Below, piece by piece: positions 1 to 64,000 of a DNA stretch of 64,000 nt. Position 1 is the stretch's first letter. Each line of letters opens with the position of its first letter. The notes below the pieces were generated by a model that made no database searches, was not told where the DNA came from, and saw only the letters and a list, made by a program, of their open reading frames with translations. Origin of the DNA: Cryomorphaceae bacterium (GTDB taxonomy: Bacteria > Bacteroidota > Bacteroidia > Flavobacteriales_D > Sanyastnellaceae); assembly GCA_016124575.1 (NCBI GenBank), contig WGNM01000021.1:1-64000 (forward strand), read 5' to 3'. The translations under genes and the position numbers were made by a program.

Positions 1-74
1 AGCTTTTCTTTCAGCGCTTCAAGAACAACTTCGGTTTTGAAAGCATTGGTGAATTTTCTACGTTCGCGTTTCAT
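1..74 (-). CDS. IS3-family transposase OrfA, N-terminal fragment
   Basis: The frame starts at ATG 74 and runs off the window edge. The 24 visible residues begin MKRERRKFTNAFKTEVVLEA, which matches the start of IS3-group OrfA proteins. In that family this segment opens the helix-turn-helix that binds the IS ends. OrfA is normally about 100 residues and is joined to the OrfB integrase by a -1 frameshift; neither part is visible here. The call rests on the short N-terminal match and on the adjacent terminal repeat. Confidence 0.75.
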   Translation of the reverse strand, partial: MKRERRKFTNAFKTEVVLEALKEK

Positions 75-135
75 AAGGGAAATTTATGGATTTGTTGATT
101 TCATTCAACTTGTCCAGTTTTTCCCGACCACTACA
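1..135 (-). mobile_element. IS3-family insertion sequence, left end (partial)
   Basis: Read on the minus strand, the element begins at 135 with TGTAGTGGTCGGGAAAAACT, a terminal inverted repeat of the kind found on IS3-family elements. About 60 bases further in, at 74, an orfA-like transposase gene starts. The rest of the element lies outside the window, so the right end, the target duplication and the OrfB frame cannot be seen. The boundary at 135/136 is placed exactly where the reading frame of the interrupted TRIC gene stops resembling its family. Confidence 0.8.
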
Positions 136-336
136 GTTTACCATCCACCCAACGGGTGTGCTGCCAATTAAAATGTCGCGCAAGGTTCCGCCCCCAACAG
201 CGGTAACAAAACCAATAACGGCAGCACCGAAGAGATCCATTTTTTCGTTTCCGGCGGTCAACACGCCGCTCATAGCAAAGACGAAAAGGCCTGCCAACTC
301 AAGGACATGTAGCAGCGTTTCGATGTGATTTGTCAT
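136..336 (-). pseudogene. TRIC/UPF0126 cation channel family gene, 5' fragment cut by an IS
   Basis: The frame starts at ATG 336 and gives 67 residues typical of the N-terminal repeat of the TRIC/YicG (UPF0126) membrane family: a first helix with LAGLFVFAMSGVLTAG, then FVTAVGGGTLRDILIG. Full-length members have about 200 residues and two such repeats. After residue 67 the frame enters the insertion sequence, picks up 25 foreign residues and stops at 58. The product lacks most of its transmembrane helices and is probably non-functional, unless the remainder lies beyond the element and the insertion is reversible. Confidence 0.8.
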
Positions 337-500
337 GCTGCAAAGTTCGTTCGATTTCGTGTTGTTTGAATAATTTATCGAGTGAACATTTCAAACGTTC
401 CTTTCTTGATAAGAATCCAATAAATTCGAATGATGACTCAAATTAAAAATGACTTTTAGATTCTACTTTTTGGGCTATCTTCACTTAACAATTGAGAACC

Positions 501-983
501 ATGAAACGTACCTTATTTTTCGCCCTAGCTTTTGTCTTAGCTTGCAGCTCCCCAAAACTTCCAGACCCAGAAGTGTTGCTGCGCGACAATGCTTCTGTGA
601 TGCATTTATCGGCCACAGCAACGTTTGAAGGCGTCGACGACAAACCTTTTGAATTACAGTTGATCGATGATGCTGTTGATTTACATCTCCTTGAAAATGG
701 CTACGCTGTGATTGAATGGGAAGGCAATGAAGACAACGAAGTATCCTATTCGTCTGCCAAGTGGGAGAAAGTCGGACAAGAAATAACCATCACCCTAGAC
801 GGTGTTGAAGTCCATTTTGAACAAGCAGCACTGAGAAGCGCATCCGATTCTACCTCGAATGTCGTCAATGGCTATTCTTGGAAATCATCGACCGCGCCAT
901 CGGTTCTCGACAACCTTTCATTTTTTGATGAAGAGATGTTGAATCAATCAATGGGCTCAGGACTCAGTAAAAGCAATGATTAA
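501..983 (+). CDS. Putative lipoprotein of unknown function
   Basis: A 160-residue protein with a lipoprotein signal: MKRTLFFALAFVLAC, with Cys15 as the likely lipidated residue followed by SSPKLPDP. A TTG nine bases upstream is in frame, but ATG 501 puts the lysine-arginine start directly before the hydrophobic helix and is preferred. The mature part is acidic and looks like one small beta-rich domain, with a serine-rich, poorly ordered tail. No catalytic motif is recognised. It is followed 65 bases later by another small exported protein on the same strand. Probably membrane anchored and facing the periplasm. Confidence 0.75.
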   Translation: MKRTLFFALAFVLACSSPKLPDPEVLLRDNASVMHLSATATFEGVDDKPFELQLIDDAVDLHLLENGYAVIEWEGNEDNEVSYSSAKWEKVGQEITITLDGVEVHFEQAALRSASDSTSNVVNGYSWKSSTAPSVLDNLSFFDEEMLNQSMGSGLSKSND

Positions 984-1048
984 ATAGTCGACTCATTTTC
1001 GTTTGATTGCGGTATAGTTTTAGCTATGCCCAGACAAAATTTACAACA

Positions 1049-1516
1049 ATGAAATCACTCGTATTCACTCTCTTTCTTATTTCCTCTAGCATTGTCAATG
1101 CACAATCATTGCGCCTTACAGACAACGGAGCCCGTTTAAAAAACGATACAGGTTTCGGCTTCAACAAAGAATACCTCTTTATGGATCGCGGTAGAGCGCT
1201 CTATGATGTTTTCGAGAAAGCAGATGAATGGGCAATGCTCAATCAAGAGAATAAGTTGTCTTTCCAAAAAGAAGCAGGTCGCTTAAACGCCTATGAAGCC
1301 GATCTTTACGATTCAGGTATCAGTCAAAATGTATCGCTTATCATCACCTTTCATGGATTGTCAGACGGTAGTTTCTTTCTTTTGTTCGAGACAAAAACCA
1401 TCTTAGGTCAGAAAGAATGGATGAGAATAAACAATGTTATGACCCTCCAGAAACTACTGATGGCCCTCGAGGAGCCATCAGATAAAGGTAAAGTGGATGA
1501 GATTTTTAAAGATTAA
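1049..1516 (+). CDS. Secreted protein of unknown function
   Basis: A 155-residue protein with a Sec signal peptide (MKSLVFTLFLISSSIVNAQ, cleavage probably after the AQ pair). ATG 1049 is chosen over upstream non-ATG starts because it puts the signal peptide at the N-terminus. The mature region has mixed alpha/beta composition, with no cysteines or known motif. It might form a unit with the upstream lipoprotein gene, but the 65-base gap and the lack of a clear promoter leave this open. The 3' end overlaps a small convergent frame on the other strand by 11 bases. Confidence 0.7.
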   Translation: MKSLVFTLFLISSSIVNAQSLRLTDNGARLKNDTGFGFNKEYLFMDRGRALYDVFEKADEWAMLNQENKLSFQKEAGRLNAYEADLYDSGISQNVSLIITFHGLSDGSFFLLFETKTILGQKEWMRINNVMTLQKLLMALEEPSDKGKVDEIFKD

Positions 1517-1700
1517 TCCCGTTTGGTGATCCGTGATCTGCCATAGGGTAAATTGGCACGGGTCGCCCCTCCAATTCCATCTTCACTCCCCGAATTCGGG
1601 GCGCGGCTGCCATTTTTTCGGTAGCCGTTTTGCTTTCTGCAATTCTGAGTATGCCAATCGATGCGATCAACATACTCAACATGATGATCCTTCGTTTCAT
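1506..1700 (-). CDS. Small putative exported peptide
   Basis: A 64-residue frame that starts MKRRIIMLSMLIASIGILRI, a positively charged start followed by one hydrophobic helix, as in small exported or membrane-anchored peptides. The rest is proline and methionine rich, with no known motif. The region upstream of ATG 1700 is AT-rich, like other starts here. Its coding part contains a perfect 14-bp palindrome at 1588-1601 (CCCC-GAATTC-GGGG). The evidence is only the leader-like N-terminus and the open frame, so it may be spurious. Confidence 0.4.
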   Translation of the reverse strand: MKRRIIMLSMLIASIGILRIAESKTATEKMAAAPRIRGVKMELEGRPVPIYPMADHGSPNGINL

Positions 1701-1753
1701 AGTGATTATTGTTTTTTAAAGAACGTCATGAATAATGCCAGAATTTTGCATTG

Positions 1754-1761
1754 TACCTTTG
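1754..1761 (+). promoter_or_regulatory. Bacteroidota -7 box, gene nearly leaderless
   Basis: TACCTTTG matches the TAnnTTTG primary promoter box and ends four bases before ATG 1766. The transcript would start at or next to the start codon. No -33 TTG is seen at the usual distance. Confidence 0.5.
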
Positions 1762-1765
1762 AAAC

Positions 1766-2167
1766 ATGATAAAAAATCAGAATAATATCATATTCTTCGA
1801 CGGGGTGTGCAATCTGTGCAATAACACTGTCGATTTTATCATACGCAGAATGGGCAACAGAAGTTTTCTTTTTGCGCCATTGCAAGGAGAATCGGCTAAA
1901 AAACTAAATATCGTCTCCTCAGAAGTTGAGCCTGGATCGATCGTTTATGTCGCCGATGGCCGACAATTCAAGCAATCAACAGCGGTTTTAAAAATCCTTG
2001 TCAGACTAGGTGGTGCTTGGCGGCTAATGGCAGTATTCTTCATCATCCCTCCCTTTCTGCGAAATCTCATCTACCGTTTTGTAGCAAAAAACAGATACCG
2101 CTGGTTCGGTAAAAAAGAAAGCTGCCGCATGCCAACTCCCGATGAAAGGGCGTTTTTTCTTCCTTAA
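1766..2167 (+). CDS. DCC-family thiol-disulfide oxidoreductase (DUF393)
   Basis: A 133-residue protein with the family-defining DxxCxxC near the N-terminus (FFDGVCNLCNNTVDF), which supplies a CxxC redox centre in a thioredoxin-like fold. The segment VYVADGRQFKQSTAVLKIL and the C-terminal RNRYRWFG-type tail also follow the DCC/YuxK pattern. The length is normal for the family. The substrate is unknown; relatives are thought to be small cytoplasmic disulfide enzymes. The gene stands alone with its own promoter and converges on the anti-sigma gene. Family assignment is firm; the cellular role is inferred only. Confidence 0.85.
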   Translation: MIKNQNNIIFFDGVCNLCNNTVDFIIRRMGNRSFLFAPLQGESAKKLNIVSSEVEPGSIVYVADGRQFKQSTAVLKILVRLGGAWRLMAVFFIIPPFLRNLIYRFVAKNRYRWFGKKESCRMPTPDERAFFLP

Positions 2168-2183
2168 ATGCCATTGCTGCGCT

Positions 2184-3092
2184 TTAGTATGCTGTTTTTA
2201 CCCAGTTGAAGTATACTTTTTCGACAACAGGTGCTACAAAAGCATTTTGTCTTACACCTCTGGTAGAAGCAATTTCTACCGATTCTAGTGTATAAGTATC
2301 AGCAGATGTTGGAACATTGCTAAGAGTTGGAGAGAAACTCAAATCGGTAGTCTTATCGTTGAGCATAATCGACTCTTCAGCCTCTGCAAGATCTTTAGTG
2401 ATTTTTGTAGTTTCCTCATTGCCAGGCACATGGACGTCGGCTACCATTTCATTCATTTTAGCTTCTGCCTTTTTTGAAGGCACCAAAATTTCTTCAGCCA
2501 CATCGAAGTTGGCGACGCTTTCATTATCAAAATCCGCGTCCATATCTGACGATGAAACCACTTCAACCGCGTCGTCAGCTACCGCTGGGATGGTTGATTC
2601 TTGACTCGTTGCTGGTTCAATGCGTTCGTCAAATTCCAAAGCTTCACCACCATCAGCGTTTATAGATCGCTCCACACGTGATGAGCGGCTATTGTCGACG
2701 AGCATCTCAGCATCTGACGATGATGCAAAATATGAATACAACGACACCCCAATGATACCCAAAACAACTCCGAAGGCAAGCACTGGTTTGTAACCATTAA
2801 ATCGCTCTGAAAAAAGCATAAACCATGCGTTCAAGCTGAAGCCCGGACGTTTGTGACTCGCTTCAAAAACATCCATCACGTTTCTGCGAATGGACTGGTT
2901 TGGTGTCAAATCGACATCATTTTTCACCAACCCGCGAAGAGAAAGCAACGTTTGGCGCAAAGATTCATACTCACTTTCAGAATCGATATGTCGCAAAACA
3001 AACTGGCGTTCCTCTGGATAGAGTTCATTGAAGTTTTTGTGCTCTAATAACGACTCAAGGTCTTCAGGATCATATAGTTGATGCTTATTCAT
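2184..3092 (-). CDS. Probable membrane anti-sigma factor
   Basis: A 302-residue protein whose start overlaps the stop of the ECF sigma gene by four bases (ATGA). The first 100 residues are cytoplasmic, charged and helical. One transmembrane helix at about 102-123 (KPVLAFGVVLGIIGVSLYSY) follows, then a long, acidic, low-complexity periplasmic part. This is the layout of an ECF anti-sigma factor. There is no cysteine in the protein, so it is not a zinc-binding (ZAS) type. The call rests on the position after the sigma gene and on topology; the sequence itself matches no family I can name. Confidence 0.7.
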   Translation of the reverse strand: MNKHQLYDPEDLESLLEHKNFNELYPEERQFVLRHIDSESEYESLRQTLLSLRGLVKNDVDLTPNQSIRRNVMDVFEASHKRPGFSLNAWFMLFSERFNGYKPVLAFGVVLGIIGVSLYSYFASSSDAEMLVDNSRSSRVERSINADGGEALEFDERIEPATSQESTIPAVADDAVEVVSSSDMDADFDNESVANFDVAEEILVPSKKAEAKMNEMVADVHVPGNEETTKITKDLAEAEESIMLNDKTTDLSFSPTLSNVPTSADTYTLESVEIASTRGVRQNAFVAPVVEKVYFNWVKTAY

Positions 3093-3685
3093 AGTCGTTC
3101 ATTTAATAAAAGGTGTTCAAAATCTTTCAACTTCTTATTGAGATGTTGAAGGGTATAAAAAATGCGAGACTTTACCGTCCCTTCGCTGCAATCCATTGCC
3201 AGCGCTATCTCTTTGATGCTCAGCTCGTCAAAAAACCGCAGTACGAATGTGCCTCTTCGGTCTTCATCCAACAATAAAAGTTCATCTTCTAAGCGTTGCA
3301 GAAACGAAGAGTGATCCATTTCTTCTGCTGTATTGCTGTAATCGGTTTCACTCAATTCTGCAGCAATCATTGGTGCAGATTTTTCTTTCACCGCAGCATG
3401 GCGGTAATGATTCTTGCACATGTTGTTTGCCACGCTGAATGCCCAGGTTTTGAAGCTTCGCTTGCCATCGTAGACATCAACGTTCGCGGCCAATTTTGTG
3501 AAGAATTCCTGCACCTGATCTTCTGCCAGCTCTTTGTCTTTCCAAAGCATCCGATAAAAATAGCGCATCAACCAGCCGGCATATCGATCATACAATTCGC
3601 CAAACGCTTTGCTATCACCTTCGCGTATGCGAGTGAATAGCTCTTCATCGGTATATGTCTGCAACGATTTGCCGAAAAGCCTCAT
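3089..3685 (-). CDS. RNA polymerase ECF sigma-70 factor
   Basis: A 198-residue protein with sigma region 2 at about 17-90 (AFGELYDRYAGWLMRYFYRM, then DQVQEFFTKLA and FKTWAFSVANNMCKNHYR) and region 4 at about 130-185 (RRGTFVLRFFDELSIKEIAL, then CSEGTVKSRIFYTLQHLNK, the promoter -35 helix-turn-helix). It would direct RNA polymerase to a small regulon after a cell-envelope signal. It overlaps the gene on each side by four bases, so translation is probably coupled across all three genes. Its targets cannot be read from the sequence, but self-regulation of this operon is the usual pattern. Confidence 0.92.
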   Translation of the reverse strand: MRLFGKSLQTYTDEELFTRIREGDSKAFGELYDRYAGWLMRYFYRMLWKDKELAEDQVQEFFTKLAANVDVYDGKRSFKTWAFSVANNMCKNHYRHAAVKEKSAPMIAAELSETDYSNTAEEMDHSSFLQRLEDELLLLDEDRRGTFVLRFFDELSIKEIALAMDCSEGTVKSRIFYTLQHLNKKLKDFEHLLLNERL

Positions 3686-4683
3686 TTGGTTAATTGTTGC
3701 ATGATTGCATTTTCGTTGCTCGTTTGCTTGGCAATTTCAACGATCATCGCTTTGCATTTGTCAGCCAATTCAGTGTTTGAGACTGAAAATTCTTGATAAG
3801 CGTAAAACAAGAAAGGGAGGTAGTTGGCGGCAAAATCACCCTTTGGATGCTGCTGTATTTCGTTGAACAGTTTAACACGTGCAGCTGGCGACGCATACGA
3901 TGGAGCGCACAAGAACAATCCACCAGCGACTGTATTCGACGCTTCTTTTTTCAACCATGATGGCGGCAAGGTGAAAGCCAGGGCGATTGGCTTGGTGCTT
4001 ATCTTCTGTGCTATCGACTGGTAAAAAGATGTCCGCGTAGTGGCATTTAATTCTCCATCTGCAATCCCCATCTTCTTCGCCAATTCATTCCGATAGCTCG
4101 GTGATCCAAAGAGATCCAATTGAACTACAGTCACATCTTTTCGATAGCCGTCGACATGTTGAAGAATGTAAACAGGGTAGGTGTCTTCTTTTCCATTCAC
4201 CACCAGAAAAGCACCTTGAGGCAATCCGCGTAAAACGTCTTTGGTATAGTTCAGTAAGTTTTGGTTGAAGACATTCCCGTTCTTCAATTTCTGTGCATTT
4301 TCTTTAAGCAGTGCATTGTTGCCTGTTGAAGCAGCATAATCGATCCAAGCTAAGAATAGCAAAGGATTTTGGGGTGATTTAGCGGTGGCGGTTTCCAAGT
4401 GATTTTTCGCTGCTACAGGATCAGTAGAATTGATGAAACTGATGAAATGGAACTCGAACGACCCCGTATTGTTGGCGGCCACAAAAAGCGCGAGCTGGTC
4501 TTTGTCTTTTTTCGATAACTCTTTCTCCGGACCGCTCCACAAACTTTTCCGCAAGTTCAAATAAGTATCTATGCTCGAAGTCTGCGCTACAACTTTAGGT
4601 GCAACATCCTCGTTGCTAGCCAGTTGTCCGTTAGCAGTGCCCACAAACCCAATCAAAAAAAGTAAGAGTATTCGAACCGTCAT
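3682..4683 (-). CDS. Exported protein with a domain like the soluble tail of DUF2723 proteins
   Basis: A 333-residue protein, first gene of the sigma operon, with a signal peptide (MTVRILLLFLIGFVGTANGQ). Residues about 90-155 resemble TPR-like helices. Residues about 157-200 (GAFLVVNGKEDTYPVYILQH, then GYRKDVTVVQLDLFGSPSY) resemble the conserved NGDNDTFPLWYLQ...RxDV...L segment that follows the membrane part of Bacteroidota DUF2723 proteins. No transmembrane part of that family is present. It may sense or bind a periplasmic ligand for the sigma system; that role is inference from position. Confidence 0.6.
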   Translation of the reverse strand: MTVRILLLFLIGFVGTANGQLASNEDVAPKVVAQTSSIDTYLNLRKSLWSGPEKELSKKDKDQLALFVAANNTGSFEFHFISFINSTDPVAAKNHLETATAKSPQNPLLFLAWIDYAASTGNNALLKENAQKLKNGNVFNQNLLNYTKDVLRGLPQGAFLVVNGKEDTYPVYILQHVDGYRKDVTVVQLDLFGSPSYRNELAKKMGIADGELNATTRTSFYQSIAQKISTKPIALAFTLPPSWLKKEASNTVAGGLFLCAPSYASPAARVKLFNEIQQHPKGDFAANYLPFLFYAYQEFSVSNTELADKCKAMIVEIAKQTSNENAIMQQLTK

Positions 4684-4786
4684 TGTGCGAAATTTTACCG
4701 CTGTACACCTGAACTTGTAAAAGGTTCATGCCCCTTCAAAAATAGGTGAATTTTCGGGGCTTGAAATCCTTAACTAACTTGGCAGC

Positions 4787-5812
4787 ATGAAATTCAGTAT
4801 TACCGCCTTGTTTTTTGTCTTTGCTGCAACCTGTTTGGCGCAAGATCAGAAAGCGACAGTGTTTGGATTTCCGTTGTTTTACTACACCCCTGAAACAGGT
4901 TATGGCGGCGGTTTGGTTGGTGCATATTCGTTTTATTTGAATTCGAACGATTCAATATCTCCGCCATCCCTGCTGCAGGCAGGATTTTCTTACACTGAAA
5001 ACAAGCAATTCACCTTTTACGCACCGGTTCAGTTTTTTTGGGACAAACGAAATTGGATGGCAGGAGTGGAGGTAGGCATTTACGATTACAGCTTATTATA
5101 CTTCGGAGAGAATGAATCTCAAGCGGCAAATGGTGTTTCGTATGATGCCGAACAGGTGAAGTTGAGGGGAAACATTCAGCGAAGGATCTATAAGGCATGG
5201 TATGCTGGTTTCCGCTTGTGGTATGATCGTGCAAGCATATTTTTTCAGAACACAGACAATCGGGAGCCGACCATTGGGAATTCGTATTATTCTCCTGGGT
5301 TATTGATTTCTCACGACAGGCGCGACAACGTGTTTTACCCATCGTGTGGAAACTTAGTGGAGTTGGTGACACAGCAAAATTTCGGCAGTAGTTCGTTTAT
5401 GAGGTATCGCGTCGACCTCCGATTTTACACGCCTTTGACATCGAAAGTTATTTGGGCCAATCAGTTTTTTGTCGACGCTGTTGGCAACGATGCACCATTT
5501 TATTTGATGCCTCAACTTGGTGGCAGCAAGCGATTTAGGGGATTTTATGAAGGGAAATTGAGGGCCGACAATGCGGTCATGTTTCAGACGGAATTGAGGG
5601 GGCAGATTTACCGACGGTGGGGAGCTGCATTGTTTACCGGCCTTGGAAATGCCGAAGCTACATTTGCCGAATTCAAAGCACCGATGAAAATCACATACGG
5701 GGGCGGGGTGCGCTTCATGGCTGATAGAAAGAAAAAGCTCAACCTACGGTTGGATGTTGGAGCTGGCGATCATAAACCACTGTTTTACCTGTCAATTGGT
5801 GAAGCTTTTTGA
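4787..5812 (+). CDS. Omp85/BamA-type outer membrane beta-barrel protein
   Basis: A 341-residue protein with a signal peptide ending near LAQDQ and then alternating amphipathic strands throughout. The segment MPQLGGSKRFRGFYEG corresponds to the GG...(V/F)RGF motif of the conserved Omp85 barrel loop. The C-terminus ends in an aromatic residue (LSIGEAF). There is no room for POTRA domains, so this is a barrel-only surface antigen type rather than a true BamA assembly factor. The substrate is unknown. It stands alone between a divergent sigma operon and the DUF4870 gene. Confidence 0.8.
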   Translation: MKFSITALFFVFAATCLAQDQKATVFGFPLFYYTPETGYGGGLVGAYSFYLNSNDSISPPSLLQAGFSYTENKQFTFYAPVQFFWDKRNWMAGVEVGIYDYSLLYFGENESQAANGVSYDAEQVKLRGNIQRRIYKAWYAGFRLWYDRASIFFQNTDNREPTIGNSYYSPGLLISHDRRDNVFYPSCGNLVELVTQQNFGSSSFMRYRVDLRFYTPLTSKVIWANQFFVDAVGNDAPFYLMPQLGGSKRFRGFYEGKLRADNAVMFQTELRGQIYRRWGAALFTGLGNAEATFAEFKAPMKITYGGGVRFMADRKKKLNLRLDVGAGDHKPLFYLSIGEAF

Positions 5813-5835
5813 TTTCAATCTAACCTTGAAATTTG

Positions 5836-5843
5836 TACGTTTG
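5836..5843 (+). promoter_or_regulatory. Bacteroidota -7 box for the DUF4870 gene
   Basis: TACGTTTG is a full match to TAnnTTTG and lies 14 bases before ATG 5858. No well-spaced -33 TTG is seen. Confidence 0.5.
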
Positions 5844-5857
5844 TCAAAATTAACAAC

Positions 5858-6208
5858 ATGGAAACTTTAGATAACGAAAACTTCGTCCCTACATCAGATG
5901 AGAAAAACATCGCACTTTTATGCCACATCGGCACCTTTTTCGGAGGTTTCATACTCCCCTTGGTGGTTTATTTGATAAAGAAGGATGAATCAAAATTTGT
6001 AGCTGAGCACGCAAAAGAGTCGTTGAATTTTCAGATTTCGATGTTCATTTATTTCATTGGTAGTTTCGTACTTGCCTTTGTATTCATCGGGTTTATTATG
6101 ATGTTTGCTTTGGGTATTTTGGCTCTGATAACGGTTATTTTGGCCACCATTTCAGCATCGAAGGGTGAGTTTTACAAGTACCCTTTGTGCATTCGCTTGA
6201 TCAAGTAA
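5858..6208 (+). CDS. DUF4870 (Tic20-like) membrane protein
   Basis: A 116-residue protein with the DUF4870 layout: DEKNIALLCHIGTFFGGFIL as the first helix, KDESKFVAEHAKESLNFQIS between helices, two further hydrophobic helices, and the closing KGEFYKYPLCIRLIK, which matches the family ending G.xxxYPL.i.fi. Three to four transmembrane helices are predicted. Function is unknown in the family. It has its own promoter and ends at a strong bidirectional terminator. Confidence 0.88.
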   Translation: METLDNENFVPTSDEKNIALLCHIGTFFGGFILPLVVYLIKKDESKFVAEHAKESLNFQISMFIYFIGSFVLAFVFIGFIMMFALGILALITVILATISASKGEFYKYPLCIRLIK

Positions 6209-6284
6209 TCAGCATCCGAAGAATTCGAGAAGGGTTGCACCGAATATGAGGTAAACAATCCCTTTGAGGAGAAAAAAAATAAAA

Positions 6285-6324
6285 GCGCCCCAACCAAATC
6301 TTTTGAATAGGTTGGGGCGCTTTT
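6285..6324. terminator. Bidirectional intrinsic terminator
   Basis: An 11-bp perfect stem (GCGCCCCAACC / GGTTGGGGCGC) with a 14-base loop is followed by TTTT and preceded by an A-rich run. It serves both the DUF4870 gene and the convergent TolB-like gene. Confidence 0.85.
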
Positions 6325-6342
6325 CGTTATTCAATCCTTCAC

Positions 6343-7446
6343 TCATTCTATCCAATCAGCAACGAACAGGTTTGTGCTCCTTGTCCGACCATTGTTTCTA
6401 TTGCTCGCGAAAACCAATCTTTTTCCGTCATAAGAAAACATCGGAAATGAGTCGAATTGCTCGTCGAATGTTACTTGCTCCAATCCAGAACCATCAATAT
6501 TGATCATGAAAAGGTTGAACGGAAATCCGCGTTCGCTCAGGTGGTTTGAGCAAAACAAAATCTTTTCACCACTTGGATGAAAGAAGGGTGCCCAATTCGC
6601 TCCACCTAGTTTTGTTACTTGGCGGGCGTCACTGCCGTCTACATTGGCTACAAATAACTCCATCGCGGTTGGCTCAACTTGTCCTTTTGCCAGCAAACCT
6701 TTATACTTCGCAATTTCTTCATCCGTTTGCGGACGACTCGCTCTCCAAACGATTTTTGATCCATCGCCAGAGAAGAAAGCGCCGCCATCATAACCAAGGT
6801 CGCTGGTTATTTGTTTCACATCTGTGCCGTCGAGGTTCATGGTGTACAATTCTAAATCACCTGAACGTGTGCTTGTAAACAAGATTTTATCTCCGTTTGG
6901 AGACAAAGTGGCTTCAGCATCGTATCCAGGAGAGTCGGTTAGTTGAGAAACGATGTTTCCTTTTAAGTCGGCCACGAAAATATCGAAGCTTTCATACACA
7001 GGCCAGACATATGCACCTCCTTCAACGCGTTCAGGTACGGGCGGACATTCAGCATTGTCTAAATGAGTTGATGCGTATAGAATTGTTGTATCACCAGGCA
7101 TGAAATAAGCGCAGGTAGTACGACCCATTCCAGTTGAAACCATTTGTGGTGGAATAGTATCAGGAGTTCCGTCAGATAAGTTCATCACATAAATCTGATC
7201 GCAACTGGTTCCCCACATTGGGTTTGTGGCTTGAAAAACCAAGCTTTTGTTATTGAAACTCCAGTAGGCTTCGGCGTTGTCGCCACCAAAAGTGAGCTGT
7301 TTCAAATTAGCAAGGTGCTTTTCTTGAGGGTAAGAAAGACTTGCAACACTTGTTGTGTCTGCTACTTGTTCTTGAACAGCCTCTTGTTGAGGTGTGTTAC
7401 AGGCCACCAAAAACAATAGGGCCAATGATCCAGTTAATCTTTTCAT
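6343..7446 (-). CDS. TolB-like PD40 beta-propeller lipoprotein
   Basis: A 367-residue protein with a lipobox (LALLFLVAC, Cys16). The rest is a series of PD40/TolB-type beta-propeller blades, visible as repeated units such as ATLSPNGDKILFTSTRSGD, PFFHPSGEKILFCSNHLSE and PMFSYDGKRLVFASNRN. Such lipoproteins bind peptides or glycans in the periplasm. It is not TolB of the Tol-Pal system by context, since no tol or pal genes are near. It is divergent from an M28 peptidase lipoprotein across 70 bases; the pair may act on the same exported substrates, which is inference. Confidence 0.85.
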   Translation of the reverse strand: MKRLTGSLALLFLVACNTPQQEAVQEQVADTTSVASLSYPQEKHLANLKQLTFGGDNAEAYWSFNNKSLVFQATNPMWGTSCDQIYVMNLSDGTPDTIPPQMVSTGMGRTTCAYFMPGDTTILYASTHLDNAECPPVPERVEGGAYVWPVYESFDIFVADLKGNIVSQLTDSPGYDAEATLSPNGDKILFTSTRSGDLELYTMNLDGTDVKQITSDLGYDGGAFFSGDGSKIVWRASRPQTDEEIAKYKGLLAKGQVEPTAMELFVANVDGSDARQVTKLGGANWAPFFHPSGEKILFCSNHLSERGFPFNLFMINIDGSGLEQVTFDEQFDSFPMFSYDGKRLVFASNRNNGRTRSTNLFVADWIE

Positions 7447-7516
7447 CTATTCTTTTGCGATAGTTCGCCGCGAAAATAGCAATTTTGGCAGCTATAAACT
7501 TGCAAAAGCCACACTC

Positions 7517-8779
7517 ATGAGACAAAATACCTTTATTACGTTATCCGCATTGGTGATCCTTACTTTCACTCAATGCGGCAAGCAAGCAATTTCTGAGAAG
7601 GAAATTCTCAGATCAGATCTCACCATGTTAGCTGGCGATAGTTTGCAAGGAAGAGAAACCGGAAGCGAAGGGGAGCGGATGGCTGGAGATTACATCATCA
7701 GTCGCTTCAAAACGCTCAGTCTTCAGCCAAAGGGAGCAGATGGTGATTTCCGTCAAGCTTTCACGTATAAGCCACATCCTCCGATTCAAATGCACGATGA
7801 CGGAGATTCTGTTAGCATGGGAATGGCGATTGTGAAAGAGGTTGAAGGACATAACGTCATAGGATTGCTTGACAACCATAAATCTACATATATCATCATC
7901 GGAGCACACTACGACCATTTGGGATGGGGTGATGAAAACTCACTTTACAAAGGCGAAAAGCAAATTCACAATGGTGCCGACGATAACGCCTCTGGTGTGT
8001 CTGCTATGCTTCTTCTCGCTGAGAGATTGAGCAAACGTGAATTAAATCACAACATTCTTTTTATGGCTTTTTCTGGCGAAGAGAAAGGACTATGGGGTTC
8101 GAATTTCTTTTGTAAAAATCCAACCATTTCAATGGACTCAGTGATTTGTATGTTCAATATGGACATGGTAGGACGAATGAAAAGTGATTCGACATTGGCA
8201 GTGTATGGAACGGGGACATCTCCTTTGTGGCCAGCTGCGTTAGAGAATGCGAATGACGATAGTTTGAAATTCGTCTTCTCCGAATCTGGTGTTGGTCCGT
8301 CTGACCACACATCATTCTACTTAGTTGATAAGCCAGTCTTGCACTTCTTTACCGGCCAACATGAAGATTATCACAAACCAACCGATGATGCCGAGCTCAT
8401 TAACTACGAAGGCATTTTGTTGGTAGCTGATTTGATTGAGAATCTGGTTGTGGAGATCGACGATGATGCGAGCATAAAATTCACAAAGACAAAAGATCAA
8501 GACAGCAATGATAGTCCGGGATTCAAAGTGACATTGGGAGTTATTCCTGATTATCTATTTGACGGAGAAGGAATGCGCATTGATGGTGTGAGTGAAGACC
8601 GCCCGGCACACTCAGCCGGAATTATAAAAGGGGATGTTGTGGTTTTGATGGGCGACCATAACGTTACAGACATGCAAACGTATATGGAAGGCTTAAGCAT
8701 GTTTGAGAAAGGAGACTCCACTATGGTTTCAGTAAAAAGGGGAGAGGAGACACTAACGTTCATGGTACATTGGGACTAA
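7517..8779 (+). CDS. M28-family zinc aminopeptidase lipoprotein with PDZ domain
   Basis: A 420-residue protein; ATG 7517 gives a lipoprotein signal (LVILTFTQC). The M28 metal ligands are all visible: His and Asp in GAHYDHLGW, Asp in HNGADDNASG, the Glu pair in FSGEEKGLWGS, Asp in FNMDMVGR, and His in GQHEDYHKPTDD. A PDZ-like domain follows in the last 100 residues (GVIPDYLFDGEGMRIDGVSE, then DRPAHSAGIIKGDVVVLMGD). It should remove N-terminal residues from peptides in the periplasm while anchored in a membrane. A longer upstream reading is rejected because it lacks a signal and runs into the divergent gene. Confidence 0.92.
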   Translation: MRQNTFITLSALVILTFTQCGKQAISEKEILRSDLTMLAGDSLQGRETGSEGERMAGDYIISRFKTLSLQPKGADGDFRQAFTYKPHPPIQMHDDGDSVSMGMAIVKEVEGHNVIGLLDNHKSTYIIIGAHYDHLGWGDENSLYKGEKQIHNGADDNASGVSAMLLLAERLSKRELNHNILFMAFSGEEKGLWGSNFFCKNPTISMDSVICMFNMDMVGRMKSDSTLAVYGTGTSPLWPAALENANDDSLKFVFSESGVGPSDHTSFYLVDKPVLHFFTGQHEDYHKPTDDAELINYEGILLVADLIENLVVEIDDDASIKFTKTKDQDSNDSPGFKVTLGVIPDYLFDGEGMRIDGVSEDRPAHSAGIIKGDVVVLMGDHNVTDMQTYMEGLSMFEKGDSTMVSVKRGEETLTFMVHWD

Positions 8780-8798
8780 TTTTCATAAAGGACGATAG

Positions 8799-8830
8799 AA
8801 AAGAAAGGCGACCGAGGTCGCTTTTCTTTT
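8799..8830. terminator. Bidirectional intrinsic terminator between M28 gene and rnpB
   Basis: A 14-bp stem with one G-T pair and a CGAG loop (arms 8799-8812 and 8817-8830) is flanked by A and T runs on both sides. It lies 20 bases after the peptidase stop and just beyond the 3' end of RNase P RNA. Confidence 0.85.
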
Positions 8831-8836
8831 TAAATA

Positions 8837-9168
8837 AAACAGGATAATAAGCCGGATTCTGTTACTCCGAAGAGTTCCTTGTCATTTATCTATTCAACCT
8901 ACCCCCTGGCATCGAGCGGGTCGCCCTCAAGCGCCAGTGTACATGGTCTTTCAGCCCGCAAGGTTTACCTGAACTACCAACATCGCTATTGGTATTGGTG
9001 GGCTCTTACTCCACCTTTTCACCCTTACCTGTGATCGAAATCCATCGGCGGTATAAATCTCTGTAGCACTAGCTGTCTGTCCGAAGACATCCTCCTTTTC
9101 GGGGAGTGCGGTACCCTTTGCTGTCCGGACTTTCCTCTTTGTTTCCAAAGCGACAAGGCCTCCTGTTT
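8837..9168 (-). ncRNA. rnpB: RNase P RNA (class A)
   Basis: Read on the minus strand this shows the conserved parts of bacterial RNase P RNA in order: GAGGAAAGTCCGGAC near the 5' end, an ACAGAGATTTATACCGCC core segment, GGTAAGGGTGAAAAGGTG with its GTAAGAGCCCACC partner, and ACAGAATCCGGCTTAT near the 3' end. The first and last bases AAACAGG (9168-9162) and CCTGTTT (8843-8837) pair to close helix P1, which sets the ends. The RNA removes 5' leaders from tRNA precursors. The length of about 330 bases is somewhat short of the usual 350-400. Confidence 0.95.
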
Positions 9169-9335
9169 GAGCAAAGTTAATCTTATTAATGCGGTAGAAA
9201 ATTTTCAAATGAACTTTTAACTTTTCTAATTGCTATTATTAAATAATTATCCTCGTATGAAATTTATTCAATAATCTTGTATCAGATTTCGTAGTAGGAT
9301 ACGATTTTAGTGTAGGACAAAAAAAAATTATTATC

Positions 9336-9914
9336 ATGTCAAAGCAATTCGAGCTTTCAGAATTGGAAGTTAGCGAAATGCGCTATTTCTATGAAGAAGA
9401 ATATGTTCTTCTAACAAGAAAATTAGCGCACGTTACTACAATGCTTGAAAAGTTGGGAGGTAAAGCCAAACCAACTGCAATTACTCCATCGTTATCAAGA
9501 ATTACGAAAGCAACTGTTGCGAAAGCTTCAGCAGTGGATTCGTACGACGAAGATGACGAAGAAGAAGATGGCGGAAAAACACGCAGAAAACGTCGTAAAA
9601 AACGCGGGCCAAAATCTATTTGGGGAGCGTTCATTTTGAAGCGTTTGCGTCAATTGGACCGTCCAATTAGCTATTCAGGAATGCTAGACTACGCAATGGT
9701 TGTGCATTCAATTCCTGAAGGTAAACGTGAGAACGCAAAAGCTTCTATTTTGAATAGTGCCTTCCGTTTGCGTACCGTGCACGGGAAGATCGACACCGTT
9801 GGTGAAGAAGGAAAAAAAGAGAAATACTTGGTGTTAAAACGTTGGACAGACGGTGAAGGGAACTTAATTGAGCCTTACATTCAGAAGTTTCAAGAAATAG
9901 TTAACGCAGGTTAA
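9336..9914 (+). CDS. Conserved-looking protein with acidic/basic linker and winged-helix-like C-terminus
   Basis: A 192-residue cytoplasmic protein. Residues 1-45 form a charged helix, residues about 68-95 are an acidic run (DSYDEDDEEEDGG) directly followed by a strongly basic run (KTRRKRRKKRGPKS), and residues about 96-175 resemble a compact helical or winged-helix domain (IWGAFILKRLRQLDRPISYS, with AKASILNSAFRLRTVHG). The basic patch suggests nucleic acid binding; this is inference. I do not recognise a named family. It stands alone behind rnpB and ends at a strong terminator. Confidence 0.75.
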   Translation: MSKQFELSELEVSEMRYFYEEEYVLLTRKLAHVTTMLEKLGGKAKPTAITPSLSRITKATVAKASAVDSYDEDDEEEDGGKTRRKRRKKRGPKSIWGAFILKRLRQLDRPISYSGMLDYAMVVHSIPEGKRENAKASILNSAFRLRTVHGKIDTVGEEGKKEKYLVLKRWTDGEGNLIEPYIQKFQEIVNAG

Positions 9915-9925
9915 TTTCGAACTGA

Positions 9926-9959
9926 AAAAAAAAGGGAACCAAATTGGTTCCCTTTTTTT
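9926..9959. terminator. Bidirectional intrinsic terminator
   Basis: The stem AAAGGGAACC / GGTTCCCTTT is closed by a small AT loop and flanked by runs of A and T. It separates the 192-residue protein gene from convergent pruA. Confidence 0.88.
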
Positions 9960-9966
9960 ATTTCAT

Positions 9967-11592
9967 TTATCCAAGAAACGGATATCTGTAGTCTGTAGCA
10001 GGGACAAAAGTTTCCTTTATTGTCCGCGGAGAAACCCAACGCAACATGTTGAACATAGCACCGGCTTTGTCGTTGGTGCCCGAACCCCTCGCTCCTCCAA
10101 ATGGCTGTTGACCTACTACAGCGCCTGTTGGCTTGTCGTTGATGTAGAAATTACCAGCAGCATTGGCCAGCATCTTAGCTCCCAACTCAATGGCATAACG
10201 ATCTTGTGAGAACAAGGCCCCAGTAAGGGCGTATTCGCTTGTATCATCAAGAATCTTCAGTGTCTCCTCATACTTGTCGGCTTCGTAAACATAAATCGTA
10301 AGCACTGGGCCGAAAATCTCTTCACACATTGTTCTGAAGCGCGGATTGGTTGTCAAGATAACAGTAGGCTCAATGAAGTACCCTTTCGAGTCATCGCAAT
10401 TGCCTCCAGCTATGATCTCAGCATCAGGTCGTGCGCGTGCATCTTCTATAAACGATTTGATCTTGTCGAATGCTCGCTTATCGATAACGGCATTAATAAA
10501 GTTGCTCGTATCATCAGGAGAACCCATTTTGAAGCTTTTCAAATCGGCAAGCAAGTTTTTCTTGACATCATCCCATAAATTACTCGGAATGTACGCCCGC
10601 GATGCAGCTGAACATTTCTGACCTTGGAATTCAAAAGCACCTCGTGAAAGTCCGGTTGCAACTTCTTTCGCTATGGCCGACTTGTGGGCGATGACAAAAT
10701 CTTTACCACCTGTTTCACCTACAATTTTCGGATAGGTGCGGTACAACTCAATGTTGCCACAAATCTCTTTCCAAAGATGTCTGAACACACCCGTTGATCC
10801 CGTAAAATGCAAGCCAGAGAAATCTTTGTGCTTAAATACCACATTTCCCGCATCAGGTCCATCAACAGTCACCATATTAATTACACCATCAGGCAAACCA
10901 GCAGCTTTAAACAAATCCATGATCACCTGTGCACTGTATATTTGCGAATCAGCAGGCTTCCAAACAACTACGTTGCCCATCATCGCCGGTGCTGCCGGCA
11001 GATTTGCAGCGATCGATGTAAAATTGAATGGTGTGATAGCAAACACAAATCCTTCCATAGGTCGGTACTCCAAACGGTTCCAAATGCCAGGAGCGCTCTC
11101 GGGCTGCACAGAATAGATCTCTTGCATGAAGTAGGCGTTGAAGCGAAAGAAATCTATCAACTCACAAGCGGCATCTATCTCTGCTTGAAAAACGTTCTTC
11201 GATTGGGCTAACATGGTGGCTGCGTTCATGCGATCTCTAAACGGACCAGCCAATAAATCAGCAGCTTTGAGGAAAATACTCGCTCTATGCTCCCAAGAAA
11301 GTTCACTCCATGCTTTGTGCGCTGCCAAAGCTGAATCGATTGCTTTTGACACATGCTCTTTTCCACCGCGATTAAAATGACCTATTACATGCGCATGCTC
11401 GTGGGGAGGGGAAATTGCATGTTTGTCGTTCGTGTAAACCAATTCACCATTGATGTGCATCGGGACATCGATTACTTGATTGTACATTTCGTGGTATGTA
11501 GCGAGCAAACTTTCACGTTCCTTGCTTCCTGGGGCATATCCTCGAACAGGCTCGTTCGTAGGGTAAGGTATTTTATAAATTCCTTTAGACAT
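9967..11592 (-). CDS. pruA: L-glutamate gamma-semialdehyde dehydrogenase (P5C dehydrogenase)
   Basis: A 541-residue aldehyde dehydrogenase of the P5CDH type, which oxidises glutamate semialdehyde to glutamate with NAD in proline breakdown. Visible features are the N-terminal NEPVRGYAPGSKER typical of P5CDH, AITPFNFTSIAANLPAAPAM in the cofactor fold, the GETGGKDFVI segment with the general-base Glu, and the nucleophile Cys327 in FQGQKCSAASR. The C-terminal QQPFGGARGSGTND matches the family. It is monocistronic, with terminators or promoters on both sides; no proline dehydrogenase gene lies in this window. Confidence 0.96.
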   Translation of the reverse strand: MSKGIYKIPYPTNEPVRGYAPGSKERESLLATYHEMYNQVIDVPMHINGELVYTNDKHAISPPHEHAHVIGHFNRGGKEHVSKAIDSALAAHKAWSELSWEHRASIFLKAADLLAGPFRDRMNAATMLAQSKNVFQAEIDAACELIDFFRFNAYFMQEIYSVQPESAPGIWNRLEYRPMEGFVFAITPFNFTSIAANLPAAPAMMGNVVVWKPADSQIYSAQVIMDLFKAAGLPDGVINMVTVDGPDAGNVVFKHKDFSGLHFTGSTGVFRHLWKEICGNIELYRTYPKIVGETGGKDFVIAHKSAIAKEVATGLSRGAFEFQGQKCSAASRAYIPSNLWDDVKKNLLADLKSFKMGSPDDTSNFINAVIDKRAFDKIKSFIEDARARPDAEIIAGGNCDDSKGYFIEPTVILTTNPRFRTMCEEIFGPVLTIYVYEADKYEETLKILDDTSEYALTGALFSQDRYAIELGAKMLANAAGNFYINDKPTGAVVGQQPFGGARGSGTNDKAGAMFNMLRWVSPRTIKETFVPATDYRYPFLG

Positions 11593-11612
11593 ATTTCATT
11601 AATCTGTTTGGA

Positions 11613-11620
11613 CAAAGGTA
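11613..11620 (-). promoter_or_regulatory. Bacteroidota -7 box for pruA
   Basis: On the minus strand TACCTTTG matches TAnnTTTG and lies 20 bases before ATG 11592. No well-spaced -33 TTG is obvious. Confidence 0.5.
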
Positions 11621-11739
11621 CAAACTCAATTAAGGTATAAAAGTGACTTATGTAACCTTTGTAATCTCATTTCGTAGGATTGTGCTGATGACTTGGTACT
11701 CATCAACGCAAATTGAGTTTTGCGAATAAATGGTAACTT

Positions 11740-11756
11740 ACCACCAAATTGGTGGT
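11740..11756. promoter_or_regulatory. 17-bp perfect palindrome before the giant SPOR gene
   Basis: ACCACCAA-A-TTGGTGGT is an 8-bp perfect inverted repeat around one base, ending 29 bases before ATG 11786. It has no T-run, so it is not a terminator. It could be a dimeric repressor site or a hairpin in the mRNA leader. Confidence 0.45.
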
Positions 11757-11785
11757 CGACAATTAAATAACTTGGTCTCTACCCT

Positions 11786-14700
11786 ATGAGCCGAATTTTC
11801 ATCACCCTCCTCTTGTGGTTCGGAAGTGTTGCTACTATTTTGTCGCAAACCTCCCCAGAAGAGACGAAAATGTTAAACCAAGCTGCGGAATGGTTTGAAG
11901 CTGGTCAATTTGCCCAAGCATTTCAATCCTACAGTCAGCTGGTAAGTTTGCATCCTCAGGATCCGGATCTGAATTTCCGATTTGGAACCTGCGCTCTCTA
12001 TTCTGGTGAGGATAAAGAGAAGGCAATCAAACACCTCACATTCGCAATAAAGAAGGGGTGCTCGGATGCGCGCGTGTACTTCTACCTCGGAAAGGCTCAT
12101 CACCTCAATTACAACTTCGCAGAAGCGAGATTCAACTACAAAATTTACCAGACGAAGCTGTCGGCGAAAGATAAAAATCCGCTTCCCGTTGAGCTCAACT
12201 TGCGTATGTGTGATCAGGGGTCTGCACTCCTTAAAAACATCCGCGACATCGTTGTTTTAGAGAAAACACAATCTTCTGAAGCAGACTTTTTTCGCTATTT
12301 CAACCTTGAAGAAATTGGTGGTAAGATCATTGTCGCTCCGACGGAATTACTCACAAAATACGACCAGAAAGCAAACCTTGTAAGTCTCGTTCATTTCCCA
12401 GGCAACTCTTCTACAGTTTACTTTACAAGCTATGGGAAGGATGGAAGCAGTGGCAAAGACATCTACCGAGCAGATCTATTGCCAGGTGGTACTTTTTCAA
12501 CCCCCGAAAGACTTTCAGGCAGCATCAATACGCCTTTTGATGAAGATTTTGCTTATATGCACCCCGATGGAAAAACGTTCTATTTCGCATCGAAGGGTCA
12601 CAATAGCATGGGGGGATATGATATCTTCAAATCCAACTACGATTTCTCAACAAATGCTTTTTCTGAGCCCGAAAACCTTGATTTTGCCATCAACACACCC
12701 GATGATGATGTCTTTTATGTAGTCGACTCTCTAAAGCAGACTGCCTATTTTGCTTCTGGCCGCAGCAGTGCGCAGAATGAGTTGCACGTTTATAAAGTTA
12801 TGGTGCGCTCAATTCCTGTGAAATCACTCTTTATTCAGGGAGACTATTTCTCTGAAGTCTTAAATGTAGGTGAAAGAGCAAAAATCACTGTCAAAGATGA
12901 GCTGACTAGCAAGGTTGTTTATGAAGCGAATGTTACCCAAGGTGAAGATGCGTATGTAATGGACCTTCCGAAAGGTGGGCTGTATAGTCTTGAAGTAAAA
13001 CCTGAAGGAGGAACCATAATTCACAAGGCCGTATTTGAAGCACCGGTGCTCGAAGAGTCTTCAGCATTTGGTCAACAGCTTAAATTGGTAACTGAAGAGA
13101 ACAAAGAAAAACTCATCGTTGTAAACAACTTCGAAACCCCATTAAATACTGATTTAACGGCGCTAGCAGCGAATATGCTGCGCAAGAAAGCTGGTTTGGA
13201 GGTAAACAACGACGAAGAAACACTCAAACTTCTCGACAATCAAGAAGAGGAAGTGCTTAGCAACGAACTTACCGTTGACAACCTTCCTGGAATGGCTGGT
13301 TTTGGTGATGGACGATCAGCATCTCAAATCGCTGCTGATAGAAAAAATGAAGCGACCAACGATATAGCCTACGCTGAATCGGCCAAAGCCAAGGCAGCGC
13401 TTTTATTGAATCAAGCGGCTTTGAACAGCAGCAAGGCAAACGAAATAATGGAGGAAGTGGAAGGCATGATGGCAGGTGTAGATAAAACAGATGTCACGAA
13501 TTATGTCGCCAAACTTAAATTATACAATGAAAAACTGGCTAAGGCAACAGAATTGCAAATAGCAGCAGAGAACGCCCTTGAAACCGCGGAATACCTGAAT
13601 CAAGATGCAGAACTGAAACTGAAATCAGCAGCAATAAAAGTAGACCAAGCGAGTAAGGTAAATACAGCTCTTGCGGCAAATGACTTGCAAAAATCTCTTG
13701 ATATACTCAACGAGATATACGCATCTGCATCTGCCGAGAAAATTGAATCCGGCGTCATCGCCGAAATGACTTTGCTCGCTGATCAGCAAGAAAAAGAACA
13801 GAAGCTGCTTTCTGAAAAAATTATCAATCTCAGAGATGAAGAATCTTTGATTGAAACGAAGATTAGACAAAATCAAAATGAGCTGGAACGCGCTGTAAAA
13901 AAGAACGTAGTCGCTCAATTGAATTCTGAAAAAGAAATCCTCAACGCTCAATTGAATGATACACGTGAGAAAATCATCGACATCGATTCAAGGTTGACAG
14001 CGGCGGGTAATCAAGAACAGAAGACAAGAAGCCAGATAACACTATTCAACGAAGCTGTTGCAACAGTAGAGAAACCAACGTCGAATGTTACTTACAGCAA
14101 AAAACGCGCAGAAGAGTTGAACCTCAAAATCAATGAGACAGGTGAAAGGTTAACCGTGTTAGAAATTACAGATGCTGAAACCCTCGGTTTAATTGATGAA
14201 TATGAGCTAGCATCGGCACCTTCAAAGTCTGCACAACCTATCGCATCGGCTGCGCTTTCGAACAGTTTGAAAACCACCTACGCTTCAAAGTTAGGTGCTA
14301 TCGACATGACATCACCTACCGCAGCAGCGAAGAATCAAGCATTGGCATCGATGGCACTGATGGATGCCGAAAAGGAATTACAACGATTGAAATCGGCCGA
14401 CAGAACAGCATTGACGGCTGAAGAATCAGCAAATATCGACAACGAGATATCAAACATTGAATCGTTTAAATCTGAGATTCTATCGAAAGTTGATATCACC
14501 GATTCGAACGACGTTGCGCCAGCGAATGAAGCCACAGCAAAGACAACAACGCAAACATTTTTCCCAGAACTTAATTTGGTGAACAATGGAAAAGATGAGT
14601 TGGAAAGGGTGGCTCAACAAAGCGAAAACAGAAGAGTATCTGCAGAGCTTATTGAAAAGAAACTTGCCGAAAACAATGCCTACATACTTGAAAGCGACGA

Positions 14701-17700
14701 TGTAGCTGAAATAGACGCACTGGAGAAAGAAAACGAACAATTGATTGCTGCTTCTAAGTTCTTCACAGCTAAAAATGAACTGCAGGTGACCGATGCACAA
14801 ACAGCTTATGAAGCGAGCAGAAAAGAGGTTATCGACGGCAATTTGAGCTATGAAGAAAAACTCAGAGAACAAATCCGATTGACTGAAAAATATTCAGAAA
14901 TGTTGTCTGCTATAACTCCTGAATCAATTGCAAACCCCGCTGAAAAACAAAAGCTAGAATCGCAAAAGGCTATGTCTGCAACGAAGCTTGAGAACTACTA
15001 CAGCGATTTAGATTTGGTAGTGTCTGCAGGTCAAGAGCCCAATACATCGAATTCAGCAAGTCTGAATTCTCTTCCAGAGAACGATATGATGGCGATAGCT
15101 CAAATTTATCCTGATTACGACAAAGAATTGGTAGCTGCTGAAAAACTTTCGGGCATAGAACAAGAAGCAGAAGTTCAAAGAATAAAGGAAGAATTGACAT
15201 CCCGCGCTGAAGCGGAAATGGAAAAGCGAACCGCTGCTATCGACCAGACTTCAGATGAAGCGGAAAAGCAGCAGTACCAGCTTGAAATCATGCAATTGGA
15301 GAGAATTGGAGGTATTGAACGCACTGAACGTTTAGAGTCGGTTGTTGAACTCGCTTTGGTAGCAAAGCCAGTTGAACCGGCGAACATCAACAACCTGAAT
15401 GAAAATACGGAGATGATAGCGTTGGAGACTGAATTGCAGAAGATAGATAGTTATGCTGAAAACAGTGTAAAGCTTCAAAATAGCCAAGCAGAAATTGAGC
15501 GTTTGGAAGACTTGATGAAGGCTGCCGACTCAAACCGCGAACAAAAGAAGATCGATTCGCAAATTGAAAAGCAATATTTTGAGCGATCGCAAGCAGAAGC
15601 CCTGACGACAAGAGCTATAAACTTCGCTGCTGAAGAAAAATTCAATGCAGCGGCAAACGATATTCGCATTCGCTTGAATGAAAATCGGGTTGCTTGGGCT
15701 GATAACGACATTTTAAGCACGCACTTCGCCATCGAGCAAAATAGATCACGCAACTTAATGGCTGCTGCAAAGCTTACCAGAGAAGAAGCGGCGCCAGAAA
15801 TCGACGAAGTCCGTCAAGCTCATGAATACCGCCAAGCTGCCGGCATGCAATTGGAAGCGTTGGCCATCCAGACACGCCTGAACAATCTCATTGATCGCCT
15901 TCCGGAGTTGAGTGATATGTCGGACGAAGAACTGACAGCCTTGTTAAGCGGCGATACTTTGAAACAAGAATTGGCGCAAACAGAAGAGACTTTGGCCGAG
16001 AATGTAGAAGCTGAATCAACAGAGGAATCGACTGTTTCTATCGAGTCGGTTGAAACAAACTCTGAAGTGGAAGAATCGACTGTTTCTAACGAATCAATTG
16101 AAACAACCGCTGAAGCAGAGGAAGCAACTGTTCCAAGCGAAACAGCTTCAGTTGTCGAAACTACAGAAGCCCCTGTAGATGTCCGCATGGCAGAAATGCA
16201 GAATCTAAAAACTGCTTTACCAGCAACATTGGAGCTTGATCTAAAAGCCATCGAACTTTCGGCAGAAGCAGAAGAAGTGATGAACTACGAGACGCTTTGG
16301 GCAGAGGTTTATAACTTGAATGCCGCTGAAATATCCACCATCGGAAACCGTGATGAAATCAAATCGGTGAATGCACAGCGTGAAAAATTGGTATTCGCTA
16401 CCAGCAACTATCGCGCAGCGCTGCAGGTGAGAAACGACGAAGCAGCAAGAATGCAACAGGTTATAGATAAGATCGCATCTGCTGAGCAACGTTATGACGC
16501 ATCCAGCGATCAAGCTGAGAAAGCTGAAATAGTTGAAGAATTGAGCGTTCTATATGCTGAGGCAGAGGTTATTAATGTGAAACTTAAATCAGCAGAAGAA
16601 GCTCTGGCATCCAACGAAGTTGTTGTGGTAAATGAAAGTGAAGCACTCACCCAAATGATGATCATGCTTGATGCCGCAGAGATAGTGGAGGAAACGCGCA
16701 CCAACGATGTAACATTGGCTGCTGAGCGAAGCACGGCTGATACTGAAACAACAACTGCTCCTGTAGCAAATGTTATCCCTGAAACCATCGCAGCACTTCC
16801 TGAAGAGTCGGCCGCACCTGAAAACTATGCTACTTCAAATCGTTTTGAAGACTACTTGTTCAAGTTTCCAAAACAGCTAACCGCTGAGGTGTTCGCATTT
16901 ACTGATAAGGCTGCCTATGATAGCAAGCAACCCATTCCGATAAACCCTGTTTTGCCAGAAGGACTGGTATATAAGGTTCAGGTTGGTGCGTTCAGAAAAT
17001 CACTGCCGGCAAATCACTTTGATCAATTTGCGCCACTTTCGGGTGAGAAACTCGAGAATGGTATTACAAGGTATACTGCAGGACTTTTCTTGAAATTCAA
17101 CTCAGCGAATGAAGCTAAAACGGCCATCCGTAAGAAAGGTTATAGCGATGCTTTCGTTGTTGCTTTCATGAATGGAAGGCGTATTTCTCTTACTGAAGCA
17201 CGAAAACTCATTGAGCAAAGTGCTCCTGGAACTACCTCTGAAGATGCTGTAGCTGCAACAATCACCAATGCGAAAACTGGGAATGCTACGACCACAACCG
17301 GTGGTAGTGCAAACGATTCAAAGCCAGCGGCTGCGACAACTGTTCCTGCTAAGCCAGCTGCTGTTTTACCGGCAATTGCAACCGATTGGACGACAGCAGC
17401 AGGGGAGTACTACACCGTTCAAATAGGTGTGTACTCAAAGCCAGTGGCGTTGAAAGATATGTACGGACTGAACGAAATCATGGCTGAGCGTTTGAGCAAC
17501 GGATTGGTGCGATACACAACAGGGCGCTTCACATCATTGAAAGAAGCTGAAGCACAAAAAGCGAAAGCCCGTGGAGCAGGTATCAAAGATGCGTTCATCA
17601 CTGCTTATGCCAATGGTAAAAAAGTAGCACCAGCCAGCATAAATCCCTCTGCAAGTTCATCAACCACCACACGGTGGCAAGTAGAAATCGGAACTTTTAC

Positions 17701-17893
17701 AGGAGAAGTACCATCAAATGTTATTGAGGCCTTGCTCGCTTTTGAACAAAAATGGGGCATAATACAGCTTCAAAACAATGGTGCAGTGACCTATGTGACA
17801 GGTGTTTTGAAATCGAATACCGAGGCGCAACAGGCGGTTAATGACTTTAAAGGACTTGGAATAAACTCAGCGACTGTGAAAAGTCTCGACTGA
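11786..17893 (+). CDS. Giant TPR / PD40 / coiled-coil protein with three SPOR domains
   Basis: A 2035-residue protein with a signal peptide (residues 1-20). TPR-like helices fill about 25-140. A PD40 beta-propeller segment covers about 205-345 (NSSTVYFTSYGKDGSSGKDI, AYMHPDGKTFYFASKG). From about 500 to 1720 the chain is Ala/Glu/Lys-rich coiled coil, with 16-residue ESTVS...E repeats near 1413. Three SPOR-type modules end the protein (near 1726, YKVQVGAFRKS; near 1874, YYTVQIGVYSK; near 1962, RWQVEIGTFTG). SPOR domains bind peptidoglycan lacking stem peptides. PD40 plus TPR recalls the T9SS component PorE, but SPOR replaces OmpA. It likely spans much of the periplasm. Confidence 0.8.
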   Translation: MSRIFITLLLWFGSVATILSQTSPEETKMLNQAAEWFEAGQFAQAFQSYSQLVSLHPQDPDLNFRFGTCALYSGEDKEKAIKHLTFAIKKGCSDARVYFYLGKAHHLNYNFAEARFNYKIYQTKLSAKDKNPLPVELNLRMCDQGSALLKNIRDIVVLEKTQSSEADFFRYFNLEEIGGKIIVAPTELLTKYDQKANLVSLVHFPGNSSTVYFTSYGKDGSSGKDIYRADLLPGGTFSTPERLSGSINTPFDEDFAYMHPDGKTFYFASKGHNSMGGYDIFKSNYDFSTNAFSEPENLDFAINTPDDDVFYVVDSLKQTAYFASGRSSAQNELHVYKVMVRSIPVKSLFIQGDYFSEVLNVGERAKITVKDELTSKVVYEANVTQGEDAYVMDLPKGGLYSLEVKPEGGTIIHKAVFEAPVLEESSAFGQQLKLVTEENKEKLIVVNNFETPLNTDLTALAANMLRKKAGLEVNNDEETLKLLDNQEEEVLSNELTVDNLPGMAGFGDGRSASQIAADRKNEATNDIAYAESAKAKAALLLNQAALNSSKANEIMEEVEGMMAGVDKTDVTNYVAKLKLYNEKLAKATELQIAAENALETAEYLNQDAELKLKSAAIKVDQASKVNTALAANDLQKSLDILNEIYASASAEKIESGVIAEMTLLADQQEKEQKLLSEKIINLRDEESLIETKIRQNQNELERAVKKNVVAQLNSEKEILNAQLNDTREKIIDIDSRLTAAGNQEQKTRSQITLFNEAVATVEKPTSNVTYSKKRAEELNLKINETGERLTVLEITDAETLGLIDEYELASAPSKSAQPIASAALSNSLKTTYASKLGAIDMTSPTAAAKNQALASMALMDAEKELQRLKSADRTALTAEESANIDNEISNIESFKSEILSKVDITDSNDVAPANEATAKTTTQTFFPELNLVNNGKDELERVAQQSENRRVSAELIEKKLAENNAYILESDDVAEIDALEKENEQLIAASKFFTAKNELQVTDAQTAYEASRKEVIDGNLSYEEKLREQIRLTEKYSEMLSAITPESIANPAEKQKLESQKAMSATKLENYYSDLDLVVSAGQEPNTSNSASLNSLPENDMMAIAQIYPDYDKELVAAEKLSGIEQEAEVQRIKEELTSRAEAEMEKRTAAIDQTSDEAEKQQYQLEIMQLERIGGIERTERLESVVELALVAKPVEPANINNLNENTEMIALETELQKIDSYAENSVKLQNSQAEIERLEDLMKAADSNREQKKIDSQIEKQYFERSQAEALTTRAINFAAEEKFNAAANDIRIRLNENRVAWADNDILSTHFAIEQNRSRNLMAAAKLTREEAAPEIDEVRQAHEYRQAAGMQLEALAIQTRLNNLIDRLPELSDMSDEELTALLSGDTLKQELAQTEETLAENVEAESTEESTVSIESVETNSEVEESTVSNESIETTAEAEEATVPSETASVVETTEAPVDVRMAEMQNLKTALPATLELDLKAIELSAEAEEVMNYETLWAEVYNLNAAEISTIGNRDEIKSVNAQREKLVFATSNYRAALQVRNDEAARMQQVIDKIASAEQRYDASSDQAEKAEIVEELSVLYAEAEVINVKLKSAEEALASNEVVVVNESEALTQMMIMLDAAEIVEETRTNDVTLAAERSTADTETTTAPVANVIPETIAALPEESAAPENYATSNRFEDYLFKFPKQLTAEVFAFTDKAAYDSKQPIPINPVLPEGLVYKVQVGAFRKSLPANHFDQFAPLSGEKLENGITRYTAGLFLKFNSANEAKTAIRKKGYSDAFVVAFMNGRRISLTEARKLIEQSAPGTTSEDAVAATITNAKTGNATTTTGGSANDSKPAAATTVPAKPAAVLPAIATDWTTAAGEYYTVQIGVYSKPVALKDMYGLNEIMAERLSNGLVRYTTGRFTSLKEAEAQKAKARGAGIKDAFITAYANGKKVAPASINPSASSSTTTRWQVEIGTFTGEVPSNVIEALLAFEQKWGIIQLQNNGAVTYVTGVLKSNTEAQQAVNDFKGLGINSATVKSLD

Positions 17894-17945
17894 GGGAAAA
17901 CAATATTTCCTTAAAAATTGGTTCTCAAGCCGTCGCGATAGTCCA

Positions 17946-17953
17946 TATATTTG
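17946..17953 (+). promoter_or_regulatory. Bacteroidota -7 box for the lamin-tail protein gene
   Basis: TATATTTG fully matches TAnnTTTG and lies 17 bases before ATG 17971. It overlaps upstream in-frame alternative starts, which supports ATG 17971. Confidence 0.55.
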
Positions 17954-17970
17954 TGGGAAATACGCGAGGG

Positions 17971-19602
17971 ATGAGAACCTTTTTTTTGATTTTATTACTG
18001 TGCCAATCGGCACGGATGTTTGGTGCTATCTTCATTAATGAAATTGTTGCATCGAACAATACAGGTATTCAAGATGACTTTTTCCAGAGCAATGACTGGG
18101 TTGAGTTTTACAACAATGGAGGGATTGTAAACCTAGCTGGTTATTACCTTACCGACAATCCTCAGAATCTTACAAAATGGCAGATTCCCGCTACCAATGG
18201 AGGTTTGACAACCATACTTCCGAATAGCTACCAGATTTTTTGGCTGGATAACGATATCGATCAAGGAGAAGATCACGTAGGTTTTACCCTGAGCAGAGAC
18301 GGAGAATCGCTCATTTTAGTAATGCCCGACGGATTAACGATTGTGGATCACATTGATTTTCCTGCCCAGCAAACCGATATTTCTTACGGACGATCTTGCG
18401 ATGGATGTCCGGATTGGATTTTCTTCGATATCCCAACACCGGATGCTACTAACGGATACATTCAACCAGAAAATGCACTGCTCTTCATCAACGAAGTAAT
18501 GACTGTTAATGGCAGTTATATAGACGACAATTTCGGAGAATACGACCAATGGTTTGAAATCTTCAATCCAAACGATTTTCAAGTCAATTTGGCCAACTAC
18601 ACATTTGACCTTGGAGGCGGAATCAGCTGGCAAGTGCCAAACAACGACCCGACCTCCACAGCAATTCCAGCCAATAGTTTTCAGATTTTTTGGACCGACG
18701 GACAAGTCGATCAGGGTACAAATCATGCCAATTTTTCTCTTCCTATTGAAGGAGGTAGCATCATATTGTCGGGACCTGATGGTGCCAACATCGATACGTA
18801 TATATACGAAGCCGCAACGACGAATAATTCATGGGGACGTTTTCAAGATGGCGGCTTGGTAAGTATCAACTTTGGGTCACCAACACCACGCTTTTCGAAT
18901 CAGCTTGTCTTCGTTATACCACCTGAGTTGTACATCAACGAAATCATGTGTCAGAATGTAGGCGATACGTTAGATACATCCAATGATTATGAAGATTGGA
19001 TTGAAATTTACAACCCAAATTTGATTCCTGTTGACTTGGCTGGATATTGGCTTTCAGACAACCCTGCAAACCCAATGAAGTGGATGGTGCCTACAACCCA
19101 TCCCGATTCATCTATTATTCCACCGGGTGGATTTTTGTTATTCTTTGCCGATGAGCAGCAGGGGCAAGGATGGAACCATACCAGCTTCAGGTTGAACAAT
19201 CAAGGCGAAACCATTACACTAAGAAGTCCGGACGGATTTACCATCGCCGATCAAATCGCCTATCCAGAACAGTTCGCCGATACATCGTATGGAAGGTTTA
19301 CCGACGGTAGTCCACAATGGGTATATTTCCTTGAAACGACACCTGAGTATTCGAACAACGGCGCAACAGTCGAAACACCGACTTTCGAAAAAGACGATTT
19401 GCTGGTGTTTCCAAATCCTGCAACAGCAGGGATGCGCGTAAATTTATCGTTGCAAACCAATTGGATGTTGTTCGATGCACGGGGAAATATCGTAGCCAAC
19501 GGCTTGAAAAGCAGCAGTTTCACCTGTCCGAATGTCGCTTACGGTATGTATTTCCTCCAAACTGATCACTTTTCAACAGTTAAATTGTTGATTCATAACT
19601 GA
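17971..19602 (+). CDS. T9SS-secreted protein with three lamin tail domains
   Basis: A 543-residue protein with a signal peptide. Three lamin-tail (LTD) modules are visible by their repeated signatures: INEIVASNNTG...WVEFYN...VNLAGYYLTD, then INEVMTVNGS...WFEIFNPNDFQVNLANY, then INEIMCQNVGDT...WIEIYNPNLIPVDLAGYWLSD. The last 75 residues form a T9SS type A sorting domain (LLVFPNPATAGMRVNLSL, ending in GMYFLQT...KLLIHN). LTDs are immunoglobulin-like folds; in bacteria they occur on surface proteins and nucleases. No enzymatic domain is present, so a binding or structural surface role is inferred. Confidence 0.88.
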   Translation: MRTFFLILLLCQSARMFGAIFINEIVASNNTGIQDDFFQSNDWVEFYNNGGIVNLAGYYLTDNPQNLTKWQIPATNGGLTTILPNSYQIFWLDNDIDQGEDHVGFTLSRDGESLILVMPDGLTIVDHIDFPAQQTDISYGRSCDGCPDWIFFDIPTPDATNGYIQPENALLFINEVMTVNGSYIDDNFGEYDQWFEIFNPNDFQVNLANYTFDLGGGISWQVPNNDPTSTAIPANSFQIFWTDGQVDQGTNHANFSLPIEGGSIILSGPDGANIDTYIYEAATTNNSWGRFQDGGLVSINFGSPTPRFSNQLVFVIPPELYINEIMCQNVGDTLDTSNDYEDWIEIYNPNLIPVDLAGYWLSDNPANPMKWMVPTTHPDSSIIPPGGFLLFFADEQQGQGWNHTSFRLNNQGETITLRSPDGFTIADQIAYPEQFADTSYGRFTDGSPQWVYFLETTPEYSNNGATVETPTFEKDDLLVFPNPATAGMRVNLSLQTNWMLFDARGNIVANGLKSSSFTCPNVAYGMYFLQTDHFSTVKLLIHN

Positions 19603-19630
19603 TTTCTTCTGCTTGATAAGATTTATTTAC

Positions 19631-19638
19631 TACCTTTG
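19631..19638 (+). promoter_or_regulatory. Bacteroidota -7 box and long leader of rpsA
   Basis: TACCTTTG matches TAnnTTTG. The predicted leader of about 85 bases before ATG 19727 contains a CCGACA (19659-19664) / TGTCGG (19691-19696) pairing that could form a hairpin. Confidence 0.5.
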
Positions 19639-19726
19639 CCGCCCGCAATTAACTGCGTCCGACAAGCAGTAGTAAAAACCTCGTGATCACTGTCGGCAAG
19701 GATCATGATACAAATTAATAGCCTTC

Positions 19727-21805
19727 ATGGCAGAAGAAAAAAACACTTCAGCAGAAAATGCTGAGGATCAAGTAAACGCTGAAACAGAAGCTACGCAAAG
19801 CGAAGAACTGGCTCAGGAAGTAGAAGCAACCGAAGAAGCAGTTGAAGAAACTGTTGTTGCGGAAGATGAGGATGAAGAAATTGTTATCGAGCTTCCTGAG
19901 GAAGAATTCGAACAAGTTGATTTGACCAACTTCGACTGGGACACTTACGGAAAAGGTGATAACTACTCAGCAACTGACCGTACTCGTTTGGAGCAGGTTT
20001 ATGGTGAGACTCTTAATTCAATCATTGAGAAAGAGGTTATCGCTGGAACAGTTGTTTCAGTAGGGAAGAAAGAAGTAGTGATCAACATTGGCTACAAGTC
20101 AGAAGGTGTTGTTCAATCTTCAGAATTCCGTTACAACCCAAATCTAAAGCCTGGCGATTCTGTGCCTGTATTCATCGAGAAGCAGGAAGACGCTACTGGT
20201 CAATTGATCATTTCTCACCGTACGGCAAGAATTCACAGTGCATGGGATAACGTTAATGCTTCTATGGAGCGTGGCGAAATCATCACTGGTGAAGTTAAGT
20301 GTCGCACAAAAGGTGGTTTGATTGTCGATGTATTTGGTATCGAAGCGTTCCTTCCAGGATCTCAGATCGATGTTAAGCCAATTCGCGACTACGATCAGTA
20401 TGTAGGTAAGCAAATGGAATTCAAGGTTGTGAAAATCAACCACGAATTCAAGAACGTTGTGGTTTCTCACAAAGCGCTTATCGAAGCAGAGCTTGAAGAA
20501 CAGAAAAAGCAAATCATTGGTGGTCTTGAAAAAGGACAAGTTCTCGAGGGTATCGTTAAGAACATTACTTCTTACGGTGTATTCGTTGACCTTGGAGGTG
20601 TTGATGGTCTTATCCACATCACTGACCTTTCTTGGGGACGTATCAATCATCCAGAAGAGGTTGTTCAACTTGATTCAAAAATCAATGTTGTTATCCTCGA
20701 TTTCGACGACAACAAGAAGCGTATCGCTCTTGGTCTCAAGCAGCTTTCTGCTCACCCATGGGATGCTCTTAGCGAAAACATGAATGTTGGCGACAAAGTA
20801 ACAGGTAAAGTTGTTGTTTTGGCTGACTACGGTGCATTCGTTGAAGTTGCTCCAGGAGTAGAAGGACTTATTCACGTGTCTGAAATGTCATGGTCACAAC
20901 ACCTACGCAGCGCACAAGACTTCTTGAAAGTTGGTGACGATGCTGAGTGTATTGTATTGACTCTTGATCGTGAAGATCGTAAGATGTCTTTGGGTATGAA
21001 GCAGTTAATGCCAGATCCATGGGAAAACATCGAAGCGAAATACCCAGTTGAATCTCGTCACGAAGCTATCGTTCGCAACTTCACCAACTTCGGTGTATTT
21101 GTTGAATTGGAAGAAGGAATTGATGGGTTGATCCACATTTCTGACCTTAGCTGGTCGAAGAAGATCAAGCACCCTTCTGAATTCTGCAACGTAGGCGATA
21201 AATTGGCTGTGGTTGTCCTTGAATTGGATAAAGAAAACCGTCGTTTGAGCCTCGGTCACAAGCAATTGGAAGAGAATCCATGGGATGTGTTCGAAAATGT
21301 ATTTGAAGTAGGTAGCGTTCACCAAGGTACCATCATTAAGAAAGATGGAAACCAGGCGATCGTTGCTCTTCCTTACGGTGTTGAAGGATACTGCAGTGCG
21401 AAGAACCTGAAGAAAGAAGATGGTTCTACAGGAGAACTAGAAGAAGCGCTAGACTTCACTGTACTTGAATTCAATAAGAACGCAAAACGTATCACTGTTA
21501 CTCACTCTAACAACGGCGAAGAAGTTGTTAAGAAGAAAGAGAAGAAGCGTACAACCGGTTCTGCATCTACAACAGGCGGTGCGCAAGGCGCTGGAATGTC
21601 AAAAGCAGTTCAAGAAGTAAACGAAAAGTCTGAGAAAACAACTCTTGGAGATTTGAGCGTACTTTCTGCTTTGAAAGAGAAGATGGACGCATCGGATGCT
21701 GACGAAAAGCCAAAAGCAAAAGCTAAGAAAGCTGCTGCTCAGGAAGAAGAGTCTGCTGATGAAGCTGAAGCTCCAGAAGCTAACGGTGACGATTCAGAAG
21801 CATAA
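19727..21805 (+). CDS. rpsA: 30S ribosomal protein S1
   Basis: A 692-residue protein with six S1 RNA-binding domains in a row. The four central ones carry clear signatures such as NITSYGVFVDLGGVDGLIHI, LADYGAFVEVAPGVEGLIHV and NFTNFGVFVELEEGIDGLIH. The first 75 residues are an acidic extension (EDEDEEIVIELPEEEFE), and the C-terminus is a charged, alanine-rich tail. Both are usual in Bacteroidota S1. It helps recruit mRNA to the 30S subunit, which matters where Shine-Dalgarno sequences are rare. It has its own promoter, a long leader and a strong terminator. Codon use is even and typical of a highly expressed gene. Confidence 0.96.
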   Translation: MAEEKNTSAENAEDQVNAETEATQSEELAQEVEATEEAVEETVVAEDEDEEIVIELPEEEFEQVDLTNFDWDTYGKGDNYSATDRTRLEQVYGETLNSIIEKEVIAGTVVSVGKKEVVINIGYKSEGVVQSSEFRYNPNLKPGDSVPVFIEKQEDATGQLIISHRTARIHSAWDNVNASMERGEIITGEVKCRTKGGLIVDVFGIEAFLPGSQIDVKPIRDYDQYVGKQMEFKVVKINHEFKNVVVSHKALIEAELEEQKKQIIGGLEKGQVLEGIVKNITSYGVFVDLGGVDGLIHITDLSWGRINHPEEVVQLDSKINVVILDFDDNKKRIALGLKQLSAHPWDALSENMNVGDKVTGKVVVLADYGAFVEVAPGVEGLIHVSEMSWSQHLRSAQDFLKVGDDAECIVLTLDREDRKMSLGMKQLMPDPWENIEAKYPVESRHEAIVRNFTNFGVFVELEEGIDGLIHISDLSWSKKIKHPSEFCNVGDKLAVVVLELDKENRRLSLGHKQLEENPWDVFENVFEVGSVHQGTIIKKDGNQAIVALPYGVEGYCSAKNLKKEDGSTGELEEALDFTVLEFNKNAKRITVTHSNNGEEVVKKKEKKRTTGSASTTGGAQGAGMSKAVQEVNEKSEKTTLGDLSVLSALKEKMDASDADEKPKAKAKKAAAQEEESADEAEAPEANGDDSEA

Positions 21806-21823
21806 TCTCTGATTACTCATATA

Positions 21824-21850
21824 AAAGCCCCGCTTGTGCGGGGCTTTTTT
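21824..21850 (+). terminator. Intrinsic terminator of rpsA
   Basis: The stem AAAGCCCCGC / GCGGGGCTTT with a TTGT loop is followed by a T run, 18 bases after the rpsA stop. Confidence 0.9.
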
Positions 21851-21885
21851 CTTGCATATTTTTAAGCGCTCTTAATTCATTCGTT

Positions 21886-21893
21886 TATATTTG
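21886..21893 (+). promoter_or_regulatory. Bacteroidota -7 box for pyrR, almost no leader
   Basis: TATATTTG is a full TAnnTTTG match ending six bases before ATG 21900. This excludes the in-frame TTG at 21891 as the start and leaves no room for a PyrR-type attenuator before pyrR. Confidence 0.6.
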
Positions 21894-21899
21894 CCCTCA

Positions 21900-22442
21900 A
21901 TGAGACCATCAGTACTCATAGATCAAGCCCAATTTCAGCTCATCATCAACCGACTCACACATCAGTTGGTGGAGAATCATAGGTCTTTTGAAGACACTGT
22001 GATAATTGGCCTTCAACCACGTGGAGTAGATCTTCTAAACAGAATCAAACAACATCTGTCGGAGCAATTTCCAGATATCAAGCTGAAATGTGGCGCTTTA
22101 GATGTTACCTTTTTTCGCGATGATTTTAGACGCAGAGAACGTCCGCTAGAAGCCAATTCAACAGCAATCGATTTTATCATCGAAGATAAAAATGTCATTC
22201 TCGTTGATGATGTTTTATACACCGGCAGAACCATCCGCGCAGGATTAGATGCAATGTTGTCATACGGACGTCCGCGTTCTGTTGAACTCATGGTGCTCAT
22301 TGACCGCAGATTTAGCCGAGAACTGCCTATCGAGGCCCGTTATGTCGGAAAAAGCGTTGACTCGATCGATTCGCAGCATGTAGTAGTAGAATGGACAGAG
22401 ACAAATGGAAAAGATCAAGTATTACTTTATTCTTCGAAATAA
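21900..22442 (+). CDS. pyrR: Bifunctional pyr operon regulator / uracil phosphoribosyltransferase PyrR
   Basis: A 180-residue type I phosphoribosyltransferase. The PRPP-binding loop is VILVDDVLYTGRTIRAG, preceded by GLQPRGVDLLNRI and LDVTFFRDDFRRR, and followed by ELMVLIDRRFSRELPIEARYVG, all as in PyrR. The enzyme makes UMP from uracil and PRPP; in Firmicutes the protein also binds pyr mRNA. It abuts pyrB with no gap, so the pair is one operon. The predicted transcript begins at the start codon, so classical leader attenuation is unlikely here. Whether this PyrR binds RNA is not shown. Confidence 0.93.
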   Translation: MRPSVLIDQAQFQLIINRLTHQLVENHRSFEDTVIIGLQPRGVDLLNRIKQHLSEQFPDIKLKCGALDVTFFRDDFRRRERPLEANSTAIDFIIEDKNVILVDDVLYTGRTIRAGLDAMLSYGRPRSVELMVLIDRRFSRELPIEARYVGKSVDSIDSQHVVVEWTETNGKDQVLLYSSK

Positions 22443-23390
22443 ATGGGACAGCTAAGCACCAGACACTTGATCGGAATCAAAGATCTAACAAAGGAAGATA
22501 TTGAACTCATATTCAAAACTGCCGACGAGTTCAAAGAAGTAATCAACCGCCCCATTAAGAAAGTCCCAAGTCTGCGCGATACAACAATCGCAAACTTGTT
22601 TTTCGAAAACTCTACCCGCACCCGTTTATCTTTCGAATTGGCAGAAAAACGCCTTTCGGCAGATGTAGTGAATTTCTCCGCATCCTCATCGTCAGTTAAG
22701 AAAGGGGAGACCCTCATTGATACAGTGAACAATATCCTGGCAATGAAGGTCGACATGGTTGTAATGCGTCATCCCGATCCTGGAGCGGCCAAATTTCTTT
22801 CAGAAAGGGTGAAAACTGTGATCGTAAACGCTGGCGATGGAACACATGAACACCCCACTCAGGCCCTTTTAGATGCTTTCTCAATACGCGAAAAACTAGG
22901 TGCAGATTTTAAAGGTCGGAAAGTAGCCATCGTTGGAGACATCATGCACTCTCGGGTAGCTATCTCAAATATATACTGTCTGCAAAAATTGGGTGCAGAA
23001 GTCATGGTCGTGGGTCCCTCAACCATGATACCCAAAAACATTGAGTCATTAGGCGTCAAGGTGTCCAACTCACTCATGGATGCGCTCAACTGGTGCGATG
23101 TAGCAAATATGCTGCGCATACAACTCGAACGCCAAGGCGATGATAAAGATGTTGCATTCTTTCCATCGCTCAGAGAATACACAATGTTGTACGGTCTGGA
23201 TAAAGAAAAACTGAATAGTTTAGATAAAAAAATCACCATCATGCACCCCGGTCCAATCAACCGAGGCATTGAAATATCTAGTGATGTAGCCGATTCCGAC
23301 CAATCGATTATCCTCAATCAAGTAGAAAATGGTGTAGCAATTCGCATGGCTGTGTTATACCTACTTGCAGGAAGCTTAGGAAGGAACTGA
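22443..23390 (+). CDS. pyrB: Aspartate carbamoyltransferase catalytic subunit
   Basis: A 315-residue protein that joins aspartate and carbamoyl phosphate in the first committed step of pyrimidine synthesis. The carbamoyl phosphate motif is FFENSTRTRLSFELA, followed by SASSSSVKKGETLIDTVNNI, GDGTHEHPTQALLDAFSI and VAIVGDIMHSRVAISN; the C-terminal part has MHPGPINRGIEI, where aspartate binds. The length is that of stand-alone class B/C trimers. The start codon follows the pyrR stop directly. No pyrI regulatory subunit is in the window. Confidence 0.96.
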   Translation: MGQLSTRHLIGIKDLTKEDIELIFKTADEFKEVINRPIKKVPSLRDTTIANLFFENSTRTRLSFELAEKRLSADVVNFSASSSSVKKGETLIDTVNNILAMKVDMVVMRHPDPGAAKFLSERVKTVIVNAGDGTHEHPTQALLDAFSIREKLGADFKGRKVAIVGDIMHSRVAISNIYCLQKLGAEVMVVGPSTMIPKNIESLGVKVSNSLMDALNWCDVANMLRIQLERQGDDKDVAFFPSLREYTMLYGLDKEKLNSLDKKITIMHPGPINRGIEISSDVADSDQSIILNQVENGVAIRMAVLYLLAGSLGRN

Positions 23391-23398
23391 AAAAAAAT

Positions 23399-23425
23399 TA
23401 TCTTTGTTGAAATCGCTTATAAGCG
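23399..23425 (+). promoter_or_regulatory. Promoter box and palindrome before the STAS gene
   Basis: TATCTTTG (23399-23406) matches TAnnTTTG. A perfect 12-bp palindrome, CGCTTATAAGCG (23414-23425), follows and ends one base before ATG 23427, so it would sit at the very 5' end of the transcript. Confidence 0.5.
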
Positions 23426-23426
23426 C

Positions 23427-23795
23427 ATGAAATACGAAATAGAACAAAAAGACAAAGTAGTAGTCGTAAAGACGAAGGTGGAGAAACTCGATGCACTGCA
23501 CGCTCCAGAATTGAAATCCGAGTTGGTACTTTTAAATAAGGGCGGACAAAGAAACATCATTCTCGACATGAGTGAGACGCGTTATTGTGATTCATCAGGC
23601 TTGAGCGCTGTCCTTGTGGCAAATCGCCTGTGCCGTGATAGCAATGGCTCTTTCGTGCTTTGCGGATTGCAAGCTACTGTTCAGAAACTGATTGGGATAT
23701 CACAATTGGACTCTGTCCTTAAAATCACTCCAACGCTCAATGAAGCCGTTGACTTGGTTTACATGGAAGAGGTAGAACGTGACCTCGAAAACTAA
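23427..23795 (+). CDS. STAS-domain protein (anti-sigma factor antagonist type)
   Basis: A 122-residue single STAS domain. The sequence NIILDMSETRYCDSSGLSAV contains the conserved D-S-S-G, with a Ser that is phosphorylated in SpoIIAA-type proteins. It lies 12 bases before a T9SS protein gene and after pyrB, with its own -7 box. No serine kinase/anti-sigma (RsbW-type) partner or phosphatase is nearby. Bacteroidota use such proteins in partner-switching systems, but the partner cannot be named here. Confidence 0.88.
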   Translation: MKYEIEQKDKVVVVKTKVEKLDALHAPELKSELVLLNKGGQRNIILDMSETRYCDSSGLSAVLVANRLCRDSNGSFVLCGLQATVQKLIGISQLDSVLKITPTLNEAVDLVYMEEVERDLEN

Positions 23796-23806
23796 TACTA
23801 ACACCT

Positions 23807-24601
23807 ATGAAGCAACTTTTACTTTCAACACTTGCGCTCGCTATGTTGTCTACTGCGGTAGCTCAATGTACAGCAGATTACGATTTCCAAGGTCAACCTT
23901 TTGGCGTTTCTCCAGATCCTGTTCTGGGTGAAAGCTTTGAAGTAGCATTTTTAGGAGCAGCCTACTATGATGAAATCCACATCATCGTTCCTACGAACGC
24001 AACCGATGTCGACGAAACATTACCTAGTCTACCTATCGATTCTGTGCTGCTTACTTCGGTAAACTTTGTTTTGAACGGTGTGCCTTTCACTTCCGATCAA
24101 ATGGGGTTGACTATTCAGTGTAACAACAACGATGATTCTCCGAATCCTTGTACGTTTTTTGGCGGACAACAATACTGTGCATCGCTATCCGGCACTCCAA
24201 CGGTTGCTGGTGTCTTTCAGATGTCTATCGTTGTTACGGGTTATGTAAACCTCCTCGGTACCCCAATCGCTTACCCAATCTCTTTCGATCAATATGTGTA
24301 CACTGTTGTAGATCCTTCATCTGTAGCTAAAGTTGATGGGTATTCTATCCAACTCGGACAGAATTCTCCAAACCCGGCGAATGACCGCACATTGATACCT
24401 TTTACATCTTCAACTCCAGGAAAAGTGCAATTCTCTATTGTGAACCTTCTTGGTGAAGTTGTTCAAACTCAGAATATCTCTGCTCGCGCAGGATCGAACG
24501 AGTTTTTGATCGATACTTCAAACTTGAGCAATGGTATCTACATGTACAGCATTCAAGCTGGTAGCAAAAAATTGACTAAAAGGCTTGTCATCAACCGATA
24601 G
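23807..24601 (+). CDS. Secreted protein with T9SS type A sorting domain
   Basis: A 264-residue protein: a signal peptide (residues 1-19, ending AVAQ), a beta-rich domain of about 150 residues with few recognisable features, and a C-terminal T9SS sorting domain (LGQNSPNPANDRTLIPFTSS, then FSIVNLLGEVV and NLSNGIYMYSIQAGSKKLTK). The sorting domain directs export through the type IX system and is then removed or used for surface attachment. The central domain has a Cys-rich segment (QCNNNDDSPNPCTFFGGQQY). Its role is unknown. It could be co-transcribed with the STAS gene 12 bases upstream. Confidence 0.85.
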   Translation: MKQLLLSTLALAMLSTAVAQCTADYDFQGQPFGVSPDPVLGESFEVAFLGAAYYDEIHIIVPTNATDVDETLPSLPIDSVLLTSVNFVLNGVPFTSDQMGLTIQCNNNDDSPNPCTFFGGQQYCASLSGTPTVAGVFQMSIVVTGYVNLLGTPIAYPISFDQYVYTVVDPSSVAKVDGYSIQLGQNSPNPANDRTLIPFTSSTPGKVQFSIVNLLGEVVQTQNISARAGSNEFLIDTSNLSNGIYMYSIQAGSKKLTKRLVINR

Positions 24602-24620
24602 GTTTTTAATCCGATATTCA

Positions 24621-24648
24621 AACCGCTCTTAGGGGCGGTTTTTTTTTG
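24621..24648 (+). terminator. Intrinsic terminator before rnz
   Basis: The stem AACCGC / GCGGTT with a loop of eight bases is followed by an eleven-base T run. It ends a few bases before ATG 24651 of rnz, so rnz needs its own start of transcription or depends on readthrough. Confidence 0.75.
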
Positions 24649-24650
24649 AT

Positions 24651-25574
24651 ATGACTTTCGAAGTAACCATACTCGGCTGCGGAGCTGCGACTCCAACAAT
24701 GCGACATCTTCCAACCTCCCAATTGGTCAATGTCCACGATAAATTGTTTTTGATCGATTGCGGAGAGGGCACTCAACTGCAACTTCGAAAATACAAGATA
24801 AAGTTTCAACGTATCGAAGCTGTACTCATTTCTCACCTTCACGGTGATCACTACCTGGGCCTAATGGGGCTTATTTCAAGCATGCACCTGCTCGGAAGAA
24901 AGTCTAAACTATATATATGCGGACCTACAGCGCTGAAAGAAATCATCCTCTTGCAAATGAAACTCAGTGAGATGTACCTGTCCTTTGAATTGGAGTTTAT
25001 TTCAACCCAAACGCACGAAGGGGGAGTCATCATGTCCGACAATACATTAACCATTCGACCGATAACCCTCAAACACCGAATTCCTTGTTTTGGCTTCGTG
25101 TTTACTGAAGTAGAAAGGAAGCCGAAAGTATCCAGAGGTAGCATCGAAAGGTGGAAATTGTCTATCGCCGAAATTGTCCAACTCAAGAATAAAGTCGACA
25201 TCATTCGAAACGATGGCTCAAAATTGTTGTGGAAAGATCTAACAGAGGCGCCACCGAAACCAAGATCATTTGCCTTTTGCTCAGATACCGCATTTTCTGA
25301 AACTGTTATCGAAGATGTCAAAAATATTGACCTGCTCTATCACGAAGCTACGTTCAAAAAAGACCTCGAGAAACGAGCCAAGGAAACGTTTCATTCTACC
25401 GCTGAACAAGCAGGAATGGTGGCGAAATTGGCCAATGTCGGACAGTTAATGATCGGTCACTTTAGTTCGAGATATACCGACGATAACGAGTTGTTGCACG
25501 AAGCGCAATCTGTTTTCCCAAATACCATTCTTGCCAACGAAGGACTAACCGTGAATGTTAAATCGCTTCTGTGA
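24651..25574 (+). CDS. rnz: Ribonuclease Z
   Basis: A 307-residue metallo-beta-lactamase-fold nuclease that trims the 3' ends of tRNA precursors. The zinc motif HxHxDH is at residues 62-67 in ISHLHGDHYLGL; the N-terminal TILGCGAATPT and LIDCGEGTQLQLR match the family. Later ligands are in FCSDTAF, LYHEATF and FHSTAEQAG, and the C-terminal IGHFSSRY segment holds the final His. The length matches the short (RNase ZS/ElaC) form. The start lies only two or three bases after a terminator T run. Confidence 0.95.
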   Translation: MTFEVTILGCGAATPTMRHLPTSQLVNVHDKLFLIDCGEGTQLQLRKYKIKFQRIEAVLISHLHGDHYLGLMGLISSMHLLGRKSKLYICGPTALKEIILLQMKLSEMYLSFELEFISTQTHEGGVIMSDNTLTIRPITLKHRIPCFGFVFTEVERKPKVSRGSIERWKLSIAEIVQLKNKVDIIRNDGSKLLWKDLTEAPPKPRSFAFCSDTAFSETVIEDVKNIDLLYHEATFKKDLEKRAKETFHSTAEQAGMVAKLANVGQLMIGHFSSRYTDDNELLHEAQSVFPNTILANEGLTVNVKSLL

Positions 25575-25584
25575 ATAACTCCGC

Positions 25585-25615
25585 TTGATTTGTTCGATGT
25601 TGTAACATACCTTTG
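25585..25615 (+). promoter_or_regulatory. Bacteroidota-type promoter of the LuxR regulator gene
   Basis: TTG (25585-25587), 20 bases, then TACCTTTG (25608-25615): a full match to the Bacteroidota primary promoter layout, 23 bases before ATG 25639. Confidence 0.65.
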
Positions 25616-25638
25616 TTATTTAGAACTATTTTAAATAA

Positions 25639-26334
25639 ATGCAGGAAGTTAGTTTAGTCATCGCCGATAGTAATATCATTGTCCGCTGCGGACTTGGCTC
25701 AATATTCAGTCAAGACACTGCTGTGCATGTAATTGGTGAGGCTACAAATGAGGTTAACTTGTTCGAATTGCTGCAAAGCTTCCAACCAAGCGTAGTTCTT
25801 ATCGACTTCTTATCACCTGGCTTTACTGTTGAAACAGTAGCTCAAATTCGCGCTAATCATCCTAAAACACGTGTTGTAGCTATTACAACTGAGCAATCAG
25901 CACATACCATAGTGAATGCACTCAAAGCTGGGGTTGATAGTTATATAAAAAAGGATTGTGACCTGCATGAAATCATCGACTCTGTGAAGGAGACGGGTAG
26001 TGGTGGGAAGTTTTTTTGCGGACAGATATTGGAAGCAATACGGGCAGAGTCAATAGATCTTGATGGACTAGAGTTACGTGAGTTCAATTGCGAGCCGGTT
26101 GCTGTTTCACCGCGTGAGTTAGAGGTTATTAGGTTGATCGCTGAAGGGTATACAAATGTCCAAATCGCTGAAAAATTGTTCCTCAGCACACACACGGTGA
26201 ACACCCATCGAAAGAATATTATGCAAAAATTGGGTGTCAATAATACAGCAGCAATTGTTATGTATGCTGTAAAAACCCAGCTAGTTAGCCCAAATAAATT
26301 CCTTTTTTCTCACCTCAAACCTGAGGTAGGTTAA
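25639..26334 (+). CDS. LuxR/NarL-family response regulator (orphan)
   Basis: A 231-residue protein with a receiver domain (residues about 4-120): acidic ADSN near the start, the phosphate acceptor in SVVLIDFLSP and the conserved lysine in SYIKKDCDL. A LuxR-type helix-turn-helix follows at about 155-215 (VSPRELEVIRLIAEGYTNVQ, then LFLSTHTVNTHRKNIMQKL). The pocket and DNA-binding elements look intact. No histidine kinase lies in the window, so it is an orphan or is paired elsewhere. Its targets are unknown. Confidence 0.9.
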   Translation: MQEVSLVIADSNIIVRCGLGSIFSQDTAVHVIGEATNEVNLFELLQSFQPSVVLIDFLSPGFTVETVAQIRANHPKTRVVAITTEQSAHTIVNALKAGVDSYIKKDCDLHEIIDSVKETGSGGKFFCGQILEAIRAESIDLDGLELREFNCEPVAVSPRELEVIRLIAEGYTNVQIAEKLFLSTHTVNTHRKNIMQKLGVNNTAAIVMYAVKTQLVSPNKFLFSHLKPEVG

Positions 26335-26466
26335 CATCTATTTTATCTTCCGGCCTTGTGATTGGCTCTCTCTATGCTTAATTTCGCGTGGGCTCATTTA
26401 AAAAGCCCTGAGGGAATAGTCCCTCCATCATGCCTAAATGAGAGGAAGATGCTCGTAAAAGACTCT

Positions 26467-27516
26467 ATGTTTAACATTCAACGCTGTGAGGTATCACGTA
26501 TCTCTCAAGTAAATTTCGACGACCTTCCATTCGGAAGGATATTTTCTGACCACATGTTCATCATGGAATATGCCGACGGCAAATGGTCACAAGGTTCAAT
26601 CGTTCCGTTTCAAAATATATCTCTTAATCCTGCTAGCTCCGTAATTCACTACGGCCAGTCTATTTTTGAAGGCATAAAAGCCTTTAGAAATGTAGATGGG
26701 AGAATATCAATTTTCCGACCTGAAGAGAACATCAAGCGCTTCAACAAATCGGCTGAGCGCATGTGCATGCCCAAATTAGACAACACGGTCTTCCTTGAAG
26801 CATTAAAGCAACTGATTGATGCAGACAATAAATGGGTACCTGAATCGATGGAAGCGTCGCTTTACATCCGCCCGTTTATGTTCTCAACAGATGAGTACAT
26901 AGGCGTTAAACCATCTGAAACCTACCGTTTCATGATTTTTACTTGTCCTGTAGGTAAATACTACGCCGGCGATGTAAAAGTGAAAGTGGAAACACATTTC
27001 GCTCGATCGGTAAAAGGTGGAACGGGCTTCGCCAAAGCGGCAGGTAATTATGCAGGTGCGTTATATCCAGCAAAAATTGCGCAAGAAGAAGGGTACCACC
27101 AATTGTTGTGGACGGATGCTGCGGAGCACAAATACATCGAAGAGTCTGGTACCATGAATGTCATGTTCCGGACAGGTAATAAAATCATCACCCCAGCCTT
27201 GAGCGATACCATTTTGAGCGGTGTGACGCGCGATTCAGTGCTAACCCTTGCCCGTGATTGGGGTTATGAGGTGGAAGAACGCCGGGTTTCTGTCGAAGAA
27301 ATCCACCAACTGCTTAAAGATGGTAAGCTAGATGAAGCTTTCGGAGCAGGAACGGCTGCTACTATAGCACCTATTCGATCTATCGGATTTGAAAACGAAA
27401 ACGTTGAATTGCCGCCCTACAGCGGATGGGAGTTTGCTCCAAAAGCAGCCCAAACTTTAATCGATATCCGAAGAGGTCGTACCAATGATCCTTTTAATTG
27501 GAACACCTACATCTGA
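26467..27516 (+). CDS. ilvE: Branched-chain amino acid aminotransferase
   Basis: A 349-residue fold-type IV PLP enzyme that makes or degrades leucine, isoleucine and valine with 2-oxoglutarate. ATG 26467 is chosen because the family starts close to the motif SRISQVNFDDLPFGRIFSDH; a longer reading adds 35 unlikely residues. The core has SSVIHYGQSIFEGIKAFRN, the PLP-lysine region FAKAAGNYAGALYPAKIAQE, and EESGTMNVMF. The leader upstream (26335-26466) holds a 6-bp hairpin, GAGGGA-ATAG-TCCCTC, at 26410-26425. A strong terminator follows the gene. Confidence 0.94.
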   Translation: MFNIQRCEVSRISQVNFDDLPFGRIFSDHMFIMEYADGKWSQGSIVPFQNISLNPASSVIHYGQSIFEGIKAFRNVDGRISIFRPEENIKRFNKSAERMCMPKLDNTVFLEALKQLIDADNKWVPESMEASLYIRPFMFSTDEYIGVKPSETYRFMIFTCPVGKYYAGDVKVKVETHFARSVKGGTGFAKAAGNYAGALYPAKIAQEEGYHQLLWTDAAEHKYIEESGTMNVMFRTGNKIITPALSDTILSGVTRDSVLTLARDWGYEVEERRVSVEEIHQLLKDGKLDEAFGAGTAATIAPIRSIGFENENVELPPYSGWEFAPKAAQTLIDIRRGRTNDPFNWNTYI

Positions 27517-27536
27517 AAATTTTTCTTGAAATATTG

Positions 27537-27578
27537 AAGCGGAATTCCTAAATTTTATGGAATTCCGCTTTTTTTTGC
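27537..27578 (+). terminator. Intrinsic terminator of ilvE
   Basis: A perfect 12-bp stem, AAGCGGAATTCC / GGAATTCCGCTT, with a ten-base AT loop is followed by eight or more Ts. A possible ATG at 27557 lies in the loop and right arm, so it is not a start codon for the next gene. Confidence 0.88.
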
Positions 27579-27589
27579 ATCCTTTCGGT

Positions 27590-28933
27590 ATGAAAACCCT
27601 TGTCTTAAATATTGTTCTGATTCTGTGGCTGGCCAGCGCAAGCGGACAAGGTTCGTTTCATTATGTCTTTACCATGAAAGATGCAAAATCACTCGCGCCC
27701 ATTGAAAATGCTCACATTTCTTTCTTGCCGAATGGCGGTAATGCGATATCTAACAAACAAGGAGTAGTAGAAACACGATTGAATGAACAAGTGCAGAAAA
27801 TTAAAATTTCTCACGTCCAATACGGTGATACCACAATCACCTTAGCCGGAAATTCCAACAATCTGAAACTGGTTATTCTACTTACACAAAAAAGAAACAT
27901 CCTGCCAGAAGCGAATATTTTTAATGGGCCCGACACCATCTACGGACATCCCGATTGGCACGTGGCTGACTATGTTTTTACTGAGGAAGGTATGGTGTTG
28001 TTGACGTATGGACATCGCCGAAGGTTCAAAAGGGAGAATGAGCAAGGCATTGATCTTTTCGAAGAATGCAGACTTGTATGGCTGAGCAAATTAGGCGATG
28101 TCGCATTCCAGCACCCAGTAAATGAAACATGCACAGGATTGCATAGCAACTATCCTGGAGTGCTGTTTTTAAATACCCGCGATAAAGCTTTCCAAATCAA
28201 TGCCAATGAAAATACATTGAACTTGTATCCTATCGAAAAGCGGGATTTCGAAAATAAGATCAAGCCGATCGTTGGCGAGGTTAACCCTAAAATGATTGGC
28301 ACCAGTCATTCTCCACGGTATCCAGCGTTTGATGTCTTTGCCTTTGAAACAACAGACACCGCAGCTACTGTCTTCGCTCACGTAGAAGATACCGATCTCA
28401 TGACGCAGTTCCTTTCTGAATATAAATGGATGTCGCCCAGAGGCAAACTGGAAGCTTTCAGATATGAACTTAAGACCGGCATCGATAAAGAAATAGTCGC
28501 TGGTTTTATGACAGGCTTCCCAGAAAGCATCTATTTCAAACCCCTTTATTCTCCTGTTTTTACAACAGATTCATCTGTTTACCTTTTTGATCATTACAAA
28601 GATTACCTCTATACGTTCGATAACACCTACCACACGGTCGACTCTGTGAAGATAACCTACCACAAAGGTGATTTAGGTAAGATGTGGGACGAATTTGTAA
28701 TGTTCGATAAAGCTACTAACAGAGCATTTGCCCTCTTTTCTAAATCGGGTCGCTACTCAATTCGTGAAATAAATCTGAAGAATGGCTCGATAGGTCCAAA
28801 AATCGACATCACCTGGAAATACCCCGAAAAAGTGTCCATTCAAAATGGATTTGTGTATTATCTATATCGCCCGTTCGAATCTCCCCAAAACACCTACCTG
28901 TACAAAGAACCAATTCCTGATTTGTTGAATTAA
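27590..28933 (+). CDS. Exported protein with carboxypeptidase-regulatory-like N-terminus and propeller-like body
   Basis: A 447-residue protein with a signal peptide ending near SASGQG. Residues about 25-105 resemble a carboxypeptidase-D regulatory-like beta-sandwich (SLAPIENAHISFLPNGG, then KIKISHVQYGDTTITLAGNS). The remaining 340 residues are rich in aromatic beta strands and repeats such as VYLFDHYKDYLYTFDN that suggest a beta-propeller. No catalytic motif is recognised. ATG 27590 is preferred because an earlier in-frame ATG lies inside the terminator. The role is unknown; a periplasmic or surface location is inferred. Confidence 0.75.
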   Translation: MKTLVLNIVLILWLASASGQGSFHYVFTMKDAKSLAPIENAHISFLPNGGNAISNKQGVVETRLNEQVQKIKISHVQYGDTTITLAGNSNNLKLVILLTQKRNILPEANIFNGPDTIYGHPDWHVADYVFTEEGMVLLTYGHRRRFKRENEQGIDLFEECRLVWLSKLGDVAFQHPVNETCTGLHSNYPGVLFLNTRDKAFQINANENTLNLYPIEKRDFENKIKPIVGEVNPKMIGTSHSPRYPAFDVFAFETTDTAATVFAHVEDTDLMTQFLSEYKWMSPRGKLEAFRYELKTGIDKEIVAGFMTGFPESIYFKPLYSPVFTTDSSVYLFDHYKDYLYTFDNTYHTVDSVKITYHKGDLGKMWDEFVMFDKATNRAFALFSKSGRYSIREINLKNGSIGPKIDITWKYPEKVSIQNGFVYYLYRPFESPQNTYLYKEPIPDLLN

Positions 28934-28954
28934 CCATCCGTTGTAGGTAAACTT

Positions 28955-28986
28955 TTGATGCCGTTTTTCAATGCCTTATCCATTTG
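28955..28986 (+). promoter_or_regulatory. Bacteroidota-type promoter of the DUF5723 gene
   Basis: TTG (28955-28957), 21 bases, then TCCATTTG (28979-28986), one mismatch from TAnnTTTG, 27 bases before ATG 29014. Confidence 0.5.
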
Positions 28987-29013
28987 GCTACATTCGTTGA
29001 AACAACACGTGTC

Positions 29014-30474
29014 ATGAAAAGACTTCTAACTCTATCGCTTATTTCGTTTTGTCTTTCTGGACTTGCACAAACGGAAATAGGCGTTTTCTCGGCAACAGGA
29101 CGTGGCGCAGCCCTGCCTTTCGTAACAGACTATCATTGTGTGGGTATCAACCCTGCGAATTTAAATCTAACCCCGGAATATGAGGGAAAGACAATCACGT
29201 TCGGATTTCTGGAAGGAGCAGGATCGATGTATTCTGAATATCTTACAAAGTCTGAATTGAAGAACATTGCTTTCCAAAAAGACTTCGACATGCTGAGTCA
29301 AAGCGAACGGTCAGACTACGCTGCGCGACTTGCGGATAAAGAGACAGCAATCAGCTTGAATACAATCGCTTCTGGTATAGCGGTTAACAATGAAAAACTT
29401 GGTGGTTTCGCTTTTGTTGTTCGCGACAGAGTGAACATGAGCGCCACGCTCGGACCTCAGTTGTCTGAGTTGGTGTTCCTCGGTAAAACATCTTCTTACT
29501 TCGAAGAGTTGGTGCTAAACAACGGCGATACAATTCCAAATACAGGCAATTTGCCAGCCGACACGCTGAACATGGTTGAGTCTGGGGTTATTTCTCCTGC
29601 CAATGCATTGAAATTGGCCGACCTGCTGGCAAATTCTAGAATGGGCTTTTCATGGATTCGTGAGTACAATCTGGCTTATGGTAAGCGCCTTTACCGCGAT
29701 GAAACAATTGAAATTCACGGTGGAATAGGGGGTAAGTTCATTACTGGAAATGCATGGCTAGAAGTAGATGCTACGTCTAACAATGTACAAGCTTTCTCAG
29801 CCCTATCTCCAGTTTTCGATATCAACTACGGTGAAATAGCTCAAAACAATCCTTCTGCGCTTGATCAAAACGCTGGTCGATTCACGCCCGTAGGAAAAGG
29901 GTGGGGTGTTGATCTTGGTGCCACGGTTGTCGTTAAACAAAAGCTATTGCTTTCCGCTTCCATAACCGATATCGGAAGAATAAAATGGACAGGTAATCTG
30001 TATGAATTGAACAATCAACTTTTTACAGACTTTACCGATGCTGGAGCGGAAACAAACAACTTGGTGAGCGAATTACTCAATTTCGCTAGTCCAACAAGTG
30101 TTTTCGAATGGACAGGTACCAGTGAGCGAACAACGAAATTGCCGACAACTGCTCGTGTTGGAGCTGGATACGTAGTGTCGCCAAAACTGCGTCTAGCGGT
30201 CGACGCTGTAATGCCTGTGAATGATGTTGTTGTGAACTACTCCGATCCAATTATCGCGGCAGGTGCTGATTTGAAAATTTTCTCATTCATGCAATTGAGC
30301 GCTGGTGCAATAGGCGGCGGTGATAGAGAACTTAAAATACCTGTTGGAATAACGTTTATTGCCGGCAAAGGCGCTTATGAAGCTGGTTTCGCTTCACGTG
30401 ATATGATTACGTGGTTTGCCGAAACAAACCCTACTGCATCACTCAGCTGGGGCTTCTTGCGTTTCCGCATTTAA
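29014..30474 (+). CDS. DUF5723-family outer membrane barrel protein
   Basis: A 486-residue protein with a signal peptide ending at GLAQ. The mature start FSATGRGAALPFVTDYHCVG followed by INPANLNLTP matches the DUF5723 opening, a Bacteroidota family of predicted beta-barrels related to the FadL/PorV group. The body alternates amphipathic strands and glycine-rich turns and ends in a short barrel strand (SLSWGFLRFRI). Function is unknown; PorV-like relatives take part in transport or in T9SS export. It sits alone with its own promoter. Confidence 0.75.
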   Translation: MKRLLTLSLISFCLSGLAQTEIGVFSATGRGAALPFVTDYHCVGINPANLNLTPEYEGKTITFGFLEGAGSMYSEYLTKSELKNIAFQKDFDMLSQSERSDYAARLADKETAISLNTIASGIAVNNEKLGGFAFVVRDRVNMSATLGPQLSELVFLGKTSSYFEELVLNNGDTIPNTGNLPADTLNMVESGVISPANALKLADLLANSRMGFSWIREYNLAYGKRLYRDETIEIHGGIGGKFITGNAWLEVDATSNNVQAFSALSPVFDINYGEIAQNNPSALDQNAGRFTPVGKGWGVDLGATVVVKQKLLLSASITDIGRIKWTGNLYELNNQLFTDFTDAGAETNNLVSELLNFASPTSVFEWTGTSERTTKLPTTARVGAGYVVSPKLRLAVDAVMPVNDVVVNYSDPIIAAGADLKIFSFMQLSAGAIGGGDRELKIPVGITFIAGKGAYEAGFASRDMITWFAETNPTASLSWGFLRFRI

Positions 30475-30598
30475 GCATTTGTCCTACACGCTATTGGTCA
30501 TTCGCCTCACAAATTGTCTTTGAGCAACGCGGCATCTTTGTCTTGTCATTGCAACAGGTGCTTGTCATCTGATGAACGATAAAAAAAGTTTCTGGTTT

Positions 30599-30637
30599 AA
30601 ATCCGGTCCATAACGATGGGCCGGATTTATTTTTTTT
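30599..30637 (+). terminator. Intrinsic terminator in the DUF5723-to-membrane-protein gap
   Basis: An 11-bp stem (AAATCCGGTCC / GGGCCGGATTT, one T-G pair) with an eight-base loop is followed by an eight-T run. It lies 125 bases after the DUF5723 stop, further than usual. Confidence 0.8.
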
Positions 30638-30699
30638 CATTAACACTACTTAACCTTGAGTTTCGTTCCTTTTTAACAACTTCGTTAAAAGCGAATATC

Positions 30700-30954
30700 A
30701 TGACTGTAACGCGAAATATTTATGCCTATGTACTTGCATCGTTGGTGCTGGTAATTACCATTTTTGCCCTGCTGGGTATATGGGACATCATTCAATGGGA
30801 ACAGTTTATCCACCTTTTTTGGAAGGCGTTTTACTCGTTGCTCATCGTGTTTTTCTCGGCTCTAATTGTCTTGTTCATTTTCTCGACAATCTACAAGTCA
30901 CCAGAAGGGGAGCAACAATCGTCTGAAAGAAAACAATCTGCGCAAGTAGAATAA
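30700..30954 (+). CDS. Small two-helix membrane protein
   Basis: An 84-residue protein with two hydrophobic helices: about residues 9-31 (YVLASLVLVITIFALLGIW) and about 40-64 (FWKAFYSLLIVFFSALIVLF), then a short hydrophilic tail rich in Glu, Ser and Gln. ATG 30700 is used because earlier frames run through the terminator. It precedes msrA by 46 bases. I recognise no family; it could help anchor or regulate a partner in the inner membrane. Confidence 0.7.
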   Translation: MTVTRNIYAYVLASLVLVITIFALLGIWDIIQWEQFIHLFWKAFYSLLIVFFSALIVLFIFSTIYKSPEGEQQSSERKQSAQVE

Positions 30955-31000
30955 CGGGAACCTCAATCTGTTTTCTATCTTCGTTAGATAAATCAAAATT

Positions 31001-31549
31001 ATGGAATTAGCAACGCTTGGTGCTGGATGCTTTTGGTGTGTAGAAGCTGTATTTTTAGATCTGAATGGAGTTGAAAGTGTTAAGTCTGGATACTCGGGCG
31101 GACATATTAAAAATCCAGCTTATAAAGAGGTGTGCACGGGTAGAACCGGACATGCTGAAGTAGTGCAAATCGCATACGATCCAGAAATCATTTCATTCGG
31201 TGAAATCCTCGAGGTCTTTTGGATGGTGCATGATCCAACAACGTTAAATCGCCAGGGGGCGGATGTCGGAACGCAATACCGCTCTGCTATATTTTACCAC
31301 AACGACGACCAGAAGGAAGTTGCTGAATTGGCGAAAGCTACTGCCGATGAAAGCGGCGATTGGGCTGCTCCAATTGTTACTGAAATTTCTGCATTTGAAG
31401 TCTTCTACCCAGCTGAAGATTACCACAACAATTACTTTGCTCTGAACGGAGATCAGCCTTATTGCAGCGCTGTGGTAAGGCCAAAGGTTGAGAAGTTTCG
31501 CAAGCTGTTTAAAGATAAATTAAAGACGCGTCAGCAAGAGAATGGATAA
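31001..31549 (+). CDS. msrA: Peptide methionine sulfoxide reductase A
   Basis: A 182-residue enzyme that reduces the S form of methionine sulfoxide in oxidised proteins. The active site GCFWC is at residues 9-13, with Cys10 as nucleophile; [52 protein letters not shown] and [10 protein letters not shown] complete the MsrA pattern. A possible second resolving Cys occurs in PYCSAV near the C-terminus. It lacks a signal peptide, so it is cytoplasmic. It overlaps the DUF4112 gene by eight bases, so both are probably translated from one message. Confidence 0.96.
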
Positions 31550-32042
31550 ACGAACTGTAGTGGAAACCATTATCGATGGCAAATCGAAGGAAAAGAAAAG
31601 TTGGATTGAGCAATTTGCCAAATTGCTCGATAGCAAATTTAAAATTCCGGGTACCGATATGTCTTTTGGTGTCGACCCTCTCATTGGTTTGATACCCGGA
31701 GCAGGTGATGTGGTTACCTACATCATGAGCGCTTTGCTTATCATCGCGATGTTTCAAAAAGGAGCATCTGGAAAGCTCGTCATGAAAATGCTCGGAAATG
31801 CTGCGCTCGATATGCTAGTAGGGAGCATTCCAATTCTAGGTTCCATTTTCGACTTCACATACAAAGCCAACGACCGCAATGTGCGTTTGTTCAATGAATA
31901 CCAAGTCGAAGGAAAACATAAAGGAACAGGGCTTGGATATATTCTTCTTTTCATCGGAATAATCTTCGCCCTGCTCATTGTTTCAATAGGCATTGCCGCC
32001 TACACAATCTCTCTTATAGCTGGTTGGGTAGCTAATCTTTAG
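31542..32042 (+). CDS. DUF4112 membrane protein
   Basis: A 166-residue protein. The DUF4112 core is clear: [20 protein letters not shown] and [20 protein letters not shown], followed by [18 protein letters not shown]. Helices near 55-77 and 130-158 are hydrophobic. Family function is unknown. It starts inside the last codons of msrA (eight-base overlap) and its end overlaps the convergent lipoprotein gene by four bases. Confidence 0.9.
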
Positions 32043-32590
32043 TTGTCCAACGCATCGAGTCTTTCTATTTCTTTATCTAGAATTTCTTCGATTGATTTGC
32101 GTGTCACTTCGTCTATTTTCGCATCGGCTTTAGCCTTCTTCTTCATGAATCGCAACATGGCGTTTTTCTTGATTTCGTAGGCTATGAAAACAGTGTACTC
32201 ACCTTCTTTGATGTACTTTTCTTCTCCCATCTTGCGCAAGTCTGCAATCTCTGTTGCTGTTACTTCACGTATCAAGGTCTGAAACTTATCGTTGATGTCA
32301 CTGCCGCTAGATGTCTGTGTATCAGCCAAATATTGATCTGTTACAACGCGAATATTTGTCTGCACTTGCTGCGCCAATTCGCGTTTTGCTTCAATATCTG
32401 CTTTGCTCTTGGCTACGTTGTCGTTTGTAGATGAACCTTTACCTACAGCTCTGAAAAATCGATTGTTACTCTCGTATGAAGATCCAGAAAAAGGTTCTTT
32501 AACGCGATCTCCAAGTTCTTTGTTGGCACACTGAGTTAACAATAAACTAAGTGGCAACATGAATAATATCATTTTCATTTTTGTCTTCAT
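32039..32590 (-). CDS. LPP20-like lipoprotein
   Basis: A 183-residue lipoprotein: MKTKMKMILFMLPLSLLLTQ followed by the lipidated Cys21. The sequence FFRAVGKGSSTNDNVAKSKA with ADIEAKRELAQQVQ resembles LPP20-family lipoproteins, where an alanine-rich helix follows a GxG.s turn. The C-terminal part is highly charged and helical. The start could also be the Met five residues later. It is the last of four same-strand genes, 42 bases after the previous one. Location is probably the inner face of the outer membrane. Confidence 0.75.
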   Translation of the reverse strand: MKTKMKMILFMLPLSLLLTQCANKELGDRVKEPFSGSSYESNNRFFRAVGKGSSTNDNVAKSKADIEAKRELAQQVQTNIRVVTDQYLADTQTSSGSDINDKFQTLIREVTATEIADLRKMGEEKYIKEGEYTVFIAYEIKKNAMLRFMKKKAKADAKIDEVTRKSIEEILDKEIERLDALDN

Positions 32591-32632
32591 AACATTTGGT
32601 TTTGCTCTGGTGCATGAAAAATCATGCCATCG

Positions 32633-33580
32633 TTATTTTGAAAGTCCAATTTGGGTTCTGTATGTGCTATCACTGTTGTGATTGAGTTGCCAATAGGGCA
32701 AAAGTTCGGTGTGAATCAATGTGGCCTCAGTAGTGAGTTCCTGCGCTGCAGCTCCCCATCCATCCACATATGTTTCTTCCCATCTGCGTATGGTGTGCGG
32801 AAATGATTTGTCTGCATATATCCTCAGTACACGCTTCAATTCAGGGTATTCAACGGTATAGACAATTTCGTTCTCGTTCTCAGCCAATCGCAATTCAGCA
32901 TTGTAGGCTGTGAATTCTATGTGCAACAAGCGGATGTATGTCAATGCTGGTACAACTTTGAATTTCCCAACGGGCAAAGCTTCCGGATTCATGCGAAGTG
33001 ATGTCCACAAGCCGTCTTCAAGTATCTCCGCTTTCATCTCGAAATCTTTATCGCCTTCACTTTCAAAGTACGAAAACAGTCGTGCCCTATATCCATTTGC
33101 TACCTGATTCATCTGTATGAATGCATGTCCACACCACTCTTGCACACTCGATGTAGCCTTCATCGGCTGATGAAATGCCTCGGTGTCGACTGGCGTGAAC
33201 GCTGATGTCATAACAGAATATGGATAGATTCCAGTAAGAAATTTCTTGACGTTGTTGATTTTCATAACGCGGACGTCATTTCCATCTTCTTGGTCGCTTT
33301 TCACTTGTTTGTCTGAATCAAATGGCTCTGTGACATAGATTTGAACAGCCTCTCCAGCGCGCAATTCTCCATACCGCGCTTGCTTGAGTTCAAATGTATT
33401 TACTTCGCCCAATCCTGAATACCAATAGGCTTTGAACGCATCTGATGGTTCTGAATAGGTAGGGGTAGATTTGGTTTCTGGCGTGGACGATGCACAACTC
33501 AAGGCGATGCATAATACGGCAGACAAAGAGCCAAAAATCAGTTTGAAATAGATCGATTTCATCATTGATGTTTTCTCCAA
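32633..33580 (-). CDS. Lipoprotein of the type often labelled septum formation inhibitor Maf in Bacteroidota
   Basis: A 315-residue lipoprotein (lipobox near LCIALSC). The segments FKAYWYSGLGEVNTFELKQA, RYGELRAGEAVQIYVTEPF, TGIYPYSVMTSAFTPVD and SVQEWCGHAFIQMN match a Bacteroidota family often annotated as Maf. It has none of the nucleotide pyrophosphatase motifs of true Maf, and it is exported, so that label looks wrong. Function is unknown. It lies 39 bases after the PLP enzyme gene on the same strand. Confidence 0.72.
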   Translation of the reverse strand: MEKTSMMKSIYFKLIFGSLSAVLCIALSCASSTPETKSTPTYSEPSDAFKAYWYSGLGEVNTFELKQARYGELRAGEAVQIYVTEPFDSDKQVKSDQEDGNDVRVMKINNVKKFLTGIYPYSVMTSAFTPVDTEAFHQPMKATSSVQEWCGHAFIQMNQVANGYRARLFSYFESEGDKDFEMKAEILEDGLWTSLRMNPEALPVGKFKVVPALTYIRLLHIEFTAYNAELRLAENENEIVYTVEYPELKRVLRIYADKSFPHTIRRWEETYVDGWGAAAQELTTEATLIHTELLPYWQLNHNSDSTYRTQIGLSK

Positions 33581-33619
33581 AATTAAGCTAATAACAGCTC
33601 GGTAGCTATCACGAATGTA

Positions 33620-34774
33620 TTACGACAATAAGCCGCTATTCTTAAATGCATTTTCGAAGTCAGATATTAACAAATCACTGTGCTCCAATCCGATGTATAA
33701 TCGCATCAGTGATAGTGGATATAAATCATGAGGAAAAACGGTGGCTGGCAAAAGTAAACTCTCATATCCACCCCAACTTACCGCCAATCGGATGTATTTC
33801 AGTGAATTGCAGAATACTTCAACGACTTCTTTTTTATCTGTGTTCAACTCAAACGAAAACATTGGAATGCGCACGGAGAACTGCTCCAAGGCCAACTTGT
33901 GGTCGGGATGACTTTCTAGAAAGGGGTCGTGAACAACCTTAACTCCGGGGTGATTCTCAAGGTAATCTGAAATCGTTTTGGCTTGTATCTCTGCCTGCCG
34001 CATGCGGATTTCAAAGGTGCGCAAACTGCGAATGAGCAACCAGGCGTCGTTCGGACTCATGGTAGCTCCCAATGTCATGTACTCTGCCATGAAAATTGAA
34101 GATATCCTTTTGGCACTGGCGCAAACCACGCCTCCAACAACGTCGCTGTGTCCGCTGATGAATTTGGTGGCTGAATGGACAACCATATCTACTCCCAGTT
34201 CTACAGGGTAGTGGTTCAATAATGATCCGTAGGTGTTGTCTAAAATGGTCGTTACACCACGTTTCTTGGCTTCTGCTATGAAATGTGCGATGTCGTGACA
34301 TTCAAATGTTATTGAAGTCGGACTTTCGAGATACAGCAATGTCGTATTCTGTTTCCACGCTTTCGCAAGCGACTCGGGATCTCTTCCATCAATAAAGCTT
34401 ACCTCAACATTGTACTTGCCTAGAAAAGGTCCCAAGAGTTTTTTTGTCCAACTGTACGCGTAATCAACACAAATGACGTGTTCACCACCCGAAACACTGT
34501 TCATAACAGCTGCGGCAACGGCCGCCGATCCACTGCCAAAACAAAGTGCCGCTTCTGTACCTTGCAAAGCAGCGAGCTTTTTTTCTAAGAGACGCACAGT
34601 AGGGTTCGCTCCCCGGGTGTAAATAGGAAGGTGCTCTTCGTTGGCCATGGCGGCACGAAAATCATTAACGGTCTTGAAATCGAAATTGCTCGATTGATAA
34701 ATAGGTGGGGAAACGGTTCGAAATGTAGGGTCGTCGTATTCACCCAAATGATGCAGAATTTCCGTGAGATCCAT
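33620..34774 (-). CDS. PLP-dependent trans-sulfuration enzyme (cystathionine synthase/lyase family)
   Basis: A 384-residue enzyme of the Cys/Met metabolism fold-type I class. Features are the N-terminal SPPIYQSSNFDF, YTRGANPTVRLLEKKLAALQ, the cofactor region ALCFGSGSAAVAAAVM, TTILDNTYGSLLNHYP, and the PLP lysine in HSATKFISGHSDVVGGV. It could be a cystathionine gamma-synthase, gamma-lyase or beta-lyase; the family does not separate these reliably from motifs alone. It sits mid-cluster between a gene of unknown role and the Maf-like lipoprotein gene, which does not settle the substrate. Confidence 0.88.
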   Translation of the reverse strand: MDLTEILHHLGEYDDPTFRTVSPPIYQSSNFDFKTVNDFRAAMANEEHLPIYTRGANPTVRLLEKKLAALQGTEAALCFGSGSAAVAAAVMNSVSGGEHVICVDYAYSWTKKLLGPFLGKYNVEVSFIDGRDPESLAKAWKQNTTLLYLESPTSITFECHDIAHFIAEAKKRGVTTILDNTYGSLLNHYPVELGVDMVVHSATKFISGHSDVVGGVVCASAKRISSIFMAEYMTLGATMSPNDAWLLIRSLRTFEIRMRQAEIQAKTISDYLENHPGVKVVHDPFLESHPDHKLALEQFSVRIPMFSFELNTDKKEVVEVFCNSLKYIRLAVSWGGYESLLLPATVFPHDLYPLSLMRLYIGLEHSDLLISDFENAFKNSGLLS

Positions 34775-34821
34775 AGCACAAGTTTGTGCGAAGGTAAGTC
34801 ACTTATGCTTTGGTTGTAGCT

Positions 34822-35532
34822 CTAACTGAATTCACAAACACCTCGAAACAGTCGCTTTTTGAAGAGGGGCAAGAGTGTTTCTTGTGTTGGCAGCATGCGC
34901 ATCGGTCGGAGCAAAAACGCTGCTGGATTGGGTAGATCCCGAAAATTTTTAGTCAACTCCAACTTAAGATTGCTGAACGATTCACTGAGCCGAATAACTT
35001 TCCTGCCTAAAAATGATACTTCCAAAGGTGCCGCTGCCTCGTATTGCACAGTGCGTATGCTGTACTTAAAAATGTCGACTTGCGACAAGGTATCGTGGTA
35101 TAGAAAGGCATAGCCTTCTTTAATGTATGTCGGCAATACGCCTATGGGCTCAAAATCGATTGTTGCCAAATACTCATCTGATTTGGTTGATGCATAGGTG
35201 AAGTTTTGTTCGATATAGGGCAAGGCAAAGGTGGCAATCTCTTCTAGTTTTTTTGAGGCATCGGTTTGCGCTAAAGCGGATGTGTAAAGCAGTTTATGCT
35301 TTGAAATATCCATGCCCGACAGCTCTTGCTCAGCGGTTTGATGAAAATGCCTAACCTGAAAAAGAAAGCTAGACAATATGTCTTTCTGGTTTTTCAACTC
35401 TTCCAGGTGAGGGTAAAGCTTATCTGCCTCAAAATTCTTTGATACATGCTGGAGGTATGCAAACAACTGATATTGCTTCATCTCTAGGTCTAATTCACCT
35501 GTAGTCAGCCAGTTCTCTTCCAAATGTTTCAT
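34822..35532 (-). CDS. Protein of unknown function
   Basis: A 236-residue cytoplasmic protein with no signal peptide. The first half is helical and charged (EMKQYQLFAYLQHVSKNFEA, then QKDILSSFLFQVRHFHQTAE); the second half has more strands (IGVLPTYIKEGYAFLYHDTL, then YEAAAPLEVSFLG). No motif or family is recognised. It is first in the four-gene minus-strand cluster, 47 bases before the PLP enzyme gene. The reading frame and length make it credible as a gene, but nothing points to its role. Confidence 0.7.
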   Translation of the reverse strand: MKHLEENWLTTGELDLEMKQYQLFAYLQHVSKNFEADKLYPHLEELKNQKDILSSFLFQVRHFHQTAEQELSGMDISKHKLLYTSALAQTDASKKLEEIATFALPYIEQNFTYASTKSDEYLATIDFEPIGVLPTYIKEGYAFLYHDTLSQVDIFKYSIRTVQYEAAAPLEVSFLGRKVIRLSESFSNLKLELTKNFRDLPNPAAFLLRPMRMLPTQETLLPLFKKRLFRGVCEFS

Positions 35533-35649
35533 GGTTTGCCTTTTTAAATTAAACGTGAAACATGCTATTGAGGTTCATTGAAGATGTTTTTTTTATCTTT
35601 CCTTACATATTAGTTGGTAACTCGCATCCTTTGAAACTAAATTTGTTCT

Positions 35650-36204
35650 ATGTCTTTGGTAAGAAGTTTAAAAGAGAAAGCAGGGGAGTATTACCTTGGC
35701 CGGGAGCAAGCTCCAGATCGCACTAAATCTGGCAGTACTTTGCATGCTGCTGCCAGTGTAGCAATACTATACAACGATTCAGATGAAGCGTATTACAAGA
35801 AGATCCGGTCGTATGTAAAGCTACTTCACGAATCTTTCGGGGTGCAACGCGTTTGTGCGTTGGGTTATGTCGACAATACAGCCAAAGAGCTTCCGAGGTA
35901 CCAAGTTCAAAAGCTTGAATACATGTACTTCACGAAAAGCGATTTGAATTGGCACTTGAAACCTACTGTAAGTCTGATGCACTTCATCGACGAAAAATTT
36001 GACGTGCTGATCGACCTTTCAACTTCTCCAAGTTTACCGCTTCGCTACATTCTCAAGGCTTCGCATGCTGGAATGAAAGTAGGAACACCTGCTTCTGGTG
36101 CAGCCGATTTGCTTGATTTTATGGTAGAAACTCAAGAGAATACTTCGCCTGAAGATTTTTGGAATCAAGCATTGTTTTACCTTTCTAATCTTCCTTTACA
36201 ATGA
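35650..36204 (+). CDS. DUF6913-family protein
   Basis: A 184-residue cytoplasmic protein. The features match DUF6913, a Bacteroidota family often next to dapA: VAILYNDSDEAYYKKIRSYV near the start, LPRYQVQKLEYMYFTKSDLN mid-sequence, and FDVLIDLSTSPSLPLRYILK in the second half. Its end overlaps dapA by four bases (ATGA), so translation is probably coupled. The biochemical role is unknown; the fixed neighbourhood hints at a link to lysine or cell wall precursor synthesis, which is inference. Confidence 0.85.
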   Translation: MSLVRSLKEKAGEYYLGREQAPDRTKSGSTLHAAASVAILYNDSDEAYYKKIRSYVKLLHESFGVQRVCALGYVDNTAKELPRYQVQKLEYMYFTKSDLNWHLKPTVSLMHFIDEKFDVLIDLSTSPSLPLRYILKASHAGMKVGTPASGAADLLDFMVETQENTSPEDFWNQALFYLSNLPLQ

Positions 36205-37091
36205 GAGACTTTAACGGACTTGGCGTAGCCATGGTGACACCATTCAATGCTGATGGTTCAATAGATTATGCGGGCCTAAAACGATTAACCGAACACTTGA
36301 TCAAAGGGGGAGTAGATTACTTCGTGGTGCAAGGCACCACGGGAGAGTCTCCTACATTGACGCAAGACGAAAAACGCAGTGTGTTGGATTTTGTCCTTGA
36401 AGTAAATAATGGACGAAAGCCAGTTGTTTTCGGCATCGGTGGCAACAACACACGTGTGGTTTGTGAAACGCTAGATAAATTCGATGCGAAGGGTGTTAGC
36501 GGTATCTTATCCGTGAGTCCATACTACAACAAGCCTACACAACAAGGAATCTACGAGCATTACAAAGCTATTTCAGAACATTCGCCTGTTTCAATCATTC
36601 TTTATAATGTGCCGGGAAGAACAGGTAGTTCAATTTCTCCATCTACAACTGTGCGTTTGGCTTCTGATTTTAAAAACATCGTGGCAGTCAAAGAAGCATG
36701 CGGTAATATTGAGCAAATCGAAGAAATCATTGCGATAAAACCTGCAGATTTTCAGGTTATTTCTGGCGATGATGGATTAACGCTTCCGTTGATTAGCTTG
36801 GGTGCTGTGGGCGTTATTTCTGTAGTAGGAAATGCCTTTCCAGCGCAGTTTAGCAAGATGGTGCATCAAGCCCTATTCGGTCAACTTCACGATGCTCGTC
36901 CGATTCATTTTAAACTTCGCAAGATTACGCAATTGCTGTTCAAAGAAGGCAATCCAGGCGGCATTAAAGAAGTGTTGAAACATATGGGGATTTGTGACAA
37001 CCACATGCGATTGCCACTTTACCCTGTATCAGAAGAAACACGTCAGCTCATCTATCGCGAAATTGCTGAAAGTGAGCTGATTCACGTGTAA
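36201..37091 (+). CDS. dapA: 4-hydroxy-tetrahydrodipicolinate synthase
   Basis: A 296-residue TIM-barrel lyase that condenses pyruvate with aspartate semialdehyde to start lysine and diaminopimelate synthesis. The key elements are VQGTTGESPTLTQDEK, the tyrosine in ILYNVPGRTGSSI and the Schiff-base lysine in IVAVKEACGN; FQVISGDDGLTLPLISLGA and EGNPGGIKEVL also match. The length is typical. It overlaps the DUF6913 gene by four bases, and its stop is three bases from the convergent transketolase gene's stop. Confidence 0.96.
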   Translation: MRDFNGLGVAMVTPFNADGSIDYAGLKRLTEHLIKGGVDYFVVQGTTGESPTLTQDEKRSVLDFVLEVNNGRKPVVFGIGGNNTRVVCETLDKFDAKGVSGILSVSPYYNKPTQQGIYEHYKAISEHSPVSIILYNVPGRTGSSISPSTTVRLASDFKNIVAVKEACGNIEQIEEIIAIKPADFQVISGDDGLTLPLISLGAVGVISVVGNAFPAQFSKMVHQALFGQLHDARPIHFKLRKITQLLFKEGNPGGIKEVLKHMGICDNHMRLPLYPVSEETRQLIYREIAESELIHV

Positions 37092-37094
37092 TTC

Positions 37095-38051
37095 TTATCC
37101 TTTTCTCTTCATTACTTGAAGCACTGCATTTACCACGTCGTTGGTATCTATGCCGTACTTTGTCATCAACTCTTCTGGCGTTCCGCTCTCACCAAATGAG
37201 TCGTTTACACCTACCATCTCCATCGGGGTTGGATGGTTGCGAACCAAACAACGCGCAACTGATTCTCCCAATCCTCCTGCAAGCTGATGCTCTTCTGCAG
37301 TAACTATGGCACCTGTCTTTCTTACCGAAGCCAAAATAGCTTCTTCATCCAATGGCTTAATGGTATGAATGTTAATCAATTCCACGCTAATACCTTTCTC
37401 TGCCAAAATATGTCCTGCCTCAATTGATTTCCATACCAAATGTCCGGTAGCAACGATGGTTACATCGGTGCCTTCGTTCAACATCACTGCTTTTCCTATC
37501 TCGAACTTTTGATTTTCTGGGGTGAATACTGGCACTTTCGGACGACCAAAACGCAAGTAAACAGGACCGTCATATTCTGCGATAGCAAGCGTGGCAGCCT
37601 TGGTTTGATTGTAATCACATGGATTGATAACCACCATGTGAGGCAGCATCTTCATCATACCAACATCCTCGAGAATCTGGTGTGTTGCACCGTCTTCACC
37701 TAAAGTTAGTCCGGCATGCGATGCACATATTTTCACGTTTTTCTCACTGTAAGCTACTGATTGCCGAATTTGATCATATACGCGGCCCGTCGAAAAGTTC
37801 GCAAATGTCCCGGTGAATGGAATCTTTCCACCGATTGTCATACCGGCTGCCATACCTATCATATTGGCCTCTGCAATTCCTGTTTGAAAGAAGCGCTCTG
37901 GGAATGCATCCTTGAATGCATCCATCTTTAATGATCCGGTAAGGTCGGCACACAAGGCGACAACATTCGGGTTTTTCTGGCCTGCTTCTAAAAGCCCTGC
38001 TCCAAAGCCTGAACGTGTATCCTTGTTTCCGGTAATTTCAAATTTTCTCAT
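37095..38051 (-). CDS. Transketolase, C-terminal half (pyrimidine-binding and C domains)
   Basis: A 318-residue protein corresponding to the second half of a transketolase: [20 protein letters not shown], then [20 protein letters not shown] with the catalytic glutamate region, [19 protein letters not shown], and the C domain [18 protein letters not shown]. It needs the N-terminal half (39460-40305) to bind thiamine diphosphate and transfer two-carbon units in the pentose phosphate pathway. It is last in a three-gene operon and follows the vWA gene by 14 bases. Confidence 0.93.
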
Positions 38052-38065
38052 GATAGGAGGTATTG

Positions 38066-39427
38066 CTAATTCAAATTTATGGTTGTTGAAGCACCACTTT
38101 TAATGGTAAATGTCTTTTCAATGGTATACAATGTCTGTCGCGCGTTTCTTGCGCGGAATAACAATCGGTATTGGCCCGGTTGCAAATAGTATCTTCCTCC
38201 CGGATCGCCTTCCGAAAACTTCACTGCTGTCTCAAGTTTGTTATCTCTTTCAACGAGTATAGACCCGTAACCTGATGATCCGGCTGATAAAATGAGGGTG
38301 CCGGGCACGGGGACAACAATGGGTGTTGTTTCTCCATCTTTGATTTCAACATCATCGATGTAGGTGCGCGGGGTTGTCAATATTTCTAAGTCATACAATC
38401 CTGTCAAATACCTTTCTTTGGTTCCAAAAACCTGACTGTTGACGAGTTCACATTGATCTTTGGTATGCACCAAACATTGAATTTTATCGAAGTCTGATCG
38501 TCGACTGGAGAACTGAAGGTCCAAATTTCCTTGGGCAGCATCGACTTCAAACGTGGTATGTTCTCCCGGTAAAACGACCAAGGAATCTTTCACAATAGGA
38601 GGCAGGGTATGAACAACCAAACGATAGGTCGGTAGTGGATCCAATGACAGGGTATCGGGGTTGCCAGCCGAGTTCATTGTATGCACGTAATCGTACAAAA
38701 TAGCATTGGTGCGCATGTCGTAAAGAGTGAATGGCACATTCGTTTCTGTAGCTTCTTGGCGTGAATTGTTTAAGTTTATTTGAACAGAGGTGTTGTTCAA
38801 TGCTTCGGTGATGACCAATTGTAGCACGGTTTCGAAGGTCTCTGGGTCGGTGGCGTCGAAGTAGTTACCTACACATTCGAAGGTAGATTTGTACTTGTCG
38901 TCCAATCCGATTCCGATAATGAACGGACGAACAATGATGTTCTTTTCCTGCAACGCTTTTGATACCGCGCATGGATCTTCGTCACAAGCTTCAATACCGT
39001 CGGTTATGAGAATGATGATATTTCGACAATTCGGACAGTCAGAAAAATCACCCGCTGCTTTCTCAAGAGATCGCGCAATAGGGGTGGTGCCCTGTGGTAT
39101 TATACGCGACAATTCTTTACTGATTATCAAGTTGTTACCACTGCCAATCGGAACCACCAATTCAGTGTCGTCACAATCTTGTTGTCCTTGAACATGCTTG
39201 GTTTGATGTCCGTAAACACGCAACCCAATTTCCAAATTCTCAAACAAATAAATCTCTTCCAAAGTCTCTGAAAGCAGTCTTGTTGCAGATTCAATTTTTC
39301 GCTCTCCGGCCCAATAACCATTCATGCTATTCGATGCATCGAAAACAAAAAGGATACGTGTTTTTTCCTGGCCTATAGAAAATAGCCAGGCGAAAGAAAA
39401 TAGAAGAAGCGTTGCGACATTTTTCAT
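38066..39427 (-). CDS. Secreted von Willebrand factor A domain protein
   Basis: A 453-residue protein with a signal peptide (residues 1-19). The vWA domain spans about 22-210 and has an intact MIDAS: D30-A-S-N-S in [12 protein letters not shown], the threonine in [16 protein letters not shown], and the aspartate in [15 protein letters not shown]. Cys pairs ([25 protein letters not shown]) suggest disulfides. The rest is beta-sandwich like ([19 protein letters not shown]). It could bind a metal-dependent ligand in the periplasm. It lies 32 bases after the transketolase N-half and 14 before the C-half, on the same strand. Confidence 0.88.
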
Positions 39428-39459
39428 GTTTGCGAATCAAGCAAAGGCAATGCCATGTA

Positions 39460-40305
39460 TCAGTAGTCTCCCAATGTCTCTGGAAGTTGAGAAAGTGCAT
39501 CTGCCAATTGCTGGTCGTTAGGAGCTACTCCATGCCAATGGTGTGTGCCTTCCATAAAATCAACCCCTTTACCCATTGATGTCTTCATCAAAACAATAAC
39601 AGGTTTTCCTTTTCCAGATGCTGCACGAGCAGACTTCATGGTACTGGCAATGGCCTCAAAATCATGGCCATCCATGTCCATTACTACCCATCCAAAAGCT
39701 TCCCATTTCGCTCGCAAACTACCCAATGAAAGGACGTCTTCGGTTGACCCGTCGATCTGTTGTCCGTTGCAGTCAACAGTCGCTATCAAATTATCAATCT
39801 TATTGTGTGCCGCGTACATTGCAGCTTCCCATATTTGGCCTTCTTGCAATTCTCCATCTCCATGAAGGGTGAAAACCGTGGTGCCATCGTTGTTCAACTT
39901 CTTTGCTTCAGCAGCTCCAATGGCAACCGACAACCCTTGACCTAACGATCCGGACGCGATGCGTATTCCAGGCAATCCTTCTTCTGTTGCTGGGTGTCCT
40001 TGCAAGCGTGTGTTAAGCCTTCTGAAAGTCCCCAACTCACTCACAGGGAAATACCCCGAATGTGCCAAAACACTATACCAAACAGGTGATATATGTCCGT
40101 TCGATAAGAAAAACAAATCCTCACCAATTCCATTCATACTGAACACTGGCGCCTTGGTGGTCATCTCATTAAAGTACAAGTGGACGAAAAAGTCGGTGCA
40201 TCCCAAAGATCCTCCAGGGTGTCCAGATTGAACAGCATGTACCATTCTAACAATGTCTCTCCGAACTTGCGAAGCGATTTCCTTTAATTCTGATGTCGTT
40301 TTCAT
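39460..40305 (-). CDS. Transketolase, N-terminal half (thiamine diphosphate binding)
   Basis: A 281-residue protein matching the first half of a transketolase: RRDIVRMVHAVQSGHPGGSL, the LSNGHISPVWYSVLAHSGYF segment, SLGQGLSVAIGAAEAKKLN, and the thiamine motif GDGELQEGQIWEAAMYAAH, continuing to NLIATVDCNGQQIDGST. It works with the C-terminal half encoded downstream. It is the first gene of the operon, behind a good Bacteroidota promoter. Confidence 0.94.
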   Translation of the reverse strand: MKTTSELKEIASQVRRDIVRMVHAVQSGHPGGSLGCTDFFVHLYFNEMTTKAPVFSMNGIGEDLFFLSNGHISPVWYSVLAHSGYFPVSELGTFRRLNTRLQGHPATEEGLPGIRIASGSLGQGLSVAIGAAEAKKLNNDGTTVFTLHGDGELQEGQIWEAAMYAAHNKIDNLIATVDCNGQQIDGSTEDVLSLGSLRAKWEAFGWVVMDMDGHDFEAIASTMKSARAASGKGKPVIVLMKTSMGKGVDFMEGTHHWHGVAPNDQQLADALSQLPETLGDY

Positions 40306-40324
40306 GTGGTTTTATCTTGCTGTG

Positions 40325-40353
40325 CAAAAGTAGAATTTCACCTTTGGCAGCAA
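40325..40353 (-). promoter_or_regulatory. Promoter of the transketolase operon
   Basis: On the minus strand TTG (40353-40351), 18 bases, then TACTTTTG (40332-40325), a full TAnnTTTG match, 19 bases before ATG 40305. Confidence 0.6.
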
Positions 40354-40413
40354 GGGGCTATGTTCAAAACTTTTGAAAACCATTTCTTGTTTTCGGTTAC
40401 CATTGCTATTGGC

Positions 40414-40421
40414 TATCTTTG
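40414..40421 (+). promoter_or_regulatory. Bacteroidota -7 box for ychF
   Basis: TATCTTTG fully matches TAnnTTTG and lies 19 bases before ATG 40441. A TTG at 40387 is slightly too far for an ideal -33 element. Confidence 0.55.
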
Positions 40422-40440
40422 CGCGCTCAAATAGATCATT

Positions 40441-41538
40441 ATGGCGCTCAAATGTGGTATAGTTGGACTTCCTAACGTAGGGAAATCAACGCTTTTCAAT
40501 TGTTTATCGAATGCAAAAGCGCAAAGTGCGAACTTTCCTTTTTGCACCATCGAACCCAATTTGGGTGTCATCACTGTTCCTGATGAACGTCTAAACAAAT
40601 TAGCGGAAATCGTAAAACCACAAAATTTGGTTCCTACGACGGTGGAAATCGTCGACATAGCCGGGTTGGTGAAAGGTGCTAGCAAAGGTGAAGGACTCGG
40701 TAACAAGTTCTTGGCGAACATTCGTGAAACGGATGCCATCATTCACGTTCTGCGCTGCTTCGACGATGGTAACATCGTCCATGTTGATGGTTCTGTAAAC
40801 CCTGTCCGCGACAAAGAAATCATCGACATCGAATTGCAACTCAAAGATCTCGAAAACGTGGAAGCACGCATGGCTAAGGTGGCTCGCGCAGCATCAACTG
40901 GAGATAAAGATGCGAAGAAGATGCAAGACATTCTTGTAAGAATTAAAGCTGCTTTGCTTGAAGGCAATTCTGTGAGAAGCGTGGAATTTGAAGATAGCGA
41001 GCTACCTCTTGTTGATGAATTGCAAATGCTAACATCTAAGCCTATTTTATACGTTTGCAACGTCGATGAAGCGAGCGTCGTAAATGGAAACAAACACGTA
41101 GAAGCTGTGCGCCAAGCTGTAGCTGCTGAAAACGCTGAGGTGTTGATCATTGGCGCTGCAATTGAAGCCGACATTGCTGAGCTCGAAGATCCTGAAGAAA
41201 GAGCGATGTTTCTTTCTGATATGGGACTAGACCAGCCTGGTGTAGCTAAGTTGATAACCGCTGCTTACCGTTTGCTGAAATTGCAGACATACTTTACCGC
41301 AGGTGTGAAAGAGGTTCGCGCATGGACCATACACAAAGGCTATACTGCGCCTGAGGCTGCAGGTGTAATCCACACAGATTTCCAAAAAGGATTCATTCGC
41401 GCAGAAGTAATGAAACTCGCTGATTTCTTGTCGTTTGGTTCTGAACAAGCAGTGAAAGAAGCTGGGAAATTGTCGGTAGAAGGGAAGGAGTATATTGTTC
41501 AAGACGGCGATATCATGCACTTCCGCTTCAACGTATAA
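40441..41538 (+). CDS. ychF: Redox-regulated ATPase YchF/OLA1
   Basis: A 365-residue P-loop protein: G1 motif GLPNVGKSTLFNCLSNAKAQ, the effector region SANFPFCTIEPNLGVITVPD, VEIVDIAGLVKGASKGEGLG, then a coiled-coil insert, the G4-like YVCNVDEASV, and a C-terminal TGS-like domain ending GKEYIVQDGDIMHFRFNV. YchF hydrolyses ATP rather than GTP and associates with ribosomes. It begins a four-gene operon whose genes overlap by 1-44 bases, so the downstream lipoproteins and rhomboid are expressed with it. Confidence 0.96.
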   Translation: MALKCGIVGLPNVGKSTLFNCLSNAKAQSANFPFCTIEPNLGVITVPDERLNKLAEIVKPQNLVPTTVEIVDIAGLVKGASKGEGLGNKFLANIRETDAIIHVLRCFDDGNIVHVDGSVNPVRDKEIIDIELQLKDLENVEARMAKVARAASTGDKDAKKMQDILVRIKAALLEGNSVRSVEFEDSELPLVDELQMLTSKPILYVCNVDEASVVNGNKHVEAVRQAVAAENAEVLIIGAAIEADIAELEDPEERAMFLSDMGLDQPGVAKLITAAYRLLKLQTYFTAGVKEVRAWTIHKGYTAPEAAGVIHTDFQKGFIRAEVMKLADFLSFGSEQAVKEAGKLSVEGKEYIVQDGDIMHFRFNV

Positions 41539-42221
41539 TGCTTCCACGGTTTCTTTTCCTTTTCTCATTACTCCTTTTCGCTTCGTGTGCGAAGAAGCCA
41601 CTGTATTCGTGTGAGAAAAGTGAAATAGACTGGTCAATGGCGAAAAATGCTTTGAACCAAGACTCTACTTTGCTTGTACTTGCCGACGTTTTTTTCGGAT
41701 CACCTGAAGATTTAGTCCAATCAGAATACCTGCTCGAAAACCTAATCCTGCAATCAAATAAAAAGCGAAAAGTTGATCCCGAATGGGCTGCCATCATCGG
41801 CGAAGATCTTTATGTCGGGGAAAACAATGTCAATATCCACTTTATTGAAAAATTCTCTGGCTGTCTGAACAACCTTAACGGCGACAATTACCCGTACTTT
41901 CAAAGAATGGCGAGGTTGCTAGGAGACGCTTTTACGCTGCTCAACGAGCAGGATGCTTGGGACGAAGAGTTGAAAGGATTGGAGATCGGTACGTTGCAAC
42001 CTAGTTTCAGCCTAAACAGCTACTTCCTACCGCGGCATCAGGTAGGACTAGAGCTATACTTTTTAGATAACGAGGCGTCATTCAACGGCCCAGAAGCGCT
42101 CGCATTTTGGATTTGGCGCTATGGCGATGCTACCAAAGACAATTGTTGGAGTACCTTGCAGCAAATTCTAGTTACTTATGACAAAGATTGGTGTCGTCTG
42201 CATCCTGATTACTGCTTGTAG
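41538..42221 (+). CDS. Lipoprotein of unknown function
   Basis: A 227-residue protein with a lipobox (LFSLLLFASC, Cys17). The start overlaps the last base of the ychF stop (TAATG). The mature part is mixed alpha/beta, with about six cysteines including CEKSEIDWS and DNCWSTLQQ, so disulfides are likely in the periplasm. The segment NGPEALAFWIWRYGDATKDN is distinctive but matches no family I can name. It has no catalytic motif. Translational coupling to ychF is likely; a shared function is not implied. Confidence 0.75.
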   Translation: MLPRFLFLFSLLLFASCAKKPLYSCEKSEIDWSMAKNALNQDSTLLVLADVFFGSPEDLVQSEYLLENLILQSNKKRKVDPEWAAIIGEDLYVGENNVNIHFIEKFSGCLNNLNGDNYPYFQRMARLLGDAFTLLNEQDAWDEELKGLEIGTLQPSFSLNSYFLPRHQVGLELYFLDNEASFNGPEALAFWIWRYGDATKDNCWSTLQQILVTYDKDWCRLHPDYCL

Positions 42222-42624
42222 CCTTCTTTTCTCGGCTTGCACGCCGGATGTCGAACAAATCAACCCCATTGAAGCTGTCGAAACAGCCATGCAACAGCAG
42301 GAAATAGATTGGAACAATGGGAACATTGAAGGGTTTATGTCGTCGTACTGGAACAATGAGGATTTGATATTTATCGGACGAAGAGGACTATCAAAAGGAT
42401 GGCAAACGACATTGGATAATTACAAGAAGAGTTATCCCGATAAAGAACAAATGGGCAGACTAATGTTTCAAAACGATACGTTGATTCAAATGGGGGCGGA
42501 GGTTGTTTTTGTCGCCGGTAGATGGAGTCTATTCCGCAAAGCCGACACCTTGGCTGGCGCCTATTCGCTCACATGGGAGTTAAAAAACAGAAACTGGGTA
42601 ATCACAACTGACCATTCAAGCTAA
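42178..42624 (+). CDS. NTF2-like (DUF4440) lipoprotein
   Basis: A 148-residue lipoprotein: signal MTKIGVVCILITACSLLFSA followed by Cys21. The mature part resembles the DUF4440/SnoaL NTF2-like fold: AVETAMQQQEIDWNNGNIEG, then FMSSYWNNEDLIFIG and a C-terminal sheet ending YSLTWELKNRNWVITTDHSS. Such domains form cone-shaped ligand pockets. The gene starts 44 bases inside the previous lipoprotein gene, an unusually long overlap, and its stop overlaps the rhomboid start by one base. Confidence 0.82.
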   Translation: MTKIGVVCILITACSLLFSACTPDVEQINPIEAVETAMQQQEIDWNNGNIEGFMSSYWNNEDLIFIGRRGLSKGWQTTLDNYKKSYPDKEQMGRLMFQNDTLIQMGAEVVFVAGRWSLFRKADTLAGAYSLTWELKNRNWVITTDHSS

Positions 42625-43277
42625 TGACCATTCAAATTATAGTATTGATTACTGCTGTTATTTCGGTGTATGCGCTCTCTTCCAGACCCGCTTTGGAAAA
42701 GATGATGCTAAACCCATATCAAGTGGTTCATCACAAACAATATTGGAGGGTAATAACACATGGATTAATACATGGCGATTACTTGCATCTCTTTTTCAAT
42801 ATGTATGTCTTGTGGGAGTTTGGACGTCCTATTTTCACCATTTTCACCAATCAAGTGGCATTTACTCAGGTAATGGATGGTGGTGATTGGTGGGGTTCGC
42901 AGCTCGGACAAAATCTATTTTTAATGATGTACCTGGGTGCTATTTTTGTGGCTTCAGCACCAGCATTGATTAAACACCGAAACAATCCAGGATACAATTC
43001 ATTGGGAGCATCAGGAGCGGTATCTGCTGTGGTTTTGATATTTGTACTCTTGTTCCCAACATCCACACTCTATTTGTTTTTCGCCATTCCAATTCCAGCT
43101 TTTCTTGCTGGCATCTTGTTTTTTATTTACGAATCGTATATGAATAAGCGAGGCGGGACGGGTGTTGCACACGATGCGCACTTGTTTGGAGCATTGTATG
43201 GCCTAATGTTCATGGCCTTGATTGCCCCTTCGTCGGTAACCGGATTTGTGGGAAAACTTATGGAGTTGATCAACTGA
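42624..43277 (+). CDS. Rhomboid family intramembrane serine protease
   Basis: A 217-residue membrane protein with about six helices. The HxxxN-type segment is GLIHGDYLHLFFNMYVLWEF, the catalytic serine is Ser130 in NSLGASGAVSAV, and the second catalytic residue is His186 in AHDAHLFGALYGL. It cleaves transmembrane segments within the inner membrane. It is the last gene of the ychF operon, directly after two lipoprotein genes, and converges on the DivIC-like gene with no gap. The substrate is unknown. Confidence 0.93.
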   Translation: MTIQIIVLITAVISVYALSSRPALEKMMLNPYQVVHHKQYWRVITHGLIHGDYLHLFFNMYVLWEFGRPIFTIFTNQVAFTQVMDGGDWWGSQLGQNLFLMMYLGAIFVASAPALIKHRNNPGYNSLGASGAVSAVVLIFVLLFPTSTLYLFFAIPIPAFLAGILFFIYESYMNKRGGTGVAHDAHLFGALYGLMFMALIAPSSVTGFVGKLMELIN

Positions 43278-43574
43278 TCACTTCTCCTTAACGCGAACGA
43301 CGTATATGTCTTCGTTCGGCTTTTTCATGTAGTATTCTTCTCGGGCGAATTTCTCAAGACTTTCAGCGTTGTTTGAAATATCATCCAACGCTTCTTGGGT
43401 AATCTCATTTTCCTTTTGCAGATGATCGATTTCGCGCTCCATCGTCTTCAATTCAGAGTAGCTTTTGCCGATGAAAATGAGATCAACATCATTGAAAAAC
43501 AGCATCCACACGGTGAATACAAGGAATGTTACTCCATATTTCCCTTTGATTGCCGATATCAACTTCTGCTTCAT
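43278..43574 (-). CDS. DivIC/FtsB-type septum formation initiator
   Basis: A 98-residue single-pass protein. A short basic cytoplasmic start precedes the transmembrane helix (VTFLVFTVWMLFFNDVDLIF); a periplasmic coiled coil follows (SELKTMEREIDHLQKENEIT), then the conserved LEKFAREEYYMKKPNEDIYV, typical of DivIC/FtsB. It bridges division proteins at the septum. The gene is separate from clpC downstream by over 100 bases. Confidence 0.9.
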   Translation of the reverse strand: MKQKLISAIKGKYGVTFLVFTVWMLFFNDVDLIFIGKSYSELKTMEREIDHLQKENEITQEALDDISNNAESLEKFAREEYYMKKPNEDIYVVRVKEK

Positions 43575-43645
43575 TTGTCAAAGATGGTAAACAAATAACC
43601 GACGTTGGAATGCGTCAAAATATTTTCTCAACACACGAGCATTAA

Positions 43646-43667
43646 AAAAGGGGCCGAAGCCCCTTTT
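43646..43667 (-). terminator. Intrinsic terminator of clpC
   Basis: On the minus strand the stem AAAAGGGGC / GCCCCTTTT encloses a TTCG tetraloop and is followed by a T run, 19 bases after the clpC stop. Confidence 0.88.
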
Positions 43668-43685
43668 CAATATAGTTAGCAGAAA

Positions 43686-46262
43686 TTATTCAGCATCTTC
43701 GCTTGTTGCTTCAGGCGTTGCTTTTCCGTCTGCTTTCTTCTTCTTTTTGGCACCGCCTTTCTTGATGTTGACAATGATTTCGCCAGTTTCTTTGTTGACA
43801 TCGGCTTCAATCATATCACCTTCTTGCACTTTCGCAGAGATAATTTGCTCAGCCAAAGGATCTTCAAGATACTTTTGGATGGCTCTTTTCAAAGGACGGG
43901 CACCGAATTTTTCATCGAAGCCTCTATCAGCGATAAAGTCTTTCGCATCCTCAGTAAGAGCTACGTCATATCCAAGTGCCTTTACTCGTTCAAACAACTT
44001 ATCCAGCTCAAGGTCAATGATTTCGTGTATGTGTTCACGTCTCAGTGATTTAAACATGATCACATCATCGATACGGTTCAAAAATTCTGGGGCAAAGCTT
44101 CTTTTCAGAGCACTTTCAACCACACCTTTGCGATCGTTTTCCTCGCGTTCGCTTTTTGCAGAAGTTCCAAAACCTACACCAGTTCCAAAATCTTGCAACT
44201 GACGTGCACCGATGTTCGATGTCATGATCATAATCGTATTGCGGAAATCAATCTTCCGTCCCAGACTATCGGTCATTTGTCCGTCATCTAAAGCTTGCAA
44301 AAGCAAGTTGAAGACATCCGGGTGAGCTTTCTCAATCTCATCGAGTAAGATGATAGAGTAGGGCTTGCGACGTACTTTTTCAGTAAGTTGTCCGCCCTCT
44401 TCGTACCCAACATATCCCGGAGGTGCTCCAATCAAACGAGAGATAGCGAATTTTTCCATGTACTCACTCATATCTATGCGGATGAGTGAATCTTCAGAAT
44501 CAAATAGGTAGCGCGCCAATTCTTTCGCCAACTGAGTTTTACCGACACCAGTTGGACCGAGGAAAATAAACGAACCAATCGGCTTATTTGGATCTTTCAA
44601 TCCTGCACGATTGCGTTTGATAGCTTTCACCACCTTTTGAATCGCATCTTCTTGACCAATTACTTTTCCTTCTAGCGCTTCTTCCATCCGCGCCAAGCGA
44701 CCACTTTCTTTTTCAGCAATTTTTTGGACAGGAATACCGGTCATCATCGCCACCACTTCTTCAACGTTATCTACAGTAACAGTCTCGCGGTGAGATTTTG
44801 ATTCATCTTCCCATTTTTTCTTCGCTGCATCAAGCTTTTCAATCAGTTGACGTTCTTTATCGCGCAGTTTGGCTGCTTCTTCGTATTTCTGGCTGCGGAC
44901 AACTCGGTTCTTGTCTTCTTTCACATCTTCGATATCTTTTTCGATATCGATGATTTCTTTTGGAACATTGATATTCTTCAAGTGCACACGCGACCCCACT
45001 TCGTCCATCGCATCGATGGCCTTATCTGGAAGGTGACGATCGGTGATATAGCGCGCAGTAAGTTTAACACAAGCGTCAATTGCATCGGTGGTATAGTTAA
45101 CACTGTGGTGATCTTCATACTTATCCTTGATGTTATTCAATATCTGGATGGTTTCTTCAATTGACGTCGGTTCAACGATTACCTTTTGGAAACGACGTTC
45201 CAGAGCACCATCTTTCTCGATGTGCTGGCGGTATTCGTCTAGAGTTGTAGCACCCACACATTGTATCTCACCGCGAGCTAAAGCAGGCTTGAACATGTTC
45301 GAAGCATCTAGCGATCCGCTGGCGCCACCAGCACCAACGATGGTGTGGATTTCATCGATGAACAAGATAACATCTGGCGACTTCTCAAGTTCGTTCATCA
45401 CTGCCTTCATGCGCTCTTCAAACTGTCCGCGGTATTTTGTACCTGCCACCAGAGAAGCGATGTCTAGCGTTACAATCCGCTTTCCGAAAAGCACCCTACT
45501 GACCTTCTTCTGAATGATCCGTAGCGCTAGTCCTTCAGCAATTGCCGATTTACCAACACCTGGTTCCCCAATCAAGATCGGGTTGTTTTTCTTTCTTCGC
45601 GAGAGGATTTGCGAAACTCTTTCGATTTCTTTCTCACGACCAACGATCGCGTCTAGTTTACCTTCTTCAGCAAGTTTGGTCAAATCGCGACCAAAATTGT
45701 CAAGAACAGGAGTTTTGCTCTTGGTATCGCCTTGTTTCTTTGGTCCACCTGACGCAAAGCCGCGATCATCGTCTTCATCTTGAGACCCTGGGAACTCTGC
45801 TTTTGGCAGTTCTGTTTCTGGATTTTCCATAAGGATGGATTCAAATTCGTCTTTAGCCACTTCATAATTTACGTTGAAAGAATGCAAAGACTTAGTGGCG
45901 ATATTGTCTTCGTCTTTCAGAATCGAGAGCAAGAGATGTTCAGTACCTATAATAGGACTTTTGAAAATCTTTGCCTCAAGATATGTTATTTTCAGAACCT
46001 TTTCCGCTTGCTTGACCAAAGGAATATTTCCTTGACCAGCCGTTTTGGCAGATTGACTGCGAATAGAAGTCTCAACAGTCTTTCTCAATCTATCAAGATC
46101 GACGTGTAAGCTTTCTAAGATTTTAATTGCTGTTCCTTCACCCTCGCGGATGATACCAAGAAGCAAGTGCTCTACACCTATATAGTTGTGTCCGAGGCGA
46201 ATAGCCTCTTCACGACTGTAGGTAATGACATCTTTAACTCGTGGTGAAAATTTTGCATCCAT
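43686..46262 (-). CDS. clpC: ATP-dependent Clp protease ATP-binding subunit ClpC
   Basis: An 858-residue Hsp100 unfoldase. The N-domain has two Clp repeats ([37 protein letters not shown]). The first AAA module has [17 protein letters not shown] and the Walker B in [21 protein letters not shown]-like middle part ([20 protein letters not shown]) follows. The second AAA module has [20 protein letters not shown], with [20 protein letters not shown], and ends in a Lys-rich tail. It unfolds proteins for ClpP; no clpP gene is in the window. A -7 box (46318-46325) suggests a leader of about 50 bases. Confidence 0.95.
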
Positions 46263-46317
46263 AACTGTCCCTCACTTAGCGTACATCCACTAAGATACTT
46301 TGTATTCAGTGTTTGTT

Positions 46318-46325
46318 CAAATTTA
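46318..46325 (-). promoter_or_regulatory. Bacteroidota -7 box for clpC
   Basis: On the minus strand TAAATTTG matches TAnnTTTG and lies about 55 bases before ATG 46262. No -33 element is obvious. Confidence 0.4.
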
Positions 46326-46436
46326 TTCCTGTAAGAATCCCCTGAAAAGACTTCAGAATGTTTTTATCCACATTCTATTGTGCGATTTTGTGAAAAAACA
46401 ACTGCACGCTTCTGTATAACCCAGCGGGAATCTCTT

Positions 46437-46444
46437 TATTTTCG
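46437..46444 (+). promoter_or_regulatory. Probable -7 box for gyrA
   Basis: TATTTTCG differs by one base from TAnnTTTG and lies 44 bases before ATG 46489. Confidence 0.35.
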
Positions 46445-46488
46445 TGGGTCTCATCAAAATCTGTGCAAAAAAAACACTTTAGGACGAT

Positions 46489-49023
46489 ATGGCAGAAGGG
46501 GAAAAGATTATTTCGATCAATATAGAGGATGAAATGAAATCCGCCTACATCGATTATTCGATGTCGGTGATCGTGTCACGTGCACTCCCAGACGTGCGTG
46601 ACGGTTTAAAGCCTGTACACAGACGTGTATTATATGGTATGCTCGATTTGGGTGTGCTTTCTAACCGTCCGTACAAGAAATCAGCTAGAATCGTAGGGGA
46701 GGTGCTAGGTAAGTACCACCCACACGGCGATTCATCTGTGTATGACACCATGGTACGTATGGCCCAAGAGTGGTCGTTGCGTTATCCGATGGTAGATGGC
46801 CAGGGTAACTTCGGATCGATTGACGGGGATAACCCGGCGGCGATGCGTTATACTGAGGCTCGACTTCGGAAGATTGCGGAGGAAATGTTGGGTGATCTCG
46901 ACAAAGAAACGGTCGATTTCGCACCGAACTTCGACGATTCTTTGGAAGAGCCGACTGTTTTACCAGCAAAAATACCGAACCTCCTTGTCAATGGAGCCAG
47001 TGGTATCGCTGTTGGTATGGCTACCAACATGCCTCCTCACAACTTAACTGAGATTGTGAATGGTACGGTGGCGTACATAGAAAATCCTGAAATTACCATT
47101 GAAGGATTGATGGAGTTTGTGAAAGCTCCTGATTTTCCAACGGGTGGGGTTATCTACGGTGTTGAAGGAGTTAAAGAAGCCTTTGAAACAGGACGCGGAA
47201 GAGTTGTCATACGCGCGAAAGCGAATATTGAAGAGGTTAGTGGCCGCGAAGCAATCATTGTTGAGGAGATTCCTTATCAGGTGAACAAGGCAGACATGAT
47301 TAAGCGCACTGCTGATCTTGTAAACGATAAAAAAATCGAAGGCATTTCTGAAATTCGTGATGAGTCAGACAGAAATGGTATGCGTATCGTTTACGAATTG
47401 AAGCGTGACGCCATTCCAAATGTCGTTTTGAACAAGCTGTTTAAGTACACTTCTCTTCAGACTTCTTTTTCTGTAAACAACATTGCGCTTGTAGCCGGAC
47501 GTCCGATGATGTTGAATCTGAAAGACATGATTCATCATTTCGTTGATCACCGTCACGAAGTAGTTGTCCGCAGAACTCAATACGAACTTCGCAAAGCAGA
47601 AGAGCGTGCCCATATCTTACAAGGTTTGATAATTGCGATCGATAACCTCGACGAAGTTATCAACCTTATCCGCTCTAGTCCGACACCGGAAGAAGCGAGA
47701 ACAGGATTGATGGAGCGTTTTGAGTTGTCGGAAATCCAAGCACGAGCAATACTTGATTTGAGATTGCAGAAGCTGACAGGACTTGAGCGCGACAAACTGC
47801 GTGAAGAGTACGACGAGTTGATGGCAACGATCAATTATTTGAAGAGCATACTCGACAGCCGCGAATTGCGGATGCAGATCATCAAAGACGAATTGCTTGA
47901 AGTAAAAGAGAAATTCGGTGATGAGCGCAGATCACGCATTGAATATAGCAGTGCTGATGTAAGCATCGAAGATATGATTCCGGATGAAAGTGTGGTTGTT
48001 ACCATTAGCCATGCCGGATACATCAAACGTACTCGCCTCAACGAATACCGCACGCAAGGTAGAGGAGGGGTAGGTTCGAAAGGGACAAGTACGAGAGAAG
48101 ACGACTTCTTAGAACATTTGTTTACAGCAACAAACCACAACTGGTTGCTTATTTTCACTGAGAAGGGAAAATGTTTCTGGATGCGTATTTTCGAAATTCC
48201 AGAAGGAACAAAAGCTTCTAAGGGAAGAGCAATTCAGAACCTTATCAATATTGAACAAGACGACAAAGTGATGGCATACATCCCTGTGTTGGATTTGAAA
48301 GATGAGGAGTATGTGAATAGCAACAACGTTATTCTTTGTACTCGTGAAGGATTGATCAAGAAAACGACACTAGAAGCTTATTCTCGTCCGCGCGTAAATG
48401 GTATAAACGCCGTTACCATTCGCGAAGGAGACCAATTGCTTTCTGCAAAACTCACCGATGGCAACAATGAAATCATCATGGGATTGCGCAGCGGTAAGGC
48501 GATACGTTTCCATGAGAAAACAGTAAGAGCCGTTGGCCGAACAGCTCAAGGTGTGAAAGGGGTAACCCTTAGTCACCCGAAAGACGAAGTTATTGGAATG
48601 GTTTGTATTTCTGATGCGAACTCAGAAATCATGGTTGTTTCGGAAAAAGGATACGGTAAACGTTCACCTTTGGAAGACTACCGTATAACCAACCGCGGTG
48701 GTAAAGGGGTAAAAACCTTGAATGTAACTGAGAAAACCGGTGACTTGATTGCCATCTTGAGTGTTACTGACGAGTACGACTTGATGATTGTAAACAAATC
48801 AGGAATTATCATTCGCATGCGCATTGGAGATTTGAGAGTACAAGGACGTGCCACACAAGGTGTACGTTTGATTAACCTCAGAAACAATGACGAAATAGCA
48901 TCTGTTACCAAAGTGTTCCCAGAAGATGAGGAAGAACAGGAGTTTATAGAAGGCGAGGAGCCTACTACAGGTGATGCACCTGCTTCTGCTGAAGATTCTT
49001 CGGAGGAAACTACTGAAGAGTAA
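46489..49023 (+). CDS. gyrA: DNA gyrase subunit A
   Basis: An 844-residue type II topoisomerase subunit that cuts and rejoins DNA during negative supercoiling. The DNA-cleaving tyrosine is in [18 protein letters not shown]. The quinolone-resistance region reads [20 protein letters not shown], with the usual Ser and Asp, so no classical resistance change is visible. The C-terminal half is the six-bladed pinwheel ([12 protein letters not shown] holds the GyrA box, which marks gyrase rather than topoisomerase IV). The last 30 residues are an acidic tail. It ends at an intrinsic terminator followed by a tandem repeat. Confidence 0.96.
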
Positions 49024-49043
49024 CATAACGACTCGATTTGGAA

Positions 49044-49073
49044 AACCCGCTTGACAGAGTCGAGCGGGTTTTT
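49044..49073 (+). terminator. Intrinsic terminator of gyrA
   Basis: The stem AACCCGCT / AGCGGGTT with a loop of about 11 bases is followed by a T run, 20 bases after the gyrA stop. Confidence 0.85.
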
Positions 49074-49126
49074 GCTTTTTTACCTATATATACAGGTTGT
49101 ATATCGTTTGGATTGAGTTTTAATGA

Positions 49127-49407
49127 CCTATCCGCAATTGAACTGGATCCATCTGACTTCGCTTTATTTCTTAATCCTGTTCAAAAGCGGATAGTTCTAA
49201 TGGACGTCTTTTCGGTTTACGAACCATCCAAAACCTATCCGCAATTGAACTGGGTCCATCTGATTTCGCTTTATTTCTTTATCCTGTTCAAAAGCGGATA
49301 GTTCTAATGGACGTCTTTTCGGATTACGAACCATCCAAAACCTATCCGCAATTGAACTGGGTCCATCTGATTTCTTATTATTTCTTGAATATGTTCAAAA
49401 GCGGATA
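49127..49407. repeat. 107-bp tandem repeat (2.6 copies) built from a hairpin core and spacer
   Basis: Copies start at 49127, 49234 and 49341, exactly 107 bases apart. Each has a 67-base core, and the first two are followed by a 40-base spacer. The core begins TATCCGCAATTGAAC and ends GTTCAAAAGCGGATA, arms that pair over 13 of 15 positions around a 35-base loop. The arms are identical in all three copies, while the loops differ by a few bases and the third loop differs most. Period 107 is not a multiple of three, so a repeated protein is unlikely. The region 49074-49126 before it also has a small dyad, ATATACA-GGT-TGTATAT (49088-49104). Confidence 0.92.
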
Positions 49408-49548
49408 TGAATATTTGCACTTCCAGCTAGGTATAATTGTCCAAAACAACTTCAATTTGAAAATTGTACTCAACCTTTGGCAAACTATTTGCTTAGCTCG
49501 TGTGGATTATTTATAAATTTAGCATCTCAAGTAAAAACTAAGGAAAAC

Positions 49549-50682
49549 ATGAAGAAAACCTTATCTCTTTTATTCGGAATTATGGCAACCACGGCAGCGT
49601 TTGCACAGCCGGATGTAGTATCTGCTTATAATCTGAATTCAGAAGGCCGGTATGAAGAAGCAGCAGTGTATATCGACAAAGCGCTTTTGAGCGAAAAAGC
49701 TGTTGTAAAAGAAAAAACGTGGAGATACCGCGGTGATATTTATACCAATATTGCTTTGGATCCTGTCTTGCGTGAAAAAACACCGGACGCATTGGATAAA
49801 GCGTTAGAATCTTATTTAAAAGCGAGAGAGCTGGATACTAAGAAGAGTTATGCCGTTGAAATCACTACAGGATTAGGGCGAGTGCTTTCACAATCGATGA
49901 ACGTTGCGATTGAAAATTACAACTCTCAAAAGTATGCCGAAGCAGCAAATTATTTCCTCTTAGGAGATAAAACTACATCGGCCGCGTTTGATTCAGCCTA
50001 CACACAAGCCATTTACAATGCAGCTTTGAGTTTTGAAAAAGCCGGAGATATTGACAATGCCGTCAAATACTACAACCGTTGTGGTGAATTGGAGTATCAA
50101 GTACCTGAAGTGTATTTGTTTGTTGCAAACTTATTGAACAACAACGAGCGTACCGATGAGGCTTTGGAGGTATTGAAAGGAGCACGTGAGAAATACCCAC
50201 GCGACAAGAACCTTATCATCGAAGAGTTGAATATCTATCTTCGTCGTGGGAACTTCGAGGCTGCAGAGGCCAATCTGAAGTTAGCTTGTGAGCAAGACCC
50301 GACAAATGAAGTATTGTACTTCAGCATGGGTTCTGTGTACGACAACCTAGGAAAATCTGATGAAGCTGTTTCGGCTTACAAAAAAGCGTTGGAATTGAAG
50401 TCGGATTATTTTGATGCCAACTACAACCTTGGAGCGCTTTACTTTAACCAGGGGGTAGCAAAAGTTAACGAGGCGAACGATGTTCCGCCAAGCCAGAACA
50501 AACGCTACAAGATTCTTTTGGAAGAAGCTACTGGAATTTTCAATACTGCCTTGCCATATTTGGAAAGTGCTCATACAGCCAATCCTGAAGATAAAGATAC
50601 GATGCGCTCGTTGCGCGATATTTATGCTCGTATTGGTAAAGACGATAAGATGCTTGAGATGAAGAACAAGCTCGAGAAGTAA
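49549..50682 (+). CDS. Exported TPR-repeat protein
   Basis: A 377-residue protein with a signal peptide (MKKTLSLLFGIMATTAAFAQ). The mature part is tetratricopeptide repeats, for example SEGRYEEAAVYIDKALLSEK, IYNAALSFEKAGDIDNAVKY, GSVYDNLGKSDEAVSAYKKA and YFDANYNLGALYFNQGVAKV, forming a superhelix for protein contacts in the periplasm. ATG 49549 is chosen because the signal peptide starts there; longer readings run through the repeat zone. It follows gyrA, a neighbourhood often seen in Bacteroidota, and ends at its own terminator. Confidence 0.88.
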   Translation: MKKTLSLLFGIMATTAAFAQPDVVSAYNLNSEGRYEEAAVYIDKALLSEKAVVKEKTWRYRGDIYTNIALDPVLREKTPDALDKALESYLKARELDTKKSYAVEITTGLGRVLSQSMNVAIENYNSQKYAEAANYFLLGDKTTSAAFDSAYTQAIYNAALSFEKAGDIDNAVKYYNRCGELEYQVPEVYLFVANLLNNNERTDEALEVLKGAREKYPRDKNLIIEELNIYLRRGNFEAAEANLKLACEQDPTNEVLYFSMGSVYDNLGKSDEAVSAYKKALELKSDYFDANYNLGALYFNQGVAKVNEANDVPPSQNKRYKILLEEATGIFNTALPYLESAHTANPEDKDTMRSLRDIYARIGKDDKMLEMKNKLEK

Positions 50683-50691
50683 GACATTTTT

Positions 50692-50721
50692 GAAATGGGG
50701 AGTTCGCTTCCCATTTCTTTT
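50692..50721 (+). terminator. Intrinsic terminator of the TPR gene
   Basis: The stem GAAATGGGGA / TTCCCATTTC with one G-T pair and a GTTCGC loop is followed by TTTT, nine bases after the stop. Confidence 0.82.
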
Positions 50722-51224
50722 AAAACACTACTTAACATAATATTAATTATAGTTATATTTTGATTCTGGTATAAAGCCGGTGAATTCATTGAAATGCAAC
50801 AGCCAATGTTGTGATCTGTATACCCATTACATGGAGCATCAACATAAAGCCTCTCTCGAACAGTCCATAGAAAACCAACTTGCCTGCAGAAAATAATTCA
50901 AAGTAAAATTTCCTTACCATTCCTGTGTGCAAAATTCGAAACAGAAAAAAAGTAGTACGTATACGATTCAAATTCTCATTGTAGAATTGGATGCACGCTT
51001 CATGTCGAATCTGCGCGTTGCACTTGAACAAATCATGCAAATTAGCTGAGATCTGGAAATATCGTTAAGATAAATCACCTACTTACTGGCAGACAAACTG
51101 CATATAGATGAAGATATCGCCTCTAATCATGGCCTTGTCCAAATTTGAAAGGGCTAAGAAAAGACCATCTCAAACAATCACAACCGGATTAGTCTACTTA
51201 ACATAATAAAAAAATGTAGACAAA
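50722..51224. other. Gene-poor, AT-rich interval
   Basis: About 500 bases between two terminators. The longest frame (50786-51040, minus) has 84 residues but shows no signal peptide, motif or family likeness, and its composition looks non-coding. No RNA fold or repeat was recognised. It may be decayed sequence or hold a small RNA that cannot be seen by eye. Confidence 0.5.
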
Positions 51225-51252
51225 AAAAGAGTCACCTTTCGATGACTCTTTT
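51225..51252 (-). terminator. Intrinsic terminator of the SprB-repeat gene
   Basis: The stem AAAAGAGTCA / TGACTCTTTT with an eight-base loop lies 18 bases beyond the stop of the minus-strand gene and is followed, on that strand, by a T run. Confidence 0.85.
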
Positions 51253-51270
51253 CAAATATTATAAGGAAGC

Positions 51271-53670
51271 TTACTGCTTCAACACCTTTACAGTTGAGCT
51301 GTAGTTGCCTACAGTGATCTGCATGAAGTAGAAACCGTCAGCAGCAAAAGAAAGATCCATGTTCTTAGAGAATTGAGCTCCACCGGCATTGATACCTTCT
51401 TGAAGAACGATACGTCCTTGTCCATCAAGGATAGTTACGTTAACACTTTGTCCGTTCAAACCACTCAAGTTCAAAGTCACGATACCATTGGTAGGGTTCG
51501 GGAAAACGTTCACCTCTACCCCATTCTCAAGTTCTGCTACACCAGTAGTAACATCGAACGACATTGTCATTGAACAACCATTGGCATCTGTAACTGTTAC
51601 TTCGTAAGAACCACCACCAAGACCGGTGATATCTTCGTTACTTGAAGTAAATCCGTTTGGACCAGTCCACTCGTAAGAAAGAGTTCCAGTACCACCTGTA
51701 GCAGTGATTTGTACATCACCATCGTTAGCACCTGTTGCTGATTCTTGGTTAGAAGAACCCGTAACATCAAGAGCTGCAGGGTTTGTAAGTGATGCAGTAG
51801 CGTTCACTACACAACCATTCATGTCGGTAACAACTACATCGTACGAACCGCTAGCTAATCCATCAAGAACACCATTGGTTACAATTTCACCATCTACAGT
51901 GTACGTGTAATCAGGAGTACCGCCAGTAGCAATGAAAGTTATCGAACCGTTTGTGTCATCAGTACAAAGAGGATTAGAAGTAGTGCTAGAAACAGCAACA
52001 ATCGTAGGTTCTGCAACAGTTAAAGTAACAGTACCTTGACATCCTTCGTCATCAACGGCAACTACAGTGTAATCACCAGCTGGGAGACCAGACCAATCGC
52101 TAACAGAGCCAAAATCTCCGCCTTCAAAGCTGTATGTAAAGCCACCGTTACCGCCATTGGCAGCAACATCCACAAATCCGTCTGAACCACCGTTACAAAG
52201 CACATCAGTTGTCGTAGAAGCGAACCCTACAGCAGCAGGAGAACTAATTGTAACAGGGCTGTTAGATGTATCAGCACAACCATTGACATCAACACCGTAA
52301 ATCGTGTATGTACCAGGACCTATGTTGAAAATGTTGCTTGTCTGGAAGTTGATGTTATCCAAAGAGTATTGAATACCACCTGCACCTCCGAAACCAACAC
52401 ATACAATGATACCATCAGATGAATCTGAACATGATGCAGCGGCAGAAGAAGAAACGTTTACTTGAACTGCAAGTGGCTGAGTAACGTTTAAAGAAGTAGA
52501 CTGACCTGTGCAACCGTTAGCATCAACAGCATATACAGTATATAGGCCAGGTGTAAGGTCAGAGAAAACAGGCGTTGAAGTTGGGTTGCTCATGTTAGAA
52601 GCAAGCGAATAGGTGAAAGCACCAGTACCACCTGCAGGAGTACCTGTGATAACAGCATTTGCATTTCCATTACAAGTGATTGGAGAAGTAAGCGCCAAAG
52701 AAACAGACACCGGCGCAGGCGCAGGAATCTGGAAAGTTTGAACTACTTGACAACCTTCAGAATCTGTTATTGTTATTGTGTGATCTCCACCAGCAAGGTT
52801 GTTATAGTTACCTACAGCCAAGTTATTTCCACCATCAAGGTTGAACACCGCGCCACCTTGTTGACCAGAAACAGTGATTTGAGCTGTACCATTTGATTGA
52901 CCTGCACAAGTTATAGGTGTAGTATTGATGTTCGCTATGGCAAGTGTGCATTCAAATTCGCAGCTACAGTCTAGGTATGTTGCATCAACATCGTAGTTCA
53001 AAGCGGCAGGATCGTTACATCCTGCTACAGCCCCGGCCTCAGATGAAAATGGGAAACATAGGAATTCTTGGTCATCAGCTTGAACACCATTCAAGAAGAT
53101 TTGAGCGTTTACATAACCATCAAATACTCCATCGGTAGTGAACTGACCAATCAAGACTTTGTTGTCTGGACCAGCAATCGCGTTTACCGTTTGAGCTGAG
53201 AAAAGAGTAAACCAAGCACCACCGATTAGTCCGCTAATGACAACATCATTACCAGCTTCAAAGTTGGTAACCCAAGGCTCTGCAGCACTTTGTTGCGCTG
53301 TAATGCTTGTCCCTGGATCATTCGAATTCGCTCTTCCAATTGTTACGAAGCTATCAAATTCTGTTTCTGGAAAAACCCCAAAAATTGCAGGGTTTACAGC
53401 ATCACCTGTAGCACCTCCAAGTGGAGTTTGCCAAAAAGATGTGCTCGTCCGCACTTCTAGTGGCTTACCAGCCAAACCAAAAATGGCACTCACGAAATCA
53501 TCTTGATCGCCTAGAACAGCGTACAAGCGATAAGTCGTATAACCAGTAAGATCAGTGGCACCAACCATTCCGGTGTGCACAGCATACTCTTCAACTTCTA
53601 CTCCAACCATTTGGGCTTTAGAGTATAGGCCAGATGCCAGTAGTAGAGAAAACAATAATAGTTTTTTCAT
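51271..53670 (-). CDS. T9SS-secreted protein with SprB repeats
   Basis: A 799-residue surface protein. ATG 53670 gives a signal peptide (MKKLLLFSLLLASGLYSKAQ); a longer reading is rejected because the promoter lies inside it. Residues about 25-240 form a non-repeated domain with GCNDPAALNYDVDATYLDC at its end. From about 250 to 700 there are SprB-type repeats, each with TCxGxxNG...GG..Y and a CG(Q/x)T-like ending, for example TPITCAGQSNGTAQITVSGQ and VLCNGGSDGFVDVAANGGNG. The last 80 residues are a T9SS sorting domain (VNVFPNPTNGIVTLNLSG). SprB repeats occur in gliding adhesins; adhesion is inferred. Confidence 0.88.
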   Translation of the reverse strand: MKKLLLFSLLLASGLYSKAQMVGVEVEEYAVHTGMVGATDLTGYTTYRLYAVLGDQDDFVSAIFGLAGKPLEVRTSTSFWQTPLGGATGDAVNPAIFGVFPETEFDSFVTIGRANSNDPGTSITAQQSAAEPWVTNFEAGNDVVISGLIGGAWFTLFSAQTVNAIAGPDNKVLIGQFTTDGVFDGYVNAQIFLNGVQADDQEFLCFPFSSEAGAVAGCNDPAALNYDVDATYLDCSCEFECTLAIANINTTPITCAGQSNGTAQITVSGQQGGAVFNLDGGNNLAVGNYNNLAGGDHTITITDSEGCQVVQTFQIPAPAPVSVSLALTSPITCNGNANAVITGTPAGGTGAFTYSLASNMSNPTSTPVFSDLTPGLYTVYAVDANGCTGQSTSLNVTQPLAVQVNVSSSAAASCSDSSDGIIVCVGFGGAGGIQYSLDNINFQTSNIFNIGPGTYTIYGVDVNGCADTSNSPVTISSPAAVGFASTTTDVLCNGGSDGFVDVAANGGNGGFTYSFEGGDFGSVSDWSGLPAGDYTVVAVDDEGCQGTVTLTVAEPTIVAVSSTTSNPLCTDDTNGSITFIATGGTPDYTYTVDGEIVTNGVLDGLASGSYDVVVTDMNGCVVNATASLTNPAALDVTGSSNQESATGANDGDVQITATGGTGTLSYEWTGPNGFTSSNEDITGLGGGSYEVTVTDANGCSMTMSFDVTTGVAELENGVEVNVFPNPTNGIVTLNLSGLNGQSVNVTILDGQGRIVLQEGINAGGAQFSKNMDLSFAADGFYFMQITVGNYSSTVKVLKQ

Positions 53671-53709
53671 AAGGTGATGATTAATAGAAAGTATTTTCAA
53701 TTCTAGCGT

Positions 53710-53739
53710 CAAATATACACGCTTAAGCCAAGGTGACAA
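53710..53739 (-). promoter_or_regulatory. Consensus Bacteroidota promoter of the SprB-repeat gene
   Basis: On the minus strand TTG (53739-53737), 19 bases, then TATATTTG (53717-53710): a full match in sequence and spacing. The leader before ATG 53670 would be about 35 bases. Confidence 0.7.
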
Positions 53740-53800
53740 TCAATAATAGTTGTTTTTTCCGATTTCTTCTTCACAGTCAAAAAAGGGGTTATGAACAAAA

Positions 53801-53830
53801 AAAGCGCCTTCATCGAGATGAAGACGCTTT
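53801..53830 (-). terminator. Intrinsic terminator of the CBM-like T9SS gene
   Basis: A 13-bp stem with one mismatch (AAAGCGCCTTCAT / ATGAAGACGCTTT) and a CGAG loop is followed on the minus strand by a T run; it lies 19 bases beyond the stop. Confidence 0.8.
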
Positions 53831-53849
53831 AAGAAATCGCTTAAATTTC

Positions 53850-55532
53850 TTATTTCTTAACGAAAGTCATTCGTGCTGCGTTTCCGTTGTTTACTACAGA
53901 AATAGCGTAAACACCATTTGCAAGATCGTTAACAATGATTTCATGTTGGTTATTGGCCACGGCGGTGAAGTTCACTTCTTTCACCACTCGTCCGTTTACA
54001 TCAACGATTTGCACAGAAGTCAATCCCGACATATCACCAGCCATGGTTATTGCATCCGTTGCAGGGTTTGGGAACAAGTTCAACGCAAGAACATTGGTTT
54101 CGTTCACATTGATACCACAAGCCACACAACTGTTGTAACAAACTACATCAAGTGTTTCAGCAACACCCGAGCGTGTGTAAGTGCGGTTCCATCCGCCAAC
54201 CCCGTTTGCAGCTCCACAGCCACCAATTGAGAAATCGTAAGACTCACCTACTGTTTCATCGTTTGCGCCGTTCGGGTAAGGATCACCATTTGTAAATTTG
54301 AATTGGATATCAGCAGAACCAGAAACGTTGACAGTACATTCGTATACACCATCGGCATTGTCATCGGTCATTTGTGTTGCACCGGCTTGCCACTGTGGAG
54401 TTGTGAATCCACCAATCATCCAAACGCCATCGGCACTTACAACCTCGTCGGTCATGTCTACACGGAAAGTGATATCGGCAGGATTAGGATCGTTGATACA
54501 AGACTCAGAGCACTGGTTAAAACAGTATTCAACAGTGATTGGATCTACTCCTACTTCGATAAAACGGTTTCCATTTTGAGAACATCCAGGAGGAACTGAT
54601 TCCCAGCCACCGCTGCCGTTTTGAAACTTGTACTCATAAGTACCCGGTTGCATAGGCAATGTAACCTCCCAGATACCATCAGCATCACCATCCGCCAACG
54701 GCGAAGTACCTGACGACCATCCTTGGAATGCACCAGCAATGAAAACACCATCACCAGCCACCGTTTGCAACTCCATGTTTACACGGAAAGTAACCATGGT
54801 TGGAGCTACACATGTGCCACATACATTGTAACAAGAACTTTCAGTAACAGTATTCGCATCAGTCAATACCAACAAACGATTTCCGCTACCATCAGAGCAA
54901 TCGCCAGAAACGTTTTCGTTCGGAAGATCCCAAGAATTACCGTTTACAAACTTGTATACAAGCTCATCACCATTGGCTCCGCCCAAAACAGAAGGATCGA
55001 ATGAGTAGATGACTTCATACACCATGTCGCCATCAGCGTCAGAAAGCATCGTTGCTCCTGGATCCCAACCTTGGAAGTTACCAGCTACGTGAACACCTTG
55101 AGGTGCCACACCTGCTTCTAACGACATGTCTACAAGAAAACGAACAGTGTACTCGTTACAAGCAGCGCAGCTTCCGAAACACACAGCGTACGTTGTAGCT
55201 TCTGAAACAGAAATTTTGCGGTTTGTGTTTCCCGAGAGGTCGGCACGACACGCAGGGGGCACAGATTCTTCAAAAGGCCAGTCGTTACCGTTCAAAAACT
55301 TGAACTCGTAATCACCAGCATCCAATGATAAAGTAACAGCATATATGCCGCTTCCCATATCAGTTAAAGGTGTACCACTTGGGCTCCATCCCTGGAAAGA
55401 ACCAGCTACGTGAACCCCGTTGGCATCGACAGTTTCGTTAGACATATCAACCATAAAAGTGACGTCAAACTGCGCCATGGCTGATGTCCCTACCAACATC
55501 AATGCGATTAGAAAACTATAAAACTTCTTCAT
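53850..55532 (-). CDS. T9SS-secreted protein with four CBM48-like modules
   Basis: A 560-residue protein: a signal peptide (residues 1-20), then four similar modules near 24, 128, 246 and 354. Each has an F.VDM...V...GV.VAG.FQGW...-T/M-type start (GVHVAGSFQGWSPSG, GVHVAGNFQGWDPGA, GVFIAGAFQGWSSGT, GVWMIGGFTTPQWQAG), a YEFKF(L/V)NG strand, and a C...C..C closing segment. This resembles the glycogen-binding/CBM48 E-set fold. The C-terminal 80 residues are a T9SS sorting domain (LNLFPNPATDAITMAG). It is divergent from the GH13 amylase, so surface starch or glycogen binding is a reasonable inference. Confidence 0.85.
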   Translation of the reverse strand: MKKFYSFLIALMLVGTSAMAQFDVTFMVDMSNETVDANGVHVAGSFQGWSPSGTPLTDMGSGIYAVTLSLDAGDYEFKFLNGNDWPFEESVPPACRADLSGNTNRKISVSEATTYAVCFGSCAACNEYTVRFLVDMSLEAGVAPQGVHVAGNFQGWDPGATMLSDADGDMVYEVIYSFDPSVLGGANGDELVYKFVNGNSWDLPNENVSGDCSDGSGNRLLVLTDANTVTESSCYNVCGTCVAPTMVTFRVNMELQTVAGDGVFIAGAFQGWSSGTSPLADGDADGIWEVTLPMQPGTYEYKFQNGSGGWESVPPGCSQNGNRFIEVGVDPITVEYCFNQCSESCINDPNPADITFRVDMTDEVVSADGVWMIGGFTTPQWQAGATQMTDDNADGVYECTVNVSGSADIQFKFTNGDPYPNGANDETVGESYDFSIGGCGAANGVGGWNRTYTRSGVAETLDVVCYNSCVACGINVNETNVLALNLFPNPATDAITMAGDMSGLTSVQIVDVNGRVVKEVNFTAVANNQHEIIVNDLANGVYAISVVNNGNAARMTFVKK

Positions 55533-55619
55533 ACTATTTGGTTTAATACAAGATTAGAATGTGTACTTTAGACACTTTGTAAAAGTATTTAATTTTTTCA
55601 ATCTTAGCGATTTCTTTAC

Positions 55620-57524
55620 ATGTCTATAAAGTACATTTTAACATTATCGATCCCTACTCTGTTCTCAATGAACATATTAACATCAAGCGGACAAGTGCTA
55701 GACAAGACATCGGTTGATACCAATTCCACTGTTTTCAACGATAATTTCAGGGTAGACCCACCGTATTGGTGGACGGGCATGGATAGTCAGGATGTCGAAC
55801 TTTTGATATATAAAGAAGGAGTTGGAGAAAGTACGATCTCACTCAATAGCACAGGCGCCTCCATCATCCGCGCTGAACGCGCGATGAATAAAAATTATAT
55901 GTTCATAACCTTGCGGATAAGCCGAGAGGCAAAAGCAGGAGAGCTAAATTTTCGAGTAACAGACAAATCCGGGGCAGAGCAGTCGTTGAAATACACCCTG
56001 CGTGAAAAGAGCGAGATGGCATTTGGCAGACAAGGACTGACATCTTCAGACTTCATCTATTTGCTGATGCCCGACAGATTTTCGAATGGCAATCTGAGCA
56101 ATGATAATGTTTTGGGAATGCACGATCAATCGCTAAATCGCAAAGAAATGTTTGACCGCCATGGCGGCGATTTGGCAGGCATGACAGCACATTTAGATTA
56201 CCTCGAAGAACTCGGAGTGACAGCTATTTGGCCGAACCCCGTTTGGGAAAACGACGAACCGAAAGCATCGTATCACGGCTATGCACCTACCGACATTTAT
56301 AGAATAGACCGCAGACTTGGAGATGCGGCCGACTATGCGGAATTTGTTGAACAGTCTCACAAACGCGGAATAAAAGTCGTTAAAGACATCGTTTACAACC
56401 ATTGGGGTGATCAGCATTGGATATACAAAGACCTGCCAGATTCAAGCTGGTTGAACGTTTGGGACGATTATACCCGGACAAACTACAGAGCCGTAGCCTT
56501 GGTTGACCCCTATGCGGCTGAGTACGACAAAAAACAAATGACCGACGGATGGTTCGACAGGCACATGCCCGATTTGAACCAACGCAATCCGCACCTTGCC
56601 AACTACCTCATACAGCATAGCATTTGGTGGGCCGGACATTATGGAATAGACAGTTATCGGATAGACACCTATGCCTATCCAGATCAGTTATTTATGAAAG
56701 AATTGGCAGAGCGACTTCACAGTGAATTCCCTACCCTATTTCTTTTTGGAGAGACCTGGGTGCATGGCACACCTGTGCAAGCATGGTTTACAGAAAGCAA
56801 CGGAACCCTAAAGTCATACAACTCTGATTTGGAGAGTGTTACAGACTTTCAGTTGTACTATGCAATTAACAAAGCATTGACAGAGGAAGGCGGATGGACC
56901 GAAGGCATGGCCCGCATTTATTATACACTAGCCAAAGACATCTTGTATCAGCAACCCGATTTGCTCGTCACCTTTTTAGACAACCACGACCTTAGTCGCA
57001 TACATTCTGTTTTGGGAGAAGACAGGAACAAAGTAAAACATGCACTTGCATTGATGATGACCCTTCGGGGAATTCCAAGCATTTACTACGGCACTGAGAT
57101 TGGGATGAAGAATTTTGCCGACCCAGATGGTAAAGTCCGAGAAGATTTTCCCGGAGGATGGGACGGCGATGCAGCAGACAAATTCACCCGAGCTGGACGC
57201 TCGGAAGAAGAGAACGACCTTTTTGACTACATCAAAACCCTCGCAAACTACCGCAAACAGCACCCAGCACTCTTCGAAGGAAAGTTCATGCAGTTCGTGC
57301 CTACCGACAACCACTACACCTACTTCCGCTATACCGATGGCAAACGGCTTATGGTGAGCATCAATTATTCAGGTAAAACCAAAGACATAGATCTCGAACG
57401 ATTTGAAGAAATATTGCGTGGATCGACCAAAGCGAGAGACATACTTACAGGAAGCATCGTCGATTTGACCACGACAACCATCGCAGACAAGCAAATGATG
57501 ATCTTTGAAATTTTAGCCGATTAG
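55620..57524 (+). CDS. GH13 alpha-amylase family enzyme (neopullulanase/cyclomaltodextrinase type)
   Basis: A 634-residue glycoside hydrolase that cleaves alpha-1,4-glucans. A signal-like start (TLSIPTLFSMNILTSSGQ) and an N-terminal E-set domain (about 35-135, DPPYWWTGMDSQDVELLIYK) precede the catalytic barrel. The four conserved regions are visible: VVKDIVYNHWG; YRIDTYAYPDQ with nucleophile Asp349; LFGETWVHG with acid Glu378; and FLDNHDLSR with Asp457. Probably periplasmic, as in SusA-type enzymes. It is divergent from the CBM-like T9SS gene and overlaps the convergent thioesterase gene by 12 bases. Confidence 0.93.
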   Translation: MSIKYILTLSIPTLFSMNILTSSGQVLDKTSVDTNSTVFNDNFRVDPPYWWTGMDSQDVELLIYKEGVGESTISLNSTGASIIRAERAMNKNYMFITLRISREAKAGELNFRVTDKSGAEQSLKYTLREKSEMAFGRQGLTSSDFIYLLMPDRFSNGNLSNDNVLGMHDQSLNRKEMFDRHGGDLAGMTAHLDYLEELGVTAIWPNPVWENDEPKASYHGYAPTDIYRIDRRLGDAADYAEFVEQSHKRGIKVVKDIVYNHWGDQHWIYKDLPDSSWLNVWDDYTRTNYRAVALVDPYAAEYDKKQMTDGWFDRHMPDLNQRNPHLANYLIQHSIWWAGHYGIDSYRIDTYAYPDQLFMKELAERLHSEFPTLFLFGETWVHGTPVQAWFTESNGTLKSYNSDLESVTDFQLYYAINKALTEEGGWTEGMARIYYTLAKDILYQQPDLLVTFLDNHDLSRIHSVLGEDRNKVKHALALMMTLRGIPSIYYGTEIGMKNFADPDGKVREDFPGGWDGDAADKFTRAGRSEEENDLFDYIKTLANYRKQHPALFEGKFMQFVPTDNHYTYFRYTDGKRLMVSINYSGKTKDIDLERFEEILRGSTKARDILTGSIVDLTTTTIADKQMMIFEILAD

Positions 57525-57923
57525 TTTCGCCTTCCAGATTTCAGGAACAGGAATTTTAGACTGCGAAACATAATCGAAGCAAACCAGCACACTCGCGCCA
57601 GTTGTTACCACCACTTGTTCACCCTTAACAGTTTTGAACACCTCATACTCCACCGTCATACTCGAGTTGCCGATGGAAGTGCACCACGTTTTAATGTGGA
57701 CATCATCATTTAAGAGCACTGGCAAGCGATAATTGATCTCATTGCGAGCCAGGAGGATGCCCAGCTTATTCCAATCCCACCTCTCGCCTATCAACTCTTT
57801 GAAAAAGTGCATACGCGCCAATTCAAAATAAGACAAGTACACCGCATTGTTCACATGACCCATGACATCGATATCCGAGAATCGAATTTGGATAGGCGTT
57901 AACGTGCTAACATCATTCATCAT
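57513..57923 (-). CDS. Acyl-CoA thioesterase, hotdog fold (4-hydroxybenzoyl-CoA thioesterase type)
   Basis: A 136-residue single-hotdog protein: QIRFSDIDVMGHVNNAVYLS, then YFELARMHFFKE, with the conserved Asp near the N-terminus, and NEINYRLPVLLNDDVHIKTW. It hydrolyses acyl-CoA in the YbgC/4HBT style; the substrate is unknown. The start is 57923, since a TATCTTTG promoter box (57935-57928) ends four bases upstream and excludes a longer reading to 57959. The 3' end overlaps the amylase gene by 12 bases. Confidence 0.88.
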   Translation of the reverse strand: MMNDVSTLTPIQIRFSDIDVMGHVNNAVYLSYFELARMHFFKELIGERWDWNKLGILLARNEINYRLPVLLNDDVHIKTWCTSIGNSSMTVEYEVFKTVKGEQVVVTTGASVLVCFDYVSQSKIPVPEIWKAKLIG

Positions 57924-57927
57924 GCGA

Positions 57928-57935
57928 CAAAGATA
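57928..57935 (-). promoter_or_regulatory. -7 box for the thioesterase gene, almost no leader
   Basis: On the minus strand TATCTTTG is a full TAnnTTTG match ending four bases before ATG 57923. Confidence 0.55.
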
Positions 57936-57966
57936 AACAGACAAATGAACGCCCTTCATTAATGGC

Positions 57967-57974
57967 TAACTTTG
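57967..57974 (+). promoter_or_regulatory. -7 box for the thioredoxin-fold membrane protein gene
   Basis: TAACTTTG matches TAnnTTTG and lies 19 bases before ATG 57994. It is divergent from the thioesterase promoter 31 bases away. Confidence 0.5.
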
Positions 57975-57993
57975 CCGACATAAAAATTACAGG

Positions 57994-58788
57994 ATGCGAT
58001 CAATATTTATTTCACTCTACTTTATATACATACTAGTTGGACTGATGTATAGTGCCATCATGTTTTCGATTTCTCCGATGGGCATTGGCTGGTTTTCATC
58101 CATCGTAGCGCATGGCATCCCTTTGTTTTGGTTTCTATTCCTTTACCTCGGACGATTGACCAATCACAGTTTTGCATCCTTGTTGACCACCGCAGGGACA
58201 GGAACCGCATTTTTAATTTGTCTGGGCAACAACCGCGTAAACGGTTCAGACGACCTATCGGCCATCCTTCCAGCCATATCATTGCTCGGGTGGTTGATTT
58301 ACGACAGATGGTATGTTATAGATGTCCGCCCTACCCAACCAATAACCACTTCAGAAGCATTTCCCGACATCACCTTTAAAGATGCGCAAGGCAACGACTT
58401 CAAACTGTCTCAAAGTCAGAATTCCAAAGTCGTTATTTTCTTCAGCAGCACATGGTCAGCCTTCAGCAAGTTTCAGCAGAAAGATTTTGAGCAACATATA
58501 TTACAATTCAAAGAAAAGGGAGTCGACCTATATTTCATTAGCGGTGAGCAGGTGCAAAGCAGCGCATCGGGCATACATTTCTTAACCGATCAAGGACAAG
58601 CCAGTGCTCAATTGAGATTATCGAACAGACAAGGCATGCCCATCGGCTTAACTCTTGTTGGTTTCCACCCCCCTATGCACCGTCCACATTTATACCTTTT
58701 AGACCCCAACAATCAAATTATTTCGGAGCACGTGACCACCGATTTCCGGAAACTTCCAAATTCAGAATGGGCACTTCGCTTTTTTTAG
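57994..58788 (+). CDS. Membrane protein with cysteine-less AhpC/TSA thioredoxin-like domain
   Basis: A 264-residue protein. Four transmembrane helices occupy about 4-26, 31-52, 58-77 and 87-107. Residues about 118-264 resemble a peroxiredoxin/AhpC-TSA domain (FPDITFKDAQGNDFKLSQ, then KVVIFFSSTWSAFSKFQQKD). Where family members have W-C-x-x-C, this protein has W154-S-A-F-S158, so both redox cysteines are replaced by serine; the only cysteine is in a membrane helix. It cannot act as a classical thiol enzyme and may be a binding or structural relative. It stands alone with its own promoter. Confidence 0.78.
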   Translation: MRSIFISLYFIYILVGLMYSAIMFSISPMGIGWFSSIVAHGIPLFWFLFLYLGRLTNHSFASLLTTAGTGTAFLICLGNNRVNGSDDLSAILPAISLLGWLIYDRWYVIDVRPTQPITTSEAFPDITFKDAQGNDFKLSQSQNSKVVIFFSSTWSAFSKFQQKDFEQHILQFKEKGVDLYFISGEQVQSSASGIHFLTDQGQASAQLRLSNRQGMPIGLTLVGFHPPMHRPHLYLLDPNNQIISEHVTTDFRKLPNSEWALRFF

Positions 58789-58825
58789 GCCAAAAAGAAT
58801 CTTCTGAACCCCTTATTTGGCGTGG

Positions 58826-58843
58826 AAAAACGCGGGTTTTTCA
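58826..58843 (+). terminator. Possible weak terminator
   Basis: A 7-bp stem, GAAAAAC / GTTTTTC, with a GCGG loop lies 38 bases after the stop. The T-rich arm could act as the release tract, but the stem is AT-rich. Confidence 0.35.
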
Positions 58844-58892
58844 ACAATCAACCATACTTTTCAACAAAACCAATCTTTTTTTCCTGTAAACC

Positions 58893-58924
58893 TTGTCTAC
58901 CGCGGGATTTCGCGTATATATTTG
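58893..58924 (+). promoter_or_regulatory. Consensus Bacteroidota promoter of the HU gene
   Basis: TTG (58893-58895), 21 bases, then TATATTTG (58917-58924). This is the clearest plus-strand promoter in the window; the leader before ATG 58963 is about 33 bases. Confidence 0.7.
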
Positions 58925-58962
58925 TTCTGATTCATCGATTGTCTAACTAAACCATATTCAAA

Positions 58963-59235
58963 ATGAACAAAGCTGAATTAGTAGATTCAATGGCTGAGAA
59001 AGCCGGTATTTCAAAAGCAGACGCTAAGCGTGCATTGGATGCATTCATTGACACCACATCAGGTGCATTGAAAAAAGGTGATCGCGTTGCGTTGGTAGGA
59101 TTCGGTTCTTTTGCCGTTTCTCAGCGTTCTGCGCGTAAAGGTCGCAACCCGCAAACTGGTAAAGAAATTACCATTAAGGCGAAGAAAGTTGTTAAGTTCA
59201 AGCCAGGTGCTGAGCTTTCAAAGAAAGTAAAATAA
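58963..59235 (+). CDS. HU-family DNA-binding protein
   Basis: A 90-residue nucleoid protein that bends DNA. The sequence [20 protein letters not shown] is the usual HU start; [20 protein letters not shown] and [20 protein letters not shown] form the saddle and the DNA-gripping arm with its Arg-Asn-Pro tip; it ends [12 protein letters not shown]. The length is standard for HU. It has a strong promoter and a terminator, and is monocistronic, as expected of an abundant protein. Confidence 0.95.
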
Positions 59236-59256
59236 GCTTTTAGAGCATGTTTTGAG

Positions 59257-59283
59257 AGCCTCCTTGATGGGGGCTTTTTTTTT
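59257..59283 (+). terminator. Intrinsic terminator of the HU gene
   Basis: The stem AGCCTCC / GGGGGCT (one T-G pair) with a TTGAT loop is followed by a nine-T run, 21 bases after the stop. The T run merges into a TATATTTC box, six bases before ATG 59295. Confidence 0.82.
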
Positions 59284-59294
59284 ATATTTCCATT

Positions 59295-59978
59295 ATGGAC
59301 GATCGTGAATTATACAAACTGTTGCAGGAGTTTATGACCGCTGAGCGTGCGGCTCAATTGGAGCTCGTTGCCAGTCAGCGTACACGACACATCACAGTCG
59401 TGTTAGAAGATTTGTATCAGACACACAACGCCAGTGCCGTATTGCGCAGTTGCGATTGTTTCGGCATACAAGACATACAAGTGATTGAAAATCATCACCG
59501 TTATGAGTTAAACAACGGCATCGCCATGGGAGCAGGAAAATGGTTAGACACGACCATATACAATCAACAGAAAGACAAGTTAGGGAGTGCCACTTTGCAT
59601 TGTTACGAGACCTTGCGATCGAAAGGCTACAAAATCGCTGCTACTTGTCCGCACCGCAACGGACACACCATCAGCACCCTTCCCATAGACCAGCCCATCG
59701 CGTTGGTATTTGGCACAGAAGTAAAAGGCATCAGCGACGAGGCAGCTACCAACGCCGACTACCTTGTCCGCATCCCCATGTACGGCTTCACCGAAAGTTT
59801 CAATATTTCCGTAGCGGCCAGTATTTCGCTGTATGAGTTGACACGTCGCGTATTTGAATCAGACATCCCTTGGCAGTTGAGTGAAGAAGAGCAGTTTGAG
59901 CTCAAATTCAGGTGGATACAGAAGAGCTTGAAAGATAGCAAAGGCATTATTAAAAGACTGAAAGCACAAGCACAGTGA
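59295..59978 (+). CDS. trmH: TrmH-family tRNA/rRNA 2'-O-methyltransferase
   Basis: A 227-residue SPOUT methyltransferase. Motif 1 is LYQTHNASAVLRSCDCFGI, motif 2 is ALVFGTEVKGISDEA and motif 3 is IPMYGFTESFNISVAASISL, which form the knotted SAM site. The N- and C-terminal helices match TrmH, which methylates G18 of tRNA; RlmB-type rRNA targets cannot be excluded. It starts just behind a terminator and overlaps the MATE gene by four bases (GTGA), so trmH, the MATE gene and fmt probably form an operon. Confidence 0.9.
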   Translation: MDDRELYKLLQEFMTAERAAQLELVASQRTRHITVVLEDLYQTHNASAVLRSCDCFGIQDIQVIENHHRYELNNGIAMGAGKWLDTTIYNQQKDKLGSATLHCYETLRSKGYKIAATCPHRNGHTISTLPIDQPIALVFGTEVKGISDEAATNADYLVRIPMYGFTESFNISVAASISLYELTRRVFESDIPWQLSEEEQFELKFRWIQKSLKDSKGIIKRLKAQAQ

Positions 59979-61312
59979 AACCACTTTCCATCGGTTACCG
60001 GTCAATCTTATCTATTGCGCTGCCCCTATCACTCGGAGCATTCGTCCAATTCCTGGTTGTATTAACCGACAACTACTTCCTCAGTCGAGTGAGTGAAAAC
60101 TCCATTAATGGAGCAGGTAACGGCGGACTCTTGTACATCACCGCCATAATGCTTGGGGTTGGATTGGGAGGAGGCACACAAATCTTGATCGCCCGCAGAA
60201 ACGGATCTGAAGACTTTAAAAATGTCGGTATTATTTTCGGGACATCCTTGCGCATAAGCATCGTTGCCGGAGCTTTTTGTTGGCTGATTTTCAGAGGACT
60301 AGACCAGTATGCCTTTCAGTATTGGTTGAAGTCTGCCGACATATTGCAAACCATGCGAGAGTTCATGGACATACGCACTTACGGCTTCTTTGTCTACATC
60401 CCCACCCTCATCATAAACAGCTTATACATGGGGATTGGGAAGACCAGAATACTAACCCTATCGATGGGATTGGTAGCAGGACTGAACATCGTATTAGATT
60501 GGTTATTGATATTTGGCAATGCAGGATTTCCGGCCATGGGTCATCAAGGGGCAGCGTTGGGAACCCTGATAGCCGAGATTGGCGGATTGATTTTTATAAG
60601 CATTTATACCTGGCGCACCTATCGCAACTCCCATTTTGAGCTTTGGAAAGGACTTACCGTGATGAATCCCACCGTTCGCAGACAAATCATATCGCTTTCT
60701 TTACCGCTTGTAATACAGCAAATAATTGCATTGGCAACCTGGAGTTGTTTCTACTTTCTAGTCGAAAAAGTTGGCAGCACACCCCTCAAAATATCGCACA
60801 TCGTTCGAAACGGCTATTTATTGGCATTTGTCGCCATCATGGGCATCAGCCAGACCACCAGAACCATCGTTTCGACCCTGATTGCACAAAACAGGCAGAG
60901 CGAATTGCGATTGGCCATAAAGCGCCTGATGATCATCAATCTCATTGGAGCTTTTTTGCTTTGTCACTGGATGATTTTTTACCCTCAACCCATTGCAGCC
61001 CTGTTTTTTGATAACCTCGCAGATCAAGCGCAATTGAGTTTAACCTTTCGCATCGTATTCTTCGCCATTATGATGGCAAGTCTCGTATTGATATTGCTCA
61101 ACATCATTGAAGGCAGTGGAAAAACCAAAGCAGGCATGTTCATCGAGTTAACCTGCATCAGCATATATTTGGTTTTTGTTTACCTCACAACCGTATATAG
61201 TCAGCAGCCCATTCACATTATTTGGATGACCGATTACATCTATTTCGGGGCCTTGGGATTGATTTCAATACTTTATCTGCGCCGGAGTAACTGGCGTTAC
61301 AACACCATATAA
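59975..61312 (+). CDS. MATE-family efflux transporter
   Basis: A 445-residue inner membrane protein with about twelve helices in two halves. The start is GTG 59975, overlapping the trmH stop. Features are IALPLSLGAFVQFLVVLTDN in helix 1, LYITAIMLGVGLGGGTQILI, and a second-half repeat starting SLSLPLVIQQIIALATWSCF. Such proteins export drugs or organic cations in exchange for Na+ or H+. The substrate is unknown. The next gene, fmt, begins four bases after its stop. Confidence 0.9.
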   Translation: MKPLSIGYRSILSIALPLSLGAFVQFLVVLTDNYFLSRVSENSINGAGNGGLLYITAIMLGVGLGGGTQILIARRNGSEDFKNVGIIFGTSLRISIVAGAFCWLIFRGLDQYAFQYWLKSADILQTMREFMDIRTYGFFVYIPTLIINSLYMGIGKTRILTLSMGLVAGLNIVLDWLLIFGNAGFPAMGHQGAALGTLIAEIGGLIFISIYTWRTYRNSHFELWKGLTVMNPTVRRQIISLSLPLVIQQIIALATWSCFYFLVEKVGSTPLKISHIVRNGYLLAFVAIMGISQTTRTIVSTLIAQNRQSELRLAIKRLMIINLIGAFLLCHWMIFYPQPIAALFFDNLADQAQLSLTFRIVFFAIMMASLVLILLNIIEGSGKTKAGMFIELTCISIYLVFVYLTTVYSQQPIHIIWMTDYIYFGALGLISILYLRRSNWRYNTI

Positions 61313-61315
61313 GTT

Positions 61316-62236
61316 ATGCGCATTGTTTTTTTCGGCACACCTGAGTTTGCAGCCATTTCACTCGAGCATTTGCATAAAAACGGAATAGAGATAGGAGCCG
61401 TAGTAACAGTGGCGGATAAGCCCTCGGGGCGCGGACAAAAACTGCATACCTCAGCGGTTAAAGATTACGCCGTAGCGAATCAATTGACAGTTTTGCAACC
61501 CGAGAAATTGAAAGACGAAGCATTTCAGCTCGCGCTGGATGCCATAGCTGCCGATCTTTTTGTTGTTGTCGCATTTCGCATGATGCCCCAATCGGTTTGG
61601 TCGAAACCACCATTGGGCACAATCAACCTCCACGGATCGCTTTTGCCCGATTATAGAGGAGCTGCACCAATACATTGGGCAGTGATAAACGGAGATCAAA
61701 AGACAGGGTGTACAACATTCTTGATAAACGAAGAAATTGATACCGGTCAGATGTTGGATCAGGTAGAGATCGAAATACCTGTTACTGCTACCACAGGCGA
61801 CATTTACACCACACTCGCAAATAGCGGCGCGGCATTGCTCTTGCAGACTGTTAGAAAGCTGTTTGATTGCACAGTTCAAAGCCGTCCACAAATACTTTCA
61901 GGAAAAGAGCGCAAAGCACCAAAGATTCACAAAGAGGATACAAAGATCGACTGGAATGGTAGCGCACTAGAAATCTACAACTTCATTCGTGGAATGGCGC
62001 CTTTTCCCGCAGCCTACACAACCTTGAATGGCGACGTTTTCAAAATCTACTTCAGCCAAATAACAGATGAGCCTTCAATTGGCGCTGGAATAATCCTCCA
62101 AACCAAGAAACAACTATTCGTCTGCACTGCTGATTTCATGCTCGAGATCACCGATTTGCAACCTGCTGGAAAGAAACGCATGCCAGCTTTGGCCTTCATT
62201 GCAGGCAATCAGATTGATGGTATGAAGTTCGAATAA
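61316..62236 (+). CDS. fmt: Methionyl-tRNA formyltransferase
   Basis: A 306-residue enzyme that formylates initiator Met-tRNA with 10-formyltetrahydrofolate. The start RIVFFGTPEFAAISLEHLHK, then VTVADKPSGRGQKL and the catalytic segment TINLHGSLLPDYRGAAPIHW, with FLINEEIDTGQMLDQ, are typical; the C-terminal OB-like domain follows at about 205-300 with GMAPFPAAYTTLNG. It lies four bases after the MATE gene. No def gene is adjacent. Confidence 0.95.
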   Translation: MRIVFFGTPEFAAISLEHLHKNGIEIGAVVTVADKPSGRGQKLHTSAVKDYAVANQLTVLQPEKLKDEAFQLALDAIAADLFVVVAFRMMPQSVWSKPPLGTINLHGSLLPDYRGAAPIHWAVINGDQKTGCTTFLINEEIDTGQMLDQVEIEIPVTATTGDIYTTLANSGAALLLQTVRKLFDCTVQSRPQILSGKERKAPKIHKEDTKIDWNGSALEIYNFIRGMAPFPAAYTTLNGDVFKIYFSQITDEPSIGAGIILQTKKQLFVCTADFMLEITDLQPAGKKRMPALAFIAGNQIDGMKFE

Positions 62237-62243
62237 TCCATTT

Positions 62244-62257
62244 TGTTACAAATGTAA
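62244..62257 (+). promoter_or_regulatory. XRE operator-like site 1
   Basis: TGTTACAAATGTAA, an imperfect palindrome in the gap between fmt and the XRE gene, 37 bases before ATG 62294. The same 14-base motif occurs twice more nearby. Confidence 0.6.
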
Positions 62258-62280
62258 TCAACCTAGATGTTGAGAATATA

Positions 62281-62294
62281 TTACATTTGTAACA
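62281..62294 (-). promoter_or_regulatory. XRE operator-like site 2, overlapping promoter and start codon
   Basis: TTACATTTGTAACA is the reverse complement of the site 1 motif. Its TACATTTG (62282-62289) is a full TAnnTTTG -7 box, and its last base is the A of ATG 62294. A protein bound here would block transcription initiation directly. Confidence 0.65.
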
Positions 62295-62686
62295 TGAGCT
62301 CATTTCAAGACCGCATACAACAAGTCATGTCGCACTTTAACCTCACTGCTAAGGACTTAGCGGAGATGTGCGATGTCCAACGCAGCGCCATCTCCCACAT
62401 CCTCAACGGTAGAAACAGACCGAATGTCTCGTTTCTAGCCAAGCTCTCCGAAGGAATTCCGACATTGAATACCACTTGGCTGTTACACGGTTACGGTGAT
62501 ATTGTTACAAATGTAACAACTGACAATCGGAACGAATCTTCGGATAGAAAGTCTAGCTTCGAATACCGACATAAACAAGGCGGGTCAATAGAGAACAGAG
62601 ACAGCAGGACACTGACCCGAGTTATTTTATTGTATAGTGACGGACATTTTGAGAGTTACGATCCCAGCGAACAGACTCAAGAATAA
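62294..62686 (+). CDS. XRE-family helix-turn-helix regulator
   Basis: A 130-residue protein. The helix-turn-helix is in residues about 5-60: [20 protein letters not shown], then [20 protein letters not shown] and [20 protein letters not shown], with LLHGYGD closing the domain as in CI-like regulators. The tail is hydrophilic ([20 protein letters not shown]). ATG 62294 is chosen because the -7 box lies just before it. Three copies of a TGTTACA..TGTAA motif lie upstream and inside the gene, which suggests autoregulation. Its end overlaps the mutase gene by 10 bases. Confidence 0.85.
62503..62518 (+). promoter_or_regulatory. XRE operator-like site 3, within the coding region
   Basis: TGTTACAAATGTAACA, a 16-base palindrome apart from its two central positions, lies inside the XRE gene and reads as part of DIVTNVTTD. 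It is the most symmetric of the three copies. Confidence 0.55.
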
Positions 62687-64000
62687 CCGTTAATCAGAAG
62701 CGTCAGAATCTCGGTTGCAGCGACGGAGATATTTGTCCCCGGCCCAAAGATTCCCACTACCCCAGCATCTTCAAGAAACCTATAATCTTGTTTAGGGATC
62801 ACCCCACCAACAACGACAAGAATATCTTCACGTCCCTCATGTTTCAGCGCTTCAATTACCTGCGGCACCAGCGTTTTGTGGCCCGCGGCTAGTGACGAAA
62901 CCCCGAGAATATGCACATCATTTTCCACCGCCTGTCGGGCAGCTTCAGCGGGCGTTTGAAAGAGGGGACCGATATCAACATCAAAGCCGATATCGGCGAA
63001 GCTGGTGGCGATTACTTTGGCTCCTCTATCATGGCCATCTTGACCCATTTTCGCGATCATTATCCTCGGTCTTCGTCCGCCTATTTCAGCAAACTCATCC
63101 GCCAATTGTTGCGCGGCTTTAAAATCATCTCGATTCATAACTTCAGCAGAGTAAACACCAGAAACACTTTGCGTAGTGGCCTTAAAGCGACCAAAAATCT
63201 TTTCCATCGCCATGGAGATTTCTCCCAGCGAAGCGCGCGACCTGGCAGCTTCTACAGCCGCTTCAAGCAAGTTTCCTGAACCAGCGGCGCACGATTCAAT
63301 TTTTTTTAGACAACGATCTACATCCGCATTGTTTCGGCTTGCTTTCATCGCGTTCAAACGCTCAATTTGACTGATGCGCACCTTCGAGTTATCGACTTCA
63401 CGAATGTCGATATCTGTCTCATTTTCAACTTGGTATTGGTTTACGCCGACAATTATATCACGTCCAGAATCGATACGTGCTTGTTTGCGTGCCGCAGCCT
63501 CTTCAATTTTCAGTTTTGGCACACCCGATTCCAGCGCAGCAGCCATACCACCAAGCTCTTCAATTTCACCAATGAGCTTCCATGCCTCTTGAGCGATTTG
63601 CAGCGTCAGATCTTCCATAAAAGCAGAGCCGCCCCAAGGATCGACAGCATTGCAAATGCCCGATTCATTTTGGATTACCAACTGGGTATTGCGCGCAATT
63701 CTTGCCGAGAAATCTGTTGGCAGGGCAATGGCCTCATCGAGCGCATTTGTGTGCAGCGATTGCGTGCCACCTAGCACGGCTGCTAGCGCTTCAATACATG
63801 TCCGCCCGACATTGTTAAACGGATCCTGCTCAGTTAAGCTCCAGCCCGACGTTTGGCAATGCGTTCTGAGCGCCATCGACTTCTCCGATTCCGGGTTGAA
63901 ATCTTTTACAAGCAGCGCCCACAACCAACGCGCAGCGCGCATTTTGGCAATCTCCGTGTAATAATCCATTCCGATGCCCCAGAAGAACGACAAACGGGGA
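62677..64000 (-). CDS. Methylmalonyl-CoA mutase large subunit, C-terminal part
   Basis: The frame runs in from beyond the right window edge, giving about 440 of some 700 residues. The substrate barrel end is visible ([20 protein letters not shown], then [18 protein letters not shown] and [20 protein letters not shown]). The cobalamin domain near the C-terminus has the DxHxxG base-off motif ([19 protein letters not shown]), [14 protein letters not shown] and [12 protein letters not shown]. It isomerises methylmalonyl-CoA and succinyl-CoA. The small subunit gene, if present, would lie outside the window. It converges on the XRE gene with a 10-base overlap. Confidence 0.95.

Follow-up and report, generated by a model that had tools for sequence, protein, structure and literature searches.

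The DNA analysed here (the window) is a stretch of 64,000 nucleotides from a Cryomorphaceae bacterium. Between gyrA and a gene for a TPR-repeat protein it carries a tandem repeat (positions 49126-49407), which was detected by TRF with a period of 107, 2.6 copies, 93% matches, and a score of 492. Its layout is hairpin-spacer-hairpin-spacer-hairpin, with three hairpins, two spacers of 42 nt, and a hairpin as the last element. The features of the locus are as follows:

46489..49023, plus strand: gyrA, upstream neighbour (Pfam PF00521, PF03989)
49042..49072, plus strand: terminator-like hairpin of gyrA, outside the array (inverted repeat, then a T-rich run)
49129..49193: hairpin 1, left arm 49129-49143, right arm 49179-49193 (sequence, inverted repeat, fold)
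49157..49170, plus strand: inner box CTTCGCTTTATTTC in hairpin 1, one mismatch to the consensus TTTCGNTTTATTTC (box search)
49194..49235: spacer 1, 42 nt (sequence)
49236..49300: hairpin 2, left arm 49236-49250, right arm 49286-49300 (sequence, inverted repeat, fold)
49264..49277, plus strand: inner box TTTCGCTTTATTTC in hairpin 2 (box search)
49301..49342: spacer 2, 42 nt (sequence)
49343..49407: hairpin 3, without a spacer after it, left arm 49343-49357, right arm 49393-49407 (sequence, fold)
49549..50682, plus strand: gene for a TPR-repeat protein, downstream neighbour (ORF list, Pfam scan)

The left arm TATCCGCAATTGAAC (starting at 49129, 49236, and 49343) and the right arm GTTCAAAAGCGGATA (starting at 49179, 49286, and 49393) have the same letters in all three copies, whereas loops and spacers vary. 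Between the two arms 13 of 15 positions pair, with a 2x2 mismatch mid-arm. In comparison with 200 shuffles, hairpins 1 to 3 each folded better than all or almost all (z = -6.2, -4.7, and -3.0), and the first two 107-nt units share 96% identity. The preliminary description of a 107-bp tandem hairpin repeat by gyrA, present in 2.6 copies with constant arms and variable loops, was thereby confirmed by both TRF and the sequence. The 67-base core given there is 65 nt from arm to arm and reaches 67 only if a flanking C-G pair is counted, which copy 3 lacks. A protein-coding reading of the array was rejected, its 87-aa ORF being without a Pfam match, and the same type of scan found no transposase among the five array-neighbouring genes. 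At Rfam gathering score, the window contains only the bacterial RNase P class A RNA (RF00010; 8832-9169, minus strand), with no match at the array. A separate tandem repeat of 48 bp (2.4 copies) is located at 16020-16132.

A BLAST search of the whole array against its own genome (G000) gave one strong match and, at E values up to 1, many matches to the arms. The arm pattern TATCCGCNNTTGAAC was found 40 times in this genome with at most one mismatch, compared to 11 matches for the reversed pattern as a control. The exact arm, with its 13 specified bases, occurs 19 times versus ∼0.1 expected by base count; six of these copies are inside the array and 13 outside. A lone tandem or chance local duplication, which the preliminary description had expected to show no copies elsewhere, is refuted by these numbers. 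Except for the gyrA array and a single site on contig C59, all exact arms of this family (family A) sit on C44:12-38 kb and C55:8-30 kb. Because both contigs begin within the same HYR-repeat gene, the two clusters probably form a single region of ∼68 kb, which then holds nine of the 11 family A loci in a genome of 3.68 Mb (binomial p ∼1e-14). The HYR-repeat gene itself is giant, encodes a T9SS sorting tail, and is split between the starts of C44 and C55. Another contig edge, the first 400 nt of C48, contains a ∼95-bp tandem repeat with palindromic parts beside a tRNA-like sequence.

Most family A sites are intergenic, but some lie inside a GH92 and a GT4 gene; single sites are found too, and both orientations are represented. 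Where sites fall in coding sequence, they agree with natural protein motifs. The peptide VQLRIGGYGP, encoded by one site in the GT4 gene, can be aligned to a strand naturally present in solved GT4 structures, so this site is not a simple insertion. Two arm matches with one mismatch, in an aldehyde dehydrogenase gene and a transporter gene, are probably due to chance. The box TTTCGNTTTATTTC has eight exact copies in 908 kb, all of them within 90 bp of an arm of family A or of family C (see below); allowing for one mismatch, it is also found in two hairpins of the window array. Two other readings were rejected. With C44 and C55 set head to head, the sign of the GC skew beyond the cluster does not change from one side to the other, which speaks against a replication origin or terminus. 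Exact arm matches in viral and genome collections, examined by a check for the longer arm, were scattered 15- and 18-mers, which speaks against a phage or another genome as the source.

The copies of family A are clustered around a transposase-derived gene, gene A (G000:C44:17625-18491), on a different contig from the gyrA array. It encodes a protein of 289 aa with weak matches to IS1595 transposase domains and has hairpins on both sides (C44:17319-17462 and 18614-18652). The genome contains seven more diverged relatives of this gene, of which one is truncated at the end of its contig, and most have a counterpart in a congener, which is represented by one genome of 85% completeness. An association of the hairpins with gene A predicts that its paralogues own hairpin families as well. 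Therefore, we scanned for hairpins around each IS1595-type gene and found such families for three paralogues. Gene B (C4:109916) adjoins hairpins with the arm TTTTCCGCwwTTGTACA, gene C (C44:73164) hairpins with the arm AATTATmCGnnnnnTTGCA, and gene D (C32:61443) hairpins with a TATCCGC..TGTA-type arm. A hairpin is located 111-164 nt upstream of the start codon in each of genes A to D, and likewise in the congener genes where they are readable; gene B has an extra closing arm 18-35 nt past its stop codon. Family B arms cluster mostly on C4:49-123 kb, and family C arms on C44:49-94 kb, C55:33-47 kb, and a few other contigs, with one control match each. With at most one mismatch, families A, B, and C have 27-42 arm matches each, mostly intergenic and some in genes. 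Families A, B, and D form tandem arrays with a period of 100-107 bp and unrelated spacers; one hairpin pair on C44, 118 bp apart, is an exception in spacing. For the paralogues on C31, C61, C2, and C22, the scan found no hairpin family, just upstream sequences that resemble a single arm. Overall, at least four systems of a gene plus its repeats (A, B, C, and D) are present in the genome, and their site sequences differ from one another.

In an alignment, proteins A to D keep the zinc-ribbon cysteines, the half of the protein with the HTH, and the C-terminal YxQxYLxEF-type motif, and the CxxC pairs are invariant. They lack all three catalytic D-D-N(E) residues, which are present in relatives from the genomes G087, G009, and G025. 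Against the NCBIfam model for IS1595 (NF033547) they score 55-69, below the cut-off of 75, compared to 181-195 for two D-D-N relatives; PF12760 is likewise matched below its cut-off. Between the two species dN/dS is 0.13-0.27 for genes A to D versus 0.03-0.13 for four neighbouring genes. The values for A to D indicate purifying selection, and the proteins are therefore kept by selection. In the congener, an assembly gap and stops break up gene B, whose state there is uncertain.

Comparable hairpin loci are common to both species and are found in the same places. Only the tandem copy number differs (at C44:17.3 kb, C32:59.8 kb, and C44:93.5 kb), and no gain or loss of single hairpins was seen at the loci compared; the gyrA locus was not found in the congener genome, which is 85% complete. 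Seven intergenic hairpins (families A, B, and D) were identical across species at 206/216 positions in the arms (95%), 66/95 in the loops (69%), and 576/770 in the flanks (75%). At three family C loci both arms have changed together between the species, thereby keeping the palindrome. All 60 exact A and B arms have A/T at the two central positions, but in 22 of 29 hairpins these positions do not pair (tandem copies are included in these counts, which are therefore not independent). This pattern favours duplex half-sites over a folded strand. Thus, the suggestion in the preliminary description that the folded arms matter is supported only in part, because the arm centre points to half-sites in duplex DNA instead. 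Target duplications were also raised there; no clear ones (8 bp) were found at the hairpin flanks. The two flanks show a weak excess of similarity (0.709 versus 0.619 in shuffles), a trace consistent with decayed target duplications. Recent mobility of the hairpins is unlikely.

Outside the genus, a genome of the same family (G060) has several inward-facing arms on each side of a degenerate IS1595-type gene, and also another copy that resembles a simple IS. A genome of another family (G182) carries at least five diverged single-copy IS1595-type genes with terminal repeats, as well as eight further facing terminal-repeat pairs of 190-214 bp on contigs C2, C7, C8, and C9. Three of these pairs lie within 10 kb of one gene, and the three pairs that were compared have non-homologous interiors. 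The pair lengths show a suggestive periodicity of ∼11 bp (p ∼0.03 after scanning periods). In the stretches scanned, no hairpin families of the A-D type were present near the IS1595-type genes of G182, G269, G090, and others. Single-copy IS1595-derived genes therefore recur in the order, while hairpin families of the A-D type were seen only in the genus of the window.

From these sequence comparisons, we consider it probable that the array represents a non-autonomous site pair, present three times in tandem, that belongs to a domesticated IS1595-derived transposase, the product of gene A, with the hairpins as putative paired binding sites. Each hairpin would represent two terminal-repeat copies of the transposase in facing orientation, separated by a short and free interior. 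Despite the loss of its catalytic residues, protein A most likely still binds the half-sites as duplex DNA and in pairs. The pair just upstream of gene A is among the predicted bound sites, and self-regulation is thus probable. We infer that the sites arose by transposition: copies may have been seeded while the element was active, or through local duplication, and their present change would mainly concern tandem copy number. Several observations count against this explanation, namely the sites in GT4 and GH92 coding sequence, which simple insertion does not explain, the paralogues on C31, C61, C2, and C22 without a hairpin family, the placement of the gyrA array on a contig other than that of gene A, its locus not being found in the one congener genome, and the lack of any gain or loss of single hairpins between the species at the loci compared, so that mobility was not seen. 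The initial view of a non-autonomous REP/MITE-like element was largely right, given the terminal-repeat-like arm and the copies clustered around a transposase-derived gene, but the gene is an IS1595 (DDE) derivative and not a RAYT.

The hairpins could also be still-mobile selfish elements of the MITE or REPIN type, moved in trans by IS1595-type proteins or by an active copy related to them. The terminal-repeat structure and gene association, the tandem copy numbers that changed between species, the weak flank similarity, and the many paired terminal repeats in G182 would all fit. We nevertheless regard this as unlikely, since proteins A to D lack catalytic residues, comparable dispersed loci are common to the congener at a dS of ∼0.5-0.9, and clear 8-bp duplications were missing. 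Regional clustering, conservation in place, and the fit of in-gene sites to the reading frame would also fit chromosome-organising or partition-like sites of the parS/matS type, bound by an unrelated host protein and close to a transposase-derived gene by coincidence. Such a coincidence appears improbable, because four site families each adjoin a different paralogue of one gene family.

A structured RNA, or a transcription attenuator or terminator, would account for the stable folds and for the intergenic position of the array after gyrA. But gyrA owns a separate terminator-like hairpin, the array belongs to no Rfam family, the arm centre is often unpaired but always A/T, and sites can be single, lie within coding sequence, or point either way; this reading, and with it the RNA repeat proposed initially, is improbable as well. 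A true RAYT system, that is a REPIN of a Y1 tyrosine transposase, shares the layout of repeats flanking a gene, paralogous groups with their own repeats, and tandem clusters (PMC2817692, PMC3116915). The associated genes are of the IS1595 type with a zinc ribbon and match IS1595 models instead of Y1/HUH, and as read from the sequence the arms have no GTAG-type head, which makes such a system very improbable. We give practically no credence to an array of integron attC-like cassettes: the folded repeats, variable loops, and rough size would agree, but the arm ends ATTGAAC / GTTCAAA do not match RYYYAAC / GTTRRRY, and the three units contain no gene cassettes. The same negligible weight falls to a chance local duplication, which explains the tandem structure but not the 13 exact arms outside the array.

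In REPIN/RAYT (TnpA-REP) systems, facing short inverted repeats flank single-copy, diverged transposase-derived genes, with one repeat group per gene and tandem arrays that include the flanks (PMC2817692, PMC3116915, PMC8266576). Similarly, the repeats described here are facing pairs forming hairpins, each of genes A to D has one repeat group, tandem arrays occur, gene A is flanked on both sides by hairpins, and gene B has a hairpin upstream and an arm after its stop codon. In contrast, A to D are of DDE IS1595 origin without catalytic residues, whereas RAYTs are Y1 tyrosine enzymes with the active site kept; our arms have no GT(A/G)G head, number tens instead of hundreds, and are strongly regional. 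Members of the IS1595 family (ISXO2-like) are characterized by a zinc ribbon, an HTH, a C-terminal motif, and terminal inverted repeats (PMC8101967). Proteins A to D share the three protein features and the sites share the terminal-repeat form, but the proteins fall below the family cut-off without D-D-N(E), and their genes are single-copy and apparently vertically inherited, with no clear 8-bp duplications. MITEs of DDE elements resemble the hairpins in having terminal repeats without a gene between them. They differ in that the interior of our hairpins is almost absent or without shared sequence, and in that the hairpins are conserved in place, with some sites inside genes. Rickettsia palindromic elements are palindromic repeats inside reading frames, like some of the sites described here. 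Their sequence is unrelated to our arms, and our sites in coding sequence agree with natural motifs and do not add an insert; we know of no cognate gene for these elements.

In the open-licence literature we found no published IS1595-derived system of this kind. As a tentative extension, it is possible that a DDE lineage has been domesticated repeatedly within one genus, giving catalytically dead putative DNA-binding proteins, each with co-evolving paired sites over tens to ∼100 kb. These would be region-specific chromosome-binding or regulatory systems derived from transposon ends. The well-known bacterial precedent is REPIN-RAYT, in which a transposase gene is vertically retained and linked to a repeat population of its own, and the same arrangement in a second, unrelated enzyme lineage would suggest repeated evolution and not a quirk of Y1 enzymes. 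Since catalysis has apparently been lost while genes and sites are under selection, the role of such repeats in the host could be addressed here apart from their movement, and the presence of four gene-site pairs in a single genome provides a built-in test of specificity.
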